Part shown: positions 1-64,000 of the stretch, one piece after another
How positions within the stretch are numbered: the first letter of the stretch is position 1
Layout: every line of letters starts with the position of its first letter
Assembly: GCF_900107665.1 (NCBI RefSeq)
Contig: NZ_FNQT01000001.1
Span: 784,398-848,397, forward strand
DNA length: 64,000 bases
Direction: 5' to 3'
DNA from: Haloplanus vescus
GTDB taxonomy: Archaea > Halobacteriota > Halobacteria > Halobacteriales > Haloferacaceae
Translations under genes and position numbers: made by a program
The notes under the pieces: model-generated
Database searches by the model: none
What the model saw: only the letters and a program-made list of their open reading frames with translations
What the model was told of the DNA's origin: nothing

Positions 1-1894
1 TCGGCGCGAACGTCCGCATGTTGTAGTCGTGATAGAGCGCCGAGGAGAGGTCCTGCACGGAGCGTTCGTCGCCGTGGACACAGAGCACCTTCTCCGGGCG
101 TGGGTTCATCGTCTTGACGAAGTTTTCGAGGCCCTGTCGGTCGGCGTGGCCGGAGAAGCCGTCGACCGTTTCGACGCCCATGTTGAGCGAGAGGGTGTTG
201 CCGCGGCCGCCACGGCCGCCGCGCTCGTTCATCGGAATCTCGTCCCAGCCGTTCTGAATCCGGCGGCCGAGCGTCCCCTGTGCCTGATAGCCGACGAAGA
301 CGAGGTTCGAGTCCGGGTCGGGACCGATGTGGCGAAGCCAGGACATGATGGGCCCGCCGGTGACCATCCCCGACGTAGAGAGGATGATCGCCTGATCGCC
401 GTCGGCGACTTCTTGCCGTTCGTCCTCGCCCGCGTCGATGTGGTTGAACTCCTCGGCGAGGAAGGGGTTCTCGTCCTCGTGGAAGATGCGGTCCCGAAGG
501 TCGTCACGCAGGTACTCGGGGTAGGTGGAGTGGATGGCCGTCGCCTCCCAAATCATCCCGTCGAGGTGGACGGGCATCTTCGGAATCTTCCCGCTCCGCA
601 TCGCCTCCTCGAGGACGAGCATAATCTCCTGTGACCGCCCGACTGCGAACGCGGGAATAACGACTTTCCCCCCCTGCTCGTACGTCTCGTTGATGATTTC
701 GAGCAGGTTACGTTCGGAGTCCGCTTGGTCGGTCTGGTAGTCGTTGCGCCCGCCGTAGGTGGATTCGAGGACGAGTGTCTCGACGCGAGGGAAGTCGTTG
801 ACGGCGCCGTTGAACAGACGCGTGTCCTCGTAGTGGATGTCGCCCGAAAACGCGACGTTGTAGAGGCCGTCGCCGATGTGGAAGTGAGAGACGGCAGAAC
901 CGAGGATGTGACCCGCGTTGTGGAACGTGAGTTTCACGTCGGGCGCGATGTCGGTCACGTCGCCGTACTCCAGCGGGATACAGTGTTTGATCGCCTCGCG
1001 GACCATCTCGCTGTCGTAGGGCGGGGTACGACCCTCCTTCGCGGCCACGTCGAGGTAGTCCAGCGTGAGCAGACCCATCAGGTCGCGCGTCGGTTCGGTA
1101 CAGTAGATGGGGCCGTCGTAGCCGTACTTGAACAGGAGCGGAATGAGCGCGGAGTGGTCGAGGTGGGCGTGGGTCAGGACGACGGCGTCGATGGAGTTGA
1201 GCGGTGCCGCTTCGGGCACTTGGAGGTAGGGCACCTCGCCCTCGGCGCCGGGCTTGTCGCCGCAGTCGACGAGAACGCGCGTCTCCGCCGTCGAGATGAT
1301 GAAGCTCGCGCGCCCGACTTCGCGACAGCAACCGAGCGTGGTGATGCGAACCCACTGGTCGTCGGACATCTCCTCGCGGTGAATCTGGCGCCCCACGCGT
1401 TCGAGGATGTCGCGTCGCTCCTCGCGTTCCTGCTTGAGGAAGTTGCGGACGTTCGAGACGGTGGAGGATTCGATGGGCGGCGTGCGGACGACTTCGGGCG
1501 TCCAGCCGATGGCCTGCGTAATCTCGCGGAGGGTCGACCCGTGCCGGCCGATGACCATCCCCGGCTTTTCGGCTTCGATGACGACTTCGCCGGTGTCGGC
1601 GTGGAAGTCGAGGTCGGTGACCCCGGCGTCGTCGGGGATGACGTCTCGGAGTTGCTCGCGGGCCGCGTCCACGTCCATCAACACGTCGGGGTCGGGACGG
1701 ACCGTGATGCGCTTGCGGAGTTTGCTCGCGAGTTTCCGAATCAGGTCGCCGTCGCTGGCGAAGTCCTTCGGGTCGCGCGTGTACACGACCAGTTCCGGGC
1801 CCTCGTATTTGACATCAGAGACGGAGATGCCCGGCGGTAGTTCGTCCTCAATCGTTGCTTTCAGGTCCTCGAGTTGCTTGTCTACGGAGCTCAT
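1..1894 (-). CDS. fttA: aCPSF1 (FttA) ribonuclease, transcription termination factor; 3' end outside window
   Basis: Archaeal CPSF73 homologue, a beta-CASP metallo-beta-lactamase nuclease known to cleave nascent RNA at U-tracts and terminate transcription. About 631 codons are present from ATG 1894; only the last few residues run off the window. N-terminal KH region (about residues 1-150) carries GRHGS near residue 116. The lactamase core starts near residue 180, with the zinc motif HAHLDH at 242-247, and a beta-CASP domain follows. Near the C-terminus the typical FSGHAD and VHGDE motifs are present. The gene stands alone, divergent from the next gene across about 240 bp. Family assignment is secure. 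Confidence 0.95.
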   Translation of the reverse strand, partial: MSSVDKQLEDLKATIEDELPPGISVSDVKYEGPELVVYTRDPKDFASDGDLIRKLASKLRKRITVRPDPDVLMDVDAAREQLRDVIPDDAGVTDLDFHADTGEVVIEAEKPGMVIGRHGSTLREITQAIGWTPEVVRTPPIESSTVSNVRNFLKQEREERRDILERVGRQIHREEMSDDQWVRITTLGCCREVGRASFIISTAETRVLVDCGDKPGAEGEVPYLQVPEAAPLNSIDAVVLTHAHLDHSALIPLLFKYGYDGPIYCTEPTRDLMGLLTLDYLDVAAKEGRTPPYDSEMVREAIKHCIPLEYGDVTDIAPDVKLTFHNAGHILGSAVSHFHIGDGLYNVAFSGDIHYEDTRLFNGAVNDFPRVETLVLESTYGGRNDYQTDQADSERNLLEIINETYEQGGKVVIPAFAVGRSQEIMLVLEEAMRSGKIPKMPVHLDGMIWEATAIHSTYPEYLRDDLRDRIFHEDENPFLAEEFNHIDAGEDERQEVADGDQAIILSTSGMVTGGPIMSWLRHIGPDPDSNLVFVGYQAQGTLGRRIQNGWDEIPMNERGGRGGRGNTLSLNMGVETVDGFSGHADRQGLENFVKTMNPRPEKVLCVHGDERSVQDLSSALYHDYNMRTFAP

Positions 1895-2080
1895 GGGTGC
1901 CGGTGGTAAGCCCTCCCGAGGGTCGTTCGTGGCCGATGGTCAGTCGTGACCGGCGACGAGTGTCGACGGTCGTTCGTCACTGTCGTACCGTGTGTAGGCA
2001 TCGGTGAACGCCCTGTCTGGGAGGTGCTCGACTGCGGGAAGAGGCAGCGAAAACCCGCTTGAGTCACCCTATCAGTCCAG

Positions 2081-2090
2081 TATTATAAAA
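2081..2090 (+). promoter_or_regulatory. TATA-like box
   Basis: TATTATAAAA lies about 46 nt before ATG 2132 and is the only AT-rich stretch in the 1895-2131 gap. It suggests a leader of about 20 nt for the 2132 gene. The rest of the gap shows nothing I can name. Confidence 0.45.
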
Positions 2091-2131
2091 GCCTTCGCAA
2101 ACTCGAAGGAATTGGCCCTCGCACTGCCGGT

Positions 2132-2614
2132 ATGGAACTCACACCGGCGAGAGTTCGAGACGAGTACGACTGGGTTCACGGCCGGGCGCCCACCACGGTG
2201 ACGCTCATCGACGACACGCGCACCCGCCTCGCCGACGCGTTCGGCGTCGAGGTGGGGTCGGTCACGGTCGAGGCGTATCGCGACGAGGTAGACGCCGTCT
2301 TCGCGGACGGCGACCGCGCGGTCAACGTCGCCGCCTACGTGGCCATCCTCCGCGACCTCGATGTCGAGGGCGACTACCCGGGCTTCGTCGTCGACGAAGT
2401 CCTCGGCCGAGAGCTGGCGGGGACCATCGCCGGAGGCGAGCCACTCGGCCTCCTCGCGCAGGCCACCTTCCACATCGCGGACGTGTTGATCCACAGCGAC
2501 GGGGGTGCGGGAGTCGACGACCTGGACGCCGCCCTCGCGGCTGGGTTCCAGACTCGCCTGCCAGGGTGGGCGTGGACCGAACGTGACAGCCCGTTCGCCG
2601 TCGGGAACGATTAA
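2132..2614 (+). CDS. conserved hypothetical acidic protein
   Basis: A 160-residue soluble, acidic protein with no signal peptide, membrane segment or metal motif that I can see. Composition and codon use match the neighbours, so it is very likely a real gene. I do not recognise a family and assign no function. It reads the same way as the following SDR gene with 25 nt between them, so the two may be co-transcribed from the TATA-like box at 2081. The ATG start has a purine-rich stretch upstream but no convincing Shine-Dalgarno. Confidence 0.7.
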   Translation: MELTPARVRDEYDWVHGRAPTTVTLIDDTRTRLADAFGVEVGSVTVEAYRDEVDAVFADGDRAVNVAAYVAILRDLDVEGDYPGFVVDEVLGRELAGTIAGGEPLGLLAQATFHIADVLIHSDGGAGVDDLDAALAAGFQTRLPGWAWTERDSPFAVGND

Positions 2615-2639
2615 CTGCCGCCGGGCCGACGAGCGAGGT

Positions 2640-3464
2640 ATGCAACCGAAGACCGTCCTCATAACGGGCTGTTCGTCCGGCATCGGTCGTGCGACTGCGG
2701 AGGCCTTCCTCGACGAGGACTGGGAGGTGTACGCCACGGCGCGCAACCCCGCGGACATCGAGACGCTCGGGGACCGTGGCTGCACCATCGCCACCCTCGA
2801 CGTGACCGAACCCGACGACATAGAGCGCGTCGTCGACCGGATGCTCGACGAACAGGGACGGATAGATTGCCTCGTCAACAACGCCGGCTACGCGCAGTTC
2901 GGCCCGCTGGAGGACGTGCCGACCGACGCCGTCCACGACCAGTTCGACGTGAACGTCTACGGCCCGCATCGACTGATTCGGGCCGTCCTCCCCCACATGC
3001 GACGGCGGCGCGAGGGAACCATCGTCAACGTCTCCAGCGTCGCCGGGCGACTCTCCTTCCCCGGCGGCGGCGTCTACTGCGGGTCGAAGTTCGCACTCGA
3101 AGCCATGACCGATGCGCTCCGCTCAGAGGTGGCCGAGTACGGCATCGACGCCGTCCTCGTCGAACCGGGGCCGGTCGACACCGGCTTCACCGAACGCGCC
3201 GAGGAGGAACTCTCGGGCGTGGAGCGCTCGGGCGCCTACGAGTCCTTCTACGGCGTGTTCGAGGACACGCAGGCCATCGGCGGCGGCGGACTGGGCGCGG
3301 TGTCGCCGGAGCGCGTCGCCGAGGACATCCTGAACGCCGCGAGTTCGACCAAGCCCGCGAGCCGCGTCCCCGTCGGGACGCTCGCCCGCGTGACCGTCCT
3401 CGGGCGGTTCGTCCCCGACTCGCTCCGTGACCGCGCGTTCGGCCTGCTGGACCGCCTCCGCTAG
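2640..3464 (+). CDS. SDR family NAD(P)-dependent oxidoreductase
   Basis: Classical short-chain dehydrogenase of 274 residues. Cofactor motif TGCSSGIG at 9-16, NNAG at 80-83, catalytic serine 132/133, and the YxxxK pair Tyr146/Lys150 are all intact, so it should be an active alcohol/ketone oxidoreductase; the substrate cannot be read from sequence. An in-frame upstream extension exists, but ATG 2640 places the glycine-rich motif at the usual distance from the N-terminus. Its TAG stop overlaps the stop of the convergent ArsA-like gene in the palindrome CTAG. Confidence 0.88.
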   Translation: MQPKTVLITGCSSGIGRATAEAFLDEDWEVYATARNPADIETLGDRGCTIATLDVTEPDDIERVVDRMLDEQGRIDCLVNNAGYAQFGPLEDVPTDAVHDQFDVNVYGPHRLIRAVLPHMRRRREGTIVNVSSVAGRLSFPGGGVYCGSKFALEAMTDALRSEVAEYGIDAVLVEPGPVDTGFTERAEEELSGVERSGAYESFYGVFEDTQAIGGGGLGAVSPERVAEDILNAASSTKPASRVPVGTLARVTVLGRFVPDSLRDRAFGLLDRLR

Positions 3465-4573
3465 GCCAGACACGCCGCGACGACGCGCAGGGCGCGTTCG
3501 CCCCGCACCTCGTCGGCGAGGAGGGGGACGCGCTTCACGTCGTGACCGCGGAAGAGGTCGGTCGCCCGTCGGAGCGCACGCTGTTGCACGTCCCAGCGTC
3601 GCTGGCAGAACTCGCAGTCCTCCAGGTTCGGCGAGACGACCCACTCGGGGTCGACCTCTGCTACGTCCGCGAGGTCCTCCATCACGCGGTTGACGACGAT
3701 GGTGTTGACGGGGATGTCGAACTCGTCCAGCCGAGCCACGAGTCGTTCGGATTCGACGACGCTCATCTCCTCGGGCACCATCACCACCCGGAAGTCGGTG
3801 CGCGTGGGGTCCTGCAGGACGTCACGGAGGCGTTCGATGCGGTCGCTGAGTTCGTCGAGGTCCGGTCCCTCCTCGCCCTCGTCGCCGACGCCGAACATGC
3901 CCTTGAATCCCTCCATCATCCCCGAGAACTTCTCGCGCATCGAGAGCAGGCGCCCGACCATCGAGTCGAGCACCTCGGGGAGTTCCAGCAGTCGGAGGGT
4001 GTGACCCGTGGGCGCCGTGTCGATGACCACCCGGTCGAATCGGGGGTCGTCGAGATACTCCAGCAACTGTCGCATCGCGGCCGCCTCGTCGGCGCCGGGC
4101 ATCGACCCGCCCATCAGCGGGTCGACCGCGTCCTCACCGAGGGCGTCGCCGATGTCACCCAAGCCGCCGAGTGGGGCGTCGTCGACGCCGATGCCGCCCT
4201 CGCCGAGCATCCCCTCCTCCATCGCCGCTTCGGGGTCGATTTCCGCCGCCCACAGCGGGCTGTCGTCACGGATTCGCGTCGGCCGCGGCGGGATGTCGAC
4301 GTCGAGCGTGTCCGAGAGGGAGTGAGCGGGGTCCGTCGAGACGACGAGCGTCGCGGTGCCGTCCGCGGCGGAGGAGAGCGCCGTCGCCGCCGCCATCGTC
4401 GTCTTGCCGACGCCGCCCTTGCCGCCGTAGAGGACGTACTCCGGCGCGTCGACGCCCTCGGGGAGGTCGGTCGCTGCCTCGACATCGATGTCGGCGTCTT
4501 CGTGTTCGACCACCTCGCCCTCGGTCGCGTCGTCCTCGACTTCGTCGACTGCCTCGACGTCTATATCGCTCAT
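3461..4573 (-). CDS. ArsA/GET3-family ATPase
   Basis: SIMIBI-class ATPase of 370 residues related to ArsA (arsenite pump ATPase) and Get3 (tail-anchored protein targeting). An acidic N-terminal extension of about 45 residues precedes the deviant Walker A motif GKGGVGKTT at 51-59; STDPAHSLSD (switch I) and DTAPTGHTLR (switch II) follow. Near the C-terminus is a CxxC pair (CEFC). No arsR, arsB or arsD lies nearby, so a Get3-like or general chaperone role is as likely as arsenite transport. Start ATG 4573 is preferred over an in-frame upstream start because the upstream residues are not family-like. Confidence 0.85.
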   Translation of the reverse strand: MSDIDVEAVDEVEDDATEGEVVEHEDADIDVEAATDLPEGVDAPEYVLYGGKGGVGKTTMAAATALSSAADGTATLVVSTDPAHSLSDTLDVDIPPRPTRIRDDSPLWAAEIDPEAAMEEGMLGEGGIGVDDAPLGGLGDIGDALGEDAVDPLMGGSMPGADEAAAMRQLLEYLDDPRFDRVVIDTAPTGHTLRLLELPEVLDSMVGRLLSMREKFSGMMEGFKGMFGVGDEGEEGPDLDELSDRIERLRDVLQDPTRTDFRVVMVPEEMSVVESERLVARLDEFDIPVNTIVVNRVMEDLADVAEVDPEWVVSPNLEDCEFCQRRWDVQQRALRRATDLFRGHDVKRVPLLADEVRGERALRVVAACLA

Positions 4574-4651
4574 ATCGGGCGCAACAGGGCGAGATACCTG
4601 TACCCGTCGATACGGGGAAGACACTTACTCATGGGTGCGGGAGAGACGACC

Positions 4652-4978
4652 ATGTCCCCCGCCCGCCAAGCAGTCGCCGCCCTCGTGGTCCTCGTCGCAG
4701 TGACTGGCTGTCTTGGGACTGGGTCGCCGGACGCGACGCCCACCCCCACGGCCACCGCCAACACGGACTGTCCGCCCGCGCTGACCGTCTACGAAGTCGG
4801 GGCGGAGCCAACCGACCCCGACAGCGCCGCCGACTACGCGAACCTCACCGCCGACCAGCAGGCCACCTTCCACGAGGCGCGCAACGGGAGCGTCGAATCG
4901 TTCGACCGAGAGTGGTACGACATCGACCTCGTGGCCTACGAGGGGACGTACTACCGCGCGGGGGTCGTGGTCTGTTAG
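4652..4978 (+). CDS. small predicted lipoprotein
   Basis: A 108-residue exported protein. The N-terminus has a hydrophobic stretch ending in the lipobox AVTGC, followed by a Thr/Pro/Ala-rich linker typical of haloarchaeal lipoproteins; no twin arginine, so a Sec-type lipoprotein is expected. The mature part is short and acidic, without a recognised domain. ATG 4652 lies about 27 nt after an ACTTACTC stretch, consistent with a leaderless transcript; an in-frame ATG at 4631 would add seven residues. Its TAG stop overlaps the stop of the convergent aminotransferase. Confidence 0.72.
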   Translation: MSPARQAVAALVVLVAVTGCLGTGSPDATPTPTATANTDCPPALTVYEVGAEPTDPDSAADYANLTADQQATFHEARNGSVESFDREWYDIDLVAYEGTYYRAGVVVC

Positions 4979-6072
4979 AAGTCGTAGTCGGCCAGTCGCT
5001 CGGCCGCTTCCTCGGCCCGCGGGGTGACGAGCGCGAACCGGACCCATTCGTCGTGCGTGCCGAAGGTGTCGCCCGGCATGCAGGCCACGCCCGCCTCGTC
5101 CACGAGGCGTTCGACGTTCTCCAGCGTCCCGGGGAAGCCCTCGAAGCGCGCGAAGACGTAGAACGCGCCCTCGGGGACGATGTACTCCGCGCCCGCGGCG
5201 TCGAGGGCGTCGGTGAAGGCGTCGATTCGCTCCCGCAGGAGGTCACGCGACGCCTCGTAGTACGCTGCGTCGGTCTCTCGCAGGGCACGAAGCACCGCGA
5301 CCTGTGACGGGCGAGCGCTGGTGACGTTCACGAGCATGTGCCGCGTGCGCGCGTCGTCGACGAGCCACGACGGGAAGACAGCGTAGCCGACGCGAAGCCC
5401 CGTCACGGCCATCGACTTCGAGAAGGAGTTGGTGACGACGACGTGGTCCGCATCGAAGGCGAGGGCGCTCTCGAACCGCCCGGAGTAGTCGTAGTGGTCG
5501 TACACCTCGTCCGAGAGGAGGAGGGCGTCGTTGTCGGCGGCGATGTCGACCATCGCCTCCATCGTCTCGGCGTCGTACACCGCGCCGGTGGGGTTGTTCG
5601 GCGAGTTGATGAGGATGGCCGCGGTGTCGTCGCTCGCGGCGTCGGCCATCGCGTCCACGTCGAGGTGACCGTCGTCGCCGACGGGGACGAGGCGTACGTC
5701 CGCGCCGAGCATCTTCGCCTTCCCGGGGTAGTAGGGGTAGACGGGGTCGGTCAGGAGAATCTCCTCGCCCGCATCGCGTTCCATCGCCGCCGCCATGCCG
5801 AGGTAGTTCGCCTCGCCCGCCCCGTTCGTGATGACGACGCGATTCACGTCGACGCCGCGTCGGGCCGCAATCTCCTCGCGGAGTTCGCGGAGGCCGTCGC
5901 TCGGGGGGTACTGAAACGCGTCCGGGTCGCTGTCGGCGTACTCGCGGAGGCCGTCACGGAGCGCGGTCGGTGGCTCCCAGTCCGGGCCGCCGCTCACCAG
6001 GTCAATGACGTCGCGGTCCGCGTCCGCCGCGTACTGCATGACGTGAAAGAAGAGTGGCGTCTCGTAGTCCAT
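4975..6072 (-). CDS. pyridoxal-phosphate aminotransferase, class I/II
   Basis: Fold-type I aminotransferase of 365 residues, the usual length. NSPNNPTG (156-163) and SDEVYD (187-192) are the standard substrate/PLP loops, and NSFSKSMAVTGLRVGY places the Schiff-base lysine at 219. The distal arginine region (VRFAL) is also present. Substrate is uncertain: aspartate, aromatic or other amino acids are all possible in this family. ATG 6072 gives the expected N-terminus; the longer in-frame extension upstream is low-quality sequence. Monocistronic between two plus-strand genes. Confidence 0.88.
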   Translation of the reverse strand: MDYETPLFFHVMQYAADADRDVIDLVSGGPDWEPPTALRDGLREYADSDPDAFQYPPSDGLRELREEIAARRGVDVNRVVITNGAGEANYLGMAAAMERDAGEEILLTDPVYPYYPGKAKMLGADVRLVPVGDDGHLDVDAMADAASDDTAAILINSPNNPTGAVYDAETMEAMVDIAADNDALLLSDEVYDHYDYSGRFESALAFDADHVVVTNSFSKSMAVTGLRVGYAVFPSWLVDDARTRHMLVNVTSARPSQVAVLRALRETDAAYYEASRDLLRERIDAFTDALDAAGAEYIVPEGAFYVFARFEGFPGTLENVERLVDEAGVACMPGDTFGTHDEWVRFALVTPRAEEAAERLADYDF

Positions 6073-6151
6073 GGTCGGTCTGTGACCGGCCGGCAAATCC
6101 CTCTTTCGCTCCCGACAGCTTCGTGAAGGGTGGGGTCGAAGGCAGGCACAG

Positions 6152-6661
6152 ATGAACAAAGAAGGACACGTACTCAACGCGGCGCTGTTGAGTATCGGCC
6201 TCGGGATCGTGCTCGTGTGGCCGACGACGCCCGGCGTCGACACGGCGCTCGAAACCGTCGAGATGATAGCCAAGCTCTCCGTCCCGGTCGTCCTCGGCGC
6301 ACTCTTCCCGGACGTGGACACCGCCTTCGGCAAGCACCGCAAGACCCTCCACAACCTGTTCGTGTTGGGCATCGTCGCCGGCTACCCCATCGTGTTCGAC
6401 AACCTCCAGTTCGTCTGGATCGGCATCGCGACCCACTACCTCCTCGACCTGGTGGGGAGTCGCCGCGGCCTCGCGCTGCTGTACCCGCTGACGAGTCAGG
6501 AGTGGGGCCTGCCCTTCGGCGTCACCACGAGTAGCGACTACGCCAACGCGGTCACGGTGCTCGTCACCGGCTTCGAACTCGCCCTCCTCGGCGTCTTTCA
6601 CGTCTACGTGATGCCACTCGACAGCACCGCAGGGACGATGAGCGCCGTCTTCCTCGGCTAA
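6152..6661 (+). CDS. YdjM/DUF457-like membrane metal-dependent hydrolase
   Basis: A 169-residue membrane protein with about four hydrophobic segments. It carries the pattern of the LexA-regulated YdjM-type family: an N-terminal His (residue 6), PDVD near 54, KHR-x-LHN near 60-66, and HYLLD near 90, which together would form a metal site near the membrane. The catalytic activity of this family is poorly known. It starts at ATG 6152 and ends directly against the convergent PHP gene, with no spacer. Confidence 0.75.
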   Translation: MNKEGHVLNAALLSIGLGIVLVWPTTPGVDTALETVEMIAKLSVPVVLGALFPDVDTAFGKHRKTLHNLFVLGIVAGYPIVFDNLQFVWIGIATHYLLDLVGSRRGLALLYPLTSQEWGLPFGVTTSSDYANAVTVLVTGFELALLGVFHVYVMPLDSTAGTMSAVFLG

Positions 6662-7426
6662 TCAGTACGCCCGTACGTCGTCGAACCGGCCGCCGTACGC
6701 GACGTTTCCGGGATGAGTGGGTTCGTCACCCGAGAGGAAGAGGCGGTCGACCTTCTCCCACGAGTTCTCGTAGCCGAGGTGAGCGAACTCCGCGAGACAG
6801 CGCAGGCGATGGCTCACGCCGCGCCTGTGAGCGACGCGGCGGGACACGCCGGAGCGAAGCGCCGTGACGAGGTCGGCTTCCGTCTCGACGGCCGTTTCGA
6901 GGACTGTCCACGCCTCACCGACCGTCCCGGCGAGGTGAGAGTAGGACGACCCGAAGCCGGGCAGTCCCGTCTCGCTGGCGACAGTGCGCGAGCGACGGTT
7001 TTGATAGGTCAGACACTTCGCGTTGTACGTCTCGACGGCGTCGACGACGTCGGCGTTGGTAGCCACATCCCCCCGCGAGCAACTGACGTTCAGCATCTCG
7101 GGATGCGGGACGAGGACGGCGGCGCCCTGTCGGTCGAACTCATCGAGTGCGCCGGAGAGCGAGATGAAATCGGGGACGGGGTCGGAGAGCCCGATGGCGA
7201 GGACGTGGCGTCGGTCGTGCCACGGCCCGGTGAACACCTCGCGGGCGGGGACGACGAGTAGGTCGTCGTCGGAGAAGCGCTCGGCTCGCGCGCGGATGTC
7301 CGGGAGCCGCGTGAAATGCGGCGCGTAGACGAGGACGTCGAGGCCGCGAGCCTTGGCCCGGGAGACGACACGCTCGTCGAGCGTTTTGACATGCATATCT
7401 ACGCGGGTCGAATCGGCCGACGTCAC
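6662..7426 (-). CDS. PHP-domain metal-dependent phosphoesterase-like protein
   Basis: A 254-residue protein of the PHP (polymerase and histidinol phosphatase) superfamily. The first strand RVDMHVK and the following YAPHFTRL, VPAREVFTG and VPHPEML are typical PHP segments, although the classical HxH at the start is reduced to MHVK, so one metal site may be incomplete. GTG 7426 is chosen over ATG 7396: it keeps the first beta strand and lies 27 nt after a TATA-like GTTATGGG. Probable phosphoesterase; substrate unknown. Confidence 0.78.
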   Translation of the reverse strand: MTSADSTRVDMHVKTLDERVVSRAKARGLDVLVYAPHFTRLPDIRARAERFSDDDLLVVPAREVFTGPWHDRRHVLAIGLSDPVPDFISLSGALDEFDRQGAAVLVPHPEMLNVSCSRGDVATNADVVDAVETYNAKCLTYQNRRSRTVASETGLPGFGSSYSHLAGTVGEAWTVLETAVETEADLVTALRSGVSRRVAHRRGVSHRLRCLAEFAHLGYENSWEKVDRLFLSGDEPTHPGNVAYGGRFDDVRAY

Positions 7427-7450
7427 GAGCGACAGTGGATGGACGGCGAA

Positions 7451-7458
7451 GTTATGGG
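7451..7458 (-). promoter_or_regulatory. TATA-like box for the PHP gene
   Basis: CCCATAAC on the minus strand is centred 27-28 nt before GTG 7426. This fits a leaderless haloarchaeal transcript and supports the GTG start. Confidence 0.5.
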
Positions 7459-7474
7459 TTGCTATTCGAGAAGA

Positions 7475-7912
7475 CTATCGCTCGTCGGAGTCGAGGACGC
7501 GAATCTGGTCGCCGCGGACGGTGACCGGAATCGGGACCGTTGCCTCGTAGAGTTCGACCGTCACCTGGTCCTTGCCCTCGTCGATGCGCTGGACGCGGGC
7601 CTTCTCGCCCTTGAACGGCCCAGCGATGAGCTCGACGATGTCGCTCTCGGCGATGCCCTCCACGTCCGGCGTGGGCGAGAGGAAGTGCTCCACCTCGGTG
7701 AGCGAGGACTTGCCGGGGACGATGCTCCGAGCGTGGGGAATCTCGTCCATCACGCGTTCGAGGACGGCGCTGTTGTCCGCCTCAACCATGACGTAGCTGG
7801 TGAGGGAATCCGGCGCGAGGACGGCGTGTACCTCGTCTTCCTCACGGCTGGCGATCATGTCGGCGACGGTGCGTTCCTGACTGGCCGTGGTTTTGACAGC
7901 GAAAATGCCCAT
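7475..7912 (-). CDS. spt5: transcription elongation factor Spt5 (NusG)
   Basis: 145 residues, the normal archaeal Spt5 size. An NGN domain (about residues 1-85) binds the RNA polymerase clamp; a KOW domain (about 90-125) contains the family pattern around [14 protein letters not shown]. Together with Spt4 it is the processivity factor conserved in all domains. It follows secE with only one base between the secE stop and ATG 7912, the classical secE-spt5 pair. Confidence 0.96.
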
Positions 7913-7913
7913 C

Positions 7914-8087
7914 TTAGATGCCTCCGGGGAGCACGGTCATGACGGCGAAGATGACGAACCCCATGAGACCGATGAGGAAGATACCCGCCCCCGCGACTTT
8001 GGCAATCTGCGAGAACTCGTTCCACGACGGCGTGCTCGCCATCTTGAGCACGCGGACGTAGCTTGCGAGGTCGTATTTGACGTCCAT
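7914..8087 (-). CDS. secE: preprotein translocase subunit SecE
   Basis: A 57-residue protein read from ATG 8087 to TAA 7914. It has a short amphipathic N-terminal part and one C-terminal membrane segment (about residues 33-53, rich in Gly/Ile/Leu/Phe), as in archaeal SecE/Sec61-gamma. It anchors and stabilises the SecY channel. Position immediately before spt5 confirms the call. Confidence 0.93.
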
Positions 8088-8121
8088 ATCGTCGCTACGT
8101 GAGCCGGCTTTTTCTATCTAT

Positions 8122-8129
8122 TGATAAAC
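8122..8129 (-). promoter_or_regulatory. TATA-like box for secE-spt5
   Basis: GTTTATCA on the minus strand is centred about 39 nt before the secE ATG, predicting a leader of roughly 12 nt and a promoter separate from the upstream kinase gene. Confidence 0.45.
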
Positions 8130-8179
8130 TGCGCCCGCGCATCGCCCTCGTTCGCGCGTCGACCCGGTGCACAGACCCG

Positions 8180-9301
8180 TCAGGAATCGGTCGCGTCGTC
8201 CCGCGGGAGGTCAACCGTGACGACTGTCCCCTCGGGGTCGTTATCCGCGATGGTCAGTCGGCCGCCGAATCGCGAGACCAGCGTGTCGGCCAGATACAGA
8301 CCGAACCCCTGCCCGTCCCGTTCCTGCGGGTCGAAGATGCGCTCCCGTTCGGCCTCGTCGATGCCCGGGCCGTTGTCGGCAACGTGCGTCGAGACGGTGG
8401 TTTCCGTCGTCTCCACGCGGACGGTCACCGTCGGCGTCGCCTTGTCGTTGTGTTCGACGGCGTTCTGAAGCAAGTTCTCGAAGACGTTGCCCACCGCCCG
8501 GTTCGCCATCACGGGAGCCTCGTCCGGGATGTCGGCGGTCACCTCGGCGTTCGGGAAGCTCCGGCGGAGGTTCTCGACGCGTTCGGAGAGCATCGGCGAC
8601 AGGTCGACCGGTTCGATGTCCGCTTCGCCGACGAAGGTGTTGGCGTACAAGCGGAAGTCCTGCACCATCTCGGAGGGGTCCTCGGACCGCGTTTCGATGG
8701 TTTCCGCCTGCGCCTGTAGCGATTCGTCGTCCAGTTCCGTCCGGACGAGTGTGGCGTGTCCCTGGACGATGTTCAACCCGTTGAGGAACTCGTGGCGTAA
8801 CGTCCGGTTCAAGAACGCGAAGGCGTCTCGCGTCCGTCGAACGTGCGCGGCGTCGTACTGCGTCCGTTCGTACAGGTAGCCGAACAGCGACCCCACGAGG
8901 AGGCCGCTACTCATGCTCACCAAGAGTTCGAGTTGCCCCTCCGAAAACGAGCGGCCTTCGGCGAGACGGATGAGAATCGTCGTCGCCGTGATGAGCGTCA
9001 GGACGAGCAGTCCGCCGACCGCCCACCCGACGATGTGTTGCCCGGCCCGGTCGTCGACCCAATCCGTGCAGTGGAACCGTACGCCGGTGTACATCACTGT
9101 GAGACAGAGTCCCGTGCCGAGCAGGAAGGCGAAGAGAGGCGGAATGACGACGGGGAGCGTCCGCAGTTCGACGGCGAAATTCCAGAGGAATCCGAGCCAA
9201 ACGAGCAGACCGAACGCGCTGATGACCAGCGGCCAACGTCCGTCGTCGCCGCCGAGTCGCCGACCGGTTCTCACTGTGGGAATAACGCCGCCGACCGGCA
9301 T
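8180..9301 (-). CDS. membrane sensor histidine kinase
   Basis: About 373 residues. Four hydrophobic segments fill the first 150 residues and no PAS or GAF domain follows, so the sensor is probably the membrane region. A HisKA-like helix carries the phospho-acceptor in LRHEFLNGLN; the ATPase part has the N box (NLLQNAVEHND), G1 (DNGPG) and G2 (GQGFGLYL). No response regulator is adjacent. ATG 9301 is drawn, but the TATA-like TTATAT overlaps that codon and lies about 28 nt before an in-frame GTG at 9274, which may be the real leaderless start (nine residues shorter). Lies between ftsZ and secE. Confidence 0.85.
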   Translation of the reverse strand: MPVGGVIPTVRTGRRLGGDDGRWPLVISAFGLLVWLGFLWNFAVELRTLPVVIPPLFAFLLGTGLCLTVMYTGVRFHCTDWVDDRAGQHIVGWAVGGLLVLTLITATTILIRLAEGRSFSEGQLELLVSMSSGLLVGSLFGYLYERTQYDAAHVRRTRDAFAFLNRTLRHEFLNGLNIVQGHATLVRTELDDESLQAQAETIETRSEDPSEMVQDFRLYANTFVGEADIEPVDLSPMLSERVENLRRSFPNAEVTADIPDEAPVMANRAVGNVFENLLQNAVEHNDKATPTVTVRVETTETTVSTHVADNGPGIDEAERERIFDPQERDGQGFGLYLADTLVSRFGGRLTIADNDPEGTVVTVDLPRDDATDS

Positions 9302-9305
9302 ATAA
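9299..9305 (-). promoter_or_regulatory. TATA-like box overlapping the annotated kinase start
   Basis: TTATATG on the minus strand overlaps ATG 9301 and is centred about 28 nt before GTG 9274. This points to the GTG as the start of a leaderless message. Confidence 0.4.
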
Positions 9306-9431
9306 GTTAAGACTGGTTCACCAGGGGTTACTGATTCGCACACGCCGCCCGCGCCCGACGGTGACGGCTGGTCGGTGAGTCGCGAGAAAGATGAAAGAAC
9401 GCCGCCGGCCGCCGAGGATGCCGCGGACCGA

Positions 9432-10589
9432 CTACTCTACGTAGTCGATACCGCCGCCGGTGTCTTCGGGGGTGGTGGCTTCCTCGTCGCCGCGGCCGTA
9501 GATCTGTGGCGACTCGACGCCGGTGACGACAATCATCGTCCGCATCGTGCCGTCGAGTTCCTCGTCGATGGAGGTCCCCCAGATGATGCGGGCGTCGGGG
9601 TCGATGCGGTCGTAAATCTCCTCGACGACGCCCTCGGCCTCCTCGATGGCCATGTCGGTGCCACCGGTGACGTTCACGAGCGCCGAGTTGGCGCCGGAGA
9701 TGTCGACGTCGAGGAGGGGCGAGCGAAGCGCCGAGCGGACCGAGTCCTGTGCCTTCTGCTCGGAGTCGCTCTCGCCAAGTCCAATCATGGCGACGCCGCC
9801 TTTCTCCATCACCGTCTTCACGTCAGCGAAGTCGAGGTTGACGAGCCCTGGCTTGGTGATGAGTTCGGTGATGCCCTTGACCGAGCGCATCAGCACCTCG
9901 TCGGACACCTTGAACGCCTGCCGGACGGGGAGTTTACCCACGGAGTCCAGCAGGCGGTCGTTGGGCACGACGATGACGGTGTCGGCCACGTCGCGCAGGC
10001 GTTCGAGGCCCGCTTCGGCGTTGGTGCGCCGAACCTCGCCCTCGGCGGTAAAGGGCGTCGTCACGATGGCAATGGTGAGCGCGCCGGACTCGCGGGCCGC
10101 CTCGGCGACGACCGGTGCCGACCCGGTGCCGGTTCCCCCACCGAGACCGGCGGTGACGAACACCATGTCGGAGCCTTCGATGGCCGCGTAGATGTCGTCC
10201 TGACTCTCGATGGCGGCCTCTTCACCCACCTGCGGGAGCGACCCGGCGCCGCGCCCGCCGGTCTTCTCCTCGCCCATCAGAATCTTCGTGTCGGCTTGGA
10301 CGTCGACGAGGTGCTGGACGTCCGTGTTGGCCGCGACGAGGTTGGCGCCCTTGATTCCCTCCTCGGCCATCCGGTTGACCGTGTTGCCGCCGGCGCCCCC
10401 ACAGCCGACGACCGTGATGTCCGTCTGGAGGTCTTCCAGAACGTCCTGCAGTTCGTCGTCAGTCATCTTGCCGGTGCGATTCGATTCACCCTGTGACGCG
10501 TCGGTTACGGGAGTGGCGTCGGCATCGGCCGCGGTCCCATCCCCCGGCTCCTCGGCATCCTCTATTGCATCCTCCACGATGGAGTCCAT
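9432..10589 (-). CDS. ftsZ1: cell division protein FtsZ (FtsZ1-like)
   Basis: Tubulin-family GTPase of 385 residues that forms the division ring with partners in haloarchaea. An acidic N-terminal tail (about 1-55) precedes the nucleotide fold starting at [13 protein letters not shown]; the tubulin signature GGGTGTG is at 150-156, and the T7-loop region [11 protein letters not shown] is intact, so it should hydrolyse GTP. The secE-spt5 neighbourhood downstream is typical of FtsZ1 rather than FtsZ2 in euryarchaea. TATA-like GGATAAT (10619-10625) is about 32 nt before the ATG. Confidence 0.93.
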
Positions 10590-10618
10590 ATATGCACACG
10601 CGTTTCGAAGGCAACCAC

Positions 10619-10625
10619 ATTATCC
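10619..10625 (-). promoter_or_regulatory. TATA-like box for ftsZ1
   Basis: GGATAAT on the minus strand, centred about 32 nt before ATG 10589, implies a leader of about five bases. Confidence 0.4.
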
Positions 10626-10702
10626 TTCCGCCCGTTGTCACGCGCGCGTCTGACGCTCAGCGTGTGAACGCGGCGATATGACGAATTAGAGACGCGTCGC
10701 AG

Positions 10703-12064
10703 TCACTCGTCGGCGCGCACCGTCTCGAACGTCTCGACGCGTTCGGTCCGCACCGCCTCGGGTTCGATTCGCTCGCCGCCGACTTCGACGGCCTGTCCGT
10801 CCGCGAGGCGGCCGAACTCGGGGCCCTCTGGCACACCGAGCGTGCGGGCCGCCGCCGGGTCAAACGCCTCCGTCCGGGCGACCACCGACCCGTCCTCGCG
10901 GCGCACCTCGTCGTAGGACTCGCGCAGAATCCCGACCAGCGAATCGGTGAGTTCGTCGGCGGCCGCCGCGGGGTCGCTCGCGGGGAAGACGGCCCACCCC
11001 GTGGGTCGCGTCCCGCCCTCGGTCGTCTCGAAGGCGACGGTGGCGGCCGCGACGGCCGCGCGCGTCGCTTCGGCGTCGGCACCGTGGGCCGCATCCAGCA
11101 GGCCGGTCGGGAGGTCGGCGACGACGATGGCGTCCGCGGGGTCGTCGTCGGACTCGGGCACCACGTCGCCGAATCGAAGCCCCTCGCTCACGGGGGCGAC
11201 GCGGGATTCGACCGCTTCGACGACGGGGAGGGGGTGCGTGCTCGTCTCCTGAAGCCACGTCTCGGAGACGACGCGACAGCCCAGGTCGTCGAGGACGGAG
11301 ACGAGGCCCGGTCGGTCGCCCTCGACGAGGGCGTGGTCGGCCGCGCTCGCCTCGACGGCCCGGCGCAGAACGTCTCGGTTGGTGGCGGGGTTGCCCATCG
11401 CCTCCAGCCCCCAGTCGGCGCCGACGTGGCCGACGGCCCACGCCGTCTCGCGGACGATGCGACCGAACGTCGGGGCGTAGTGGCCGCCGCCGAAGCCGAC
11501 GAGCTGTTTCGCCCGGTCGGCGTCGGCGTCGCGGAGGTCGAGGACCGCGCGGGCGACGGCGCGGGCGCCCTCGGGGTCCGACCACTGCGGTTCGTCGCTC
11601 CCGAGTTCCACGAACATCGAGGGAACGCCCACGTCGGTCGGGCCGTGATGGGTGCATTCGGTGCCGACCTCGTACTCCTCGGGCGCGTGGCGAGCGAGTG
11701 CCTGCACGACCCGCTTTGCGGCGTCGGGGCACGCCCGGGCGAAGTGACCCGGGTCGCCCCCGTACTCCGCGTCGCCGAAGTTGCCGGTGAAGTGCGCGGT
11801 CAGGAGCGCCCCCGTCTCGCCCGAGTGTCGGGAGACGACCACGAGGAGGTCCGGGTCGTCGAAGGCCGCGTCGGGGTCGTCGAGGTGGATGTGGAGGTCG
11901 TCGAACGTTCGGAGTTCGAAGCCGTCGGTTCGGTAGTAGGTGCCGCCGCCGTCGGCGTCCGGCCGAGCGTCGTCGCGGTGCTCGGTCCAGTCGCCGATAT
12001 CGAGGAGCGCCTCGCCGATGTGTTCGGAGGCGCTGTCGGCGCGGCTGACGACGATTGCAATCAC
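10703..12064 (-). CDS. dtdA: D-aminoacyl-tRNA deacylase DtdA (DTD2 type)
   Basis: Archaeal/plant-type deacylase that removes D-amino acids wrongly attached to tRNA. The N-terminus VIAIVVSRADSASEHIG is the family signature. Further motifs include SRHSGETG, THHGPTDVG and the glycine/histidine strand GFGGGHYAPTF. The catalytic domain covers about residues 1-270; residues 270-453 form an extension whose role I do not know. Start GTG 12064 is set by the family N-terminus and by a TATA-like GGTTTTGA about 27 nt upstream, so the message looks leaderless. Confidence 0.9.
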   Translation of the reverse strand: MIAIVVSRADSASEHIGEALLDIGDWTEHRDDARPDADGGGTYYRTDGFELRTFDDLHIHLDDPDAAFDDPDLLVVVSRHSGETGALLTAHFTGNFGDAEYGGDPGHFARACPDAAKRVVQALARHAPEEYEVGTECTHHGPTDVGVPSMFVELGSDEPQWSDPEGARAVARAVLDLRDADADRAKQLVGFGGGHYAPTFGRIVRETAWAVGHVGADWGLEAMGNPATNRDVLRRAVEASAADHALVEGDRPGLVSVLDDLGCRVVSETWLQETSTHPLPVVEAVESRVAPVSEGLRFGDVVPESDDDPADAIVVADLPTGLLDAAHGADAEATRAAVAAATVAFETTEGGTRPTGWAVFPASDPAAAADELTDSLVGILRESYDEVRREDGSVVARTEAFDPAAARTLGVPEGPEFGRLADGQAVEVGGERIEPEAVRTERVETFETVRADE

Positions 12065-12087
12065 GACGGAAGTTCGCGGCCGCGGCG

Positions 12088-12095
12088 TCAAAACC
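12088..12095 (-). promoter_or_regulatory. TATA-like box for dtdA
   Basis: GGTTTTGA on the minus strand is centred about 27 nt before GTG 12064 and lies just beyond the stop of the universal stress protein gene. Confidence 0.35.
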
Positions 12096-12112
12096 GGCTC
12101 GGTCCGGCGGCG

Positions 12113-12946
12113 TCAGTGCGAGGTGACGACCAGCACCGGTCGCTCGGCCGTCCGGAGGACGCGACCCGCGACGGTGCCGACCTGTTGGCCGGCGAGGTTC
12201 GACTGTCCCTCGGAGGACATGACGATCATACCCACGTCGTTGTCGTCGGCGTAGTCGACGATGGTGTCCCCGGCGGCGCCGCGAACGACCGCCTCCCGCA
12301 CGTCGAGGTCGGCTGTGTCGAGACCGTCGAGCATGTCACCGACCGCCTCTCGGGCGTCGGCTTCGAGCCGTTCGACGTACTCCTGAGTGACACCGCCGGC
12401 GTCGAACACGCCCGCCTCGGACTGTACGTCCACCACGTCGAGGACGTGTAGCGCGGCCTCGTACCGGCGAACGATATCGGCGGCGTAGGGACCGGCGGCC
12501 TCCGCGACGGCGCTCCCGTCGGTCGTGACGAGAACGTCGGCGTAGTCGGCGCCGGTGTCGCTGTCGAGGTCACCGTCGGGAACGGTCAGCACCGGCACTT
12601 CACTCCGGCGCAGGACGCGTTCCGCGACGCTCCCGAGCAAGCGTTCTTTGACGCCGGCGCGGCCGCTCCGACCGACGATGACGAGGTCGGCATCGCGCTC
12701 GCTCGCGCGAGCGGCGATGGTTCGACCGGGCTTGCCCGACAGCACCGCAGTATCGGCGCCGATACCGACGTCCGTCGCAAGGTCGGCGGCGGCGTCGAGG
12801 ACCGCCTGCGCGCGCTCCATGTCGCCGCTGAACACGGAGACGACCTCTACGTCGGCGCCGTAGCGGGCGGCGAGTTCGAAGCCGTATTTGGCCGCCCGAG
12901 TCGAGCAGTCGCTGCCGTCGACGGCGATGAGGAGTCGGTCGAACAT
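12113..12946 (-). CDS. tandem universal stress protein
   Basis: 277 residues made of two UspA domains (about 1-140 and 143-277). Each begins with a strand ending in D-G-S (LLIAVDGSD; VLVTTDGSA). The first domain has the ATP-binding pattern GRSGRAGVKERLLGSVAE near residues 92-109; the second has SSEGQSNLAGQQVGTVAGR. Two bases separate the exchanger stop from this ATG, so it is the second gene of an operon with the cation exchanger and may sense nucleotide or stress state for it, which is inference. Confidence 0.88.
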   Translation of the reverse strand: MFDRLLIAVDGSDCSTRAAKYGFELAARYGADVEVVSVFSGDMERAQAVLDAAADLATDVGIGADTAVLSGKPGRTIAARASERDADLVIVGRSGRAGVKERLLGSVAERVLRRSEVPVLTVPDGDLDSDTGADYADVLVTTDGSAVAEAAGPYAADIVRRYEAALHVLDVVDVQSEAGVFDAGGVTQEYVERLEADAREAVGDMLDGLDTADLDVREAVVRGAAGDTIVDYADDNDVGMIVMSSEGQSNLAGQQVGTVAGRVLRTAERPVLVVTSH

Positions 12947-12948
12947 GG

Positions 12949-14274
12949 TCAGTCAGCCCCCTTTGGTCGGTCGTCGCTTCCGAAGAACGCCTCGTTCACC
13001 GTGCCCGCGGAATCGCGGAGGATACCACCCAGCGCCCGGCGGCGTGAGACGAACAGCGCCGTCCCGAGGACGACGTAGATGCCCGCGAACACGAGCAAGA
13101 GCTGGTAGTCGTTGATCGGGAGTTCGAGCACCCCGCGGATGAGGAGGAACTCCGAGAGCACCTGCGTGAGGAAGAGCACCAGCAGGACGATGGCCTCCCG
13201 CACCGAGATTTCGAAGTTTATCAGGAGCGAGATGGCGAAGAAGGACTGCGCCGCAGTCAGCCAGATTTCGCCCGACTGCTTCTGGTCGAACGGGAGCGCA
13301 CCGTACTGCCCGAGCGCAATCGAGTAGACGACGACGAGCGTCCCGATGAGCAGCGTCCACTGATTCAGCTTCGAGGAGATGAGCGCGTTGAACCCCGCCG
13401 TCGACCGAGCCTTGTTCACCAGATAGACGACGACGATGAGTTCCGGCGATTCGGAGGCCAGCGGTGCAATCCACTGAATCATGAAGAAGGAGGGAATGCC
13501 GACGTTCTGGCCGAGCTGTTCGAGGCCGTGCGCGAACGGCTCGACCGCGGTGAATATCATGCCTCCCGAGTACGCGAAGAGGGTGATAACCGTCAGCGCT
13601 CGAAGCGGCTTCGAGAAGGTCTGGAGGTACGCCGGAACCCCGACGTGGGCCTCCTCGGCCTCCATGTCACCTTTCAACACGACGGCGATGTAGGCGACGT
13701 ACAGGCCGACGAGGACGACCATATCGAGGATGTCAATGCCGTTGAACGGCACGACGAACGCCCAGAGCGTGGCGAGAAACAGGAAGACGATTTCGAGACC
13801 GATGTCGCGGTCGAGCGCCACGGCGTCAGCGAGGAAGCCCGGCCGGTTCACGACGGCAGCGTCCTCGTCCGAGCCGTTTCGGAAGACGGTGAACAGGGCG
13901 ACCCCCGCCCAGCCGATACCGATGAGGATGCGGTTCGCGCCCGTCATGTTGGCGACGGCGAGGTTCCCCGCTTCGATACCGCGTTCGGTGCCGGCGTACG
14001 CCCCCGCGTTCCACGCGTAGAGGGCGTCGACGGCGTACTCCGGAGCGACGGCGAGCACCGCGAGGATAGCGATGGCGAACGCCCGGGGCACGTCCTTCTC
14101 CGCCGTCTCGGCCCCCCACGCGAGGAGGAACGAGGCACCGAGCACCGAGAGGCCACTTATCGCGACGGTAGCGACGGTCGAGAACCCGTGAGCGACGCCG
14201 CTCAGCCAACTGACGATCCACGGAATCGTCAGCGCGACGGCCCCGCCGAGTGCGAGAAGCGACTGTCGTCTCAT
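12949..14274 (-). CDS. CaCA-family sodium/calcium exchanger-like membrane protein
   Basis: 441 residues with about 11 hydrophobic segments arranged as two inverted halves. Each half has the alpha-repeat acid motif of cation exchangers: APEYAVDALYAW in the first and ASESPELIVVVYL in the second, where the glutamates bind the transported cation. A central hydrophilic loop follows the fifth helix. Start ATG 14274 is preferred; the longer reading upstream is poor sequence. First gene of an operon with the tandem universal stress protein. Ion selectivity (Ca2+, Na+, H+) cannot be read directly. Confidence 0.82.
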   Translation of the reverse strand: MRRQSLLALGGAVALTIPWIVSWLSGVAHGFSTVATVAISGLSVLGASFLLAWGAETAEKDVPRAFAIAILAVLAVAPEYAVDALYAWNAGAYAGTERGIEAGNLAVANMTGANRILIGIGWAGVALFTVFRNGSDEDAAVVNRPGFLADAVALDRDIGLEIVFLFLATLWAFVVPFNGIDILDMVVLVGLYVAYIAVVLKGDMEAEEAHVGVPAYLQTFSKPLRALTVITLFAYSGGMIFTAVEPFAHGLEQLGQNVGIPSFFMIQWIAPLASESPELIVVVYLVNKARSTAGFNALISSKLNQWTLLIGTLVVVYSIALGQYGALPFDQKQSGEIWLTAAQSFFAISLLINFEISVREAIVLLVLFLTQVLSEFLLIRGVLELPINDYQLLLVFAGIYVVLGTALFVSRRRALGGILRDSAGTVNEAFFGSDDRPKGAD

Positions 14275-14545
14275 CGTACCACTCCGAGCGCCACAGCCCC
14301 GCAGACGGTCACCGTGACAGGAGTCTGTATCTGTGTCATGAGCCAGTTCGTGTCTACCGATACCATCGCCCCACGTAATAAAATACAAGTTGTACCCGTT
14401 CTCCGCGATTTCGAGGTCTTGAGCCGGTTTCAGCGTCGAATCCCCAGAATAGCGCCATCTCGTCGAATACGCCGTTAGACGGGCTCTACAGCCACTCAAA
14501 CTACAGATTCGGGGATAGAACGGACTCGTAGCGGGCACACGCAGT
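14275..14545. other. intergenic region between divergent exchanger and aroE genes
   Basis: About 300 bp without a convincing gene. The minus strand has an AT-rich TATTTTATTA at about 14375-14386 that could serve the exchanger with a leader of roughly 75 nt. A 46-codon plus-strand reading from 14338 has no supporting features. I see no RNA gene, repeat or clear operator here. Confidence 0.5.
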
Positions 14546-14553
14546 CTTTTACT
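14546..14553 (+). promoter_or_regulatory. TATA-like box for aroE
   Basis: CTTTTACT is centred about 27 nt before ATG 14577, predicting a leaderless transcript and supporting that ATG over the one two codons later. Confidence 0.5.
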
Positions 14554-14576
14554 CGCGTCGTGAGAACGGTCACGGG

Positions 14577-15398
14577 ATGACGATGCACGTCTTCGGCCTC
14601 ATCGGCAACCCGGTCGGGCACTCGCTGTCGCCGCCGATGCACGAGGCGGCGTACCGAGAGCTCGACATGGACGCCCGATACGTCACCTTCGAACCCGACC
14701 CCGACGACGCCGAAGCGGCGCTCGACGGGGCGGCAGCCCTCGGCATCGACGGCCTCAACGTCACTATCCCGTTCAAACAGGACGTCTTCGACTTGGTCGA
14801 ACCGGACGACCTCGCGGCGCGAATCGGTGCGGTCAACACGGTCGACTTCTCTACCTCGCCGCCCCGCGGCTACAACACCGACGCCGCGGGCGTGCGCCGC
14901 GCCTTCGAACACCACGACGTGGTGCTGACGGGCAACGACGCCGTCGTCGTCGGCGCCGGGGGCGCGGGGCGGGCCGTGGCCTTCACGCTCGCGGACGCCT
15001 GCGACACCGTCCATATCGCCAACCGGACGGCGGAGCGGGCGACAGACCTCGCCGCGGAGGTCCGCGAGTCGGCGCCGGCGACGGTGACGGGTGGCGGCCT
15101 CGATACGCTCGCCGACCGCGTCCCCGCGGCGGATATCCTCGTCAACGCGACGAGCGTCGGGATGGAGGAAGACCAGACGCCGGTTCGGGCCGACCTGCTC
15201 CACGGCGACATGGCCGTCCTCGACGCGGTGTACACCCCTGTCGAGACGCGGCTCCTCCGAGAGGCTGCTCGAACCGGCGCCACGACCATCGACGGCGGCT
15301 GGATGCTCCTCTTCCAGGGCGCCGTCGCGTTCGAACACTGGACGGGACGGGACGCGCCGGTCGAGGCCATGAATGACGCGCTTCGGCGCCACCTCTGA
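14577..15398 (+). CDS. aroE: shikimate 5-dehydrogenase AroE
   Basis: 273 residues. Catalyses NADPH-dependent reduction of 3-dehydroshikimate to shikimate in aromatic amino acid synthesis. Substrate site [17 protein letters not shown] near 11-27, catalytic NVTIPFKQ with the key lysine near 66, NTD (residues 101-103), and cofactor loop GAGGAGRAV near 123-131, then NRT (NADP clamp). All key residues are present. aroA at the right end, shikimate kinase, chorismate mutase and tyrA are elsewhere in the window, not in an operon with it. Confidence 0.95.
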
Positions 15399-15408
15399 CC
15401 GCCTCGAA

Positions 15409-15418
15409 GGTTATTAAG
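15409..15418 (+). promoter_or_regulatory. TATA-like box for the HhH protein
   Basis: GGTTATTAAG lies about 30 nt before ATG 15444, right after the aroE stop. It suggests an independent transcript with a leader of only a few bases. Confidence 0.4.
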
Positions 15419-15443
15419 TGCCGGGGTGCCCTAACGGGTAGTA

Positions 15444-15980
15444 ATGGGTATCCTGAACACGCTCCTATCGGTGCTCGGATTGGATTCCTCATCTGCGGGC
15501 GACGAGGACCGCGAGACGACTGTCAGCGTGGAACGCGAGGCCAACACGGACACCGAAGCGGCGGTCAAGGGGACCGACGCGGCGGGCGAGAGCGAATCGC
15601 CGAGCGCCGCCGGCACGGACGCGACGGCGTCGACGGGGTCGCTCGTCGACAGCGACCCGGACGGCGGGGCCGCCGAACCCGCCGAAGCCGTCGATGCCGA
15701 CGAGTCCGAGACGGAACTCGACACCGCCGAATCGGAGTCGGAAGGCGAGTCCACGGGCGAACACGAAGCGGAGGCCGACGACGAACCGACCCCAGCCGAC
15801 GAACCCGTCGAGGTCATCAAGGGCATCGGCCCGGCCTACGCCGACCGCCTCGCGAATGCGGGCGTGAACTCGGTCGCCGACCTCGCGGCGGCGGACGCCG
15901 AGTCCCTCGCGGCCGACATCGACCTCTCGGAAACCCGCGTCGGGCGCTGGATAGAGCGCGCGAACGACCACCAATCCTAA
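15444..15980 (+). CDS. helix-hairpin-helix protein with acidic linker
   Basis: 178 residues in three parts: a short amphipathic N-terminal helix (MGILNTLLSVLGLD), a very acidic low-complexity Glu/Asp/Ser/Thr linker (about 15-120), and a C-terminal helix-hairpin-helix domain (about 122-175) with the hairpin GIGPAYADRLANAGV. The HhH fold usually binds DNA or RNA backbone non-specifically. The N-terminal helix could tether the protein to membrane or a partner. No cysteines, no catalytic residues seen. Function unknown. Confidence 0.82.
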   Translation: MGILNTLLSVLGLDSSSAGDEDRETTVSVEREANTDTEAAVKGTDAAGESESPSAAGTDATASTGSLVDSDPDGGAAEPAEAVDADESETELDTAESESEGESTGEHEAEADDEPTPADEPVEVIKGIGPAYADRLANAGVNSVADLAAADAESLAADIDLSETRVGRWIERANDHQS

Positions 15981-16053
15981 CTGTCCCGTCGAACCGTCGC
16001 GGCGAGCATTTGGTGTTTCCGCCAACCTACGACCACGCGCCGGAAGCGCGGCG

Positions 16054-16060
16054 TATATAT
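16054..16060 (+). promoter_or_regulatory. TATA box for the Rieske gene
   Basis: TATATAT is centred 27 nt before ATG 16084, an almost ideal leaderless arrangement. Confidence 0.6.
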
Positions 16061-16083
16061 TCGGACGACGGCTACGGCGGCCT

Positions 16084-16500
16084 ATGCCCGACGCGGACCG
16101 ACGAATCACGTCGCTCGATGCCGTCCCCACCGACACGACTCACCTCTTTACCGTTCGTGACGCGGACGGCGAGGAACGCGAGGCGATTCTCGTCCGCACC
16201 GACGACGGCGTTCGCGGCTGGCTGAACTACTGCCGACACCTCCTCAACGTGCGACTCGACAAGGGGTCCGGGGCGCCGATGCGCGACGGCGAAGTCGTCT
16301 GTGCGAACCACGGCGCGTACTTCGAGGCCGACACCGGCCACTGTACCTTCGGCCCGTGCGAGGGCGCGACGCTCGAAGCCGTCGCCGTCACCGTCACCGA
16401 CGGCGACGTGTATCTGACCGACGACGACTACGCGTTCGTCGCGAACGGCCCACTCGAGGACGAGCGCGGCCCCTCGGCGTCGGAGACGTACGAGTTCTAA
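16084..16500 (+). CDS. small soluble Rieske [2Fe-2S] protein
   Basis: 138 residues. Cluster ligands are intact: C-x-H at Cys50/His52 and C-x2-H at Cys73/His76. The protein has no signal peptide or membrane anchor and matches the short ferredoxin-type Rieske proteins that serve oxygenases, reductases or unknown partners rather than the membrane Rieske of cytochrome bc complexes. No oxygenase gene is adjacent. The second cysteine pair is followed by HGAYFEADTG, normal for the family. Confidence 0.9.
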   Translation: MPDADRRITSLDAVPTDTTHLFTVRDADGEEREAILVRTDDGVRGWLNYCRHLLNVRLDKGSGAPMRDGEVVCANHGAYFEADTGHCTFGPCEGATLEAVAVTVTDGDVYLTDDDYAFVANGPLEDERGPSASETYEF

Positions 16501-16505
16501 TTTCC

Positions 16506-16730
16506 TCAGTCCCGCTGCCAGACGTACACCGCGAGTGCGAGGAGTCCACCGAGGCCCGTGAAGAGCGTGAGGACGCCGACAGCGAGCGCCCAGAACGCCG
16601 CGTACTCGTCGCCGCGTTTCTCTGCGTCCGTATAGACCCAGTAGGCCCCGACGAACGAGAGGACAAAAACGAGGAGCGTGACGACCAGCAACTCGATGCC
16701 ACCGGGGAGGCCCATCTGGAGGGGAAGCAT
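16506..16730 (-). CDS. small two-helix membrane protein
   Basis: 74 residues from ATG 16730. Two hydrophobic segments (about 10-32 and 45-68) flank a short charged loop containing DAEKRGDEYAAFWA, a pattern found in small uncharacterised haloarchaeal membrane proteins. An in-frame ATG at 16715 is an alternative start. Convergent with the Rieske gene, five bases apart. Function unknown. Confidence 0.7.
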   Translation of the reverse strand: MLPLQMGLPGGIELLVVTLLVFVLSFVGAYWVYTDAEKRGDEYAAFWALAVGVLTLFTGLGGLLALAVYVWQRD

Positions 16731-16789
16731 AGACTCGGATTCTCGCCGGCAGGCGGTAATCGTTGTGGGTGCGGAGCCGACAGCAGAAA

Positions 16790-16813
16790 TAGCGGGGAGT
16801 AGATTCGAACTAC
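16790..16813 (-). repeat. degenerate copy of the initiator tRNA 3' end
   Basis: 24 bases match the T-arm and acceptor end of the neighbouring initiator tRNA (16917-16940) in the same orientation at 22 of 24 positions. The remaining tRNA body is absent, so it is a fragment and not a gene. This is what an old attachment-site duplication would leave. Confidence 0.65.
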
Positions 16814-16815
16814 GC

Positions 16816-16840
16816 GAACGGCTCGCTTCGCTCGCCGTTC
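16816..16840. repeat. GC-rich hairpin
   Basis: GAACGGC and GCCGTTC, 11 bases apart, form a perfect 7-bp stem. It lies directly after the tRNA fragment and could be a terminator-like or element-end structure. Confidence 0.5.
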
Positions 16841-16844
16841 TCTC

Positions 16845-16856
16845 GTTCAAATCTAC
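16845..16856 (+). repeat. inverted T-arm fragment
   Basis: Twelve bases, GTTCAAATCTAC, are the exact T-arm sequence of the initiator tRNA but in opposite orientation to the real gene, giving a third copy of this segment in 150 bp. Confidence 0.5.
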
Positions 16857-16863
16857 GTGCGAG

Positions 16864-16916
16864 TGTTTTGGGTTCCCTCCTCGCGTTGCTCATCGGTCAC
16901 AGTGGTCGCCAAAACA
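16864..16916. repeat. 8-bp inverted repeat next to the tRNA 3' end
   Basis: TGTTTTGG (16864-16871) and CCAAAACA (16909-16916) are perfect inverted copies with a 37-base loop; the right arm abuts the tRNA discriminator base. It might mark a 3' processing or termination structure, or the edge of an excised element. Confidence 0.4.
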
Positions 16917-16991
16917 TAGCGGGAAGTAGATTTGAACTACCGATCTCCGGGTTATGAGCCCGGCGGAATCTCCTGGCTATCCCATCCCGCT
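16917..16991 (-). tRNA. initiator tRNA-Met (CAU)
   Basis: 75 bases folding as a complete cloverleaf: acceptor AGCGGGA with UCCCGCU, so an A1:U72 pair typical of archaeal initiators; anticodon loop CUCAUAA with CAU; anticodon stem closed by three consecutive G:C pairs (GGG/CCC), the initiator hallmark; T-arm GGUAG/CUACU around UUCAAAU. Discriminator A73; CCA is not encoded. No intron. The D stem is GGAU/AUUC. Confidence 0.96.
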
Positions 16992-17014
16992 ACCGGAATC
17001 GAATCCAGTCGCGG

Positions 17015-17022
17015 CATTAAGG
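17015..17022 (-). promoter_or_regulatory. TATA-like box for tRNA-Met
   Basis: CCTTAATG on the minus strand is centred 27 nt upstream of the tRNA 5' end, predicting transcription start at or very near the mature end. Confidence 0.5.
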
Positions 17023-17047
17023 GTTGTGATTCCCGGAGCCTGCAGGG

Positions 17048-17509
17048 TCACTGGTCGGCGCCGACACGCCACGTGAACAGCCCCTCGGTGAGGTAGTTGA
17101 GGAGCATCCCACACCCGATGCCGATGACGTTCGCCACCGTCGGCCAGAGGTCGGCCCCGGCGACGACGAGCGTTATATCGGTCCACGAGGTGAGCACGGT
17201 CAGGACGGCGAACCCGACCACCAACCCCCCGGCGCGGACGACGTGGGATTTGAGGTAACGCCGGATGCGTGCGAGCCACCCCATCGCGCCCGCGTTCGGG
17301 AACGTCCAGTGGTCGTTGATGAGGAACATGAGCGTGATAGACACCTCGGCGCCGACGGCCTTCGCGAGCTGCGGGAGGACGCCGTAGCCGGCGGTGAGGA
17401 AGGCGACGACGAGTGTCTCCGCAGTGGCGCCGACGGCGCCGACGGAGACGAACTTTCCGAACCGAATCCCCGAGTAGAGTTCCTCGAGTCTGCCGAGGCC
17501 GTCACTCAT
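17048..17509 (-). CDS. GtrA-family membrane protein
   Basis: 153 residues with four hydrophobic segments, the normal GtrA size. The family is thought to move or position polyprenyl-linked sugars for glycosylation. Family-like segments include GIRFGKFVSVGAVGA at the N-terminus and FLINDHWTFPNAG in the middle. ATG 17509 overlaps the stop of the upstream glycosyltransferase by four bases (ATGA), so both are in one operon. Confidence 0.85.
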   Translation of the reverse strand: MSDGLGRLEELYSGIRFGKFVSVGAVGATAETLVVAFLTAGYGVLPQLAKAVGAEVSITLMFLINDHWTFPNAGAMGWLARIRRYLKSHVVRAGGLVVGFAVLTVLTSWTDITLVVAGADLWPTVANVIGIGCGMLLNYLTEGLFTWRVGADQ

Positions 17510-18276
17510 CGGTGATCACGGTCGACGAGAGCGGGCGGCGAGTCCCGCGAGCGGTCGAGAATGGTGTGCAGTCGGTCGTTGCGGATGAGCCGCGCCCGAT
17601 GCCGGGAGGTGAGCAAGCCGCGTGCGAGCCGGAGCGTCGTCTCGACGGGCGAGACAGTCGATTCGGGGCGGTCCTCCCAGACGACCGGCACCTCGACGAT
17701 GCGACAGTCGACGGCGTCGGCGACGGCGAGGAGTTCGATGTCCCACGCGAAGCCGGGTTCGCGGAGGTGTGGCCGGATTCGCGTCCAGGCGTCGGCCGTG
17801 AGCGCCTTCGCGCCGCACTGGTAGTCGTAGAGGTGGACGTCGAGCAAGCGACGGGCCAGCCACGCGAACCCGTCGCCGAGGTAGCGCCGGGCGACGGTCT
17901 GGTGGGACTGGATGGTGGCGTCGGGGTGGCGGCGCGACCCGGCGGCGAGGTCGGCGTCGCCGCCCACGACGGGCGCGACGACGTCGGCAATGGAGGACGC
18001 CGGCGTACTGCCGTCGGCGTCGGCGAAGGCCATCACGTCGGTCGACAGTGCCTCGAAGCCGGCGGTGATGGCGGCGCCCTTGCCGCGGCGGCTGGACGCC
18101 TCGTTGAGCGTGACTGGGAGGGCGGCTATCTGCGCTCGCACCTCGGGGGTGGCAGCGTCGAGTTCGACGCGAATCTCGTCGGGGTCGACGGCATCGCGGA
18201 GGGCGCGGACGTACGCGTCGAGGCGGTCGACGTCCGGGTGGTACGCGGGAATGACTATCCCCACGGAGCGAGTCAT
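17506..18276 (-). CDS. family 2 glycosyltransferase (dolichol-phosphate sugar synthase-like)
   Basis: 256-residue soluble GT-A transferase. VGIVIPAYHPD starts the nucleotide-binding fold; SRRGKGAAITAGFEAL and FADADGSTP provide the metal-binding DxD (DAD) of the active site; DYQCGAKAL and GFAWDIELLAVA are acceptor-region motifs of DPM1/DPG-type enzymes. Likely transfers a sugar to a dolichol phosphate. Leaderless start ATG 18276 lies 27 nt after a TATA-like TTTTTTA. Paired with GtrA and divergent from the DUF2298 gene. Confidence 0.87.
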   Translation of the reverse strand: MTRSVGIVIPAYHPDVDRLDAYVRALRDAVDPDEIRVELDAATPEVRAQIAALPVTLNEASSRRGKGAAITAGFEALSTDVMAFADADGSTPASSIADVVAPVVGGDADLAAGSRRHPDATIQSHQTVARRYLGDGFAWLARRLLDVHLYDYQCGAKALTADAWTRIRPHLREPGFAWDIELLAVADAVDCRIVEVPVVWEDRPESTVSPVETTLRLARGLLTSRHRARLIRNDRLHTILDRSRDSPPALVDRDHR

Positions 18277-18299
18277 GCGACACCCTTTCGTGACCGACC

Positions 18300-18306
18300 T
18301 AAAAAA
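18300..18306 (-). promoter_or_regulatory. TATA-like box for the glycosyltransferase-gtrA operon
   Basis: TTTTTTA on the minus strand is centred 27 nt before ATG 18276. Confidence 0.5.
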
Positions 18307-18353
18307 CCGACCGACTTCGGGCGTTCGCGGCGGCGCGCGCCACATCACAAACG

Positions 18354-18359
18354 GTTTAC
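18354..18359 (+). promoter_or_regulatory. TATA-like box for the DUF2298 gene
   Basis: GTTTAC is centred about 28 nt before ATG 18384. With the minus-strand box at 18300 it makes a compact divergent promoter of about 110 bp. Confidence 0.45.
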
Positions 18360-18383
18360 CGCCGCTGGGCGGGCTTTCCATCG

Positions 18384-20705
18384 ATGGAGTACGGCCTCGT
18401 CGTTCGCTGGCTGGTCGTCTACGGCGCCCTCGCCGCACTCGGGCGACCCGTCGCCGCGCGCTTGCTCTCGACGATTCCGGGCCGCGGCGTCGGCTTCGCG
18501 CTCCCGACGGCGCTCGTCGTCCTCGGAACCGTCGCGTACTGGGTCGGCCACCTCGCGTTCGGTCCCGTCGCTCTCGGGGCCGCCCTCCTGGTCCTCCTCG
18601 CACTCGCCCTCCTCACCGGCCTCGACCACGACGCCCTGCGTCAGCGACGCCTCGAACTCGCTCACGGCGTCCGTCCGGGCCGGGTCCACGTCGAGGCCGC
18701 CCTCGTCTTCGTCGCCGCCTTCTGTCTGCTCGTCGGCGTCCGCGCACTCGACCCCGCGGTCTACCCCGTCGGCGGCGAGAAGTTCCTCGATTTCGGCCTG
18801 TTGAAGACGCTCGAACGCGCCGAGACGCTCCCGCCGGAGGACATGTGGTTCGCGAACGAACCCGTCGTCTACTACTACGGCGGCCACCTCCTGACGGCGC
18901 TGCTCTCCGACCTCACCGGAACGGCGCCCCGCTACGCCTACAACCTCTCGCTCGCGGGCTTCTACGCCACGCTCGTGACGGCGGCGTACGGGTTCGCGGG
19001 GGCGATAGCGCAGGAGCGAGCGAACGCGCGCCGGCCCGCCGCCCTCGCGGCCGCCTTCTTCGTCGGCCTGGCGAGCAACCTCGTCACGGCCGGGCGTCTC
19101 GTCATATCTGCGCTGCCGCCCGCACTTCAAGAGCGCGTCGCGGCCACCGTCGCCTCGCGGTCGCGCTACTCGGCCGACGCCGTCCTCGGGGGCATCGACT
19201 CCTTCTCGTACTGGACGGCGAGTCGCGTCATCCCCGGGACCATCAACGAGTTCCCCCTGTTCGCGTGGCTGAACGGCGACCTCCACGCGCACATGATGGG
19301 AACGCCGTTCCTCCTCCTCGGCGCCGCCGTCGCCTTCGCGCTCTACCGGACCGCGCCCCGTGACCTGCGGCGGCGGCGCGTCCTCGCCTTCGTCGCCATC
19401 CCCCTCCTCGCGGGGTTCCAGACCGTCGTCGACACGTGGAGTGTCCCCTCGCTGTTCGGCCTCCTTTGTCTCGCACTCGCGCTCGGCCCCGACGACCCGT
19501 GGCCGATTCTCTCCCGGCGAGTCGCCGCGTGGCGGCGGGCGCGCGACGACGGACCGCTCGTCGAAGAGACCGGTCGCCTCGTCGGGGCGCTCTGTGTCGC
19601 CGGCGTCGCGGGCGTGCTCGGCGGCGCACTCGCGCTCCCCTTCCTACTCGGCACCGCCGGCGGACGCGAGGTGGCGGTGCTCGCCGCGGCCGAGCGGTCG
19701 AGTCTGGGCGGTCTCCTGTTGGTCCACGGCGCCTTCCTCGCGACGTTCTACGCCTACCTGCTCGACAGATTGGGCGTCGACCGCGTGCTGCCGCTCGTGG
19801 TCGGCCTCGGTGCGTTCGGCGTCGTCGCCGTGGCTACGGCCCTGCCCGTCGCCGTCACCGTCGGCCCGCTGCTCGTCTTCGGCTGGGCGGCCTGTCGGAC
19901 GGACCGCCCGGTCGGCTTCGAGACGGTGCTCGTCGTCGCCGGCGCGGGACTGGTCGCACTCGTCGAACTCGTCTACGTCAAAGAGCAGGCTGGGCCGCTC
20001 CGCATGAACACGGTGTTCAAGACGTACATGCAGGTGTGGGTGCTCTGGAGCGTGGCCGCGGGCGTGGCGCTCCCGGCGTTCGTCCGCTGGGTCGGCACGC
20101 GGTCCCCGTCGGTGCCGGGGACGCGCTCGCGGTGGCTCCGGACGGGCCTCGCCGTCGCTGTCGTCCTCGCGACGATTCCCTACGCCGGGTTGGCGCTGTC
20201 GGCCCACGTCGAGCGGGGTGGCGACCCGACGCTCGACGCCACGGCGTTCGTCGAACGCGAGCATCCGACGGAGGCGCCGGCCATCGACTACATCGACGAC
20301 CTGTCGGGACAGCCGACACTCCTGTCCGCGCCCGCGACCGGTCGATATCCGGGACCGGGCGGCGAGTCGGGGGCGCCGCCGGGCATGTACAGCTGGGAGT
20401 CGAGTCCGGCGGCGAGTCTCACCGGCGTGCCGACTGTCGCCGGCTGGCACCACGAAGTCGGCTATCGCGGCTCGGACGCGTACCTGAAGCGCGTGCGTGA
20501 CGTGGACCGTGCGTACACCGGGACGCCGGCACAGACGGTCGCGGTGCTCGAACACTACGACGTGGCGTACGTGTGGGTGGGACCGGCAGAACGAGCGCGC
20601 TACGGGTCGGTGTCGTTCGGCGGTGTCGAGGGCGTCACACCGGTGTTCGACACCGAGACGGTGACTATCTACCGCGTCGACGAGGACGAACTGAGTGCGG
20701 CGTGA
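18384..20705 (+). CDS. DUF2298 / YYY-domain multi-pass membrane protein
   Basis: 773 residues with about 15-18 hydrophobic segments. The hallmark VYYYGGHLL of the YYY domain is near residues 168-176, preceded by GGEKFLDFG; a conserved SRVIPGTINEFP and WLNGDLHAH follow. The C-terminal part (about 600-773) is soluble and probably extracellular. The family resembles GT-C membrane glycosyltransferases by topology, but no activity is proven. Divergent from a glycosyltransferase and gtrA, which supports a role in surface glycan assembly. Confidence 0.85.
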   Translation: MEYGLVVRWLVVYGALAALGRPVAARLLSTIPGRGVGFALPTALVVLGTVAYWVGHLAFGPVALGAALLVLLALALLTGLDHDALRQRRLELAHGVRPGRVHVEAALVFVAAFCLLVGVRALDPAVYPVGGEKFLDFGLLKTLERAETLPPEDMWFANEPVVYYYGGHLLTALLSDLTGTAPRYAYNLSLAGFYATLVTAAYGFAGAIAQERANARRPAALAAAFFVGLASNLVTAGRLVISALPPALQERVAATVASRSRYSADAVLGGIDSFSYWTASRVIPGTINEFPLFAWLNGDLHAHMMGTPFLLLGAAVAFALYRTAPRDLRRRRVLAFVAIPLLAGFQTVVDTWSVPSLFGLLCLALALGPDDPWPILSRRVAAWRRARDDGPLVEETGRLVGALCVAGVAGVLGGALALPFLLGTAGGREVAVLAAAERSSLGGLLLVHGAFLATFYAYLLDRLGVDRVLPLVVGLGAFGVVAVATALPVAVTVGPLLVFGWAACRTDRPVGFETVLVVAGAGLVALVELVYVKEQAGPLRMNTVFKTYMQVWVLWSVAAGVALPAFVRWVGTRSPSVPGTRSRWLRTGLAVAVVLATIPYAGLALSAHVERGGDPTLDATAFVEREHPTEAPAIDYIDDLSGQPTLLSAPATGRYPGPGGESGAPPGMYSWESSPAASLTGVPTVAGWHHEVGYRGSDAYLKRVRDVDRAYTGTPAQTVAVLEHYDVAYVWVGPAERARYGSVSFGGVEGVTPVFDTETVTIYRVDEDELSAA

Positions 20706-20708
20706 GAC

Positions 20709-20963
20709 TCAGGGGCGCGCCGTCACTACGTCGAGGGAGTCGGCGTCGATGGAGTCGACGTCGAGCCAGTGGGGCACGAAGCGACGCTTCTCGAACGCCT
20801 CGCGTTCGTCGGGCGTCCCGATGGTACACCAGAGCTGTACTTCGTCGGGGCCGTGGTAGTCGCCCTGACGTTGGATGGAGAAACAGACGTGCTCCTCGCC
20901 GTCGTAGTCGATGACGGCGTCCTTTCGGATGCCGGGGTCCCCCCTGACGATGAGGTACTGCAT
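20709..20963 (-). CDS. HAH_0734 family small protein
   Basis: 84 residues from ATG 20963. The N-terminus MQYLIVRGDPGIRKDAVIDY matches a small haloarchaeal family of unknown function (named HAH_0734 in some annotations, from memory). It is a soluble alpha/beta protein without metal motifs. A longer in-frame reading to 21071 would overlap the rpl44e promoter and is rejected. It converges with the DUF2298 gene three bases away. Confidence 0.75.
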   Translation of the reverse strand: MQYLIVRGDPGIRKDAVIDYDGEEHVCFSIQRQGDYHGPDEVQLWCTIGTPDEREAFEKRRFVPHWLDVDSIDADSLDVVTARP

Positions 20964-21040
20964 GGACGGGCGTTCGGCCAGTCCGGGCTTAATCGCTTCG
21001 ATGGCTAGTAGGGGGTCGCCGGCGCCGCCGAACCAAACGG

Positions 21041-21048
21041 GTTTTAAC
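21041..21048 (+). promoter_or_regulatory. TATA-like box for the rpl44e operon
   Basis: GTTTTAAC is centred about 39 nt before ATG 21083, giving a leader of about 12 nt for the translation operon. Confidence 0.5.
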
Positions 21049-21082
21049 GCCCGACCCGAAATTGCCGACAAGGTAGATATCT

Positions 21083-21364
21083 ATGCAGATGCCACGCCGA
21101 TTCAACACGTACTGCCCGCACTGCAACGGGCACTTCGAGCACGAGGTCGAGAAAGTGCGTCGCGGTCGTGAGACGGGGATGAAGTGGATCGACCGTCAGC
21201 GCGAACGTAACACGTCCACCATCGGGAACGCCGGCAAGTTCTCGAAGGTGCCTGGTGGCGACAAACCGACGAAGAAAACCAACCTGAAGTACCGTTGCTC
21301 CGAGTGTGGGAAGGCCCACATGCGCGAGGGATGGCGGGCTGGTCGACTGGAGTTCCAGGAATGA
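21083..21364 (+). CDS. rpl44e: 50S ribosomal protein L44e
   Basis: 93 residues; the archaeal/eukaryotic L44e protein near the E site of the large subunit. Zinc ligands are Cys11/Cys14 (CPHC) and Cys72/Cys75 (CSEC). The basic middle region and the C-terminal [11 protein letters not shown] are family-typical. First gene of the operon rpl44e-rps27e-eif2a-nop10-PAC2; its TGA overlaps the next ATG by four bases. Confidence 0.97.
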
Positions 21365-21534
21365 CGGGGAGCTTCTTCACCGTCGAGTGCGCCGACTGTG
21401 GTAACGAACAGACCGTCTTCGGCAAGGTGTCGACGACGGTGAACTGCGCCGTCTGTGGCAGCACGCTCGCTCGCCCGAGCGGCGGCCAGACGGCGTTCGA
21501 GGGCGACATCGTCGACACCGTCGAGGCACGCTAA
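21361..21534 (+). CDS. rps27e: 30S ribosomal protein S27e
   Basis: 57 residues with a C4 zinc ribbon: Cys10/Cys13 (CADC) and Cys29/Cys32 (CAVC). The start is fixed by the ATGA overlap with rpl44e and by the family N-terminus SFFTVEC. Structural protein of the small subunit. Confidence 0.96.
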
Positions 21535-21541
21535 CTCCACC

Positions 21542-22342
21542 ATGAAGTACAGTGGCTGGCCCGATCAGGGTGAACTCGTCGTCGGCAAAGTCGACGAGAT
21601 AACCGATTTCGGCGTGTTCGTCGACCTCGAGGAGTACGAGGACAAACGCGGTCTCGCGCACATCAGCGAGGTCGCCAGCGGCTGGATTAAGAACGTTCGC
21701 GACCACGTCCGCGAGGGACAGACGGTCGTCGCGAAGGTGCTCGACGTCGACGAGGAGTCCCAGCAGATAGACCTCTCGATAAAGGACGTCAACGAGCACC
21801 AGCGCAAAGAGAAGATTCAGGAGTGGAAAAACGAGCAGAAGGCCGACAAGTGGATGGCAATCGCCTTCGGGGAGGACGTCGCTGACGAGCGCTACCAAGC
21901 GGTCGCAGACGCGCTCCTCGACGAGTTCGAGAGCCTCTACGACGCCTTCGAGTCCGCGGCCATCCACGGCGACGAGGCCCTCGAAGACGTCGACCTCGAC
22001 GACGACGACGTCGACAGCATCGTCGAGACGGCCCGCGACAACGTCTCCGTGCCGTACGTCAACGTCACGGGCTACGTCGACCTCGAATGCCCGACCGGCG
22101 ACGGCGTCGACCACATCAAGGAGGCGCTGAAGGCCGCCGAGGGCAACGGCGACGTGAGCGACGAAATCGAGCTCTCGGTCTCGTACGTTGGGTCGCCGGA
22201 GTACCGCATCAAGGTGCAGGCGCCCGACTACAAGACGGCGGAGTCGGAACTCGAAGCCAGCGCGGAGCGAGCGCGCGAGGCCATCGCCGCGGTCGGTGGC
22301 ACGGGACGCTACCACCGCGAGCGCGAGACCGACGACGAATAA
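21542..22342 (+). CDS. eif2a: translation initiation factor aIF2 subunit alpha
   Basis: 266 residues, normal size. N-terminal S1/OB domain (about 8-85) with [20 protein letters not shown] and the loop RGLAHISEV, then a helical middle domain and a C-terminal alpha-beta domain that binds aIF2-gamma. Delivers initiator tRNA to the ribosome together with beta and gamma. Seven bases after rps27e, same operon. Interestingly the initiator tRNA gene is 4.5 kb away. Confidence 0.96.
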
Positions 22343-22345
22343 CCG

Positions 22346-22528
22346 ATGAAATCGGACATCCGAGTGTGTTCGGCGTGGGAGGCGCGTCACGACCGCCCCG
22401 TCTACACGCTCGGGGAGACCTGTCCGGACTGCGGCGCCGACGCCGTCAACAGCGCGCCGGCGCCGTTCGATCCTGCGGACCCGTACGGGGAGTACCGACG
22501 CGCTCTTAAGCGGCGCGAACGCGAATAG
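22346..22528 (+). CDS. nop10: H/ACA RNP protein Nop10
   Basis: 60 residues; binds Cbf5 in RNA-guided pseudouridylation complexes. The second zinc pair Cys26/Cys29 (CPDC) is present, but of the first pair only Cys8 is kept (Trp11 stands where a second cysteine is common), so metal binding may be incomplete or use His15. C-terminal PFDPADPYGEYRRALKRR is the family helix. Four bases after eif2a. Confidence 0.94.
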   Translation: MKSDIRVCSAWEARHDRPVYTLGETCPDCGADAVNSAPAPFDPADPYGEYRRALKRRERE

Positions 22529-22533
22529 GCGGT

Positions 22534-23292
22534 ATGGACGCCATCGAGATCGAGACGGTCGCGGAGCCGACGCTGTCGGACCCAGTACTCATCGAGGGAC
22601 TGCCGGGCGTCGGACACGTCGGAAAACTCGCCGCGGAGTACCTTTTGGAGGAGTTCGACAGCGAGCTCGTCCGCCGCGTGTACGCCGACGAGTTCCCGCC
22701 ACAGGTGAGCATCGACGAGGAGGGCGTCGCCGACCTCGTCTGCGCGGAGTTTCACGCCGTCGAGACCGACGGGCGCGACCTCCTCGTCCTCACCGGCGAC
22801 CACCAAGCCGGGAGCAACGCGGGCCACTACCACCTCACGGAGTCGTTCCTCGACATCGCCGAGAGTTTCGGCGTCGAGTCGGTGTTCGCCCTCGGAGGCG
22901 TCCCGACGGGCGAGCTCATTGAGGAGTACCACGTCCTCGGCGCGGTGACGGACGCGGACCTGAAAGCCGACCTCGAAGCGGAGGACGTCGAGTTCCGTGA
23001 AGACGAACCCGCCGGCGGCATCGTCGGCGTCAGCGGTCTGTTGCTCGGCCTCGGCGGCCGTCGCGGCCTCGACGCCACCTGTCTCATGGGCGAGACCAGC
23101 GGTTACCTCGTCGACCCCAAGAGCGCCCGCGCCGTCCTCGAAGTGCTGGAGGAGGTCATCGGCTTCGACCTGAACTACGAGTCGCTCGAAGACCGGGCCG
23201 AGGAGATGGAAGAGGTCGTCGGCAAGATTCAGGAGATGCAGAATCAGGGCAACCAGATGCCCACCGACGACGACCTGCGCTACATCGGCTGA
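22534..23292 (+). CDS. PAC2-family proteasome assembly chaperone homologue
   Basis: 252 residues. The N-terminal LIEGLPGVGHVGKLAAEYL and the central LGGVPTGE are hallmarks of the archaeal PAC2/PbaA family; a helical C-terminus rich in Glu/Met/Gln (about 205-245) follows. PbaA homologues assist or resemble proteasome assembly factors. Its position at the end of the L44e-S27e-aIF2-alpha-Nop10 operon is conserved in archaea. Confidence 0.9.
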   Translation: MDAIEIETVAEPTLSDPVLIEGLPGVGHVGKLAAEYLLEEFDSELVRRVYADEFPPQVSIDEEGVADLVCAEFHAVETDGRDLLVLTGDHQAGSNAGHYHLTESFLDIAESFGVESVFALGGVPTGELIEEYHVLGAVTDADLKADLEAEDVEFREDEPAGGIVGVSGLLLGLGGRRGLDATCLMGETSGYLVDPKSARAVLEVLEEVIGFDLNYESLEDRAEEMEEVVGKIQEMQNQGNQMPTDDDLRYIG

Positions 23293-23315
23293 GGCCGTCG
23301 ACCCGGCGAGACGTT

Positions 23316-23323
23316 CTTTACGG
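23316..23323 (+). promoter_or_regulatory. TATA-like box for the J-domain gene
   Basis: CTTTACGG is centred 20-26 nt before the two candidate GTG starts 23338 and 23344 and fits the second better. Confidence 0.4.
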
Positions 23324-23337
23324 CTCGTTACCAACGG

Positions 23338-23937
23338 GTGCGCGTGCTTCCCGAGTGGGTCGGCCTCCTGCCGTCGTGGCTGCTCGTCGGGGTCGGCGGC
23401 GGACTCGCCGTCGCCGTGGTGGTGGCGGGCGTCTTCGTCGTCGCCAGCCGCCGCTTCCCGACGCCACCGCCGGAACGAGGGCCGCGAATCGACGGCTTGG
23501 ACCGTCGGCGCGACGAGATACGGACCTACCTCGGCAGTCTCGGCGAACGGTACGTCGAGGATGCCGTCGTCAGCGACGAGACGGTCGCCTTCTACCTACC
23601 CGAGCGCGACGTAGCGATTACCTTCGACCCGCAGGCGTTCTTCCGGGTCGAACGCGCTGGCACCGACGCTGTCCTCTGTGAGTACGAGATGCCGGCGACC
23701 CAACTCGGCGACCGCCTGCCGTTCGAGACGCCGGGGCGCGGCGGCGCGGTGACCGAACCCGCGGACGCCCGGCGAGCGTTCGCCCAGCTCGGCCTCGCGC
23801 CGACTGCCGACGCCGAGGCGGTGCGGACGGCGTACCGACAGCGAGTGAAAGACGTCCACCCCGACCAGGGCGGCGACCGCGAGTCGTTCCGAGCGTTACA
23901 GGAGGCCTACGCGACGGCGACAGAGTACGCGGAGTGA
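23338..23937 (+). CDS. membrane-anchored J-domain protein
   Basis: 199 residues. One N-terminal membrane segment (about 10-38), a middle globular part, and a C-terminal J domain (about 140-199) with the essential HPD in KDVHPDQGGD. J domains stimulate Hsp70 (DnaK), so this should recruit DnaK to the membrane. Drawn from GTG 23338; a second GTG at 23344 lies about 27 nt after a TATA-like CTTTACGG (23316-23323) and may be the real leaderless start, two residues shorter. Confidence 0.8.
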   Translation: MRVLPEWVGLLPSWLLVGVGGGLAVAVVVAGVFVVASRRFPTPPPERGPRIDGLDRRRDEIRTYLGSLGERYVEDAVVSDETVAFYLPERDVAITFDPQAFFRVERAGTDAVLCEYEMPATQLGDRLPFETPGRGGAVTEPADARRAFAQLGLAPTADAEAVRTAYRQRVKDVHPDQGGDRESFRALQEAYATATEYAE

Positions 23938-23965
23938 GTCGCAGTCGACGGTGAGTCGTCGGCGG

Positions 23966-24580
23966 TCAGTCGGTCGATTCGTCCGTCTCGTCTTCGGGGG
24001 TCGCCGACTCGTCTGAGAGGTGTTGCTCGATGCGCTCGAACGCCTCACGGGTGGCGCGCACCTCTGCGATGAGTTCTTCGAGTTGGTCGGCGCTGGCGGG
24101 CGTGCGACTCGACTGCTCTCCGTCCGTCCCGCCCGACTGGCCGCGCTGGAGTTCGGTGATTCGGTCGCGGACGGTCGGCGCGTCCGGAATCCCGCTGAAT
24201 GAGATTTCCGCGCCGCTGCTGCCGGCGGTGCTGATTGAGATGCTCCCGTAGCCGAACTGCTTGCCCCAGAAGCTCCGGTTGTACTCCGTGTTCTGGATGC
24301 GGTCGAGGTCGACTGTCTCGATGTTGGTCGAGAAGACACCCGACTTGACGTACAGCGACTCGGTGGTCACCACGTAGTCCGTGTTCTGGATGCGCAGGTA
24401 GGCGAAGGGGACGCCGACGAGAATCAGCACCCCAATCAGGACGACGGTCAGGAGCAGGCCGCTGACGATGGTGCCGTAGAGCGTCTCGAAGGCCGGCCGA
24501 CCCATCCAGACCACCTCCTCGCCGGGGTCGAGCGACAGCCACTCGGGGACCGTCTCGTCGCCGTCGGTCGTCTCACTCAT
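23966..24580 (-). CDS. PH-domain (bPH2) membrane protein, copy 2
   Basis: 204 residues. A short cytoplasmic N-terminus with WLSLDPGEEVVWMGRP is followed by two adjacent membrane segments (about 36-65) and a bacterial-type PH (bPH2/DUF304) domain of about 70-145 containing NTDYVVTTESLYVKSGVFST. The C-terminal part is acidic and predicted as a coiled helix. It overlaps the stop of the upstream paralogue by eight bases, so they are co-transcribed. Function unknown. Confidence 0.83.
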   Translation of the reverse strand: MSETTDGDETVPEWLSLDPGEEVVWMGRPAFETLYGTIVSGLLLTVVLIGVLILVGVPFAYLRIQNTDYVVTTESLYVKSGVFSTNIETVDLDRIQNTEYNRSFWGKQFGYGSISISTAGSSGAEISFSGIPDAPTVRDRITELQRGQSGGTDGEQSSRTPASADQLEELIAEVRATREAFERIEQHLSDESATPEDETDESTD

Positions 24581-25187
24581 CGCTCACGCACCCCCGTTCG
24601 ACGCGGGTGGCGGCGTCACGGAGCGCCCGGAACTCGTCGCGGAGCGTGTCGGCCGTCGCGGCGTCGACGAGCGTCGCCGCAGTGTCGCGGTCGGACTGGT
24701 CCGGGCCGATGCGTCGGCGAATCTCTTCGCGGACGGGCGCGGGGTCGTCCAAGTCGGTGAGTCGGAGGTCGACACCATCGGACCCGGCGGTGCTGAGTTC
24801 GATGGTGCCGTAGTCGAAGGCGTTGCCCCAGACGGATTTCGTCAGGCTGGTCTGCTGGACGGTCGAGAGTCCGATGCGGGAGACGTGCGTCGACAGCACG
24901 CCGGACTTGCGGTACAGGTTCCGGTCGGTCAGGACGTAGTCCACGTTCGTCGTGCGCAAGTACGCCCACGCGACGGCGGCGAGTGCCGGGAGTGCGAGCA
25001 AGACGATGCCGCCGACGAGGACTGCGGTTGGCAGGGCCCGAGTCGGGACGAATTGGGGCGCGAGCACGAGGGCGGCAATCCAGAGGACGGCCGCGGCGGC
25101 GGTTGGGAGGATGCGCCGGAGGCGTGGGCCACCCTGCCAGACGACTGTCTCGTCAGATTCGAGGGAGAGCCAATCGGGACGGGCCAT
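24573..25187 (-). CDS. PH-domain (bPH2) membrane protein, copy 1
   Basis: 204 residues, the same length and layout as the downstream gene: WLSLESDETVVWQGGP, two membrane segments, then NVDYVLTDRNLYRKSGVLSTHVSRI of the PH domain, and a helical C-terminus. The two are clearly tandem duplicates that have diverged mainly in the membrane segments and tail. They may form a heteromeric complex. ATG 25187 follows a TATA-poor region. Confidence 0.83.
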   Translation of the reverse strand: MARPDWLSLESDETVVWQGGPRLRRILPTAAAAVLWIAALVLAPQFVPTRALPTAVLVGGIVLLALPALAAVAWAYLRTTNVDYVLTDRNLYRKSGVLSTHVSRIGLSTVQQTSLTKSVWGNAFDYGTIELSTAGSDGVDLRLTDLDDPAPVREEIRRRIGPDQSDRDTAATLVDAATADTLRDEFRALRDAATRVERGCVSDE

Positions 25188-25268
25188 ACCGTCGTGTCTC
25201 CGTCGAGGGTGGAAAAAGTGTGGGCCCGACCGACATCCTCAACATCCCCAGACACGTCGGCGACAGTC

Positions 25269-25940
25269 ATGCGCTACCCCCGCGACGACCCGGGTCACGA
25301 CCGGGTGGCGACTGTCGACATCGAGACGACGGCGACCGACCCCGACGCGGGCGAACTCGTCTCCGTCGGCGTCGGTATCCACGACCGGGGCGACCCCCTG
25401 ACCGACGCGACCTACGAGACCTTCCACCGTCGCGGCGACGGCGAAGCGGCGCTTGTCGCTCGCGCGATGTCGCGGCTCGACGACGCCGGCGTCGACCGCC
25501 TCGTCACCTACAACGGCGCGGAGTTCGACCTTCCCTTCCTGACGGACCGCCTCGACCGACTGGGCGCGACGGTCGACTGGCCGCCGGTGACCGAGCCACC
25601 GGCCCACCTCGACCTCTTTCTCGACCGGAAGGAGCGAGCGGAGCGCGAGGGGAGCAAGTGGCCGACGCTCGAAGCCTGTCTGGAGGCGTACGGCCACGCG
25701 CCGGCGACGACTCGCTGGCGCGGCGCACCGCTCACGAACGGGCGCTTCGGCGAGGAACTCGGCCCGGCGTATCTCCGGACGCTCGGCACCGAGACGGGCG
25801 GGCGCTTTCGCGAGCGTCTGACCGAGGTGATGGACCACTACCTGACCGGCGACCTGGAGGCGACGCTCGCACTCTTCTACGCCGACGTTGGCGTCGACGT
25901 GACCGGTCGGTATCTGGGGACCGAGACGAACTTCGATTAA
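25269..25940 (+). CDS. DEDD-family 3'-5' exonuclease (RNase H fold)
   Basis: 223 residues. ExoI motif DIET (about 17-20), ExoII YNGAEFDLPFL, and ExoIII-like HYLTGDLEATLALFY carry the acidic metal ligands, so the fold and activity seem intact. Similar haloarchaeal proteins are annotated as ribonuclease H-like. Whether it acts on DNA or RNA is unknown. ATG 25269 is preferred over a long upstream extension. Its TAA stop overlaps the convergent oxidoreductase stop in TTAA. Confidence 0.84.
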   Translation: MRYPRDDPGHDRVATVDIETTATDPDAGELVSVGVGIHDRGDPLTDATYETFHRRGDGEAALVARAMSRLDDAGVDRLVTYNGAEFDLPFLTDRLDRLGATVDWPPVTEPPAHLDLFLDRKERAEREGSKWPTLEACLEAYGHAPATTRWRGAPLTNGRFGEELGPAYLRTLGTETGGRFRERLTEVMDHYLTGDLEATLALFYADVGVDVTGRYLGTETNFD

Positions 25941-27220
25941 GCCGCGTCGTCAAGGACGGCCTCGGCGGCCTCGCGACCGCTCCGCATCGCACCCTGAATC
26001 GACGACCACGCGGTGTAGTCGCCGGCGAGGTAGACGGCGCCAGCCGGGTCGCGGGCGTCGGGCAAGTCGTCGTGGACGCCCGGCGACTGGTCGAACTGCG
26101 CGAACTCGATGCGGTCGGTGTGGAGGTGTTCGACGTCGTCGAACAGTCGGTCGGGGTACCACGCGTCGAGGGCGTCGCGCGTCGCGGCGAACAGGTCGTC
26201 GTCGCTCGCATCGAGCGGTTTCGGTGCGTCCGGGCCGTCGAGGAACGTGGCGGCGAGGAGGTGACGGTCGTCGGGAGCGTACGACGGTGCGACGGCGGAG
26301 AGGGGCGCGACGACGTTCGGCCGCGGCCCGTCGACGTTCAGGTGGATTTTCTTGCCGTCGACGGGCGTCTCGGTGGCGCAGGAGAGCGTGACGGCGGAGC
26401 GAGCGGCGGTCGGAATCGACGCCACGCCGGTGAGTCGGCGGGCCGTCCGAGGGTCGGTGGCGACGACGACGGCGTCGTACTCGCCCGTCCGCGCCTCGCT
26501 CTCGACGGTCACCCGACCGTCGTCGGGCGTAACCGCCGCGACGGCCTCGTTGAGGCGGACTGTCGCGCCGGCCTCGCGGGCACGAGCGGCCAACTGGGCC
26601 GGGACGGCGCCCATCCCCTCTGCGGGGAGCGCGACTCGGCCCTCGCTCATCGCCTTGAACGTGTACTCGAAGACGCGTTTCGACGTGGCGAGCGAGCGGT
26701 CGAGCGTGATGCCACCGTAGAAGGGAGCGACGAAGTTGTCGATGTAGTCGTCGGAGAAGCCCCAGTCGCGGAGGTACTCGTCGATGGGGGCGTCCGGGCT
26801 GTCGAAAATCTCCGCTTCGGTCTGGCTGCCGACGTGTTGGCGGAGCGCGAGCGTCCGGAGTTTGTCGGTGGTCGTCACCTCGCGATTGAACAGCGTCTCG
26901 GTGAGCGCGAACGGGTCGCGCAGGGGGTCGGAGAGGACCGAGCGCTCGCCGGGGCGGGCGATGACCGCGCCGGGCGAGAACGAGTGCAGGTCCAGCGCGT
27001 CGAGGTCGAGTTCGCGCCTGACGGCGGGATAGGCGGTGAAGAGCACCTGAAACCCGCGGTCGAGGGTGAAGCCGTCGCGGTGGCGGGTACGGACGCGTCC
27101 GCCCACGTCGTCGCGACGCTCGAAGACGGTCACGTCGGCGCCCGCGCCGGCGAGGTGGCGAGCTGCGACGAGGCCGGCGAGTCCCGCGCCGACGACGGCG
27201 ACCGATGATGAGTCGTCCAT
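25937..27220 (-). CDS. FAD-dependent amine-oxidase-like oxidoreductase
   Basis: 427 residues of the phytoene desaturase/protoporphyrinogen oxidase superfamily. The dinucleotide motif GAGLAGLVAARHL is at about 11-23, followed by FERRDDVGGRVRT and DRGFQVLF; the C-terminal YLAGDYTAWSSIQGAMRSG is the FAD-closing motif. No carotenoid genes are adjacent. Substrate is unknown. Complete and family-length. Confidence 0.87.
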   Translation of the reverse strand: MDDSSSVAVVGAGLAGLVAARHLAGAGADVTVFERRDDVGGRVRTRHRDGFTLDRGFQVLFTAYPAVRRELDLDALDLHSFSPGAVIARPGERSVLSDPLRDPFALTETLFNREVTTTDKLRTLALRQHVGSQTEAEIFDSPDAPIDEYLRDWGFSDDYIDNFVAPFYGGITLDRSLATSKRVFEYTFKAMSEGRVALPAEGMGAVPAQLAARAREAGATVRLNEAVAAVTPDDGRVTVESEARTGEYDAVVVATDPRTARRLTGVASIPTAARSAVTLSCATETPVDGKKIHLNVDGPRPNVVAPLSAVAPSYAPDDRHLLAATFLDGPDAPKPLDASDDDLFAATRDALDAWYPDRLFDDVEHLHTDRIEFAQFDQSPGVHDDLPDARDPAGAVYLAGDYTAWSSIQGAMRSGREAAEAVLDDAA

Positions 27221-27298
27221 GCGCGTCGGTTACCCGGCCGAACCAAAGAACCCCCCGACAGGGACAGGGATTTGCCCCTCCGGGCGAAACCGCCGCGC

Positions 27299-28465
27299 AT
27301 GCACACCTCCGACGCGTTCGTCGGCCTCGACTGTACGGCGACCGGCGACCGATACGACCCGGACCACGTCGGGCGGAGCGACGCCGGCGCACCGCTCGAC
27401 CCCGTCTACGACCTCGACGCCGTCTCGACGCTGCCGACCGACCCCGACTCGATGTGGGCGTACGACGCGCTCTTGCCCGTGCCCGAATCGCAGGCCGTCT
27501 CCGCGGGCGAGGGCGCGACGCCGCTTCTCGACGCCGACGGCCTCGCCGCCGACCTCGGCGTCGACGGCGTGTTGCTCAAAGACGAGGGCCGAAATCCGAC
27601 CGGGAGCGTCCTCGACCGGGGGCTGTCGGTCGCGGTGACGATGGCGCGCGCCCACGACGCCGACCTGTTGGCGCTCGCGGCGCCGGGCGACGCGGGGCAG
27701 TCCGCGGCCGCCTACGCGGGCCGAATCGACGCTGACTGTTACGCCTACCTGCCCTCGCGAGCGCCCTTCCCGAACAAGGCGATGGTGAACGTCCACGGCG
27801 CGGACATGCGGGTGATCGGTGGGCGCTTCCCGGACGCGCTGGACGCCCTCGAATCCGACCTCCAGCGGGAGTGGTACTCGCTCCAAGAGTTCACGACGCC
27901 GTTCCGCCACGACGGGGCGAAGACGCTGGCGTACGAGGTGGCCGCGGCCCGCGACTGGACCGCGCCCGATGCCGCCGTCGTCGCCGTGGGCACGGGCGAG
28001 ACGCTCGCCGGCGTCGCGCAGGGGTTCCGTGACCTCGTCGCCCTCGGCCTGACCGACCGGGTACCGCGGTGTTACGCCGTCCAACCGGAGGGGTGTGCGC
28101 CCGTCGTCGAAGCCCACGACGCCGGCGCGGAGGCCGTCTCGGCGGTGGAGTACCCCGACACCATCTGTGGCGAACTCGAAATCCCGGCCCCCGCGGGCGG
28201 GGCGCTGGCTCTCGACGCCGTCGAGGAGACGGCGGGCGGTGCCGTCGCCGTGAGCGACGACGACATCCTCGAGAGCGCCGTCGCACTCACCCAGCGACTC
28301 GGGACGGAAGTCGGCGCGGTGGGCGGCGCGGCGGCGGCGGGCGCGTGGTCGCTCGCGGAACGCGGCGACCTGACCGACGACGACACCGTACTCCTCCTCA
28401 ACGCGGACGCAGGCGTCAAGACGGCCGACGTCCTCCGAAGTCACCTGATGGGACAGGGCGTCTAA
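27299..28465 (+). CDS. threonine-synthase-like fold-type II protein lacking the PLP lysine
   Basis: 388 residues aligned throughout with threonine synthases: GEGATPLLDADGL, LLKDEGRNPTGS, GQSAAAYAGR, LLNADAGVKT. But the lysine that forms the PLP Schiff base (NPTGSFKDRG in active enzymes) is leucine here: NPTGSVLDRG at 99-108, with Leu105. The PLP-contacting loop usually S/T-GNAGQ reads APGDAGQ (128-134), losing the asparagine. The reading frame is intact with normal codon use, so it is maintained as a protein. It is probably not a threonine synthase; regulatory or pseudoenzyme role is inference. Confidence 0.85.
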   Translation: MHTSDAFVGLDCTATGDRYDPDHVGRSDAGAPLDPVYDLDAVSTLPTDPDSMWAYDALLPVPESQAVSAGEGATPLLDADGLAADLGVDGVLLKDEGRNPTGSVLDRGLSVAVTMARAHDADLLALAAPGDAGQSAAAYAGRIDADCYAYLPSRAPFPNKAMVNVHGADMRVIGGRFPDALDALESDLQREWYSLQEFTTPFRHDGAKTLAYEVAAARDWTAPDAAVVAVGTGETLAGVAQGFRDLVALGLTDRVPRCYAVQPEGCAPVVEAHDAGAEAVSAVEYPDTICGELEIPAPAGGALALDAVEETAGGAVAVSDDDILESAVALTQRLGTEVGAVGGAAAAGAWSLAERGDLTDDDTVLLLNADAGVKTADVLRSHLMGQGV

Positions 28466-28485
28466 ACAGAATATTGTCTGCGATA

Positions 28486-28494
28486 GACTTATTG
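28486..28494 (+). promoter_or_regulatory. TATA-like box for the DtxR-type regulator operon
   Basis: GACTTATTG sits about 30 nt before the regulator start and just before the palindrome at 28496, so repressor binding there would block transcription factor access. Confidence 0.45.
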
Positions 28495-28495
28495 T

Positions 28496-28509
28496 TTAGA
28501 TGTATCTAA
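28496..28509. promoter_or_regulatory. palindromic operator candidate of the DtxR-family regulator
   Basis: TTAGAT-GT-ATCTAA is a perfect 6-bp inverted repeat centred about 20 nt before the regulator ATG, between TATA box and start. DtxR-family dimers bind such AT-rich palindromes; autoregulation is inferred. A weaker GTCT-N5-AGAC lies just upstream. Confidence 0.55.
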
Positions 28510-28522
28510 TTCGGAGTACGTG

Positions 28523-29224
28523 ATGCTAAGCGACGCCATGGAGGACTATCTCAAGGCCATCTACCGGCTACAGGCGGAGGGAGGCGTGCCGGTAGCCACC
28601 TCGGCCATCGCCGACGAGGTGGAGAAGACGGCGCCGACGGTGACGAGCATGGTCCAGAAACTCGCCGACCGGGGGCTCGTCGAGCGAGAGAAGTACAAGG
28701 GCGTCGAACTCACGCCGGAGGGCGAGACGGTGGCGCTGGAGGTGCTCCGCCACCACCGACTCCTCGAGGCGTATCTCACCGAGCATCTGGACTACTCGTG
28801 GACGAACGTCCACGACGAGGCCGACGCGCTCGAACACCACATCTCCGAGGAGTTCGAGCGTCGGCTGGCGGAGGCGCTCGGCGACCCCGAAGTCGACCCT
28901 CACGGCGACCCGATACCCTGTGCGGACCTCAAGCCGCTGGAGCACGACGACACGACGCCCCTGAGCGACCACGGGGCGGGCGAGCGCGTCGTCGTCAGTC
29001 GCGTCCGTGACCGGGACGAGGAGGAACTCGCCTACCTCGACGAGGCAGGCGTCCGACCGGGGACCGACCTCGAAATCGTCGACGTGGCGCCGTTCGGGAT
29101 GGTCACCGTTCGTATCGGTGACTCGGAGCAGAGCCTTCCCGAGTCGGTGGCGCGGACGATTCGCGTCCGCGCCGTCGGCGCCGAGGACAGCGACCCCGAA
29201 CCCGCGGAGGTGGGTGACGCATGA
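28523..29224 (+). CDS. DtxR/MntR-family metal-dependent transcriptional regulator
   Basis: 233 residues. N-terminal winged helix (about 1-65; SAIADEVEKTAPTVTSMVQKL is the recognition region), then the metal-binding dimer domain (about 65-140) with the histidine- and acid-rich EALEHH-type helix (DALEHHISEEFE), and a C-terminal FeoA/SH3-like domain (about 150-220). ATG 28523 is chosen over an adjacent GTG at 28520. Its stop overlaps the start of a GDT1 transporter by four bases, which suggests it controls manganese homeostasis. Confidence 0.88.
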   Translation: MLSDAMEDYLKAIYRLQAEGGVPVATSAIADEVEKTAPTVTSMVQKLADRGLVEREKYKGVELTPEGETVALEVLRHHRLLEAYLTEHLDYSWTNVHDEADALEHHISEEFERRLAEALGDPEVDPHGDPIPCADLKPLEHDDTTPLSDHGAGERVVVSRVRDRDEEELAYLDEAGVRPGTDLEIVDVAPFGMVTVRIGDSEQSLPESVARTIRVRAVGAEDSDPEPAEVGDA

Positions 29225-29931
29225 CGGGGTGGATGGAGATTCTCACCGTCGCCTTCGTTTCGCAGCTCGTGGTGTTGCCGGGCGAGAAGGTGCAGTTCAT
29301 CATCGCAGGGCTGGCGACGCGATACAATCCGCTCGTCGTCGTGAGCGCCGCGAGCGCCGCCTTTGCCGGGTGGACGGTGCTCGAAATCCTCTTCGGACAG
29401 GCGCTACAGAGCGCGCTCCCACCAGTCGTCCTCGACGCCCTGACCGCGGGCTTGTTTCTGCTCTTTGCCGTCCTCCTCTACCGCTCGGCGCCGTCGAGCG
29501 GCGACTGGGACCAGGTCGACCCGACGGCGACCGACGGCGGCATCACCTCGCTCGGCAGTGACTTCCAGCCGAAGGTGTTCGGCCGCGAACTCCCCGAGGT
29601 GTTCGGCGGCTTCTTCCCCATCTTCGCGATGATGGCCGCGGGCGAGTTCGGCGACAAGACCCAACTCGTCACCATCGGCCTCGCCGCCCAGTACGGCGCC
29701 CACCCGGCCATCTGGGCGGGCGAGATGCTCGCCATCGTCCCCGTGAGTCTCGCGAACGCCTACTTCAGCCACCGCTTCGCTCACCGCCTCAACATGCGAA
29801 CGGTCCACTTCTTCTCGGCGGGCCTGTTCGCGTTCTTCGCGACCGACACCGTGTTGAGTATCGTCACCGGCTTCTCCGTCTGGGAGACGGTGATAGAGGT
29901 GGTGTCCACCGCCGTGCTGTCGCTGGTGTGA
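29221..29931 (+). CDS. GDT1/TMEM165 (UPF0016) cation transporter, probable Mn exporter
   Basis: 236 residues, six to seven hydrophobic segments in two repeats. The second repeat holds the transport motif E-x-G-D-K-T (EFGDKT, 142-147). The first repeat has only LPGEKV (19-24): the leading acidic residue is Leu, and Asp-Lys-Thr/Ser becomes Glu-Lys-Val. Family members move Mn2+/Ca2+ against H+. Translational overlap with the DtxR-type regulator supports manganese. Confidence 0.85.
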   Translation: MTGWMEILTVAFVSQLVVLPGEKVQFIIAGLATRYNPLVVVSAASAAFAGWTVLEILFGQALQSALPPVVLDALTAGLFLLFAVLLYRSAPSSGDWDQVDPTATDGGITSLGSDFQPKVFGRELPEVFGGFFPIFAMMAAGEFGDKTQLVTIGLAAQYGAHPAIWAGEMLAIVPVSLANAYFSHRFAHRLNMRTVHFFSAGLFAFFATDTVLSIVTGFSVWETVIEVVSTAVLSLV

Positions 29932-30005
29932 TTCCGGACGGGACGGCTCCCGCCGAGCGACGAGCGCCCGGAACCGTTATTTTCCGTCACTGGTGACGGG
30001 CGTTC

Positions 30006-30701
30006 GTGAACCCCCTCCCGTCGCTCTTTGCCGGCGCGGTCTTCGGCCTCGCTCTCGCGGCGCCGCCGGGACCGATGAACGCCGTCATCGCAGAGGAATC
30101 GGTTACCAACGGCTGGCTGGCCGGCGTCCGGGCCGGCCTCGGTGCGATGACCGCCGACGCCGTCTTCCTCATCGGGTCGCTCCTCGGCGTCGTCGCCTTC
30201 GTGGACCGCTTTCCGACGGTCCGAGCGGCGATGGTCGGCGTTGGCGGCCTGCTGATGTGCTATTTCGCCTACGGAGCGGCGCTCGACGCCCTCGACGAGG
30301 CGTCGCTCGTCCCCAGCGGCGCCGCTGACGGCACCGCCGACCGGGCCGCGACCGGCTTCCGGAAAGCGTTCGTCCTCGCGCTCACCAACCCCTATCAAGT
30401 CCTGTTCTGGCTCACCATCGGCGTGGGCCTCCTGCGACCCGGCACCCTCGACGTGCTGTCGTACACGCCGTACGTGGGCGCCGACCTCGCCGGTCTGCTC
30501 GTCGTCCGCACCGGGAGCCCGGCGCTCATCGTCGGCTTCTTCGCCGGCATCGGCGTCTGGATAACGGGCTTCCCGGCGACGCTCCGGGCGGCCCAGCGCC
30601 GCGTCGCCGCCTTCGCACCGGTCGTCTCGGGCGTGAGTGCTCTCGTTCTCGCCGGGTTCGGCGTGCTCTTTCTCGTCGATGCCGTGCGGACGCTGCTCTG
30701 A
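30006..30701 (+). CDS. LysE-family amino acid/metabolite exporter
   Basis: 231 residues with about six hydrophobic segments. The N-terminal GLALAAPPGPMNAV is the LysE/RhtB family motif. A second family block is ALTNPYQVLFWLTIGVGL in the middle. Start is GTG 30006. Located 75 nt after the GDT1 gene; it might be in the same transcript but has its own room for a promoter. Substrate cannot be determined. Confidence 0.82.
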   Translation: MNPLPSLFAGAVFGLALAAPPGPMNAVIAEESVTNGWLAGVRAGLGAMTADAVFLIGSLLGVVAFVDRFPTVRAAMVGVGGLLMCYFAYGAALDALDEASLVPSGAADGTADRAATGFRKAFVLALTNPYQVLFWLTIGVGLLRPGTLDVLSYTPYVGADLAGLLVVRTGSPALIVGFFAGIGVWITGFPATLRAAQRRVAAFAPVVSGVSALVLAGFGVLFLVDAVRTLL

Positions 30702-30742
30702 CGCGGACAAGGGTTTTGCCCTCGCATCACCGACGGCTACCC

Positions 30743-31903
30743 ATGCAGCCGGATTTCTCGACGCTCGATGCGACACTCGGCGACCACGACGGCTATCTCC
30801 TCGACGCCGACGGCACCGACTCCACGCAGCGCTACCTGTCTGGCTTCGACGCCCCCGACCCGTTCGTCACCTGCTACACGCCCGAGGGGACGCATCTCCT
30901 CGTCTCCGGATTGGAGTACGGCCGCGCGAACGCAGACGCCCGCGCCGACACCGTCGACCGACTGTCGGCCTACGACTACCGCGACCGGGTGCAAGAACTC
31001 GGGCGCGAGACCGGTCGGGGCGCCGTCGTCGCGGACTTCCTCGCCGAACACGGCGTCGAGTCCGTGCTCGTGCCGGGACGCTTCCCGCTCGGCACCGCCG
31101 ACGGCCTCCGCGGGTCGGGCGTGCGTGTCGAAGTCGACGAATCCGACGCCGTCGCGGAGATTCGCGCCGTCAAGACCGACGAGGAAATCGAGCACGTGCG
31201 CCGCACACAGCGCGCGAACGAACGCGCGATGGCGGCGGCGGAGACGCTCATCGATTCGGCGAGCGTCGTCGACGGCGTCCTGCACCACGAGGGCGACTCG
31301 CTGACCAGCGAAGCGGTGCGACGGGAAATCGAACTCACGCTCCTCGAATCGGGGTGTGCGCTCGACGAGACTATCGTCGCCTGCGGCGCCGACGCCGCGG
31401 ACCCCCACGACCGAGGGTCGGGACCCCTTCGTGCAGGTGAGCCAATCGTCGTCGACATCTTCCCCCGCGACAAGGAGACGCGGTATCACGCGGACATGAC
31501 GCGGACGTTCGTGCGGGGGGAGCCCAGCGAGACAGTCCGGGAGTGGTTCGAGTTGACCGACGAGGCGCGGCGGGCCGCCCTCGACGCCGTCGAACCGGGC
31601 GTGACGGGCGCGGCAGTTCACGACGCGGTCTGTGACGTCTACGAGGACGCCGGGCTCCCGACGCTCCGGGCCGACCCGGATGCTGAGACGGGCTTCATCC
31701 ACAGCACGGGCCACGGCGTCGGCCTCGATGTGCACGAACTCCCGCGCATCGCACCGGACGGGGGCGAGCTCGAACCGGGGAACGTCGTGACCATCGAACC
31801 GGGGCTGTACGACCCCGACGTGGGCGGTGTCCGCATCGAGGACCTCGTGGTCGTCACCGAAGACGGCTACGAGAATCTGACGGAGTACCCCGTCGAACTG
31901 TAG
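30743..31903 (+). CDS. M24-family Xaa-Pro aminopeptidase
   Basis: 386 residues. The N-terminal creatinase domain (about 1-140) is followed by the pita-bread peptidase. The five metal ligands are visible: Asp in VVDIFP, Asp in HADMTRTF, His in STGHGVGL, Glu in TIEPGLY, Glu in RIEDLVVV, so it should be an active dinuclear-metal enzyme. ATG 30743 is preferred over a nine-residue longer reading. No signal peptide, hence cytoplasmic. Confidence 0.9.
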
Positions 31904-31954
31904 GTGTGAAACCTGAGCACCAAAGTGTTCAGAGAAACAGATGAAACTGTGACT

Positions 31955-32122
31955 ACCTCGAAAGCCCCCTTTCAGTCCCACCTGCGGCGCTTGATTGGCC
32001 AGCCGCTGTGGGCGGGGCTGAAAGAGGCGCCGCGCTGGAGGAAGGCGGGCGATGTAAGCACGCGACCGCAGGGAGCGCGCGCAGCGAGCCCCCCAACTCC
32101 AGCGCGGCGGGGCTTTCGAGGT
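31955..32122. repeat. 168-bp palindromic element, predicted three-way junction
   Basis: Three stems fit together without gaps. Outer stem: ACCTCGAAAGCCCC (31955-31968) with GGGGCTTTCGAGGT (32109-32122), 14 perfect pairs. Second: CTTTCAGTCCCACC (31969-31982) with 32011-32024, 12 of 14 positions. Third: CGCCGCGCTGGAG (32028-32040) with CTCCAGCGCGGCG (32097-32109), 13 perfect pairs. No transposase is present. It resembles a non-autonomous palindromic transposable element, or a structured RNA; it fills most of the 320-bp gap upstream of the MFS gene. Confidence 0.7.
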
Positions 32123-32223
32123 GTCTCCAACAAAACCGCGCTAATCTGAACAGTAACCCGAGCATAGCCGGCAATCGCGACGACGACCGCAAGGCACTTC
32201 CTCGGCGTCGGCCGAGCGTCGAT

Positions 32224-33393
32224 GTGCACTGGCGGTATCGGTACACGGTCCTCGGCCTCTGTACGCTCGCGTTCGCGTCCACGATGCTGGCGCGACTGGT
32301 CATCAGTCCAGTCGTCCCGGACGTGACGGCCGGCTTCGACGTGTCGACGGGGGCGGTCGGCCTCGCGCTCTCGGGGATGTGGGCCGCCTACGCGCTCTCG
32401 CAGTTTCCCTCGGGCATCCTCGGCGACCGCTTCGGCGAGCGACGAATCATCCTCACGGCGGTCGGAATCACCGGCGCGGCTAGCCTCGCCCTCTCCTTCG
32501 CGCCGACGTTCGCGGTGTTCGCCGTCCTGACCGTCACCCTCGGCGCGGGCGCGGGACTCCACTACAGCGTCGCCACCTCCCTGCTGACGAAGGAGTTCGA
32601 CGACATCGGCCGCGCCATCGGCGTCCACGTCGCCGGCGGGCCGCTCGCGGGACTGATAGCGCCCATCGCCGCGACGGCGGTGGCGGCGCGCTACGACTGG
32701 CGGGCGGCCATTGCCGTCGGCGCCGCCGTCGCCATCCCCGTCTTCGGCCTGTTCGCGTGGCGAATCGATCCGACGCCGCCGGAGCGCCCCGACGAGTCGA
32801 TGCGCGACCGCATGGCGGTCAAACCGCTCGTCGAGTTGCTCACCCGCCCCCAGATTGCGTTCACGGCGGCGGTGTCCGTCCTCGGCGCCTTCTCGTGGCA
32901 GGCGACGGCCTCGTTCCTCCCCGCCTTCCTCGTCGGCTTCCGCGGCCTGGCCGAGACGAGCGCCGGCCTCCTCTTCGCTGCCTACTTCGTCGTCAACGGT
33001 CTCGTCCAACCGTTGACCGGACTGGTGTCGGACAAGATTGGGCGGGACGGCGCCGCGGCGGGTGCGATGGGCCTCGGCGTCGTCGGCTACGGCCTCCTCG
33101 TGGTTGGACCGCGAGTCGCGTTGATCCCCGCCATCGTCTGTGTCGCCGCCGCGATGACGTGGGGCGCGCCCGTGCAGTCGCGCTTCTTCGACGTGTTCGA
33201 GGCCGACGAACGCGGCGCCGCGTTCGGCCTCGTCCGCACCGCGTACATGGTCCTCGGCGCGACGGGGAGCGTCGCCGTCGGGACGCTCTCCGACGTGGCG
33301 GGGTGGGGGGCGGCGTACGGCCTGCTCGTCGGCGTGACGGGACTTGCGTTCGCGCTCCTCGTCGGGAACCGCGTCCTCGGACTCGGCCTGTAG
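32224..33393 (+). CDS. MFS transporter
   Basis: 389 residues with 12 predicted membrane segments. GILGDRFGERRIIL is the MFS motif A between helices 2 and 3; the related LVSDKIGRDGAAAGA appears in the second half. The N-terminus HWRYRYTVLGLCTLAF is typical for haloarchaeal MFS proteins and supports GTG 32224; a reading from 32008 would run into the palindromic element. Substrate unknown. No obvious TATA box 27 nt upstream. Confidence 0.83.
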   Translation: MHWRYRYTVLGLCTLAFASTMLARLVISPVVPDVTAGFDVSTGAVGLALSGMWAAYALSQFPSGILGDRFGERRIILTAVGITGAASLALSFAPTFAVFAVLTVTLGAGAGLHYSVATSLLTKEFDDIGRAIGVHVAGGPLAGLIAPIAATAVAARYDWRAAIAVGAAVAIPVFGLFAWRIDPTPPERPDESMRDRMAVKPLVELLTRPQIAFTAAVSVLGAFSWQATASFLPAFLVGFRGLAETSAGLLFAAYFVVNGLVQPLTGLVSDKIGRDGAAAGAMGLGVVGYGLLVVGPRVALIPAIVCVAAAMTWGAPVQSRFFDVFEADERGAAFGLVRTAYMVLGATGSVAVGTLSDVAGWGAAYGLLVGVTGLAFALLVGNRVLGLGL

Positions 33394-33442
33394 GACTGCC
33401 CGCATCGAACACCTTTTGAGCAGAGAGGCGGAAGCCACGCGC

Positions 33443-34171
33443 ATGGATATGCTGGTGGTCGGCGCAGGCGAGATGGGCCGTTGGGTCGCCCGCACCGCCG
33501 ACCGACCGGTCGCGGTCACCGACGTCGACGCGGCAGTCGCCGAGCGGACCGCAACGGCACTCGACGGCGTGCGGGCGGTGCCGGCGGACACGGCGGAGAC
33601 GTTCGACATCGTCTGTCTCGCGGTGCCGATTTCGGTCGTCGAGGAGGCCGTCTCGCGCTACGCCGACAACGCCGAGCGAGCGATGTGTGACGTGTCGGGC
33701 GTGATGCGCGCGCCCGTCGCGGCGATGCGCGCAGCGCTGCCGGAGCGCGAACGCGTCTCGCTGCATCCGCTGTTCGCGGCAGCGAACGCCCCCGGCAACG
33801 TCGCCGTCGTCGCCGACGCCGCCGGGCCGGCGACGGACGCACTCCGGGCCGACCTGCGGGCCGCGGGCAACAACCCCTTCGAGACGACCGTCGAGGAACA
33901 CGACACGGCGATGGAGACGGTGCAGGCGGGGGCTCACACCGCCGTACTGGCGTACGCTCTCGCCGCCGCGGACGTTCGCGAGGAGTTCGCGACGCCCGTC
34001 TCCGAGACGCTGGACGACCTCGTCACGACGGTGACCGACGGCACACCGCGGGTGTATCGGGAGATTCAGGAGACCTTTGAGGGCGCCGACCGGGTCGCCG
34101 ACGCCGCCCGCCGCGTCGCCGACGCCGAGGGCGACGCGTTCGACGACCTGTATCGGGAGGCGAGCGAATGA
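33443..34171 (+). CDS. tyrA: prephenate dehydrogenase
   Basis: 242 residues. Rossmann motif GAGEMGRW near 7-14; DVSGVMRAPVAAM and SLHPLFAAA are the substrate-region motifs of TyrA. It makes 4-hydroxyphenylpyruvate for tyrosine. The archaeal enzyme here is not fused to chorismate mutase, which is encoded separately about 4 kb downstream. ATG 33443 or the ATG two codons later. Its stop overlaps the next gene by four bases. Confidence 0.88.
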   Translation: MDMLVVGAGEMGRWVARTADRPVAVTDVDAAVAERTATALDGVRAVPADTAETFDIVCLAVPISVVEEAVSRYADNAERAMCDVSGVMRAPVAAMRAALPERERVSLHPLFAAANAPGNVAVVADAAGPATDALRADLRAAGNNPFETTVEEHDTAMETVQAGAHTAVLAYALAAADVREEFATPVSETLDDLVTTVTDGTPRVYREIQETFEGADRVADAARRVADAEGDAFDDLYREASE

Positions 34172-35553
34172 TCGACCGCGACGCCGTCCGGTCGAACGCC
34201 AAGTACCTGCGGCAGGTCCGCCCCATCGACCCCGACGAGATTTCGGAGTACATCGAGGGGACGCCCCACCCGGCGGTGGTCCGGCGCGTCCTCCGAGAGG
34301 AGGCGTACGACCTCGGCCTGTTCGAACGCGACGACGGCACGTTCGTCCCCGTCTCCGAGGAGCCAGCGCCCGACCCCGGCTGGCGCCCCGAGCAGTTGCC
34401 CGACCGCTACGCCAACCGAGTGGAGGACATGCTGGTCGAGCGCGACGGAGTCAACTGGCACCGCGACGAGTCGGGCGAGCGACTCCGTGAGGTGATTCGC
34501 CGGCTGAAGGAGGACTACTACCACAAGAATCCCGTCGAGTACGACCGCGAGGTAGCGCTCGGCTACGCCATCTATCACCTGCCGGACTACTACGCGGCCG
34601 CGGGCTACGCCCTCGACGACCTTGTCGAGCAGTCGCTGCTCCCCCGCCGCCTCCGCGTCCTCGACATCGGTGCGGGCGTCGGCGGCCCGGCGCTGGGCCT
34701 CCACGACTACCTGCCCGACGACGCCCTCGTGGACTACCACGCCGTCGAACCCAGCGCCGCCGCGGACGTGCTCGATGACTTGCTCGACGAGACGCGGCAG
34801 AACTTCCGCCCGACGATACACCGCGAGCGCGTTGAGGAGTTCGACTTCGAGGACACCTACGACCTGATTCTCTGTGCGAACGTGCTGAGCGAGCTCGACG
34901 ACCCGGTCGCAGTGGTCGAGGACGGCCTCGACGCCCTCGCGGACGACGGCACCCTACTGGCGCTCGCCCCTGCTGACCTCGAAACCAGTACCGGCCTCCG
35001 GTCGGTGGAGCGGTCGGTGGCGGACCGAGCGACGGTGTACGCGCCGACGCTTCGCCTGTGGCCGGGGATGGAGCCGTCCGACCGCGGGTGGTCGTTCGAC
35101 GAGTGCCCACAGATAGAAGCGCCCGCGGTCCAGCGCCGCCTTGACGACGCCGGCGGCGAACCCGGCACCTTCCGCAACGAGCGCGTGAAGTTCTCGCACG
35201 TCCACCTCCGGACGGACGGCACGCGGCGCCTTGACGTGCGCGCCGACCCGTCGCGTCACGCCCGGATGGCGGACATGGAAGACCACGTCACCGACCGCAT
35301 CGACCTGCTCGCGGTGAAGCTCAGTCGCAACCTCGCCGAGGACGGGAACCCGCTCTACAAAATCGGCGACGGGAGCGAGCAACTCGAACACTACGCGGTG
35401 GTGACCCGAGAGTCGGGGCTGAATCGTTCGCTCGGCGAGGCCGACTACGGCGCCGTCTGCCAGTTCGAGAACGTCCTCGCGCTCTGGAACGACGACGAAG
35501 GGGCGTACAACCTCGTTGTCGACGCGGAGGCGGTCGTCGATATCGTCGGTTGA
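34168..35553 (+). CDS. Rsm22-family class I SAM-dependent methyltransferase
   Basis: 461 residues. A helical N-terminal part (about 1-155) precedes a Rossmann methyltransferase domain with motif I VLDIGAGVGGPALGLH near 167-182 and the acidic LCANVLSELDDP region. Rsm22-type proteins are linked to small-subunit rRNA or mitochondrial ribosome assembly; I see no cysteine cluster for the iron-sulfur site of some members. ATGA overlap with tyrA makes translational coupling likely, though the functions are unrelated. Confidence 0.78.
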   Translation: MIDRDAVRSNAKYLRQVRPIDPDEISEYIEGTPHPAVVRRVLREEAYDLGLFERDDGTFVPVSEEPAPDPGWRPEQLPDRYANRVEDMLVERDGVNWHRDESGERLREVIRRLKEDYYHKNPVEYDREVALGYAIYHLPDYYAAAGYALDDLVEQSLLPRRLRVLDIGAGVGGPALGLHDYLPDDALVDYHAVEPSAAADVLDDLLDETRQNFRPTIHRERVEEFDFEDTYDLILCANVLSELDDPVAVVEDGLDALADDGTLLALAPADLETSTGLRSVERSVADRATVYAPTLRLWPGMEPSDRGWSFDECPQIEAPAVQRRLDDAGGEPGTFRNERVKFSHVHLRTDGTRRLDVRADPSRHARMADMEDHVTDRIDLLAVKLSRNLAEDGNPLYKIGDGSEQLEHYAVVTRESGLNRSLGEADYGAVCQFENVLALWNDDEGAYNLVVDAEAVVDIVG

Positions 35554-35595
35554 CGGAAGCGGTGCGCCTTTCTCGCCCGAATCCAACGGGAGGAT

Positions 35596-36384
35596 ATGGA
35601 CGACCCACACGTTCTCCTGACGAACGACGACGGCATCGACTCCGTCGGCTTTCGCGCCCTCTACGACGCGCTGTCGGAGTTCGCGGAGGTGACCGCCGTC
35701 GCCCCGAGCGGCGACCAGAGTGCCGTCGGGCGGGCGATGTCCCGCGAGGTCGAAGTCACGGACCACGACCTCGGCTACGCCATCCACGGGACGCCGGCGG
35801 ACTGCACGGTGGTCGGCCTCGAAGCGCTGTGTCCGGACGTGGACATGGTCGTCGCGGGCTGTAACCGCGGCGCCAACCTCGGAGCGTACGTCCTCGGGCG
35901 TTCCGGCACAGTCAGCGCCGCCGTCGAGGCGGCCTTCTTCGACGTGCCCGCCATCGCCGTCTCGCTGTACGTTCCCGGCAGCGACGGCGAGTGGCAACAC
36001 GCCGCCGACCAAATCGAAGATTACCGGAACGCCACCGAGGCGACGACCTACCTCGTCGACCACGCCCTCGACGCCGGCGTGTTCGATCAGGCCGAATATC
36101 TGAACGTCAACGCCCCCATCTGGAGCGAGGGCGACGACCTCGCACCGCTGGAGATTACGGAGCCCTCGACGCTGTACGACATGCGAGCCGACCGCGACGG
36201 CGAGCGCATCAGCCTCACCGACAACGTCTGGGCGCGGATGCGCGACGGCGACCTCCCGGACCCCCAAGGGACCGACCGCCGGGCCATCGTCGAGGGCCGG
36301 GTCAGCGTCTCGCCGCTCACCGCCCCGCACACGACCCAGCACCACGAGGCGCTGGACGCCCTCGCGGAGACGTATCGGGACTGA
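35596..36384 (+). CDS. surE: 5'/3'-nucleotidase SurE
   Basis: 262 residues. LLTNDDGIDS at 8-17 gives the metal-binding DD; VAPSGDQSAVGR, GTPADCTVVGL and NRGANLG...SGTVSAAVEA are the remaining SurE signatures. Dephosphorylates nucleoside monophosphates, with a stationary-phase or housekeeping role. Complete. Follows the Rsm22-like gene by 42 nt. Confidence 0.93.
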   Translation: MDDPHVLLTNDDGIDSVGFRALYDALSEFAEVTAVAPSGDQSAVGRAMSREVEVTDHDLGYAIHGTPADCTVVGLEALCPDVDMVVAGCNRGANLGAYVLGRSGTVSAAVEAAFFDVPAIAVSLYVPGSDGEWQHAADQIEDYRNATEATTYLVDHALDAGVFDQAEYLNVNAPIWSEGDDLAPLEITEPSTLYDMRADRDGERISLTDNVWARMRDGDLPDPQGTDRRAIVEGRVSVSPLTAPHTTQHHEALDALAETYRD

Positions 36385-36427
36385 CGCGGGGAACCACTAT
36401 GGTCGCGGGCGCGGTACTGCCCACCCC

Positions 36428-37108
36428 ATGCATCAGACGGTGGTCGACCTCCTGCGGGGAAACGCGGCCCACGCCGAGGCGTTCGACGCCCGCTTCGACG
36501 ACGTGCAAGAGGCCCAGCATCCGAACGCCGTCACGGTGTGCTGTGCCGACTCCCGAGTCTTGCAGGACCAGATGTGGGACAACGACGAACCGGGCGAACT
36601 CTTCACCTGCAGCAACATCGGCAACCGCGTGCGCCAGTCGACGGAGTCGGGGCCCGTCGTCACCGGTGACGTGCTCTTTCCGCTCCAGTATTTCGACACG
36701 GACGTCGCCGTCGTCGTCGGACACACGGGGTGTGGCGCGGTCACGGCGGCGTACGACGACCTGACCGAGGGCGTGGACGTGTCGCCGGGCGTCCGGCACT
36801 GTCTCGATTCACTGACCCCACATCTCGCGTCGGCGCTCGACCGACTCCCCGAGGGGTTAGACCGCGCGGCGACGGTCAACCACCTCGTCGAGTACAACGT
36901 CGACCGACAGATAGAGACGCTCCGCCAGAGCGACGAGGTGCCCGACGGAGTGGAACTCGTCGGCTGTGTCTACGACTTTCAGGACGCGTACCCCGGGCGA
37001 CGGGGTGAGGTGTACGTCGTCAACGTCGACGGAGAGCGACGCGTCGACGAACTTCGGCGTCGGCACTTGGCCACCGACGGGCGAATCTACCGGTTCTGGG
37101 AGTATTGA
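36428..37108 (+). CDS. beta-class carbonic anhydrase
   Basis: 226 residues. Zinc ligands and catalytic dyad are intact: C-x-D-x-R at Cys39-Asp41-Arg43 and H-x2-C at His99/Cys102. Interconverts CO2 and bicarbonate. No signal peptide, so cytoplasmic. It ends about 100 nt before the convergent toxin gene; that gap shows no feature. Confidence 0.93.
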   Translation: MHQTVVDLLRGNAAHAEAFDARFDDVQEAQHPNAVTVCCADSRVLQDQMWDNDEPGELFTCSNIGNRVRQSTESGPVVTGDVLFPLQYFDTDVAVVVGHTGCGAVTAAYDDLTEGVDVSPGVRHCLDSLTPHLASALDRLPEGLDRAATVNHLVEYNVDRQIETLRQSDEVPDGVELVGCVYDFQDAYPGRRGEVYVVNVDGERRVDELRRRHLATDGRIYRFWEY

Positions 37109-37210
37109 CGCGTTATCGGCTCTCTCGCTGGTCAGCCTTTCTCAGGGAGTAGACTGATGTGACAGAGACGGCGCTGATTACCGGTTTTCACCGCCTTCTC
37201 CGAATCAACG

Positions 37211-37603
37211 CTAGTCAAGCAGCTCTGCCGGTGGGACGGCACCGTTATCCAGCAGTTCGCCGTCGAACGTGACCAGCGTCGCGTCGATATCCTCGGCAAG
37301 GGCGAGAAGGACGCAATCGAGCGTGTACAGTAGCGTGTCTTGCTGCAGACTGTACGCCGCGATCTGGTCGCTGATTTCCGGTGCGTAGATGTCGACGTTT
37401 CGGTAGACGTCCGTCAGTATCTCCTCAACACGCTCCTGTTCTACGCGTTTCTTCTTCGCCAACACCGATCGAATCTCCATCAAATTGAGAATCGATGTAC
37501 AGAATTCGTGACTCTCGTTCAGGAGTTCGGTCGCTACGTCGCCCCGGCCCGGTTCGTCTGTGAGGCTGGCGACGAAAACGTTCGTGTCGACGAACACCTT
37601 CAT
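37211..37603 (-). CDS. vapC: VapC-like PIN-domain toxin ribonuclease
   Basis: 130 residues. The four acidic PIN residues are visible: Asp6 (FVDTNVF), Glu43 (NLMEIRSV), Asp96 (TLDCVLLALA) and Asp114 (VTFDGEL). Such proteins cleave tRNA or rRNA when freed from the antitoxin. ATG 37603 overlaps the stop of the small upstream gene by four bases, the usual antitoxin-toxin layout. Base composition is noticeably more AT-rich than the neighbours, suggesting transfer. Confidence 0.88.
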   Translation of the reverse strand: MKVFVDTNVFVASLTDEPGRGDVATELLNESHEFCTSILNLMEIRSVLAKKKRVEQERVEEILTDVYRNVDIYAPEISDQIAAYSLQQDTLLYTLDCVLLALAEDIDATLVTFDGELLDNGAVPPAELLD

Positions 37604-37752
37604 CGACGTTCTCGTGTTTCGCGTACCGCCGCGACGGAGTCGATATCGACATCAGCCAGTCGTCCCGACAGCAGGTCGCCGAGCTTATTCCCTGACTCGT
37701 CGTCTCTGTCGTTCTGTCGCGACCAATCCGGCGGCGTCGCGTAACTCCCCAT
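37600..37752 (-). CDS. putative 50-residue antitoxin of the VapC-like toxin
   Basis: Read from ATG 37752 to TGA 37600: 50 residues, acidic in the first half and basic at the C-terminus (ETRERR). It has the correct position and ATGA overlap for an antitoxin, but is too short to hold a full AbrB or ribbon-helix-helix DNA-binding domain; the central helix (GNKLGDLLSGRLADVDID) may be the toxin-binding part. ATG 37752 lies 26 nt after a TATA-like GATTTATG, so it looks leaderless. No relative recognised. Confidence 0.68.
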   Translation of the reverse strand: MGSYATPPDWSRQNDRDDESGNKLGDLLSGRLADVDIDSVAAVRETRERR

Positions 37753-37774
37753 ACTGGCGAGTACAGGAGATGAT

Positions 37775-37782
37775 CATAAATC
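37775..37782 (-). promoter_or_regulatory. TATA-like box of the toxin-antitoxin operon
   Basis: GATTTATG on the minus strand is centred about 26 nt before ATG 37752. The surrounding 37753-37847 gap is AT-rich for this genome. Confidence 0.5.
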
Positions 37783-37847
37783 AGTTTGGCCGGTCCCACG
37801 CTGTCCCTGATTCGGTGACAGTCGTGAGCGTTCGGGAGTGTCTCGTC

Positions 37848-38135
37848 CTATCGCGACTCCCGCTGCTCAACTTTGTTCAACTCGATGAGCAGCCGGAAAA
37901 TCGCCTTCACGAGGTTGTCGTCGACGTCGAACGCCTGCGCGTTCTCCCCCGCGCGCTCCATCACGCGCGCTTCCTGTGACTCGTCGGTCGTCGGCAGGTC
38001 GCGCTCCTCTTTCACCTGCGCGACGGTGCCCGCGACGTACGTGCGGCGGGCGATGAGTTCGACGAGTTCGCGGTCTATCTCCTCTATCTCTTCGCGCAGC
38101 TCTGCGAGCGACATGTCCTCAGTCGCGTCGGTCAT
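37848..38135 (-). CDS. chorismate mutase (AroQ type)
   Basis: 95 residues, all-helical AroQ fold. The core pattern ELREEIEEIDRELVELIARR near 12-31 and RVMERA in the middle carry the active-site arginines, lysine and glutamates. Converts chorismate to prephenate. The start at 38135 is decided by the ATGA overlap with the shikimate kinase stop; longer readings would overlap that gene. Two-gene operon kinase-mutase. Confidence 0.9.
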   Translation of the reverse strand: MTDATEDMSLAELREEIEEIDRELVELIARRTYVAGTVAQVKEERDLPTTDESQEARVMERAGENAQAFDVDDNLVKAIFRLLIELNKVEQRESR

Positions 38136-38998
38136 TCTATCACCCATGCGCCGTCCGTTCGTGTTGTCGTCAGCCATGTGTCTCCCTCTCGTTGTTCCCA
38201 CTGGTCGCGGACGCGTTGCAGTCCGTCTCGGTCGCCGACAGCGACGACGCTCGGGCCGGTGCCCGAGAGCGACACGCCGTCGACGTGTGGCATCGCCTCC
38301 ACAGCAGGGTCGGTCGGGAACCCGAGCGCCGCGGAGAAGGCTAGCCCGTTGACCGTCATCGCCTCGCCGTAGCGGCCGTCGAGCGCCAAGTCGGCGACGA
38401 GGTCCGCCATCGGCGCCACCTGCTCGCAGCGCTCAACGTCGGCGTCGGCGCTGAACGCCCGTTCTGGCGGCGTCCAGACGAGGGCGTCCCAACCGACCGT
38501 CTCGTGAGCGAGCAGGTCGTCGGCCGTGTTGTCGGTGACGGTGACGCCGCCGAGCATACTCGCGCTCGCGTCGTCGAACGCGCCGGTGACGGTGACGCCG
38601 GCGTCGCGGGCCGCGGCGACGCCGATGCGACAGGCGTCTTCGCGGTCGATGTCGGCGTCCTCGCCGACGGGGACGTCGAGCGCCGAGAGCGTCGCGAGCA
38701 CCGTCGCGTTCGCGGCGGCGCTCGAACTCTTCAGGCCGGCGGCCATCGGCACGTCGCTCTCGGTGCGGACGTGCCCGCCCTGCCCGTCGCCGAAGCGGTC
38801 GACGACGCGCTCGACGCAGCGTCGAATCAGGCGCGTGTCGCCGTCGGGCGCGCCGGCAATCTCGCCGTCGACGCGCCCCGAGTCGTCGAGTTCGACCCGT
38901 GCGGTCGTCTCCGCGTCGATGGCGAACGCCGATCCGACGCCCGTCGCGAGGGCGTTCAGGACCGTTCCGGCCCCGAGTGCGACGGCCTCACCGTGCAT
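38132..38998 (-). CDS. aroK: archaeal shikimate kinase (GHMP superfamily)
   Basis: 288 residues, non-homologous to bacterial AroK. The GHMP ATP loop is VPMAAGLKSSSAAANA (84-99); motif 3 is SLSGTGPSVVAVG near the C-terminus. It phosphorylates shikimate, the step between aroE and aroA of this window. Leaderless start ATG 38998, 27 nt after a TATA-like CACATAACTG. Confidence 0.93.
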   Translation of the reverse strand: MHGEAVALGAGTVLNALATGVGSAFAIDAETTARVELDDSGRVDGEIAGAPDGDTRLIRRCVERVVDRFGDGQGGHVRTESDVPMAAGLKSSSAAANATVLATLSALDVPVGEDADIDREDACRIGVAAARDAGVTVTGAFDDASASMLGGVTVTDNTADDLLAHETVGWDALVWTPPERAFSADADVERCEQVAPMADLVADLALDGRYGEAMTVNGLAFSAALGFPTDPAVEAMPHVDGVSLSGTGPSVVAVGDRDGLQRVRDQWEQREGDTWLTTTRTDGAWVIE

Positions 38999-39020
38999 AT
39001 CGCTACCCCCGGGGACCGGA

Positions 39021-39030
39021 CAGTTATGTG
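39021..39030 (-). promoter_or_regulatory. TATA-like box for shikimate kinase-chorismate mutase
   Basis: CACATAACTG on the minus strand is centred 27 nt before ATG 38998. Confidence 0.5.
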
Positions 39031-39036
39031 TGCCGG

Positions 39037-39525
39037 TTACCGGACGAACTGCGACCCCAGCGCACCCGCGCCGCCGCCCGCGGCCGTCGTCGCGACGCCG
39101 GAGAGGAGGAGGGGACCGGTGGCGGCGCGGAGCGAGTACACCTGCTCGGTTCCGGGGCCGGAGAGTAGCGAGACGCCGAGGACGCCGAACCCGGCCATGA
39201 CGAAGAAGCCGACGAGTGCACCGCCGGCGCTGACCGACGCCGCGGCGCTCCAGTCGACGAAGCGCGACCCCGAGAGGAGGCCGAGCACCGTCGCGAGGAT
39301 GGGCCCGGTGAGAAAGAGCGTCACCGTGATTTGAAACACCGAGAGCGCGAGGAAGACGGGACCGAAGGTGTCCGGGTCGGACCCGGTCGCGCCGGTGACG
39401 AACTGCGTGCGCGCCCAGTCGCCGGCGACGAAGCCCACGAGGCCGAGGGCGACACCGACGAGGGCGAAGGTGCCGACGATGAGGCCGGCCTGTCGCGTCG
39501 GCGAGGGGAGCGACCGCCCCGACAC
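39037..39525 (-). CDS. four-helix membrane protein of unknown function
   Basis: 162 residues with four hydrophobic segments (about 13-35, 55-80, 90-115, 130-155), rich in Gly/Ala/Val/Leu. No conserved motif recognised. GTG start at 39525, one base after the stop of the lipoprotein gene, so it is translationally linked to that gene and may form a membrane complex with it. Confidence 0.7.
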   Translation of the reverse strand: MSGRSLPSPTRQAGLIVGTFALVGVALGLVGFVAGDWARTQFVTGATGSDPDTFGPVFLALSVFQITVTLFLTGPILATVLGLLSGSRFVDWSAAASVSAGGALVGFFVMAGFGVLGVSLLSGPGTEQVYSLRAATGPLLLSGVATTAAGGGAGALGSQFVR

Positions 39526-39526
39526 G

Positions 39527-40747
39527 CTACCGCCTCCAGAGCCACAGGCGGTCGAGCGGGTCGGTCCAGTCGAGGCGTTCCTCCCACGCCACCTCGGAGG
39601 GGGCGGCGACGAGGACGAACGGCCCCGCCTGAATCAGGAAGGCGTAGACCACGTCGCCGTCGGCGTGGTAGTAGACGCGGTGCCACGTCTCGCGGCCGAA
39701 GGAGTACTCCCCCTCGCGGCTGACCGCCGTGTCGAGCAGCGTCTCGACGGCGGTGGCCGCGGCGGCGACGCTCTCGTATCGCTGGATGAACAGCGACGTG
39801 TGCTCGTAATCGAGGGGGTCAAGGTCGGCCGGCTGGTCCTCCTCGTCGGGGATGGCGTGGCTGACGACGTACGCAAAGCCGGTTCGGCCGGTGGCCTCGC
39901 CGACGGGGTCGAAGTCGACACGTTGCTGTGCGAGCAGTTCGGCGCCCCTGTTGCGGTCGGCGCCGGCCGGCGTGCCGGGCACGTCGCCGAAGGGGTCGCG
40001 TTCGAGGTGTTGAGGGCCATTGTAGGCGTAGCCCGAGTAGTCCGCCGAGTGATGGAGTTCGAAGAGGCCGGGGTCGGCCTCGTCGTCGTCATCGTTGTCG
40101 TCTGAGCCGGCGGTCTCGTCGTGGAGGTGGCGATAGAGCTCGGCGTCGATCTGTCGGTCCGAGAGGACGCGCCGGACGAACAGGGGACTGCGAATCCCCG
40201 AGAGGTAGTCGTAGAGGCGTTCGAGCTCCTCGTCCACGCGGTCGAGGTCGCCACGATTGGCGAAGCGCTCGATGGTCGCGATGTGGTTGTCGACGGTGTC
40301 ACGCATCTGCCCGGGGTGTCCGAAGTGCCCGCCGAGTTCGGTCTCGGCGGTCGCGACGGCGCTGTCGGTGGCCCGTCGAACCAGGCCGAGGCTGTCGGCG
40401 TCGAAGTCCGCGGTGGCGCGAACGCGCTGGACGGTGGCCATGGCCTTCCCGACCGACCGGCGATAGGTCTCTATCGCGTCGTCGTAAGAGGTGGCGAACC
40501 ACTCGATTTCGCCGTAGACGCGCTCGGTCTCGGTCGCGAGTCGGCGGTTCGGCACCGACGGCTCGCGCTGTTGCACCGACTCGTCGTCGGCGGCGGAGTC
40601 GGGTCGCGCGCTCTCGAGTGGCGCGTCGGTCGGCGGCGGCGTCCGTGTCGCCGTCTCGGGGTACGACACGTTCGACCCACCGGACAGACAGCCGGTGAGT
40701 CCGAGTGCCGTCCCCACGCCCAGCAGTCCCCGGCGCGTCAGCTTCAT
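39527..40747 (-). CDS. Tat-exported lipoprotein of unknown function
   Basis: 406 residues. The signal is a clear Tat lipoprotein type: LTRRGLLGVG followed by the lipobox LTGC. A Pro/Thr/Ser-rich linker leads into a large mature domain with a helical middle and a histidine-rich segment (about 220-240). No family recognised. ATG 40747 is preferred over the 64-codon longer reading because it puts the twin arginine at residues 5-6. First gene of an operon with the membrane protein. Confidence 0.78.
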   Translation of the reverse strand: MKLTRRGLLGVGTALGLTGCLSGGSNVSYPETATRTPPPTDAPLESARPDSAADDESVQQREPSVPNRRLATETERVYGEIEWFATSYDDAIETYRRSVGKAMATVQRVRATADFDADSLGLVRRATDSAVATAETELGGHFGHPGQMRDTVDNHIATIERFANRGDLDRVDEELERLYDYLSGIRSPLFVRRVLSDRQIDAELYRHLHDETAGSDDNDDDDEADPGLFELHHSADYSGYAYNGPQHLERDPFGDVPGTPAGADRNRGAELLAQQRVDFDPVGEATGRTGFAYVVSHAIPDEEDQPADLDPLDYEHTSLFIQRYESVAAAATAVETLLDTAVSREGEYSFGRETWHRVYYHADGDVVYAFLIQAGPFVLVAAPSEVAWEERLDWTDPLDRLWLWRR

Positions 40748-40856
40748 AGCCGCGTCAAGGGCGGCACTCGGTAAATAAGGTGCGGCCCGGAAATCAGCGC
40801 CGAGAACGGACCGAAGCATCCGAAGACTCAACGTGGACGCGACCCCACCGCGAGCT

Positions 40857-41543
40857 ATGGGCACGCCACTCGATTCGCGGGCCGCACAGACCGAGGAAGT
40901 GCTGGACCGACTGTACGAGGAGTACCCCGAGGCGACCATCTCGCTGAACTACTCGAACCGGCTGGAACTACTCATCGCCGTCGTCCTCTCGGCGCAGTGT
41001 ACGGACGAGCGCGTCAACGAGGTGACGAGCGACCTCTTCGAGAAGTACACGTCCGCGGCGGATTTCGCGCAGGCCGACGAGAGCGAACTCGCCGACGACA
41101 TCTACGGCATCACCTTCCACAACAACAAGGCGGGCTATCTGAAATCCATCGGCGAGACGCTCGTGGAGGAACACGACGGCGAGGTGCCCGACACGATGAC
41201 GGAACTCACCGACCTCAGCGGCGTGGGGCGCAAGACGGCGAACGTCGTCCTCCAACACGGCCACGACGTGGTCGAGGGCATCGTCGTCGACACGCACGTC
41301 CGCCGGCTCTCGCGTCGACTCGGCATCACGACCGAGGAGCGGCCCGAAACGATTGAACGCGACCTGATGGCCCTCGTGCCCGAGGCGGACTGGCAACAGC
41401 TCACCCACCTGCTCATCAGCCACGGCCGAGCGGTGTGTGACGCGCGCTCTCCCGACTGCGAGGCCTGCGTCCTCGAAGATATCTGTCCCTCGTCGAAAGT
41501 CGACTCGGACGTGGACCTCGCGAGCGGCGAGGCGTGGGGCTGA
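40857..41543 (+). CDS. nth: endonuclease III (Nth)
   Basis: 228 residues. Helix-hairpin-helix LSGVGRKTANVVL with catalytic Lys126, then VVDTHVRR with catalytic Asp145. The [4Fe-4S] ligands Cys194, Cys201, Cys204 and Cys210 have the exact C-x6-C-x2-C-x5-C spacing. A bifunctional base-excision glycosylase/AP lyase for oxidised pyrimidines. ATG 40857 is used; a GTG at 40833 would add eight residues. Confidence 0.95.
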   Translation: MGTPLDSRAAQTEEVLDRLYEEYPEATISLNYSNRLELLIAVVLSAQCTDERVNEVTSDLFEKYTSAADFAQADESELADDIYGITFHNNKAGYLKSIGETLVEEHDGEVPDTMTELTDLSGVGRKTANVVLQHGHDVVEGIVVDTHVRRLSRRLGITTEERPETIERDLMALVPEADWQQLTHLLISHGRAVCDARSPDCEACVLEDICPSSKVDSDVDLASGEAWG

Positions 41544-41546
41544 GGC

Positions 41547-42026
41547 TCACAGGACGTACAGCTGAAGGTACCGCACGACGCCGATGAGGTAGGCGCCAAG
41601 CCAGAAGAGGATGTAGCCGAAGACGCCGACCCGCAATCGGCCACGCCACGCGCTCATGTTCTCGTGGAGGTCGTTCAGGTCGGCGTCGGGGTCCGGTTCC
41701 CGATAGAGGTTCGCGGCGCGTTTCGCCTGGAAGATGCGGACGATGCCCGTCAGCGCGAACGTGAGCATGGCGTAGGCCTGCAACCCCAGAACCGCGTGGA
41801 GGACGGCGAGGCCGCCGAACTGGTCGGCGAGTCGGGGGACCATCCACCCGGCGACGGGGACCGTGGTCAACACGAGGCCGACGACGATGTATCGCAAATG
41901 TCGGAGCAGGACGCGCCACGTCACCGTCTCGGTGTCGATGACTATCCACGCCCCGTAGAGGTAGAACGGAAAACTCGCGGTCACCGCAATCGCGGCCAGC
42001 GTCGCCACCGTCGCTTCGCTCACCAT
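41547..42026 (-). CDS. four-helix membrane protein (DUF7321-like)
   Basis: 159 residues with four hydrophobic segments. The second half has FALTGIVRIFQAKRAANLY and a charged loop before the last helix. Related small haloarchaeal proteins have been given DUF numbers (DUF7321, from memory) without function; the layout loosely resembles cytochrome b561-type or DUF420-type membrane bundles, with histidines in helices 2 and 3. It ends three bases from nth. Confidence 0.7.
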   Translation of the reverse strand: MVSEATVATLAAIAVTASFPFYLYGAWIVIDTETVTWRVLLRHLRYIVVGLVLTTVPVAGWMVPRLADQFGGLAVLHAVLGLQAYAMLTFALTGIVRIFQAKRAANLYREPDPDADLNDLHENMSAWRGRLRVGVFGYILFWLGAYLIGVVRYLQLYVL

Positions 42027-42098
42027 CGGCGGCGGTTGGGACGGCGCCGTTAAAACGGGTCCGGCTCGGAGCGGGGAGGCGCCCGGCCCGCGCCGTCG

Positions 42099-42254
42099 CT
42101 ACGCCGGTTCGACCCGCTTGACTTCTATCCACTCGGTGCGTTGGAAATCGGAGAGACACACCTCGCAGAGCTGCTTGTCCTCGATAGCCTCGCCGTCGTC
42201 GATGTGGAGGGTGTATCGGCTCGTGGCCTCCGAGTCACAGGTAAAGCACGTCAT
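42099..42254 (-). CDS. 51-residue zinc-finger micro-protein
   Basis: Read from ATG 42254 to TAG 42099. Two C-x2-C pairs, Cys3/Cys6 (CFTC) and Cys30/Cys33 (CEVC), 23 residues apart, form a complete treble-clef or ribbon zinc site in a very small protein. Many haloarchaeal micro-proteins of this type exist, mostly uncharacterised; some act in biofilm or stress regulation. Own TATA-like box at 42286. It is missed by length filters. Confidence 0.8.
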   Translation of the reverse strand: MTCFTCDSEATSRYTLHIDDGEAIEDKQLCEVCLSDFQRTEWIEVKRVEPA

Positions 42255-42285
42255 AAGTTCCGACTAGGCCGAGCGGAGCTCCCCC

Positions 42286-42293
42286 TATAAACG
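42286..42293 (-). promoter_or_regulatory. TATA-like box for the zinc-finger gene
   Basis: CGTTTATA on the minus strand is centred about 35 nt before ATG 42254; leader of about eight bases. Confidence 0.45.
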
Positions 42294-42329
42294 AGCGACC
42301 TAATCGGCCACGAGCGGAGTAGTCGACGG

Positions 42330-42355
42330 GGGACCGTCACCCTAACGGTGGTCCC
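42330..42355. promoter_or_regulatory. inverted repeat at the cytochrome b operon promoter
   Basis: GGGACC (42330-42335) and GGTCCC (42350-42355) are perfect inverted copies around a TATA-like CCTAACGG whose centre lies about 28 nt before ATG 42373; ACCGT/ACGGT inside adds further symmetry. A candidate operator. Confidence 0.4.
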
Positions 42356-42372
42356 AACACAAGTCGGGTACA

Positions 42373-43203
42373 ATGAGCGACTCGTCGGACGAGCAGGGGC
42401 GCGAGACGAGCGTGGCGGAGACGGTGGCCGACGAAGACGCCGACCTCCGCGAACGGGTCGAGGAGCGGTACGACTTCGAGGACTTCGGCCCGAGCGACAT
42501 GGCGGAGATGAGCGCCGAGGAGTGGGAGGCGGCATTCGACCCCGAGACGTGGATCGTCGGCGACGAACTGCTCGACCGGGTGGAGACGGACCTCAAGCGT
42601 CGCATCGCCAGCCGCGAGGTGTTCGCCGTCCTCGAACGCGTCGAGATGGAGGGAGAGCCGCGACTGGTCGCGTACTCCGACGAGGGGTACGCCATCGTCT
42701 CGCCGGACGGGAGCGTCGAGGGGCAGGGGACGGTGCTGCGGGACGTGAAGCCGACTGTCGCACTGTGTTCGATGGACTCCTACGACGTGCGCGAGGGTCC
42801 AGAAGACGTGTCTCTCCCCGACCCCGCCGACGTGCCGGAGGGGACCGGACAGCTGGGGAACAACCTCCTGCAGCTCGTGGCGGCGTCGCAACTGGTGGCC
42901 GGCGTCGGCCTCATCGGCGTCTGGATGTTCACCGACGCCATTCCGACGCCCGGAGGGTACGTCGACCTCGTGGCGCCGCTGATGGGGTTCATCTTCATCG
43001 GCATCGGCGTCTTCCTCTTCGCCGTCGTCGCCAACGCGCGCCTCTCGGACCGATTCCGGGCCGAGGAGTTCCGCGCTCGCTTGCGCGCGGCGGGCGTCGA
43101 AGACGGCGACCGGCCGGAGTTTCTGCCGCCGCTCGACGAGTCCGACGCGGAGACCGCCGATGCGGGGGCGTCGAGCGGTGACGAAAGCGACGAAGAGGCG
43201 TGA
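42373..43203 (+). CDS. DUF7319-like membrane protein, first gene of cytochrome b operon
   Basis: 276 residues: an acidic cytoplasmic N-terminal part (about 1-165) and two membrane segments (about 172-190 and 200-222), then an acidic tail. No cofactor-binding motif seen. Its position at the head of the cytochrome b cluster is conserved in haloarchaea as far as I recall (DUF7319), so it is probably an assembly factor or accessory subunit. Confidence 0.72.
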   Translation: MSDSSDEQGRETSVAETVADEDADLRERVEERYDFEDFGPSDMAEMSAEEWEAAFDPETWIVGDELLDRVETDLKRRIASREVFAVLERVEMEGEPRLVAYSDEGYAIVSPDGSVEGQGTVLRDVKPTVALCSMDSYDVREGPEDVSLPDPADVPEGTGQLGNNLLQLVAASQLVAGVGLIGVWMFTDAIPTPGGYVDLVAPLMGFIFIGIGVFLFAVVANARLSDRFRAEEFRARLRAAGVEDGDRPEFLPPLDESDAETADAGASSGDESDEEA

Positions 43204-43213
43204 GGAGTCGGTG

Positions 43214-43221
43214 GGTTTAAG
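43214..43221 (+). promoter_or_regulatory. TATA-like box for the halocyanin gene
   Basis: GGTTTAAG is centred about 28 nt before ATG 43247, so halocyanin and the genes after it may have their own leaderless transcript. Confidence 0.5.
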
Positions 43222-43246
43222 CGGATTCCATCCTGAAATCCGGCGT

Positions 43247-43876
43247 ATGAATAGGCGGGACTTCCTGAGAGTGGCCGGTGGGTCCGCCGCTGTCGGAACG
43301 GCCGCCGCCACGGCGACGCCCGCCGCCGCACAGGCGTCGTTCGGCGGCTGGATGAGCGACGTTGGTAACTACAGCGAGGTCGCCGACGCGACCGGGCAGG
43401 ACGAAGTGACGATTACGGTCGGCGCACAGGGCAACGGTGGCAACTTCGGATTCGACCCCGCGGCCGTCCAGGTCGACCCTGGAACGACGGTCGTCTGGGA
43501 GTGGAACGGCGAAGGCGGTCAGCACAACGTCGTCGCCGAGGAAGGCGGCGACTTCGAGAGCGAACTCAGCTCTGAAGCTGGCTTCACCTTCGAACAGACC
43601 TTCGACTCGGAGGGCGTCGTCAAATACTACTGCCAGCCCCACCAGGGACTGGGGATGAAAGGCGTCGTCGCCGTCGGTGAGATTCCCGACTCCGGCGGTG
43701 GCGGCGGAGGCGGTGGCGGCGGCGGTGAAGTCGAACTGCACGAGCTCGGCGTGCCAATCCAGGCCCACTGGGTCGGCGCGGCGACGATACTCGGCATCAT
43801 CCTCTCGCTGATATTCAGCTTCTACGTCCTGAAATACGGCGAGTCACCACACACCGGAACCGGGAGGGGAGAGTGA
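43247..43876 (+). CDS. membrane-anchored halocyanin (blue copper protein)
   Basis: 209 residues. Tat signal NRRDFLRVAGG with AQA-type cleavage region near 30; plastocyanin-like cupredoxin domain (about 35-145) with copper ligands His93, Cys129, His132 and Met137, all present. A run of 11 glycines (150-160) then links to a C-terminal membrane helix (about 173-195). It should carry electrons on the outer face for the cytochrome b encoded after it. The next ATG starts immediately after the stop. Confidence 0.92.
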   Translation: MNRRDFLRVAGGSAAVGTAAATATPAAAQASFGGWMSDVGNYSEVADATGQDEVTITVGAQGNGGNFGFDPAAVQVDPGTTVVWEWNGEGGQHNVVAEEGGDFESELSSEAGFTFEQTFDSEGVVKYYCQPHQGLGMKGVVAVGEIPDSGGGGGGGGGGGEVELHELGVPIQAHWVGAATILGIILSLIFSFYVLKYGESPHTGTGRGE

Positions 43877-44263
43877 ATGTCATCGAGTGGTAGCACCTAC
43901 GGCGATATCCATCGATACGAACCGGCCCGCGAGAGCACGGCGGCAGCCATCGCCATCGTCCTGCTGACGGTCGTCGAGGTGGCCTTCGTGTTCATGTTCG
44001 CCTACGGCCTCGTGAGCGGTTGGGGCCTCACCGAGACGGGCAACATGTTCCTCGGCGCCATCCTCGCCGTCATCTTCGTCGACCTCGCGTTCATCCTCGC
44101 GCTGTATCGCAAGGAGTTCCTGCCCGACGTCGTCATCGTCAAGAAGCGGCGTCGCAAGTGGGAGGACCTCTACATCCGCGAGGAGGACGTCGACGGTGAG
44201 GCGCTCGGTGACGGGACGTGGGACACAGTCAAACGCGCAGTTTACCCGTACTACAAGCGATAA
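43877..44263 (+). CDS. DUF7318-like small membrane subunit
   Basis: 128 residues with two membrane segments (about 20-45 and 55-80) and a basic/acidic cytoplasmic tail (VKKRRRKWEDLYIREED). No cofactor ligands. It lies directly between halocyanin and cytochrome b, with zero-base spacing on the left and a TAATG overlap on the right, so it is probably a structural subunit of the complex. Confidence 0.75.
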   Translation: MSSSGSTYGDIHRYEPARESTAAAIAIVLLTVVEVAFVFMFAYGLVSGWGLTETGNMFLGAILAVIFVDLAFILALYRKEFLPDVVIVKKRRRKWEDLYIREEDVDGEALGDGTWDTVKRAVYPYYKR

Positions 44264-45057
44264 TGAGCCTGGAAAAGAAAGACGAGATGGACCACGAGGG
44301 GTGGATGAAACGGAAGGATCTGACGCCCGTCGAGGCCACCTTCCTCACGGCGCTCATCTGGATGGACAAGCGACTCCGCATCGTCGACTACCTGGAGTTG
44401 CTGGAGAACCTCTACTACAAGGTCAACCTCCAGATGCCGAAGAGTCACACCGAACAGTACGACCTCGACAACAAGTTCTGGTACTGGTATCCGCTGTACG
44501 CGCTGGGGTCGTTCTCGACGCTCGCGTACATCGTCGCCGCCGTCTCCGGCGCGTTGCTCGGGTTCTACTACGCTCCCGCGCAGGCGGGTGACCCAAGCAC
44601 GGCGTACAACTCGATTACGTTCATCATGACCGACCTCCAGTTCGGGTTCATGCTCCGGTCCATCCACCGGTGGTCGGCACAGGTGATGGTCGCGGCCGTG
44701 TTCCTCCACATGCTCCGTGTCTACTTCACGGGCGCGTACAAGGAACCGCGCGAACTCAACTGGCTACTCGGCATCGTCCTCATCAGCCTGACGATGGTGT
44801 TCGGATACACGGGCTACCTGCTCCCGTGGGACCAGCTGGCCTTCTGGGCCGGCCAGATCGGCGTCGAGATGTCGCTGTCCATCCCGCTGGCGGGTGAGTG
44901 GGTCGCCCAACTCCTGTTCGGCGGCTTCACCCTCAGCCAGTCGACGCTCCAGCGGATGTACATCATCCACGTGTTCCTGCTTCCGTTCGTCGTGACGACG
45001 CTGATTGCCATCCACATCGGCATCGTCTGGATGCAGGGCATCGCAGAACCCCACTAA
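44263..45057 (+). CDS. cytochrome b, N-terminal (b6-type) subunit
   Basis: 264 residues, four membrane helices. Haem-ligand histidine pairs are visible in helix B (SIHRW and FLHMLRVYFTGAYK) and helix D (IIHVFLLP and IAIHIGIVW), i.e. two b haems. GYTGYLLPWDQLAFWA is the family Qo-side motif. Together with the following gene it forms a split cytochrome b as in b6f complexes. Start set by the TAATG overlap with the previous gene. Confidence 0.94.
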   Translation: MSLEKKDEMDHEGWMKRKDLTPVEATFLTALIWMDKRLRIVDYLELLENLYYKVNLQMPKSHTEQYDLDNKFWYWYPLYALGSFSTLAYIVAAVSGALLGFYYAPAQAGDPSTAYNSITFIMTDLQFGFMLRSIHRWSAQVMVAAVFLHMLRVYFTGAYKEPRELNWLLGIVLISLTMVFGYTGYLLPWDQLAFWAGQIGVEMSLSIPLAGEWVAQLLFGGFTLSQSTLQRMYIIHVFLLPFVVTTLIAIHIGIVWMQGIAEPH

Positions 45058-45059
45058 TC

Positions 45060-45830
45060 ATGAGCGAGAACGAATCCACCACGGACGACCCCCGAACCGA
45101 CGGCGGCAGCCCCGGTATCGTCGCACCTGACGACGAGACGCCGACGTGGCGCGAACGCAAAGAGCGAACGACCGGCCTCTCACGGCTCACCTACGAATAC
45201 TTTGAGCGGTCCCGCCGCGAGGACCAAGACCTCCGGACCGAGTCCGACTACGTGGAACGCGACGTGCTCGCGTTCCCGACGTGGCCCCACGAGACGGTCC
45301 GCAACCTCTCCATCGCGTCATTCTTCCTCGGGATGATATTCTTCCTCTCGGCGACGATGCCGCCACACATCGGCGCGCCGGCCAACCCGAGTTCGACGCC
45401 GGCCATCATCCTGCCCGACTGGTATCTCTACTGGTCGTTCGGCCTGCTGAAACTCGGGCCGCTGAACCCCGAGCTGGCCATCCTCGGCGGGGCGAAACTC
45501 ACCGCGGACCGAACCTACGGCGTGTTGGCGAACGTCGTCGTCGTCGGCTTCATCGCCATCGTCCCCTTCCTGAACAAGGGATCGGCTCGGCGCCCCGTCG
45601 AACAGCCGTTCTGGTCGGCCGTCGGCGTCGGTGGCGTCGTCTTCGCGCTGACCATCAGTCTGCTCGCGGTCAAGAACCTGATGCCGATGGACGTCCACCT
45701 GCTCTTCGACCTGACCTTCCTCCTGCCCATCGTGGCCACTACCGTCACCTATGCGGTGCTCAAGACGATGCGCGAGGGGTACATGTACGACCTGAACCGT
45801 CGGTACTACCGGCTCCGCCCGCCGAAGTAG
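45060..45830 (+). CDS. cytochrome b, C-terminal (subunit IV-type) protein
   Basis: 256 residues. A soluble acidic N-terminus of about 75 residues precedes three membrane helices. ILPDWYLYWSFG holds the Qo-site PDWY (PEWY in other organisms), the proton-exit glutamate being replaced by aspartate as in several archaea. Two bases after the b6-type subunit stop. Confidence 0.92.
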   Translation: MSENESTTDDPRTDGGSPGIVAPDDETPTWRERKERTTGLSRLTYEYFERSRREDQDLRTESDYVERDVLAFPTWPHETVRNLSIASFFLGMIFFLSATMPPHIGAPANPSSTPAIILPDWYLYWSFGLLKLGPLNPELAILGGAKLTADRTYGVLANVVVVGFIAIVPFLNKGSARRPVEQPFWSAVGVGGVVFALTISLLAVKNLMPMDVHLLFDLTFLLPIVATTVTYAVLKTMREGYMYDLNRRYYRLRPPK

Positions 45831-45837
45831 CGCGGGC

Positions 45838-46197
45838 ATGGCGTCACCTTCTGCCGACGACGACACCGACGGCGGGCGCGACGTCGTCGTCCCGATGCGA
45901 CTGTACAAGACTGTCACCGTCTTCTCCACGCTCATCGCCATCTGTAGCGTCGTCTTCGGGTTCGTGCTCTTGGACGCCGCGACGATTCGGCTCAGCCTCC
46001 TGCGGCGCCTCGTGACCGGCGTCCTCCGAGCGGTCGGGGTCGTGGCACCGGCGTCGGTGTTGAGTGCCGTCCTCGCCGTCTTCGGCCTCGCGTCGATTGC
46101 GCTCGGCGCCGGCGTCTACGTGCTTGGAACGCGCTTCCGAGCCCCGGGAATGGGAAACGCTCAAGAGGACGGCGACGAACCCTCCGACAATGGCTGA
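45838..46197 (+). CDS. DUF7315-like membrane protein of the cytochrome b operon
   Basis: 119 residues, two membrane segments (about 25-47 and 72-98) with short charged ends. Function unknown; probably an accessory subunit. It follows the cytochrome b C-terminal gene by seven bases and overlaps the next gene by eight. Confidence 0.72.
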   Translation: MASPSADDDTDGGRDVVVPMRLYKTVTVFSTLIAICSVVFGFVLLDAATIRLSLLRRLVTGVLRAVGVVAPASVLSAVLAVFGLASIALGAGVYVLGTRFRAPGMGNAQEDGDEPSDNG

Positions 46198-46462
46198 CGA
46201 ATTCATCAAAGGGCTCGGCATCTTCACCGGCGCGGGCCTCGGATGGCTCGTGCTCGCGGGCTGGTACCGAACGCCGGGATTCGAGAGCACGCGCCAACTC
46301 GTGAGTCCGGTGTCGCCGAATCCGGCGAACGCGGACCTGTTCAACCTGCTCGCCATCGGCCTGATGGACGCGCTCTTCTGGTTCGCACTCCTCGGCCCCC
46401 TCGCGTTCTGGGTGCTCCTGCCGGCGCTGCGGCAGGCGCGAAAAGCGATGGACAGCGCGTAA
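46190..46462 (+). CDS. DUF7314-like membrane protein of the cytochrome b operon
   Basis: 90 residues with two membrane segments (about 8-26 and 52-78). The loop RTPGFESTRQLVSPVSPNPANADL between them is hydrophilic. Starts inside the previous gene, so translation is coupled. Last gene of the operon on this strand. Function unknown. Confidence 0.72.
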   Translation: MADEFIKGLGIFTGAGLGWLVLAGWYRTPGFESTRQLVSPVSPNPANADLFNLLAIGLMDALFWFALLGPLAFWVLLPALRQARKAMDSA

Positions 46463-46476
46463 TCCGCGAAAACGAG

Positions 46477-46481
46477 TTTTT
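46477..46481 (+). terminator. possible T-tract terminator
   Basis: A run of five T follows the last gene of the cytochrome b operon in a 25-bp gap with a convergent gene; the opposite strand reads TTTT. U-tracts are what archaeal termination uses, but this one is short. Confidence 0.3.
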
Positions 46482-46487
46482 CCGTTC

Positions 46488-46928
46488 TTACACCACGAGC
46501 CGCCAGAGCGGCTGGATGAAGACGAAGAGGCTCTGGTAGCCCGCGTAGAGGAGCGCGAGGAGGGACGCCGCGACGGCGCCCTTGGGGCGCTCGAAGGTCA
46601 TGTCGTTGCGAGCCTCGACCTGTCGGGACTCGAATTCGAAGAAGTCGGTGAGGAAGAGGCCGACGGCGATGACTGCCATCACCATCCCACCGTGTGGTTC
46701 GACGACGAGGAACGCGAAGGAGGCGAGGACGAGCGCAATCGTCGACAGCGAGTGCGGCAGGTATCGACTCAGGTCGTCAGCGCCATCCTCGACCCGTTGC
46801 TCGTGGACGGCGTGCGCGCGAATCCGCGTAAACATGTTCACCACCACGAGCGCCAACACGACGTGGGCGATGTACGGTTCGAGCGCGTCGAGGGCGCCGA
46901 CCGGGACGGCGAACTGTAGCGGTTGCAT
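46488..46928 (-). CDS. DUF7313-like four-helix membrane protein
   Basis: 146 residues with four hydrophobic segments and a charged loop (HEQRVEDGADDLSR). It is convergent with the cytochrome b operon and usually accompanies it as far as I recall (DUF7313), so a role in the same complex is likely but unproven. Own TATA-like CTAATGAA about 23 nt upstream, overlapping the end of the NAD-kinase-like gene. Confidence 0.72.
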   Translation of the reverse strand: MQPLQFAVPVGALDALEPYIAHVVLALVVVNMFTRIRAHAVHEQRVEDGADDLSRYLPHSLSTIALVLASFAFLVVEPHGGMVMAVIAVGLFLTDFFEFESRQVEARNDMTFERPKGAVAASLLALLYAGYQSLFVFIQPLWRLVV

Positions 46929-46952
46929 ACGTTACCTTGTACCGCTGATTCA

Positions 46953-47657
46953 TTAGAAGTTTTCCGTTCGATTCGGCAGCACGAGGTCGACGGTGTCGAC
47001 ACGCTCCACGCGAAGGTCGGCCCCGCGGTCGACCGCGCCGTACCGCACCCCGTCGGCGACGAGTGCGACCGCGCCGTCGCGCTCCACCGACACCGAGAGC
47101 GGAGCGTCGGGCGCGGGGTCGACGACGTACGTCTCCGTCTCCGTCGAGAAGGGGGCGATGGGGACGACGGTGACGCCCGTCCCGGCTTCGAGGACGGCCC
47201 CGCCCGCCACGCCGGCGTAGCCGTCGCTCCCGAGTGGTGTCGCGACGACGAAGCCGTCGGCGCGGACCGACCCCAGCTGCTCCTCCCCAGTCGCGACGGC
47301 GTACTCGGAGATGCTCGCGGGCGCGTCGGTCACGAAGGTCACATCGCGGAGTGCGCGCGCGATGGCCGAGCCCTCGTGACTGAGGCCGAGGACGGGGTGG
47401 GCGTCGACGCGTCGGTCGCCGGCGGCGAGGGCGGCCACGGTGGCGTCAAGGTCGTCGCGAGCGACGCGGTGGCGACCCGCCTCGGCCGTGACGGGGAGGA
47501 CGGGCGCCGAGGGTGGCTCCGTCGTCAGCGACCGGATGGCGTCGTCGCCGACGGCGACAAGGGTGTCGTGGTCGTCGTCCTCGTCGACTACCGAGCCACC
47601 GCCGACGGCGATGGCGGCCGAGTCGTCGTCGGTCCCGCCTCGAACGGCGACGTTCAC
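46953..47657 (-). CDS. NAD-kinase-like protein with degenerate active-site motif
   Basis: 234 residues. The C-terminal half matches ATP-NAD kinases: VDAHPVLGLS, then GFVVATPLGSDGYAGVAGGAVLE, corresponding to the TPTGSTAY region. But the diagnostic GGDG loop reads VGDD (AVGDDA, 35-40), and the two threonines of TPTGSTAY are Leu and Asp. GTG 47657 is the only family-compatible start; an in-frame stop closes off further extension. It may be a divergent kinase or a non-catalytic paralogue. Confidence 0.78.
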   Translation of the reverse strand: MNVAVRGGTDDDSAAIAVGGGSVVDEDDDHDTLVAVGDDAIRSLTTEPPSAPVLPVTAEAGRHRVARDDLDATVAALAAGDRRVDAHPVLGLSHEGSAIARALRDVTFVTDAPASISEYAVATGEEQLGSVRADGFVVATPLGSDGYAGVAGGAVLEAGTGVTVVPIAPFSTETETYVVDPAPDAPLSVSVERDGAVALVADGVRYGAVDRGADLRVERVDTVDLVLPNRTENF

Positions 47658-47811
47658 CGTCGCGCCCTCCCCCCGTTCGACAGCGGTGCGTGCGGCGTGT
47701 GCCCGTGGTCACGTCGCGTCCGTCTCATGGGGGGTACGTCGACCCACGGCGTTAAAAACCTCCCCAGTGGAAGACGACCGTTCGCTCCGCGAAAGTGCAG
47801 TACCGAGCGCC

Positions 47812-48858
47812 TCAGTCGACACGTGGGAGTTCGACGACGAAGACGGCCCCCGTCGGTTCGTTGTCTTCGACCCAAACCTCGCCGCCGTACTGAGTGACCA
47901 GCGTGTCGACGAGATAGAGTCCGATTCCCGTTCCGGGACTGTCGAGGTCATGCTCTCCTTTCCCGAAGATTAACTCTTTGTTGTCGTCTGCGATTCCAGG
48001 ACCGTTGTCGGCGATTCGAACCTCGACGCTGTCGTCGCGGACTGTACAGGACACCTCGACGCGTGGGGACTCCTTGTCGTTGTGTTGGACGGCGTTGTTC
48101 AACAGATTCCGGAAGACCGAGGAGAGCATCCTGTTCGCCACGACGTCCACGTCGGGGAGCGGGTCCTCCAAGACGAACTCTGCGTCCGGGAACGACTCCT
48201 CGCGAAGCGCCACCTCCGTCTCGAGAGTCGAGCGAAGCGACACCGGCTCCACGGAGAGCGACTCGTTCGAGACGACTGTCTCGACGTACTCGCGTGCGAG
48301 TTCGGTCAGTTCGACGACGTGCTCACCGCTGGCGAGGATTTTCTGTACGTACTCGCGGCCATCGGCGTCCACGTGGTCTTGGAGTATCTCCATCCAACCG
48401 AGCACGACGGCCATATCGTTGCGAATGTCGTGGCGGACGATTCGGTTCAGGAGTTCGAGTTCTTGCTCGCGGCGCTTTTGCTCCGTGATATCCGTACAGA
48501 TGCCGACGACCTCTGCGATTTCGCCATCGTCGTCTCGGACGAGGGCTTGCTGGGTGAGGACCCACCGAATCGACCCATCCGGTTGTACGACGCGACCCTC
48601 GTACGCCTCGTCTCGGAGCCCCTGCGCTGAGGCCTCGATATTCGCACGGACACGGTCCCGGTCGTCGGGATGGATGGCATCGAGCAACACCGTGATGTCG
48701 TCCATGACCTCGTCGGGAGGGAGTCCCCAGATATCCTCGAAGCCGGCGCTGATGTAATCGAACTCGCCGGGCTCGGTCGCCGTCCAGAGTGCGACGCCAT
48801 CGAGTTGGTCGAACAGCATCCGGAAATCGGTCCGTTTCCCGAGCGAAGTGTATGCCAT
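47812..48858 (-). CDS. PAS-domain sensor histidine kinase
   Basis: 348 residues, soluble. PAS/PAC (about 12-130) ends in GICTDITEQKRREQEL; HisKA helix with LNRIVRHDIRNDMAVV carries the phospho-His; HATPase has NLLNNAVQHND, DNGPGI and GTGIGLYLVDTLV. No partner regulator nearby. The start has a TATA-like CTTTATTC about 29 nt upstream. Confidence 0.9.
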   Translation of the reverse strand: MAYTSLGKRTDFRMLFDQLDGVALWTATEPGEFDYISAGFEDIWGLPPDEVMDDITVLLDAIHPDDRDRVRANIEASAQGLRDEAYEGRVVQPDGSIRWVLTQQALVRDDDGEIAEVVGICTDITEQKRREQELELLNRIVRHDIRNDMAVVLGWMEILQDHVDADGREYVQKILASGEHVVELTELAREYVETVVSNESLSVEPVSLRSTLETEVALREESFPDAEFVLEDPLPDVDVVANRMLSSVFRNLLNNAVQHNDKESPRVEVSCTVRDDSVEVRIADNGPGIADDNKELIFGKGEHDLDSPGTGIGLYLVDTLVTQYGGEVWVEDNEPTGAVFVVELPRVD

Positions 48859-48882
48859 AGTGGGCTATACACACGGACGGGA

Positions 48883-48890
48883 ATAAAGTT
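48883..48890 (-). promoter_or_regulatory. TATA-like box for the PAS kinase
   Basis: CTTTATTC region on the minus strand, centred about 28 nt before ATG 48858. Confidence 0.45.
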
Positions 48891-48893
48891 CGG

Positions 48894-50195
48894 TCAGAAC
48901 GGCCAGTCGCCGGTGACGCGCATCCCCTCGGCGTGGTCCTCGCGTTCGAGGGCGGCGGCGATGGCGTCCGGGTCGCGGTGGTCGACGTGGTCGGCGTCCG
49001 CAAGGGCGGCGACGACGCCCGTCACGAGGATGGCGCCCTCGCGGAGCGTCCGTCGCTCCAACTTGTCGAGCGTGTCGGCGCGGGTGTGCCCCCAGCCACG
49101 CCCGCGGTCACCGTCGTCGCTCGACACCAACAGCGCGGGGACGCCGCGGGCGACGAACGGCCAGTGGTCGCTGTGGGGGTGCTGGCTCGGGAGTCGCGAG
49201 ACAGGGTGGCCGAAGTCGTCGGCGACGGCGTCGACCGTCTGACCGAGGGCGTCGAAGCCGTGAGTGTAGAACTGGAGCGTCCGGCCGCGTCCCACGCCAT
49301 CGCAGTTGACGACCGCTTGCACGCTGTCGGCGTCGACGAGGTCGGCCTCGCGTTTCGACCCACGAAGCCCCACCTCCTCGGCGCCGAAGCAGACGACCCG
49401 GACGCGGCGGCCGAGGGGGTCGTCGCGCGCGAGGAGTGCGCGAGCGACTTCGAGGACCGTCGCGGTGCCGGCGCCGTTGTCGACGGCCCCCTCCGCGATG
49501 TCGTGGGCGTCGACGTGGCTGGTCAGATAGACCGCGCGGTCGGTGTCCGGACCGATGTCGGCGCGGACGACGCCGCTCTCGGCCGTCGGCGTCTCGCAGT
49601 CGACAGTGAGGGTGACACGGTCACCCGCGAACCGACGCGCGAGGCGGGCGCCGACCTCTCTGCTGACGCCGACGGCGGGGATGGGGCCCAGCGGCGTGTC
49701 GTCGGTGCCGACGCTGCCCGTCGGCGCGAGACAGCCCGGAACGTGGTTGCGGAAGACGAAGCCGACGGCGCCGGCCTCGACGGCGCGGTAGTACTTCTCG
49801 CGGCGGTGGATGAAGCGGTCGTAGTGGTCGGGCACCGAGGCGGAGACGAGGGCGATGGCGCCGTCCAACTCCGCGTCCTCGAAGTCCTCGGGGAGGCCGT
49901 CGCCGCAGTCGACGAGGCGACCCGCGGCGGTGTCGGCCGGACTTCGGGGGAGGGCGATACACTCGGCGTCGCCGTCGGGCGTGTCGAGATGGCTCGACCC
50001 ACGAACCCAGCCCTGTATCTCGAAGTCGTCGATGTGCGCGTCGCGAGCGCCGATATCGTCAAGGGCGTCACGCGTCGCTTCCAGCGCCTCGCGTTCGCCG
50101 GGCGTGCCCGCCATCCGAGAGCCGATATCGACCAGTCGTTCGAGGTGGTCCCACCCCGCGTCGCTCGTGAACGTCTCGCCAATCCAGTCGTGCAT
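48894..50195 (-). CDS. M28-family zinc aminopeptidase
   Basis: 433 residues. A PA-type insert (about 95-190) lies between the N-terminal part and the peptidase. Metal ligands: His and Asp in SHVDAHD, Asp in AVDNGAG, Glu-Glu in CFGAEEVGL, and His in HPHSDHWPF, all present, so it should be an active dinuclear-zinc aminopeptidase. No signal peptide, hence cytoplasmic. TATA-like GTTAG about 27 nt upstream of ATG 50195. Confidence 0.9.
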   Translation of the reverse strand: MHDWIGETFTSDAGWDHLERLVDIGSRMAGTPGEREALEATRDALDDIGARDAHIDDFEIQGWVRGSSHLDTPDGDAECIALPRSPADTAAGRLVDCGDGLPEDFEDAELDGAIALVSASVPDHYDRFIHRREKYYRAVEAGAVGFVFRNHVPGCLAPTGSVGTDDTPLGPIPAVGVSREVGARLARRFAGDRVTLTVDCETPTAESGVVRADIGPDTDRAVYLTSHVDAHDIAEGAVDNGAGTATVLEVARALLARDDPLGRRVRVVCFGAEEVGLRGSKREADLVDADSVQAVVNCDGVGRGRTLQFYTHGFDALGQTVDAVADDFGHPVSRLPSQHPHSDHWPFVARGVPALLVSSDDGDRGRGWGHTRADTLDKLERRTLREGAILVTGVVAALADADHVDHRDPDAIAAALEREDHAEGMRVTGDWPF

Positions 50196-50326
50196 GGGTG
50201 GTCGTCTCCATCCGCGCGACTAACGGTTTCGGTCACACGCACACGTCGAACGTCGACAGGTCGACGGACAGGTGTCGAACCCCAAACGCCCGATTTCGGG
50301 CGCGAGAGGTTCCAAATCCGGCAGGC

Positions 50327-50333
50327 CTTTATC
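50327..50333 (+). promoter_or_regulatory. TATA-like box for the thiolase operon
   Basis: CTTTATC is centred 27 nt before ATG 50357, a leaderless arrangement. Confidence 0.55.
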
Positions 50334-50356
50334 TGCTCGTCCGCCTATGTGCCGGT

Positions 50357-51523
50357 ATGACAGGCGTTCGTGTCGCCGGCGTCGGCTTGACGCAGTTCGG
50401 GCGGCACCCGGAGCGGACCGGCCGTGATTTGTTCGGCGAAGCTGCCGTGGCGGCACGCGAGGAGTCGGGCGTCCCGCCGGAGGACATCGAGGCAATCAAC
50501 TACGGCAACTTCATGGGGTCGCTCTCGGAGCGACAGGGCCACCAAGCGCCGCTCATGGCCGAGATGGTTGGGGTGCGGTGTCCGGCCACGCGCTACGAAG
50601 AGGCGTGTGCCTCCGCGGGCGTCGCGGTGCGCGAGGCGGTCAAGACCGTTCGCTCCGGCGAGGCCGACGTGGTCCTCGTCGGTGGCTGCGAACGGATGAC
50701 GAACCTCTCGACGGCGGCGGTGACCGAAGCGCTCGCGACGGCCGCCGACGAACTCTACGAGATTCGGGCGGGGATGACCTTCCCCGGCGCCTACGCGCTG
50801 ATGCAGCGAGCCTACTTCGAGGAGTTCGGTGGGTCGCGCGAGGACCTCGCACACATCTCGGTGAAGAACCACGACAACGCCCTCCCGAACGACTACGCCC
50901 AGTTCCATCGGGCGATTACCGTCGACGAGGTGCTCGACGCGCCGATGGTCGCAGACCCAATCGGCCTGCTCGACGCCTGCCCCGTCACGGACGGCGCGAG
51001 TGCACTCGTCCTCGTCAGCGACGAGTACGCCGTCGAACACGACGTCGACGCCCCGGTGTCGATTACGGGATCGGGACAGGGCGGCGACACCCTCGCACTT
51101 CAGGACCGCGACCACCTCGCGGTCACGCCCGCGACGGAGCGCGCGGCGACCGAAGCCTACGACGACGCCGGCGTGACCGCCGGCGATGTGGACGCCGTCG
51201 AAGTCCACGACTGCTTCACCATCGCCGAGGTGATGGCGCTCGAAGGGTTGGGCTTCTACGACTCCGGCGAAGCCATCGGCGCCGCCCGCCGCGGCGAGAC
51301 GACGGCGACGGGCGAGCGCCCGGTGAACCTCTCGGGCGGGCTGAAGGCGAAGGGCCACCCCGTCGGCGCCACCGGCGGGAGTCAGGTCGTCGAGATGACG
51401 CGACTCCTCCGCGGCGACCATCCGAACAGCGAACACGTCGAGGACGCGACGGTCGGCCTCACTCACAACGCGGGTGGGACCGTCGCCTCCGCCGTCGTCC
51501 ACGTCTTGGAGGTGGACCGATGA
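50357..51523 (+). CDS. thiolase-family acetyl-CoA acyltransferase (SCP-x-like)
   Basis: 388 residues. The nucleophile cysteine lies in EEACASAGVAV, the second-half histidine and glycine motif in GLKAKGHPVGATGG, and HDCF near the middle. The archaeal members pair with a small zinc-ribbon/OB protein and, in some archaea, with HMG-CoA synthase for mevalonate. Here the partner overlaps by four bases (ATGA), forming the typical two-gene operon; no HMG-CoA synthase is nearby. Confidence 0.9.
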   Translation: MTGVRVAGVGLTQFGRHPERTGRDLFGEAAVAAREESGVPPEDIEAINYGNFMGSLSERQGHQAPLMAEMVGVRCPATRYEEACASAGVAVREAVKTVRSGEADVVLVGGCERMTNLSTAAVTEALATAADELYEIRAGMTFPGAYALMQRAYFEEFGGSREDLAHISVKNHDNALPNDYAQFHRAITVDEVLDAPMVADPIGLLDACPVTDGASALVLVSDEYAVEHDVDAPVSITGSGQGGDTLALQDRDHLAVTPATERAATEAYDDAGVTAGDVDAVEVHDCFTIAEVMALEGLGFYDSGEAIGAARRGETTATGERPVNLSGGLKAKGHPVGATGGSQVVEMTRLLRGDHPNSEHVEDATVGLTHNAGGTVASAVVHVLEVDR

Positions 51524-51894
51524 GCGACGCCGGCTACGACGAGTGGCTCGACGCCATCGACGACGGTGAGGGGTACTACCTCGAATGCACGGAGGGCCAC
51601 GGCTCGCTCCCGCCGCGGCGTGTCTGCCCCCACTGCGGGACGACCGACCTGAATCGAACCGCGCTGCCGTCGACGGGGACAGTCGAAACCTACACCGTCT
51701 GTTACGTGGGTGGCCCGGAGTTCGAGGACGAGGAACCCTACGCGACGGCCGTCGCCGACTTCGGCGCGGTGCGCCTGACCGGCGTCGTTCGCGGCGTCGA
51801 CCCCGAGGACGTGACGGTCGGCGCGACCGTCGAGCCCCGCATCGGGACCAACCAGACGACGGGCGAGGACCTACTTACGCTCCGGACCCAATAG
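51520..51894 (+). CDS. zinc-ribbon/OB-fold (DUF35) partner of thiolase
   Basis: 124 residues. The N-terminal rubredoxin-like ribbon has Cys23 and CPHC (about 36-39), one ligand short or with His26 as the fourth; the C-terminal OB fold (about 50-120) is normal DUF35. The protein serves as a scaffold that shuttles acyl-CoA between thiolase and its partners. Its 3' end overlaps the convergent hydrolase by 20 bases. Confidence 0.88.
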   Translation: MSDAGYDEWLDAIDDGEGYYLECTEGHGSLPPRRVCPHCGTTDLNRTALPSTGTVETYTVCYVGGPEFEDEEPYATAVADFGAVRLTGVVRGVDPEDVTVGATVEPRIGTNQTTGEDLLTLRTQ

Positions 51895-52813
51895 CCTCGC
51901 GGACTTCCGCGACGAACGCGTCGGGGTGTTCGACGTGGGGCAGGAGTTTGGCACGGTCGAAGACGACCAGCCGAGCGTCCGCCGCCTCGGCCAAGTCACG
52001 CCCCGTCGAGAGCGGGGGTAGCGTCGCGTCACGACCCCAGAGGACCGTTATGGGTATATCGAGGTCTCGAAGCGCCGCTTCGAGGTCGATGTCGGAGTTG
52101 CAGTAGCCGGCGACGAAGGAGGCGACGGCGTACCGGGCGTTCGGCTGATGGGTCGTCCGCCACTGGTAGTCGGTCCACGCGGGGTCGACGGCGTCCGGGT
52201 CGGCGTAGGCGTGGTCGGCGTTGAAGTAGCGAATCGATGGCTTCGAGACGAGGGCGTCGAAGCAGGCGGCGCCGACGACGGGCGCCCGGAGGAGTTCGCG
52301 AAGCCACGCCTTCGGTGGGTCGGGGCCGCCGACGGTGGTTGGGCAGACGAGTGCGAGGGAGTCGAGCGACACGCGCCGGTCGTCGGCCGCGCGCGCGACG
52401 TAGGCGCCCGAGAGCGACGAGGCGAGGACCGCAGGGGCGTCGTACCGAGCGAGGAAGTCGGCGACGAAGTCCTCGTAGAGCGCCGCGGAGTAGCGGAGCG
52501 GCGGGCGGTCGGAGCGACCGAAGCCCGGCAGGTCGGGGGCGACGACGTGACGGGATTCGGCGAGCGCGTCGGCGACGTGTCGGAACTCGCCGCTCGACCC
52601 CGCGGCGTTGATACCGTGGAGACAGACGAGCGTCGGGTCCGCTGGGTCGCCCAGCTCCGCGTACGCGATATCGAGTCCGCGCCAGTGATAGGTTCGTTCG
52701 GGAGCGTCGAGCGCCGGTTCGAGTTCGCCCGCGGCGTCGCGGAGGAGTCGGTCGCCGGCCGCGAGGCCGCCAGCCAGTCCCGCGACGGCGAGACCGAGGC
52801 GTTTGCCGTTCAT
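51875..52813 (-). CDS. alpha/beta hydrolase
   Basis: 312 residues. An N-terminal hydrophobic stretch (about 8-25) may be a membrane anchor or uncleaved signal. LVCLHGINAAG is the oxyanion region; the nucleophile elbow reads ASSLSGAYVA, with Ser in a slightly unusual S-L-S-G context (G-x-S-x-G normally). ITVLWGRDATLP supplies the aspartate, and LLPHVEHPDAF the histidine. TATA-like GAGAATAAGG overlaps the end of the meaB gene. Confidence 0.84.
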   Translation of the reverse strand: MNGKRLGLAVAGLAGGLAAGDRLLRDAAGELEPALDAPERTYHWRGLDIAYAELGDPADPTLVCLHGINAAGSSGEFRHVADALAESRHVVAPDLPGFGRSDRPPLRYSAALYEDFVADFLARYDAPAVLASSLSGAYVARAADDRRVSLDSLALVCPTTVGGPDPPKAWLRELLRAPVVGAACFDALVSKPSIRYFNADHAYADPDAVDPAWTDYQWRTTHQPNARYAVASFVAGYCNSDIDLEAALRDLDIPITVLWGRDATLPPLSTGRDLAEAADARLVVFDRAKLLPHVEHPDAFVAEVREAIGSGA

Positions 52814-52837
52814 ACGTCACCTCGGGCAGCCGTGGCC

Positions 52838-53887
52838 TTATTCTCGGCGGCGTTCGACACAGTCCGCTAGCGGGTCGAGCACGCGGTCAACGACCGAGTA
52901 GGGGTCCGTCTCGCGGGCCTGCACCGCGTCGGCGAGTTCGTCGATACCGCCGTGGCGGTCGAGCTCCGTCTCCAGCAAGTCGGCGGCGTCGGCCCGTAGC
53001 AACTGCCGAATCTCCTCGGCGTAGCGCGTGTGCGCGCGCTCGTCGAGTTCACCCGTCTCTCGGAGGTGGGCGCGATGGTCGTCGAGGGCGTCTATCAGGT
53101 CGTCGACGCCCTCGCCCTCGGTGGCGACGGTTTCGAGGACGCGCGGGTCCCACGCATCGTCGCTGTCGTCGTCGCCGTCGACCGAGTCGTGCGTTTCCAG
53201 GCCGTGATGCCCGCCACCGCCGGTCGACCCGTCGCGCAGGTGGAGCATCTCGCGGAGGTCGGTGACCGTCGTCGCCGCGCCGTCCATGTCGGCCTTGTTG
53301 ACGACGAACAGGTCGCCGATTTCGAGGATGCCCGCCTTGAGCATCTGCACGTCGTCGCCGCTGCCGGGTTGGACGAGGACGACGACGGAGTCGGCGGTCC
53401 GGACCACGTCCACCTCGTTCTGCCCGGCGCCGACCGTCTCGACGATGATGCGGTCCTTGCCGAAGGCGTCGAGGGCGGTGATGGCGTCGGCCGTCGCCGT
53501 CGAGAGGCCGCCGAGTTGGCCGCGGGCGCTCATCGACCGGAAGAACACGTCCATGTCGCCGACGTTGGAGGCCATCCGGATGCGGTCACCGAGGACGGCC
53601 CCGCCGGAGTAGGGCGAGGAGGGGTCGACGGCGATGACGCCGACAGTCAGGCCCGCGTCGCGGTAGGCCTTGGCGAGTTTGTCCACCAGCGTCGACTTCC
53701 CGGCACCTGGACTGCCGGTGACGCCGACGACCGCGGTGCCGTCCGTGTGCCCGTGCAGCGCCGATACCAGGTCGCGGTAGCCCGGCTCTCGGTTCTCGAT
53801 GGTCGTGATGGCGCGGGCGAGCGCTCGATGTTCGCCGTCGAGGACGCCCCTCACCAGGTCGTCCACGTCGACGCGCGCCTCGCTCAT
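52838..53887 (-). CDS. meaB: MeaB/ArgK-type GTPase of methylmalonyl-CoA mutase
   Basis: 349 residues. P-loop GSPGAGKST at 58-66, base-contact VVNKAD, and the RIRMASNVGDMDVFFRSM switch region are intact. It protects or reactivates B12-dependent mutases. An acidic His/Gly-rich insert (about 228-250, TGGGGHHG) is unusual. The gene start overlaps the mutase B12 subunit stop by four bases (ATGA). Confidence 0.92.
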   Translation of the reverse strand: MSEARVDVDDLVRGVLDGEHRALARAITTIENREPGYRDLVSALHGHTDGTAVVGVTGSPGAGKSTLVDKLAKAYRDAGLTVGVIAVDPSSPYSGGAVLGDRIRMASNVGDMDVFFRSMSARGQLGGLSTATADAITALDAFGKDRIIVETVGAGQNEVDVVRTADSVVVLVQPGSGDDVQMLKAGILEIGDLFVVNKADMDGAATTVTDLREMLHLRDGSTGGGGHHGLETHDSVDGDDDSDDAWDPRVLETVATEGEGVDDLIDALDDHRAHLRETGELDERAHTRYAEEIRQLLRADAADLLETELDRHGGIDELADAVQARETDPYSVVDRVLDPLADCVERRRE

Positions 53888-54297
53888 CGGTCGACGTGCT
53901 CGCGGACGAAGTCGATGGTCTCGCTCATGGGCGTCCCCGGGCCGAACACCTCGGCGACGCCCGCTGCTTTCAGGTCGGAGCGGTCCTCGTCGGGGATGAT
54001 GCCGCCGACGAGGATGAGGGTGTCCTCGAAGGCGCCGTAGGATTTCAGGCCCTCGATAACCTTCGGCACGAGCGTATTGTGCGCGCCGGAGAGGATGGAG
54101 ATACCGAGTACGTCCACGTCCTCTTGGACCGCGGCCTGGACGATTTCCTCGGGGGCGCGGTGTAGCCCGGAGTAAATCACCTCGAACCCGGCGTCGCGGA
54201 AGGCGCGCGCGATGACGTGTGCCCCACGGTCGTGGCCGTCGAGGCCGACTTTGGCAACGAGACACCGGATGGCCCGCTGTTCCTGCCCCGTACTCAT
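53884..54297 (-). CDS. methylmalonyl-CoA mutase, cobalamin-binding small subunit
   Basis: 137 residues, a complete B12-binding domain. The base-off ligand motif D-x-H-x2-G is GLDGHDRG (Asp20, His22, Gly25), followed by LSILSGAH-type SGAHN and GGIIPDED for the lower loop. In archaea the catalytic large subunit is often a separate gene; none is in this window. Forms an operon with meaB. Confidence 0.94.
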   Translation of the reverse strand: MSTGQEQRAIRCLVAKVGLDGHDRGAHVIARAFRDAGFEVIYSGLHRAPEEIVQAAVQEDVDVLGISILSGAHNTLVPKVIEGLKSYGAFEDTLILVGGIIPDEDRSDLKAAGVAEVFGPGTPMSETIDFVREHVDR

Positions 54298-54316
54298 GCG
54301 CGACCGTTCGCCACCT

Positions 54317-54337
54317 GTCCGTTTGATTCTAACGGAC
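54317..54337. promoter_or_regulatory. perfect inverted repeat in divergent promoter
   Basis: GTCCGTT (54317-54323) and AACGGAC (54331-54337), seven bases apart, lie between the divergent B12-subunit and small membrane genes. The spacer carries the AT-rich base pairs of the minus-strand promoter. Candidate operator site. Confidence 0.45.
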
Positions 54338-54354
54338 CCCCCAATCGGGACCTA

Positions 54355-54362
54355 CCTTTATA
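54355..54362 (+). promoter_or_regulatory. TATA box for the small membrane/repeat-protein operon
   Basis: CTTTATAT is centred about 28 nt before ATG 54388, an excellent leaderless match. Confidence 0.6.
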
Positions 54363-54387
54363 TCCAACAAGATTGTTAACGAAAGAC

Positions 54388-54585
54388 ATGCACCGACGCA
54401 CACGGCTTGTCGGAGCGGGGGCGACGGTGGTCGCCGCCGTGCTGAGTATCGTTTCGACCGTTCTCGCACTCGTCCGAACCGGGTTGACGACACACGCCGA
54501 CCAACTCGGCTGGTCCGAGACCACCGAATCGACACCGACGGTTGACGCCGCCGAGGTGAAGGGAGGTGCGTCGCCATGGGTCTGA
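54388..54585 (+). CDS. small one-helix membrane protein
   Basis: 65 residues. Basic start (HRRTR) then one hydrophobic segment (about 8-32) and a Thr/Ser-rich polar tail; no lipobox. It looks like a membrane-anchored or secreted peptide. The gene overlaps the next by ten bases, so they are co-transcribed. No relative recognised. Confidence 0.7.
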   Translation: MHRRTRLVGAGATVVAAVLSIVSTVLALVRTGLTTHADQLGWSETTESTPTVDAAEVKGGASPWV

Positions 54586-55118
54586 TCGACGCAATTCGGT
54601 CGCTGCTCGGGCTGGGTGGTGGGTCGACGACGGAATCCGAACCAGCACCCGAACCCGAGACGGAGGCAGAACCCGAACCCGACGGCGAGGAAGAGGCCGA
54701 AGCGGAGGAGGAAGAGGAGGGCGACGAGGACATGCCCACGAAGGACCTCGCCGCCGCCGCGGACCCGCGGCGACGTGACGGGGAAGAGAATACCGTCGCC
54801 AACCGCGCCGAGAATCCCGAAGACCACGAAGCCGAAGCAGAGGAGGAAGAGGAGGGCGACGAGGACATGCCGACCAAGGACCTGGCCGCCGCCGCGGACC
54901 CACGGCGGAGCGAAGACGAGGCGAACACCGTCGCCAACCGCGCGAAAAACCCCGACGACCACGAGGCGGAGGAGGCCGAAGCGGAGGACGAAGACGAGGG
55001 CGATGAGAATATGCCGACCAAGGACCTCGCCGCTGCCGCCGACCCGCGGCGGAGCGAGGACGAGGAGAACACCGTCGCCAACCGCGCCGAGAATCCCGAC
55101 GATCAGCGCGCGACGTAG
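54576..55118 (+). CDS. acidic protein with three tandem repeats
   Basis: 180 residues, extremely acidic. A short amphipathic N-terminal helix (MGLIDAIRSLLGLGG) and a Glu/Pro linker precede three near-identical repeats, each with DMPTKDLAAAADPRR, then ENTVANRA(E/K)NP(E/D)D. Repeat starts are about 54720, 54855 and 54999 (45 and 48 residues apart; the last is cut short). The linkers are Glu/Asp runs. No known domain. The motif may be a binding module on a disordered chain; membrane tethering by the first helix is inference. Confidence 0.8.
   Translation: MGLIDAIRSLLGLGGGSTTESEPAPEPETEAEPEPDGEEEAEAEEEEEGDEDMPTKDLAAAADPRRRDGEENTVANRAENPEDHEAEAEEEEEGDEDMPTKDLAAAADPRRSEDEANTVANRAKNPDDHEAEEAEAEDEDEGDENMPTKDLAAAADPRRSEDEENTVANRAENPDDQRAT
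54720..55115 (+). repeat. three in-frame tandem repeat units within the acidic gene
   Basis: Units 54720-54854, 54855-54998 and 54999-55115. The core from GAC-GAG/AAT-ATGCC to the CCGCGGCG or CGGCGGAGCGA segment is strongly conserved at DNA level, with changes mostly at third positions, pointing to recent duplication or homogenisation. Confidence 0.8.
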
Positions 55119-55121
55119 GCG

Positions 55122-56957
55122 CTACTCAGCGGCCAGATGCGTATCGAGGAACTCCGCAATGGCGGCGTAGGCCTCGATGCGATTCTCCAGTTTCGTGAAG
55201 CCGTGTCCCTCGTCCTCGAAGACGAGTTCGCGGACCGGCACGCCCGCCTCGCGGGCGCCCTCGACGACCTGTCGAGCCTCGCTGACGGGCACACGAGGGT
55301 CGTTCTCGCCGTGGAGGACAAAGAGCGGTGCCTCGACGTTCTCGATGTGGTTGATGGGGCTGATTGATTCGAGCAGCTCGCGGTCTGCATCGAGCGAGCC
55401 GTACTCGGCTTCGCGGAGTTCGCGCCGCCAGTCGCCCGTGTTTTCGAGGAAGGTGACGAAGTTGGCGATGCCGACGACGTCGACGCCAGCCGCCCAGATA
55501 TCTGGATAGGTCGTCAGCGCGGCGAGCGTCATGAACCCGCCGTAGGACCCACCCATGACCGCGATGCGGTCCGGGTCGACCGCAGGGTGGTCGTGAAGCC
55601 ACTCGGCGCCCGCCTTCAGGTCTGCCACCGAGTCCATCCGCTTGTCCACGTCGTCGAGGTGGGTGTAGGCCTTGCCGTACCCCGTCGACCCACGGACGTT
55701 GGGTTCGAAGACGGCGTACCCCCGCGAGAGGAGGTACTGTTTCACCCGTCCGAAGGAGGGGCGGCGCTGTGATTCCGGGCCGCCGTGAACGTCGACGACG
55801 ACTGGCGTCTCGCCGTGGCCCGTATCGGAGTCGGGCAGCGAGAAGAAGGCGGGTATCTCGCGGCCGTCGAAGGAGGGGTAGCGGACGAGTTCGGGCGCGA
55901 CGAAGGAGTCACGCGGGATGCCCGCGGTGGAGGCGCGAGTCCAGCGTTCGGCGTCGCCGCTGCGGGCGTCGACGACGTAGACGTTCGCGGTGTCGTCGCT
56001 CCGCGTGACGGTGAGGGCGAAACGGTCGCCGTCGGGGCCGAAACTCACGCCCCCGGCGACGGAGGCTGGCAGGTCGGGCGCCGGGAAGTGGTCCAGACGC
56101 CCGGGGGCGACGAGTTCGCCGACGCCGAGTTCGGTGTAGCCGTCGACGTTGCGCGAGTAGACCAGACGACGAGAGTCTTGGTCGAGGGCGACGCCGTCCA
56201 CGTTCCACTCGTCGTCCGCGAGGCCGTCCGCGTCGCCCGCGGCCGTGACGCGCGAGCGGTCGCCGGTCGCGAGGTCGATTCGCGAGAGACAGAGCGTGTC
56301 GGTGTCGTGGTCGGTGACGAGATAGACGTTCTCGCCGTCGGGGCCCCACGTGGCGCTACGATGGCGGACGGTCCCCTCGTGGGGCGTGAGGTGGCGACGC
56401 TCGCCCGTCGTCACGTCGAGGACGTACACGTCTTGGTCGAAACTGGAGTGGGATTCGGTGAGGAGGAGGCGGTCGCTGTCCGGCGCCCACCCGTTGACCG
56501 AGAGCCACCCGTCGCCCTCGAAGACGAGTTCGGCGTCGGTGCCGATGGCGTCGCGGGCCTGCACGTAGATATCGAAGACGGCGGTATCGCGGCGGTTGGC
56601 GGCGAAGGCGAAGCGGTCGCCGTCGGGGCTCCATCCGCCGAAACGGTGTTTGGCGTCGGGGTGGCGGGTCAAGTCGGTTATCGACCCGTCACCAACGTCG
56701 AGACGGTAGAGTGTCTCCTTCTCGTTGCCGCCGCGGTCACGGCCGACTATCAGTTCGGGACGTTCGGGCGACCACGTAGCGAAGGTGACGCGGTCGTCGA
56801 AGAAGGTGCGTTGCTCGGGCCACGCGCTGGGTGCATCGAGCGTCCACACCTGCGGGACGCCAGTCGTGTCCATGAGAAAGGCGAGGCGGTCACCATCCGG
56901 GCCGACCGAGGCGCCGTGGGCGCTCCGCACGTTGAGATAGCGCTCGATGTCGAACAT
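55122..56957 (-). CDS. S9-family prolyl oligopeptidase/acylaminoacyl peptidase
   Basis: 611 residues. An N-terminal beta-propeller of TolB-like blades (about 1-350; repeated SPDGDRFAF-type motifs) gates a C-terminal alpha/beta hydrolase. Catalytic serine lies in GGSYGGFM, aspartate in HGENDPRVP, histidine in DEGHGFTK. ATG 56957 is chosen over a GTG two codons upstream and fits a TATA-like GGTTTTGG 27 nt away. It removes short peptides or blocked N-terminal residues in the cytoplasm. Three bases from the convergent repeat gene. Confidence 0.92.
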   Translation of the reverse strand: MFDIERYLNVRSAHGASVGPDGDRLAFLMDTTGVPQVWTLDAPSAWPEQRTFFDDRVTFATWSPERPELIVGRDRGGNEKETLYRLDVGDGSITDLTRHPDAKHRFGGWSPDGDRFAFAANRRDTAVFDIYVQARDAIGTDAELVFEGDGWLSVNGWAPDSDRLLLTESHSSFDQDVYVLDVTTGERRHLTPHEGTVRHRSATWGPDGENVYLVTDHDTDTLCLSRIDLATGDRSRVTAAGDADGLADDEWNVDGVALDQDSRRLVYSRNVDGYTELGVGELVAPGRLDHFPAPDLPASVAGGVSFGPDGDRFALTVTRSDDTANVYVVDARSGDAERWTRASTAGIPRDSFVAPELVRYPSFDGREIPAFFSLPDSDTGHGETPVVVDVHGGPESQRRPSFGRVKQYLLSRGYAVFEPNVRGSTGYGKAYTHLDDVDKRMDSVADLKAGAEWLHDHPAVDPDRIAVMGGSYGGFMTLAALTTYPDIWAAGVDVVGIANFVTFLENTGDWRRELREAEYGSLDADRELLESISPINHIENVEAPLFVLHGENDPRVPVSEARQVVEGAREAGVPVRELVFEDEGHGFTKLENRIEAYAAIAEFLDTHLAAE

Positions 56958-56979
56958 ACCCACCGTAGGTCGGCAACGA

Positions 56980-56987
56980 CCAAAACC
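56980..56987 (-). promoter_or_regulatory. TATA-like box for the S9 peptidase
   Basis: GGTTTTGG on the minus strand, centred 27 nt before ATG 56957 and just past the stop of the MTH865-like gene. Confidence 0.4.
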
Positions 56988-57254
56988 TTACAGTATGTCT
57001 TCGGCTTCGAGCGCCGCCATCACGTCGTCGACGAGTTCGTCGACGGAGTCGTAGGGGAAGTTCTGGTGGCCGTCGAGTTTCGATGCGAGTTCCATCGCCG
57101 ACATCGAGATAGCGCCGTCGCCGGCCTCGAAGCGCGTGCCCGGCCCGTCCGGAAGCGCGGGGACGAGGTCCATCTGCCCGGTCACGGGGAAGTCGGCACC
57201 CTCGAAGGCCGTTCGGAACTGCTCGCGGAGTTCGGCCGCAACGTCGTCGCTCAT
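56988..57254 (-). CDS. MTH865-like small protein
   Basis: 88 residues, helical. ELREQFRTAFEGADFPV and DLVPALPDG match the MTH865 family, whose structure is known (a small helical bundle) but not its function. TATA-like CTTTTCC about 27 nt upstream. The S9 peptidase gene follows 30 nt downstream. Confidence 0.8.
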   Translation of the reverse strand: MSDDVAAELREQFRTAFEGADFPVTGQMDLVPALPDGPGTRFEAGDGAISMSAMELASKLDGHQNFPYDSVDELVDDVMAALEAEDIL

Positions 57255-57296
57255 GCCCGTTCGTGGATGTATCAGGCGGAAAAGCGTTCCGAAACG

Positions 57297-58358
57297 TCAG
57301 AACAGGCCATAATCGTCCACGGCGCGTTCGTAGCAGTCGACGTATCGGTCGAGGACTGCGTCGTGGTCGTAGGGGGCGTAGGCCTCGTTGACCGTCCACG
57401 ACTCCATCGAGGCGGCCGCGGCGATTTCGTCCGCAATCTCCTGTGGCGACGTGACCAGCGACCCGCGCGGGTCCTCCTCGACGAGTTCGTGTGCCGCGGA
57501 CCCCGACTGGTACTCGACGACACCGACGCATCCGCAGGCGAGCGCGCGCAACAGTTCCGTCGCGAACGGCGCCCACGTCGCCGTCTGGACGAAGACGTGC
57601 GCGCCCTTCAGAATCGGTCGCTGCGCTTCGGGGTCGAGGGCGCCGAGGAACTCGACCCGGTCGTCGATGCGGAGGTCGCGGGCAGTGCGTTCGATATCGG
57701 GACGGGCGGGGCCGTCGCCGATAATCGCTACCCTCCACTCGCGGTCACGGAGTTCCGCCATCGCCAGCAGGAACTCCTCGGCGTTGGCGTGTTCGTCGAG
57801 GTCCCGGGCGTACACCACGTCGGCGCGAGTGTCGACCGGCGCGCTCCGAATCCCAGCCATGTCGACGCTGTCGGGAAGCACGTCGATGGCGTCGGGGTCG
57901 GCGCCATACTCGCGGACGGTCGTCTCGACGGTGCGAGAGGGGACGAACACGCGGTGGGCCGAGCGGGCGGCCCGGTACCGACGCCAGGGCGGCGCCGTGT
58001 CGTCGGGGTGCGCCCACCACTCGACGACGACGGGGGTACGCCGAATCATCCCGGCCACCTTCGCGGCCGACACCGCGAGATACGGATCGGTGGCGACGTG
58101 GATGACGTCGGGCGCGAGGCCGTTGAGGACGAGTGGGAGTCTGGCGAGAAACGCTCGCGGCGCCGGTTCGGCGGTGACGCGGCGGTACGTGACGCCCTCG
58201 AAGTCGAAGGCCGGGTGGTCGCCGTCCCACCACTGCGTACAGCAGACGGTCACGTCGTGGCCGCGCGCTGCCAGTCGCTCGGCGACGCCCCGCATCCGCC
58301 GAGCGTTCCAGTCGTCGCCGTGGTGGGCAGTCGTCGTCGCGACGAACGCGATGCGCAC
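57297..58358 (-). CDS. family 4 (GT-B) glycosyltransferase
   Basis: 353 residues. Two Rossmann halves: the N-terminal acceptor part starts RIAFVATTTAHHGD; the C-terminal donor part has VFVPSRTVETTVREYG, IIGDGPARPDIE, and the GT4 loop WAPFATELLRALACGCVGV. The conserved E-x7-E is partly seen (TELLRALACG). GTG 58358 is chosen because it begins the first strand and lies 27 nt after a TATA-like CTTTTTGT; an upstream GTG at 58370 would add four residues. Sugar and acceptor unknown. Confidence 0.85.
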   Translation of the reverse strand: MRIAFVATTTAHHGDDWNARRMRGVAERLAARGHDVTVCCTQWWDGDHPAFDFEGVTYRRVTAEPAPRAFLARLPLVLNGLAPDVIHVATDPYLAVSAAKVAGMIRRTPVVVEWWAHPDDTAPPWRRYRAARSAHRVFVPSRTVETTVREYGADPDAIDVLPDSVDMAGIRSAPVDTRADVVYARDLDEHANAEEFLLAMAELRDREWRVAIIGDGPARPDIERTARDLRIDDRVEFLGALDPEAQRPILKGAHVFVQTATWAPFATELLRALACGCVGVVEYQSGSAAHELVEEDPRGSLVTSPQEIADEIAAAASMESWTVNEAYAPYDHDAVLDRYVDCYERAVDDYGLF

Positions 58359-58380
58359 ACGCAGGGCCACGACGGACCGG

Positions 58381-58388
58381 ACAAAAAG
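58381..58388 (-). promoter_or_regulatory. TATA-like box for the glycosyltransferase
   Basis: CTTTTTGT on the minus strand, centred about 27 nt before GTG 58358 and only 15 before GTG 58370, favouring the shorter protein. Confidence 0.45.
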
Positions 58389-58441
58389 TCCTTCTGTCGA
58401 CCGGTCGACGGGATTGAGGGGCCGGGGGACGAAGGTGAGGT

Positions 58442-58873
58442 ATGTACGAACGGATTCTGGTGCCGACCGACGGCAGCGAGTGTGCGGCAGCGGCGACGGA
58501 GCACGCCGTGACCATCGCGGACCGCTTCGACGCCACGCTTCACGCCTGCTACGTCGTCGACGTGGACGCCGTGGCGCACGCGGCGCCCGAACTGAGCCTC
58601 GACGACCTGCGCGAGACGCTCCGGGAGGAGGGCGCGGCGGCGACGGCGGCCGTCGCGGAGCGAGCGACCGAATCGGGCGTCGAGACGGTCGAAACCGTCC
58701 GCGAGGGTATCCCGGAGGAGGCCATCCGCGAGTACGCTGACGAGGCGGGTATCGACTTGATCGTGATGGGGACCCACGGCCGGCAGGGGCTGGACCGATA
58801 TCTGGTCGGGAGCGTCACCGAACGGCTCGTCCGCCGGAGCGACGTGCCCGTCGTCACGGTGCGAGGGCCCTGA
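58442..58873 (+). CDS. single-domain universal stress protein
   Basis: 143 residues, complete UspA fold. ILVPTDGSE at the N-terminus and the ATP-binding GTHGRQGLDRYLVGSVTERLVRRSDVPV with G-x2-G-x9-G(S/T) pattern (split here by description) are intact, so nucleotide binding is expected. Convergent with the DUF420 gene, overlapping its 3' end by 20 bases. Confidence 0.92.
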   Translation: MYERILVPTDGSECAAAATEHAVTIADRFDATLHACYVVDVDAVAHAAPELSLDDLRETLREEGAAATAAVAERATESGVETVETVREGIPEEAIREYADEAGIDLIVMGTHGRQGLDRYLVGSVTERLVRRSDVPVVTVRGP

Positions 58874-59498
58874 GCGAGCGAGAAGCAGGGGCCGCGAGGA
58901 CGACGGCCGCCGCCGTGAACTCCCAACTGTAGACGTGGTTGAGGAGGAGGTAGGCGACGACGCCGAGCGAGAGCGAGAGAATCCACGCGCCGGCGGCGAT
59001 TCGCCCGACGCGAGCGTGGGCCGTGTCTCGGAGTTCCGAGGGCGTGTGGGTCAGACCGAGGACGAGGGCGTGGAGGACGACGGGGACGGAGACGATAGAG
59101 AGGATGATGTGAATCGCGAGCATGAGGAGGTAAGCGTAGTAGACGAGCTGCGGCCCGACGAACTCCTTGGTGCCGCCGCCGCCGATTTTCGCCAGATAGA
59201 GGACGAGAAAGACGAGGATGAGACCGAACGCCGTCGACATGGCGGCGGCGTGTTTTTTCACCTCGTCGCGGCGAATCCACCGCCACCCGGCGACGAGCGA
59301 GAGCGTCGCGAGCGTGTTGACGACGGCGATGCCGTCGCTGAAGCGGTTCACCTGCTGGAGCGAGAGGTCGGGGTAGATGGACTCGGGGAAGACGCCGACG
59401 AACGTCCCCACGACGAGGGCGTAGCCCACGACGGAGAGGAGAGCGGTGACGGCGGCGGGATGCTCCTTGACCGGGCCGCTAGCGCTGGCCGTTGCCAT
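58854..59498 (-). CDS. DUF420 (YozB-like) membrane protein
   Basis: 214 residues, about six hydrophobic segments. Histidines in several helices (HAAAM, HIILS, HALVLG, LLLNHVYSW) form the pattern of DUF420 proteins, possibly related to haem-copper oxidase assembly or haem handling. ATG 59498 is chosen over a longer reading. Convergent with the universal stress gene; the two coding ends overlap by 20 bases. Confidence 0.82.
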   Translation of the reverse strand: MATASASGPVKEHPAAVTALLSVVGYALVVGTFVGVFPESIYPDLSLQQVNRFSDGIAVVNTLATLSLVAGWRWIRRDEVKKHAAAMSTAFGLILVFLVLYLAKIGGGGTKEFVGPQLVYYAYLLMLAIHIILSIVSVPVVLHALVLGLTHTPSELRDTAHARVGRIAAGAWILSLSLGVVAYLLLNHVYSWEFTAAAVVLAAPASRSLRALAP

Positions 59499-59608
59499 GA
59501 GTGAGGGTCGGGTACGGACCGGCTTTGGTGTTGCGCTTATCGGATATCTCGGCGAGACCGCGCTGCATACAGACAAAGCACTTACCAGCGGCGAGAATCT
59601 GTCGGATG

Positions 59609-59794
59609 ATGCCCATAACTCACCAAGAAGACGTCGTCCCCCTCTTTGGTGCATTGATTCTCGGGTTCGCCCTCTTCCTCCTCATCAATTACCTCAGTTT
59701 ATTCGGTGTGGTAACTGTGGACTCCGATCTAATCACGATCTCGTTAGGTGTCCTCGTCGGATTCTCGGTTGCTCGCTTCAGTAACTCGCGATAG
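59609..59794 (+). CDS. 61-residue small membrane protein
   Basis: Two hydrophobic segments (about 8-28 and 36-55). ATG 59609 (or 59606, one codon earlier) lies 25-27 nt after a TATA-like CTTACC. Codon use is more AT-rich than in neighbouring genes. No family recognised; a longer in-frame reading from 59501 is unlikely because it crosses the promoter. Confidence 0.6.
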   Translation: MPITHQEDVVPLFGALILGFALFLLINYLSLFGVVTVDSDLITISLGVLVGFSVARFSNSR

Positions 59795-59809
59795 TCGTCA
59801 GCGGCAGTA

Positions 59810-60859
59810 TCAGATGACGCCCGTCGTCACCGCCGCCTCGCGGGCGGCCGCCTCGCTGATGCCGTTGCCGAGGATGGTGTAGCGGTCACGGATGCGGTGG
59901 GCCGTCGTCAGCGCCTCGATAATCGTCTCGTCGTCGAAGCCGAGGTCCGCGGCCGTCGTCGGCGCGCCGATGACGTCCAAGGCGTCGCGGATGTTGCGCC
60001 ACATTCCCTTCTCGCCCTCGTGGAGGTAGGCGACGATGATGGAGCCGACGCCGACCTGATGGCCGTGGAGGGCGCGGTCGGGGGCGATACGGTCCAGACG
60101 GTGGGAAAAGAGGTGTTCGGCGCCGCTGGCGGGGCGAGAGGAGCCAGCGATGGACATGGCGACGCCGGAGGAGACGAGGGCCTTCACGACCACCCACGCC
60201 GACTCCTCGAGTCCCTGTTTGATGGAGCCGGCGCTCTCGACGAGCAGTTCGGCGGTCATGCGCGCGAGCTCGCCCGCGTACTCGGAGTAGTGAACGTCCT
60301 GCAGGCGGTGGGCGAGTTTCCAGTCCTCGACGGCGGTGTAGTTGGAGACGATGTCGGCACAGCCGGCGGTGGTGAGTTCCCACGGTGCGGCCGCGATGAC
60401 CTCCGTGTCGGCGACAACGGCGAGGGGCGGGTCAGCGGCCACGCTGTGGCGGGTGTCTCCCTCTGGAATCGAGGAGCGCCCGCTGACGATGCCGTCGTGA
60501 CTGGCGGCGGTGGGTATCGAGATGAAGCCAAGCCCGAGGCGGTCAGCGGCCATCTTCGCCGTATCGATTGGCTTGCCGCCGCCGAGGCCGACCAGATACG
60601 TGGCGGACTCGGCTTCCGCGGCGTCGACGACGCGTTCGACGGCGCCGAAGCCAGCCGTCTCAACGGTGACGGTGGCGGGGTCGCCGCCGAGGTGGGCACG
60701 GACCCGGTCGCCGACGAGGTCGTTCGGCGTCGGACTCGTGACCACCAGCGGTCGCCCGGCGACGGAGAGGTCGGCGACGACGTCGCCGAGGTCGTCGAGG
60801 ACGCCGTGACCCACGACGACGTTCCGCGGGAGCTTGATCCACGTCGACTTCTCGAACAT
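59810..60859 (-). CDS. egsA: sn-glycerol-1-phosphate dehydrogenase
   Basis: 349 residues. Makes the archaeal lipid backbone sn-glycerol-1-phosphate from dihydroxyacetone phosphate. NAD-binding GLGGGKPIDTAK near 93-104, metal ligands in the PTAASHDG, HRLQD and GHQVGVG regions of the iron/zinc alcohol-dehydrogenase-like fold. Complete; ATG 60859 with a TATA-like box about 24 nt upstream. This gene alone marks the source as archaeal. Confidence 0.96.
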   Translation of the reverse strand: MFEKSTWIKLPRNVVVGHGVLDDLGDVVADLSVAGRPLVVTSPTPNDLVGDRVRAHLGGDPATVTVETAGFGAVERVVDAAEAESATYLVGLGGGKPIDTAKMAADRLGLGFISIPTAASHDGIVSGRSSIPEGDTRHSVAADPPLAVVADTEVIAAAPWELTTAGCADIVSNYTAVEDWKLAHRLQDVHYSEYAGELARMTAELLVESAGSIKQGLEESAWVVVKALVSSGVAMSIAGSSRPASGAEHLFSHRLDRIAPDRALHGHQVGVGSIIVAYLHEGEKGMWRNIRDALDVIGAPTTAADLGFDDETIIEALTTAHRIRDRYTILGNGISEAAAREAAVTTGVI

Positions 60860-60877
60860 ACCCGCCCTACTTTATGG

Positions 60878-60887
60878 AAACATTTAG
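60878..60887 (-). promoter_or_regulatory. TATA-like box for egsA
   Basis: CTAAATGTTT on the minus strand, centred about 24 nt before ATG 60859. The overlapping plus-strand region feeds the divergent kinase. Confidence 0.4.
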
Positions 60888-60910
60888 AAGATGAGGGTCC
60901 GCCCCAATAT

Positions 60911-60918
60911 CTTTTAAC
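60911..60918 (+). promoter_or_regulatory. TATA-like box for the hybrid kinase
   Basis: CTTTTAAC is centred about 25 nt before an in-frame GTG at 60939 and 52 before ATG 60966. Confidence 0.45.
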
Positions 60919-60965
60919 TGCGACGAGCGTTCTTTCGAGTGAGAACTGGAATCGAACGCCAATCC

Positions 60966-63248
60966 ATGTCTACAGACTCGCCGATTCGCGTACTCCACGT
61001 CGACGACGAACCCGGGTTCGCGGATCTAGTGGCAGACTTTCTCGAACGCGAGGACTCGCAGTTGCGCGTGCAGACGGCGCCGAACGCCGAGGTGGGGATG
61101 GACCGACTCGCGGACGCGTCGTTCGACTGCATCGTCTCCGATTACGACATGCCCGGGAAAAACGGGCTTCAGTTCCTCCGCGAGGTCCGTGACGCGCACC
61201 CGGAGTTACCGTTCATCCTGTTCACGGGCAAGGGGAGCGAGGAGATAGCGAGCGAGGCCATCTCCGCGGGCGTCACGGATTATCTGGAGAAGGAGGCGGG
61301 GAGCGCGGCAGAGACGGGCCAGTACGCCGTCCTCGCCAATCGCATCAGGAACGCCGTCGACCAGTATCGCTCGCAACGCGACCTCAAAGCCAGCCAGCAA
61401 CGCCTGTCCCTGTTCGTCGAGCAGTCGTCGCTCGGCGTCATCGAGTACAACGACGAGTTCGAAATCGTCAGGATAAACGAGGCTGGCGAGGAGATTCTGG
61501 GCTACTCCGAGGCGGAGCTTCGGGGCGAGACGTGGGAGAAAATCGTCGCCGACGACAGCTACGAGAGCGTCGAGGCGGTCACCTCGGCGCTGGCGGAGGC
61601 CGAAGGCGGGTACCACAGCATCGACGAGAACGTGCGGAAAGACGGCGAGCACATCGTCTGCGAGTGGCACAACCGCGTCGTGACCGACGAGGACGGCGAG
61701 GTGGTCGCGGTCTTCTCGCAGTTCCAGGACGTGACCGAGCGCCACGAACGCCGGCGTCGCATCGAGGCGCTCCACGAGGCGACGCGGTCGCTGATGGGGG
61801 CGTCGACGCGCGAGGCGGTCGCCGAACTCTCGGTCGAGACGGCGCGGGACGTGCTTGGCCTCCCCATGAACAGCGTCTACCTCTACGACGACGACCGCGA
61901 CGCACTCGTCCCGACAGCGACGACGGACGAGGCACTGGAGCTGATCGGGGAGGCGCCGACGTACGACCCGGGTGAAAGCCTGTCGTGGGACGCGTTCCGA
62001 GACGGCAAGGTTCGCGTCTTCGAAGACGTCTCCACCGAACCCGGTCGCTACAACGACGACACGGCGTTCGGCGCGGAGATAATCCTCCCGCTGGGCGAGC
62101 ACGGAGTGATGTACGTCGCTGCGACCGAACCCGGCGCGTTCGACGACGCGGACATCACGCTGGCACGGACGCTCGCCGCCAACGCCGAGGAGGCGCTCTC
62201 GCGAATCGAGCGCGAGCGGACGCTCCGTGAGAGCCAGCGGTGGTATCGAACGCTCGTCGAAAACTTCCCCGACGGCGCCGTGTTCCTCTTCAATGAAGAC
62301 CTCGAATACATACTCGCTGGCGGGACCGAACTGTCGTCGGTCGGCCCATCGTCGGCCGGCTTGGAGGGCGCCACACCGCACGACCTGTTCCCCGCCGATA
62401 TCGCGGACGAACTCGCCGACAACTACCGGGCCGCCCTGCAGGGCGAGCGTCACACGTTCGAACAGGAGTATCAGAACAAGGAGTATCGCATCCAGACCCT
62501 GCCGGTCCGAGACGGCGGCGACGAAATCACCACCGGCATCGCCGTCTCACAGAACGTCACGGAGCAGAAGCGCCGAGAGCGGGAGTTGGCGAGACAGAAC
62601 GACCGCCTCGAAGAGTTCGCGAGCGTCGTGTCCCACGACCTTCGGAATCCGCTGAACGTGGCGGACGGCCACCTCGAAATCCTCCGTGACGATATCGACA
62701 GCGAGCATCTGGACGCCGTCTCGGACGCACACGAGCGGATGAACGAGCTGATCGACGACTTGCTGTCGCTGGCGCGGAACGGCGAGGAAGTGGGGACACT
62801 CGAACCGGTCGACCTCGCCCGCTGTGTCGAACAGTGCTGGAACACCGTCGAAACCGGCGACGCGAGAATCGAGATACAGACCGAGCAGACCATCCGGGTC
62901 GACCGGAGTCGACTCCAGCAACTCGTCGAGAACCTCGTGCGAAACAGCGTGGAGCACGGAACCAGCGACGGGGCGGGACGGACGGGCGGTGAGAGCGAAG
63001 CCCCAGTCGTGGTCACCGTGGGCGACCTAGAGGATGGATTCTACGTCGCCGACGACGGGGTCGGCGTGCCCGAAGCCGACCGCGCGAGCGTGTTCGACGC
63101 CGGCTACACGACGTCCGAAGACGGGACGGGATTCGGACTCAGCATCGTCAAAGAGATTGCCGACGCGCACGGGTGGGCGGTTCGCCTGACCGACAGCGCG
63201 GACGGCGGGGCACGGTTCGAGTTCACCGGCGTCGAGACCGCGGACTGA
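60966..63248 (+). CDS. REC-PAS-GAF-PAS hybrid histidine kinase
   Basis: 760 residues, soluble. Receiver domain (about 6-125) with Asp13/Asp14 and phospho-Asp59 in VSDYDMPGKNG; PAS (about 145-260); GAF (about 265-415); second PAS (about 425-535); HisKA with His557 in VVSHDLRNPLN; HATPase with NLVRNSVEHG, DDGVGVPE and GTGFGLSIVKE. It is an N-terminal receiver fused to a kinase, a common haloarchaeal layout. ATG 60966 is drawn; an in-frame GTG at 60939 (nine residues longer) suits a TATA-like CTTTTAAC and may be the start. Confidence 0.9.
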   Translation: MSTDSPIRVLHVDDEPGFADLVADFLEREDSQLRVQTAPNAEVGMDRLADASFDCIVSDYDMPGKNGLQFLREVRDAHPELPFILFTGKGSEEIASEAISAGVTDYLEKEAGSAAETGQYAVLANRIRNAVDQYRSQRDLKASQQRLSLFVEQSSLGVIEYNDEFEIVRINEAGEEILGYSEAELRGETWEKIVADDSYESVEAVTSALAEAEGGYHSIDENVRKDGEHIVCEWHNRVVTDEDGEVVAVFSQFQDVTERHERRRRIEALHEATRSLMGASTREAVAELSVETARDVLGLPMNSVYLYDDDRDALVPTATTDEALELIGEAPTYDPGESLSWDAFRDGKVRVFEDVSTEPGRYNDDTAFGAEIILPLGEHGVMYVAATEPGAFDDADITLARTLAANAEEALSRIERERTLRESQRWYRTLVENFPDGAVFLFNEDLEYILAGGTELSSVGPSSAGLEGATPHDLFPADIADELADNYRAALQGERHTFEQEYQNKEYRIQTLPVRDGGDEITTGIAVSQNVTEQKRRERELARQNDRLEEFASVVSHDLRNPLNVADGHLEILRDDIDSEHLDAVSDAHERMNELIDDLLSLARNGEEVGTLEPVDLARCVEQCWNTVETGDARIEIQTEQTIRVDRSRLQQLVENLVRNSVEHGTSDGAGRTGGESEAPVVVTVGDLEDGFYVADDGVGVPEADRASVFDAGYTTSEDGTGFGLSIVKEIADAHGWAVRLTDSADGGARFEFTGVETAD

Positions 63249-63287
63249 CGAGGGCAGACACGCCGACGAGAGCGCCGCGGTCGGTAC

Positions 63288-63296
63288 GCTGATACG
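63288..63296 (+). promoter_or_regulatory. TATA-like box for aroA
   Basis: GCTGATACG is centred about 26 nt before ATG 63318. Weak match. Confidence 0.3.
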
Positions 63297-63317
63297 GGGG
63301 CCGCCCGACCCTCGGGT

Positions 63318-64000
63318 ATGGACGTGGACATCACCCGCTCACGGGTCGGGGGACGAGCGCGCGCGCCGCCGTCGAAGAGTTACACGCACCGAGCGATTCT
63401 CGCCGCGGGGTACAGTGACGGCGCCGTCGTCTCGGACCCACTCGTGAGCGCGGACACGCGAGCGACGATGCGGTCGGTCGAGGCCTTCGGCGGCCAGGTC
63501 GACCGCGCAGAGGACGACCGACGCCTCGATATCGACGGCTTTGGCGGGACGCCGAGCGTCCCAGCGGACGTCATCGACTGTGCGAACAGCGGGACGACGA
63601 CGCGCATCGTGACCGCGTGCGCGGCGCTCGCGGACGGGTTGACGGTGCTGACCGGCGACGCGTCGCTCCGCTCGCGACCGCAGGGGCCGCTCCTGGACGC
63701 CATCCGGCAACTCGGCGGGCGGGCGGAGAGCACCCGCGCCAACGGCCAAGCGCCGCTGGTCGTCGGCGGTCCCATCGACGGCGGGACGGTGTCGATTCCC
63801 GGCGACGTGTCCTCGCAGTACATCACGGCGCTGTTGATGGCGGGGGCGGTGACGGTCGACGGGGTCGAAATCGTCCTGGAGACGGAGTTGAAGTCGGCGC
63901 CGTACGTCGACATCACGCTCGAAGTGCTGGCCGACTTCGGTATCAACGCCGAGGAGACCGAGGCAGGCTACCGAGTGCCGGGCGGCCAGCGCTACGAGCG
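63318..64000 (+). CDS. aroA: 3-phosphoshikimate 1-carboxyvinyltransferase (EPSP synthase), 5' part
   Basis: About 227 codons are in the window; the rest lies beyond the right edge. The N-terminal substrate motif [14 protein letters not shown] is at about 18-31, CANSGTTTR at about 88-96 binds phosphoenolpyruvate/shikimate-3-phosphate, and [10 protein letters not shown] and [14 protein letters not shown] are the next conserved blocks. Joins shikimate-3-phosphate with PEP, downstream of the shikimate kinase encoded at 38132. Confidence 0.94.

Follow-up and report, generated by a model that had tools for sequence, protein, structure and literature searches.

Pseudoenzymes from PLP-dependent families appear to be little described and are usually single paralogues. 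In the open-licence literature searched, the only lysine-less or inactive PLP protein found was the plant TSB-like pseudoenzyme, a non-catalytic descendant of a fold-type-II PLP enzyme that is kept for regulation; two of its key residues are changed, and it activates TSA allosterically (PMC12727527). It derives from another enzyme, tryptophan synthase beta, and the paper does not describe a PLP lysine lost again and again from orthologues at one locus (PMC12727527). It is a precedent for a regulatory role within the fold class. No description of a lysine-less threonine-synthase-like family as a pseudoenzyme was found in the same searched literature. Among threonine synthases, the haloarchaeal PRK08197 (NF006050) orthologues that bear the PLP lysine, here called K-type, share with the protein studied here their locus, length, fold type II, and the NPTG-x-x-DRG and GN-x-x-Q loops, and the examples compared were 49-54% identical to it. 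In contrast to these K-type proteins, it lacks the PLP lysine, the GGVG phosphate loop, and the zinc-ribbon cysteines, carries E234 and E292, and scores under the family cut-off. Canonical ThrC from the same genome shares the fold at about 31% identity.

The gene lies in a 64,000-nucleotide window, which is the whole stretch of Haloplanus vescus DNA analysed. It and its main sites are as follows.

27299..28465, + strand: lysine-less threonine-synthase-like gene, open frame of 388 aa, with Pfam PALP, PRK08197, and AlphaFold fold matches
27593..27622, + strand: NPTGSVLDRG, residues 99-108, the former PLP-lysine motif, with the Leu105 codon CTC at 27611-27613
27683..27697, + strand: PGDAG, residues 129-133, the asparagine loop, in which D131 has changed locally (58/64 Haloferacaceae relatives have N)
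27983..28012, + strand: AVGTGETLAG, residues 229-238, an altered PLP-phosphate loop that has T232 and Glu234 where the K-type PTGGGVGLVG has Gly and Val
28172..28174, + strand: Glu292 in GELEI, the second newly invariant acidic residue (E in 64/64, vs Gly in 61/61 K-type rows)
28418..28462, + strand: C-terminal tail KTADVLRSHLMGQGV, better conserved than in K-type proteins

The gene encodes a complete protein of fold type II that belongs to the PRK08197 lineage of threonine synthases. As the first-pass annotation had claimed, its frame is open and aligns with threonine synthase along its length: the translation on the + strand starts MHTSDAF and runs uninterrupted, and PRK08197 threonine synthase, the best curated NCBIfam family, covered residues 8-381. 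The match to Pfam PALP (PF00291) was 7.1e-62, placing the protein in the PLP fold-type II superfamily. The PRK08197 score of 273 bits fell below the equivalog cut-off of 303 bits; other Haloferacaceae proteins scored 297 and 259, and K-type proteins 381-386. With the thrC model (TIGR00260), the protein scored 120.5 against a cut-off of 167.1, whereas the canonical ThrC passed (292 vs 167) and keeps NPTG(S/A)FKDRG. An AlphaFold model made from a 31-row family alignment reached pLDDT 89 and pTM 0.90, and its top structural matches were threonine synthases (VIA Z 46.9 against Arabidopsis 2c2b, rmsd 2.4 A over 380 residues).

The position that is lysine in the Haloplanus ThrC paralogue and in solved threonine synthases (NPTGSFKDRG) is Leu105 in the window protein, in agreement with the first-pass annotation. 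The nearest named records were from Haloplanus, at 78-79% identity. The gene was present without the lysine in all 12 Haloplanus genomes, with Leu in 11 and Phe in one, and none of the 57 distinct native-locus Haloferacaceae rows had K at the site. A sequencing error or recent mutation was thereby ruled out. Leu itself is not the selected residue, as relatives have L, H, Y, V, F, I, T, A, R, D, G, or Q at position 105; because it takes at least 12 residues other than K across lineages, no substitute catalytic residue has been fixed. Around it, N99, P100, T101, D106, R107, G108, G130, and Q134 were invariant in 64 Haloferacaceae rows, none of which had K at position 105. Over 199 rows, a set that takes in outgroup paralogues, the site was L in 72, K in 68, A in 15, T in 14, V in 10, R in 6, H and Y in 4 each, and D in 2, with singletons making up the rest. 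Alignment across the family thus supports an ancient and fixed lysine-less state in Haloferacaceae.

The first-pass annotation had listed two lost PLP contacts, the lysine and the PGDAG loop. The first of these stands; PGDAG is indeed present, but PGD is not conserved and is only a local change. The family-wide second lesion, which had gone unlisted, lies at residues 231-235, which we take to be the PLP-phosphate binder because of how these residues align with threonine synthases of solved structure and of what is generally known about the fold. In this loop, K-type GGGVG (61/61 at each compared site) has become (G/S)TGE in Haloferacaceae: position 232 is T or S in 64/64 Haloferacaceae rows vs G in 61/61 K-type rows, and position 234 is E in 64/64 vs V in 61/61. 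The window protein reads GTGET here, compared with GGGVG in K-type proteins and GNAGN in ThrC and the solved structures, and so lacks the glycine-rich phosphate loop. The mean entropy of the C-terminal tail was 0.33 bits in Haloferacaceae vs 0.94 bits in K-type proteins. The N-terminal zinc-ribbon cysteines CxxC...CxxC (window 27299-27410) were found in 59/61 K-type rows, 0/12 Haloplanus, and 16/50 Haloferacaceae rows.

A family-profile search gave a match in 288 of 292 Halobacteria genomes at E <= 1e-90. K-type carriers were Halobacterium, Halorussus, Haladaptatus, Halostella, Halalkalicoccus, Halorarius, and part of Natrialbaceae; lysine-less carriers were all sampled Haloferacaceae, the other part of Natrialbaceae (Natrinema, Natronorubrum, and others), and further families. 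The earlier note had held that lysine retention by relatives would mark a recent mutation or error. Haloferacaceae relatives lack the lysine, whereas the lysine is present in positional orthologues from farther away, among them those of Halobacterium, Halorussus, and Halalkalicoccus. The window genes next to the threonine-synthase-like gene are listed below.

25937..27220, - strand: FAD amine-oxidase-family gene, the conserved divergent neighbour (PF01593, 2.1e-60)
28520..29224, + strand: DtxR/SirR metal-dependent regulator, downstream (PF02742, PF01325, PF04023)
29221..29931, + strand: GDT1-type divalent cation/proton antiporter (PF01169, 1.5e-31), with a 4-base overlap with the DtxR/SirR gene
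30006..30701, + strand: LysE-type exporter of amino acids, with downstream linkage in many families (PF01810, 1e-21)

Neighbour genes were compared by tblastn with the window genes. K-type and lysine-less loci had a common neighbourhood of eIF2-alpha, PAC2, DnaJ, the divergent FAD amine oxidase, and the threonine-synthase-like gene, often followed by DtxR/SirR plus GDT1, and then LysE, as in Halobacterium (K), genome G172 (K), Haloferax (L), and groups f3 (A), f8, and f9 (both K). Because they share neighbours, the two kinds of gene are positional orthologues; two ancient paralogue groups at separate loci were ruled out for the native gene, since the neighbours are shared irrespective of K. 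In Haloferacaceae and some Halobacterium, the DtxR/SirR and GDT1 genes (28520-29931) lie between the threonine-synthase-like gene and LysE, probably as one operon. In addition to the native lysine-less gene, Halorubrum and several other Haloferacaceae have a K-type copy elsewhere in the genome, at an unrelated locus, which was apparently either acquired or moved there. A same-strand LysE gene was found within 5 kb downstream at 34/64 lysine-less and 12/24 K loci; thus, where the flank was long enough to tell, only about one locus in two shows this linkage, and most Halorubrum and Natrialbaceae have lost it.

We mapped the native-locus K state on a species tree of concatenated RNA polymerase subunits (30 genomes, 1585 columns). 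Nine changes between K and non-K were obtained (bootstrap range 8-10), seven of which were forced by well-supported branches, so that the lysine was apparently lost repeatedly from a gene that was retained and vertically inherited. Such a history suggests that the lysine-bearing ancestor already had a selected role that did not depend on the lysine. Local gene replacement by K-type alleles at the locus is possible. An account with few true losses seems unlikely to us, albeit a serious alternative; in it, the lysine disappeared early, and a K-type version that either arose again once or came from a slow lineage spread between families by same-locus recombination. The gene tree speaks for it in that the K rows form one group (SH-aLRT 99), and the second K-type copies in Halorubrum and its relatives show that K-type genes move. 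However, the clustering of the slow K rows may be an artefact of the long lysine-less branches, AU tests did not reject the constraint of families as clades (f2 0.09, f3 0.11, f4 0.41, f7 0.13), and the neighbours are common to the loci whatever the K state. When the gene tree was rooted with outgroups, K was nested inside the lysine-less rows, possibly through long-branch attraction; rooting by outgroup residues gave nine sites in favour of K-type as ancestral and eight in favour of lysine-less. Two isolated lysines were also seen. Natrinema salsiterrestre has AAG (Lys) amid Natrinema relatives with ACG (Thr), in a lysine-less context, which is likely a single-base reversion, and genome G267 has a K beside a degenerate phosphate loop, PLEGTEG, which looks like a reversion as well.

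Our best reading, with a probability of about 0.6, is that the protein is a pseudoenzyme with a rebuilt pocket and has a non-catalytic part in amino-acid homeostasis, as a regulator or partner. The gene is the haloarchaeal PRK08197-type threonine-synthase paralogue, nearly class-wide and at a single locus, whose function as a PLP enzyme would have been lost in this lineage. Without Lys105 no internal aldimine could form, and a Glu at position 234 of the phosphate loop is expected to make PLP binding less favourable. The pocket (N99-P100-T101, D106-R107-G108, G130-N-x-x-Q134, and the new E234 and E292) may instead bind a different small molecule, probably either an amino acid or an intermediate of biosynthesis. 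The protein may serve the homeostasis of threonine and homoserine by way of ThrC or of the linked LysE-type exporter. The LysE linkage is the main hint at the pathway and is suggestive rather than proof. Loss of an indispensable catalytic residue from a protein that is otherwise conserved and selected (omega 0.22; 288/292 genomes) is one mark of a pseudoenzyme, and we infer both this status and the ligand from sequence. The first-pass annotation had likewise proposed selection for a non-catalytic role, as a possible sensor, scaffold, or partner of an active synthase. The fixed lysine-less state, the intact gene, omega, and the ThrC alongside agree with that proposal, whereas the lysine kept by more distant positional orthologues speaks in part against it. 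A stronger version, which we put forward tentatively and at somewhat less than even odds, is that selection always acted on a function for which the PLP lysine was not needed, that orthologues at this one locus discarded the lysine some seven times or more, and that in Haloferacaceae the pocket was rebuilt (T232, E234, E292) for another ligand. If true, nature would have repeated at this locus the experiment of making a ligand-binding regulator out of an enzyme.

It is improbable that the protein is still a PLP enzyme that carries out a Lys105-independent reaction, with its PLP bound either non-covalently or by K94, K160, K208, or K374. The NPTG-x-x-DRG and GN-x-x-Q loops are almost invariant, and these four lysines, which are conserved in the lysine-less proteins, would allow a non-standard Schiff base or non-covalent PLP. 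In crystals, fold-type-II enzymes whose lysine has been mutated still retain PLP as external aldimines, and the entries 1d6s and 2tys were among the fold matches. Against this, the phosphate loop gained its Glu in every Haloferacaceae row, and position 105 is free to vary as described above. A replacement lysine was ruled out: no lysine was newly conserved across the 64 Haloferacaceae rows compared with the 61 K-type rows, and since every conserved lysine is equally conserved in K-type proteins, none of them is a replacement.

The comparison of substitution rates proposed in the first-pass annotation indicated purifying selection on the pseudoenzyme candidate. Within Haloplanus, omega was 0.22 for the lysine-less gene, 0.14 for ThrC, and 0.26 for another lysine-bearing paralogue. 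Terminal branches relative to RNA polymerase were 7.3 for lysine-less rows vs 2.2 for K rows (about threefold; p = 1.7e-4). Taken together, these values indicate that the gene is less constrained than its enzyme relatives and yet clearly selected. Slow decay after loss of function, with the gene kept only by inertia, is very doubtful: the faster evolution, the occasional pseudogenes, and the zinc-ribbon cysteines lost in all 12 Haloplanus would fit it, but the gene persists in nearly all genomes with internal stops in none of about 150 listed rows, omega within Haloplanus is low, and the loss of the lysine was followed by fixation of two new acidic residues and of the C-terminal tail. Only two broken copies were seen, a pseudogene with three stops in genome G100 (Haloferacaceae) and a gene split by an apparent frameshift in genome G146, indicating that the gene is dispensable in some genomes.

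A co-existing lysine-bearing paralogue, raised as a check in the earlier note, was present throughout: ThrC with NPTG(S/A)FKDRG occurred in 12/12 Haloplanus genomes, and a second lysine-bearing threonine-synthase-like protein (SPTGSFKDRG in the window's genome) was represented by eleven different rows from Haloplanus. Disruption of thrC3 (HVO_2969) by a transposon in Haloferax volcanii caused an auxotrophy relieved by Gly, Ser, and Thr (PMC4300041), so the other thrC paralogues do not fully replace thrC3. The lysine-less Haloferax gene sits between the FAD gene and the DtxR-type gene. Because HVO_0817 is a flavin amine oxidoreductase and SirR is HVO_0819 (PMC11349517), the lysine-less orthologue is most likely HVO_0818, a name not found in the open-licence literature searched. 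Since the orthologues at this locus include lysine-bearing as well as many lysine-less forms, Haloferax genetics offers a way to isolate the function that does not need the lysine: the gene is amenable there to deletion and complementation with K-type or lysine-less versions. Automatic 'threonine synthase' labels will often be wrong for the gene at this locus in haloarchaea. Further lysine-bearing threonine-synthase-like groups, with NPTGC(F/L)KDR in two haloarchaea and IPTGTFKARG in a more distant archaeon, were distinct both from ThrC and from the PRK08197 family with its lysine-less and K-type members.
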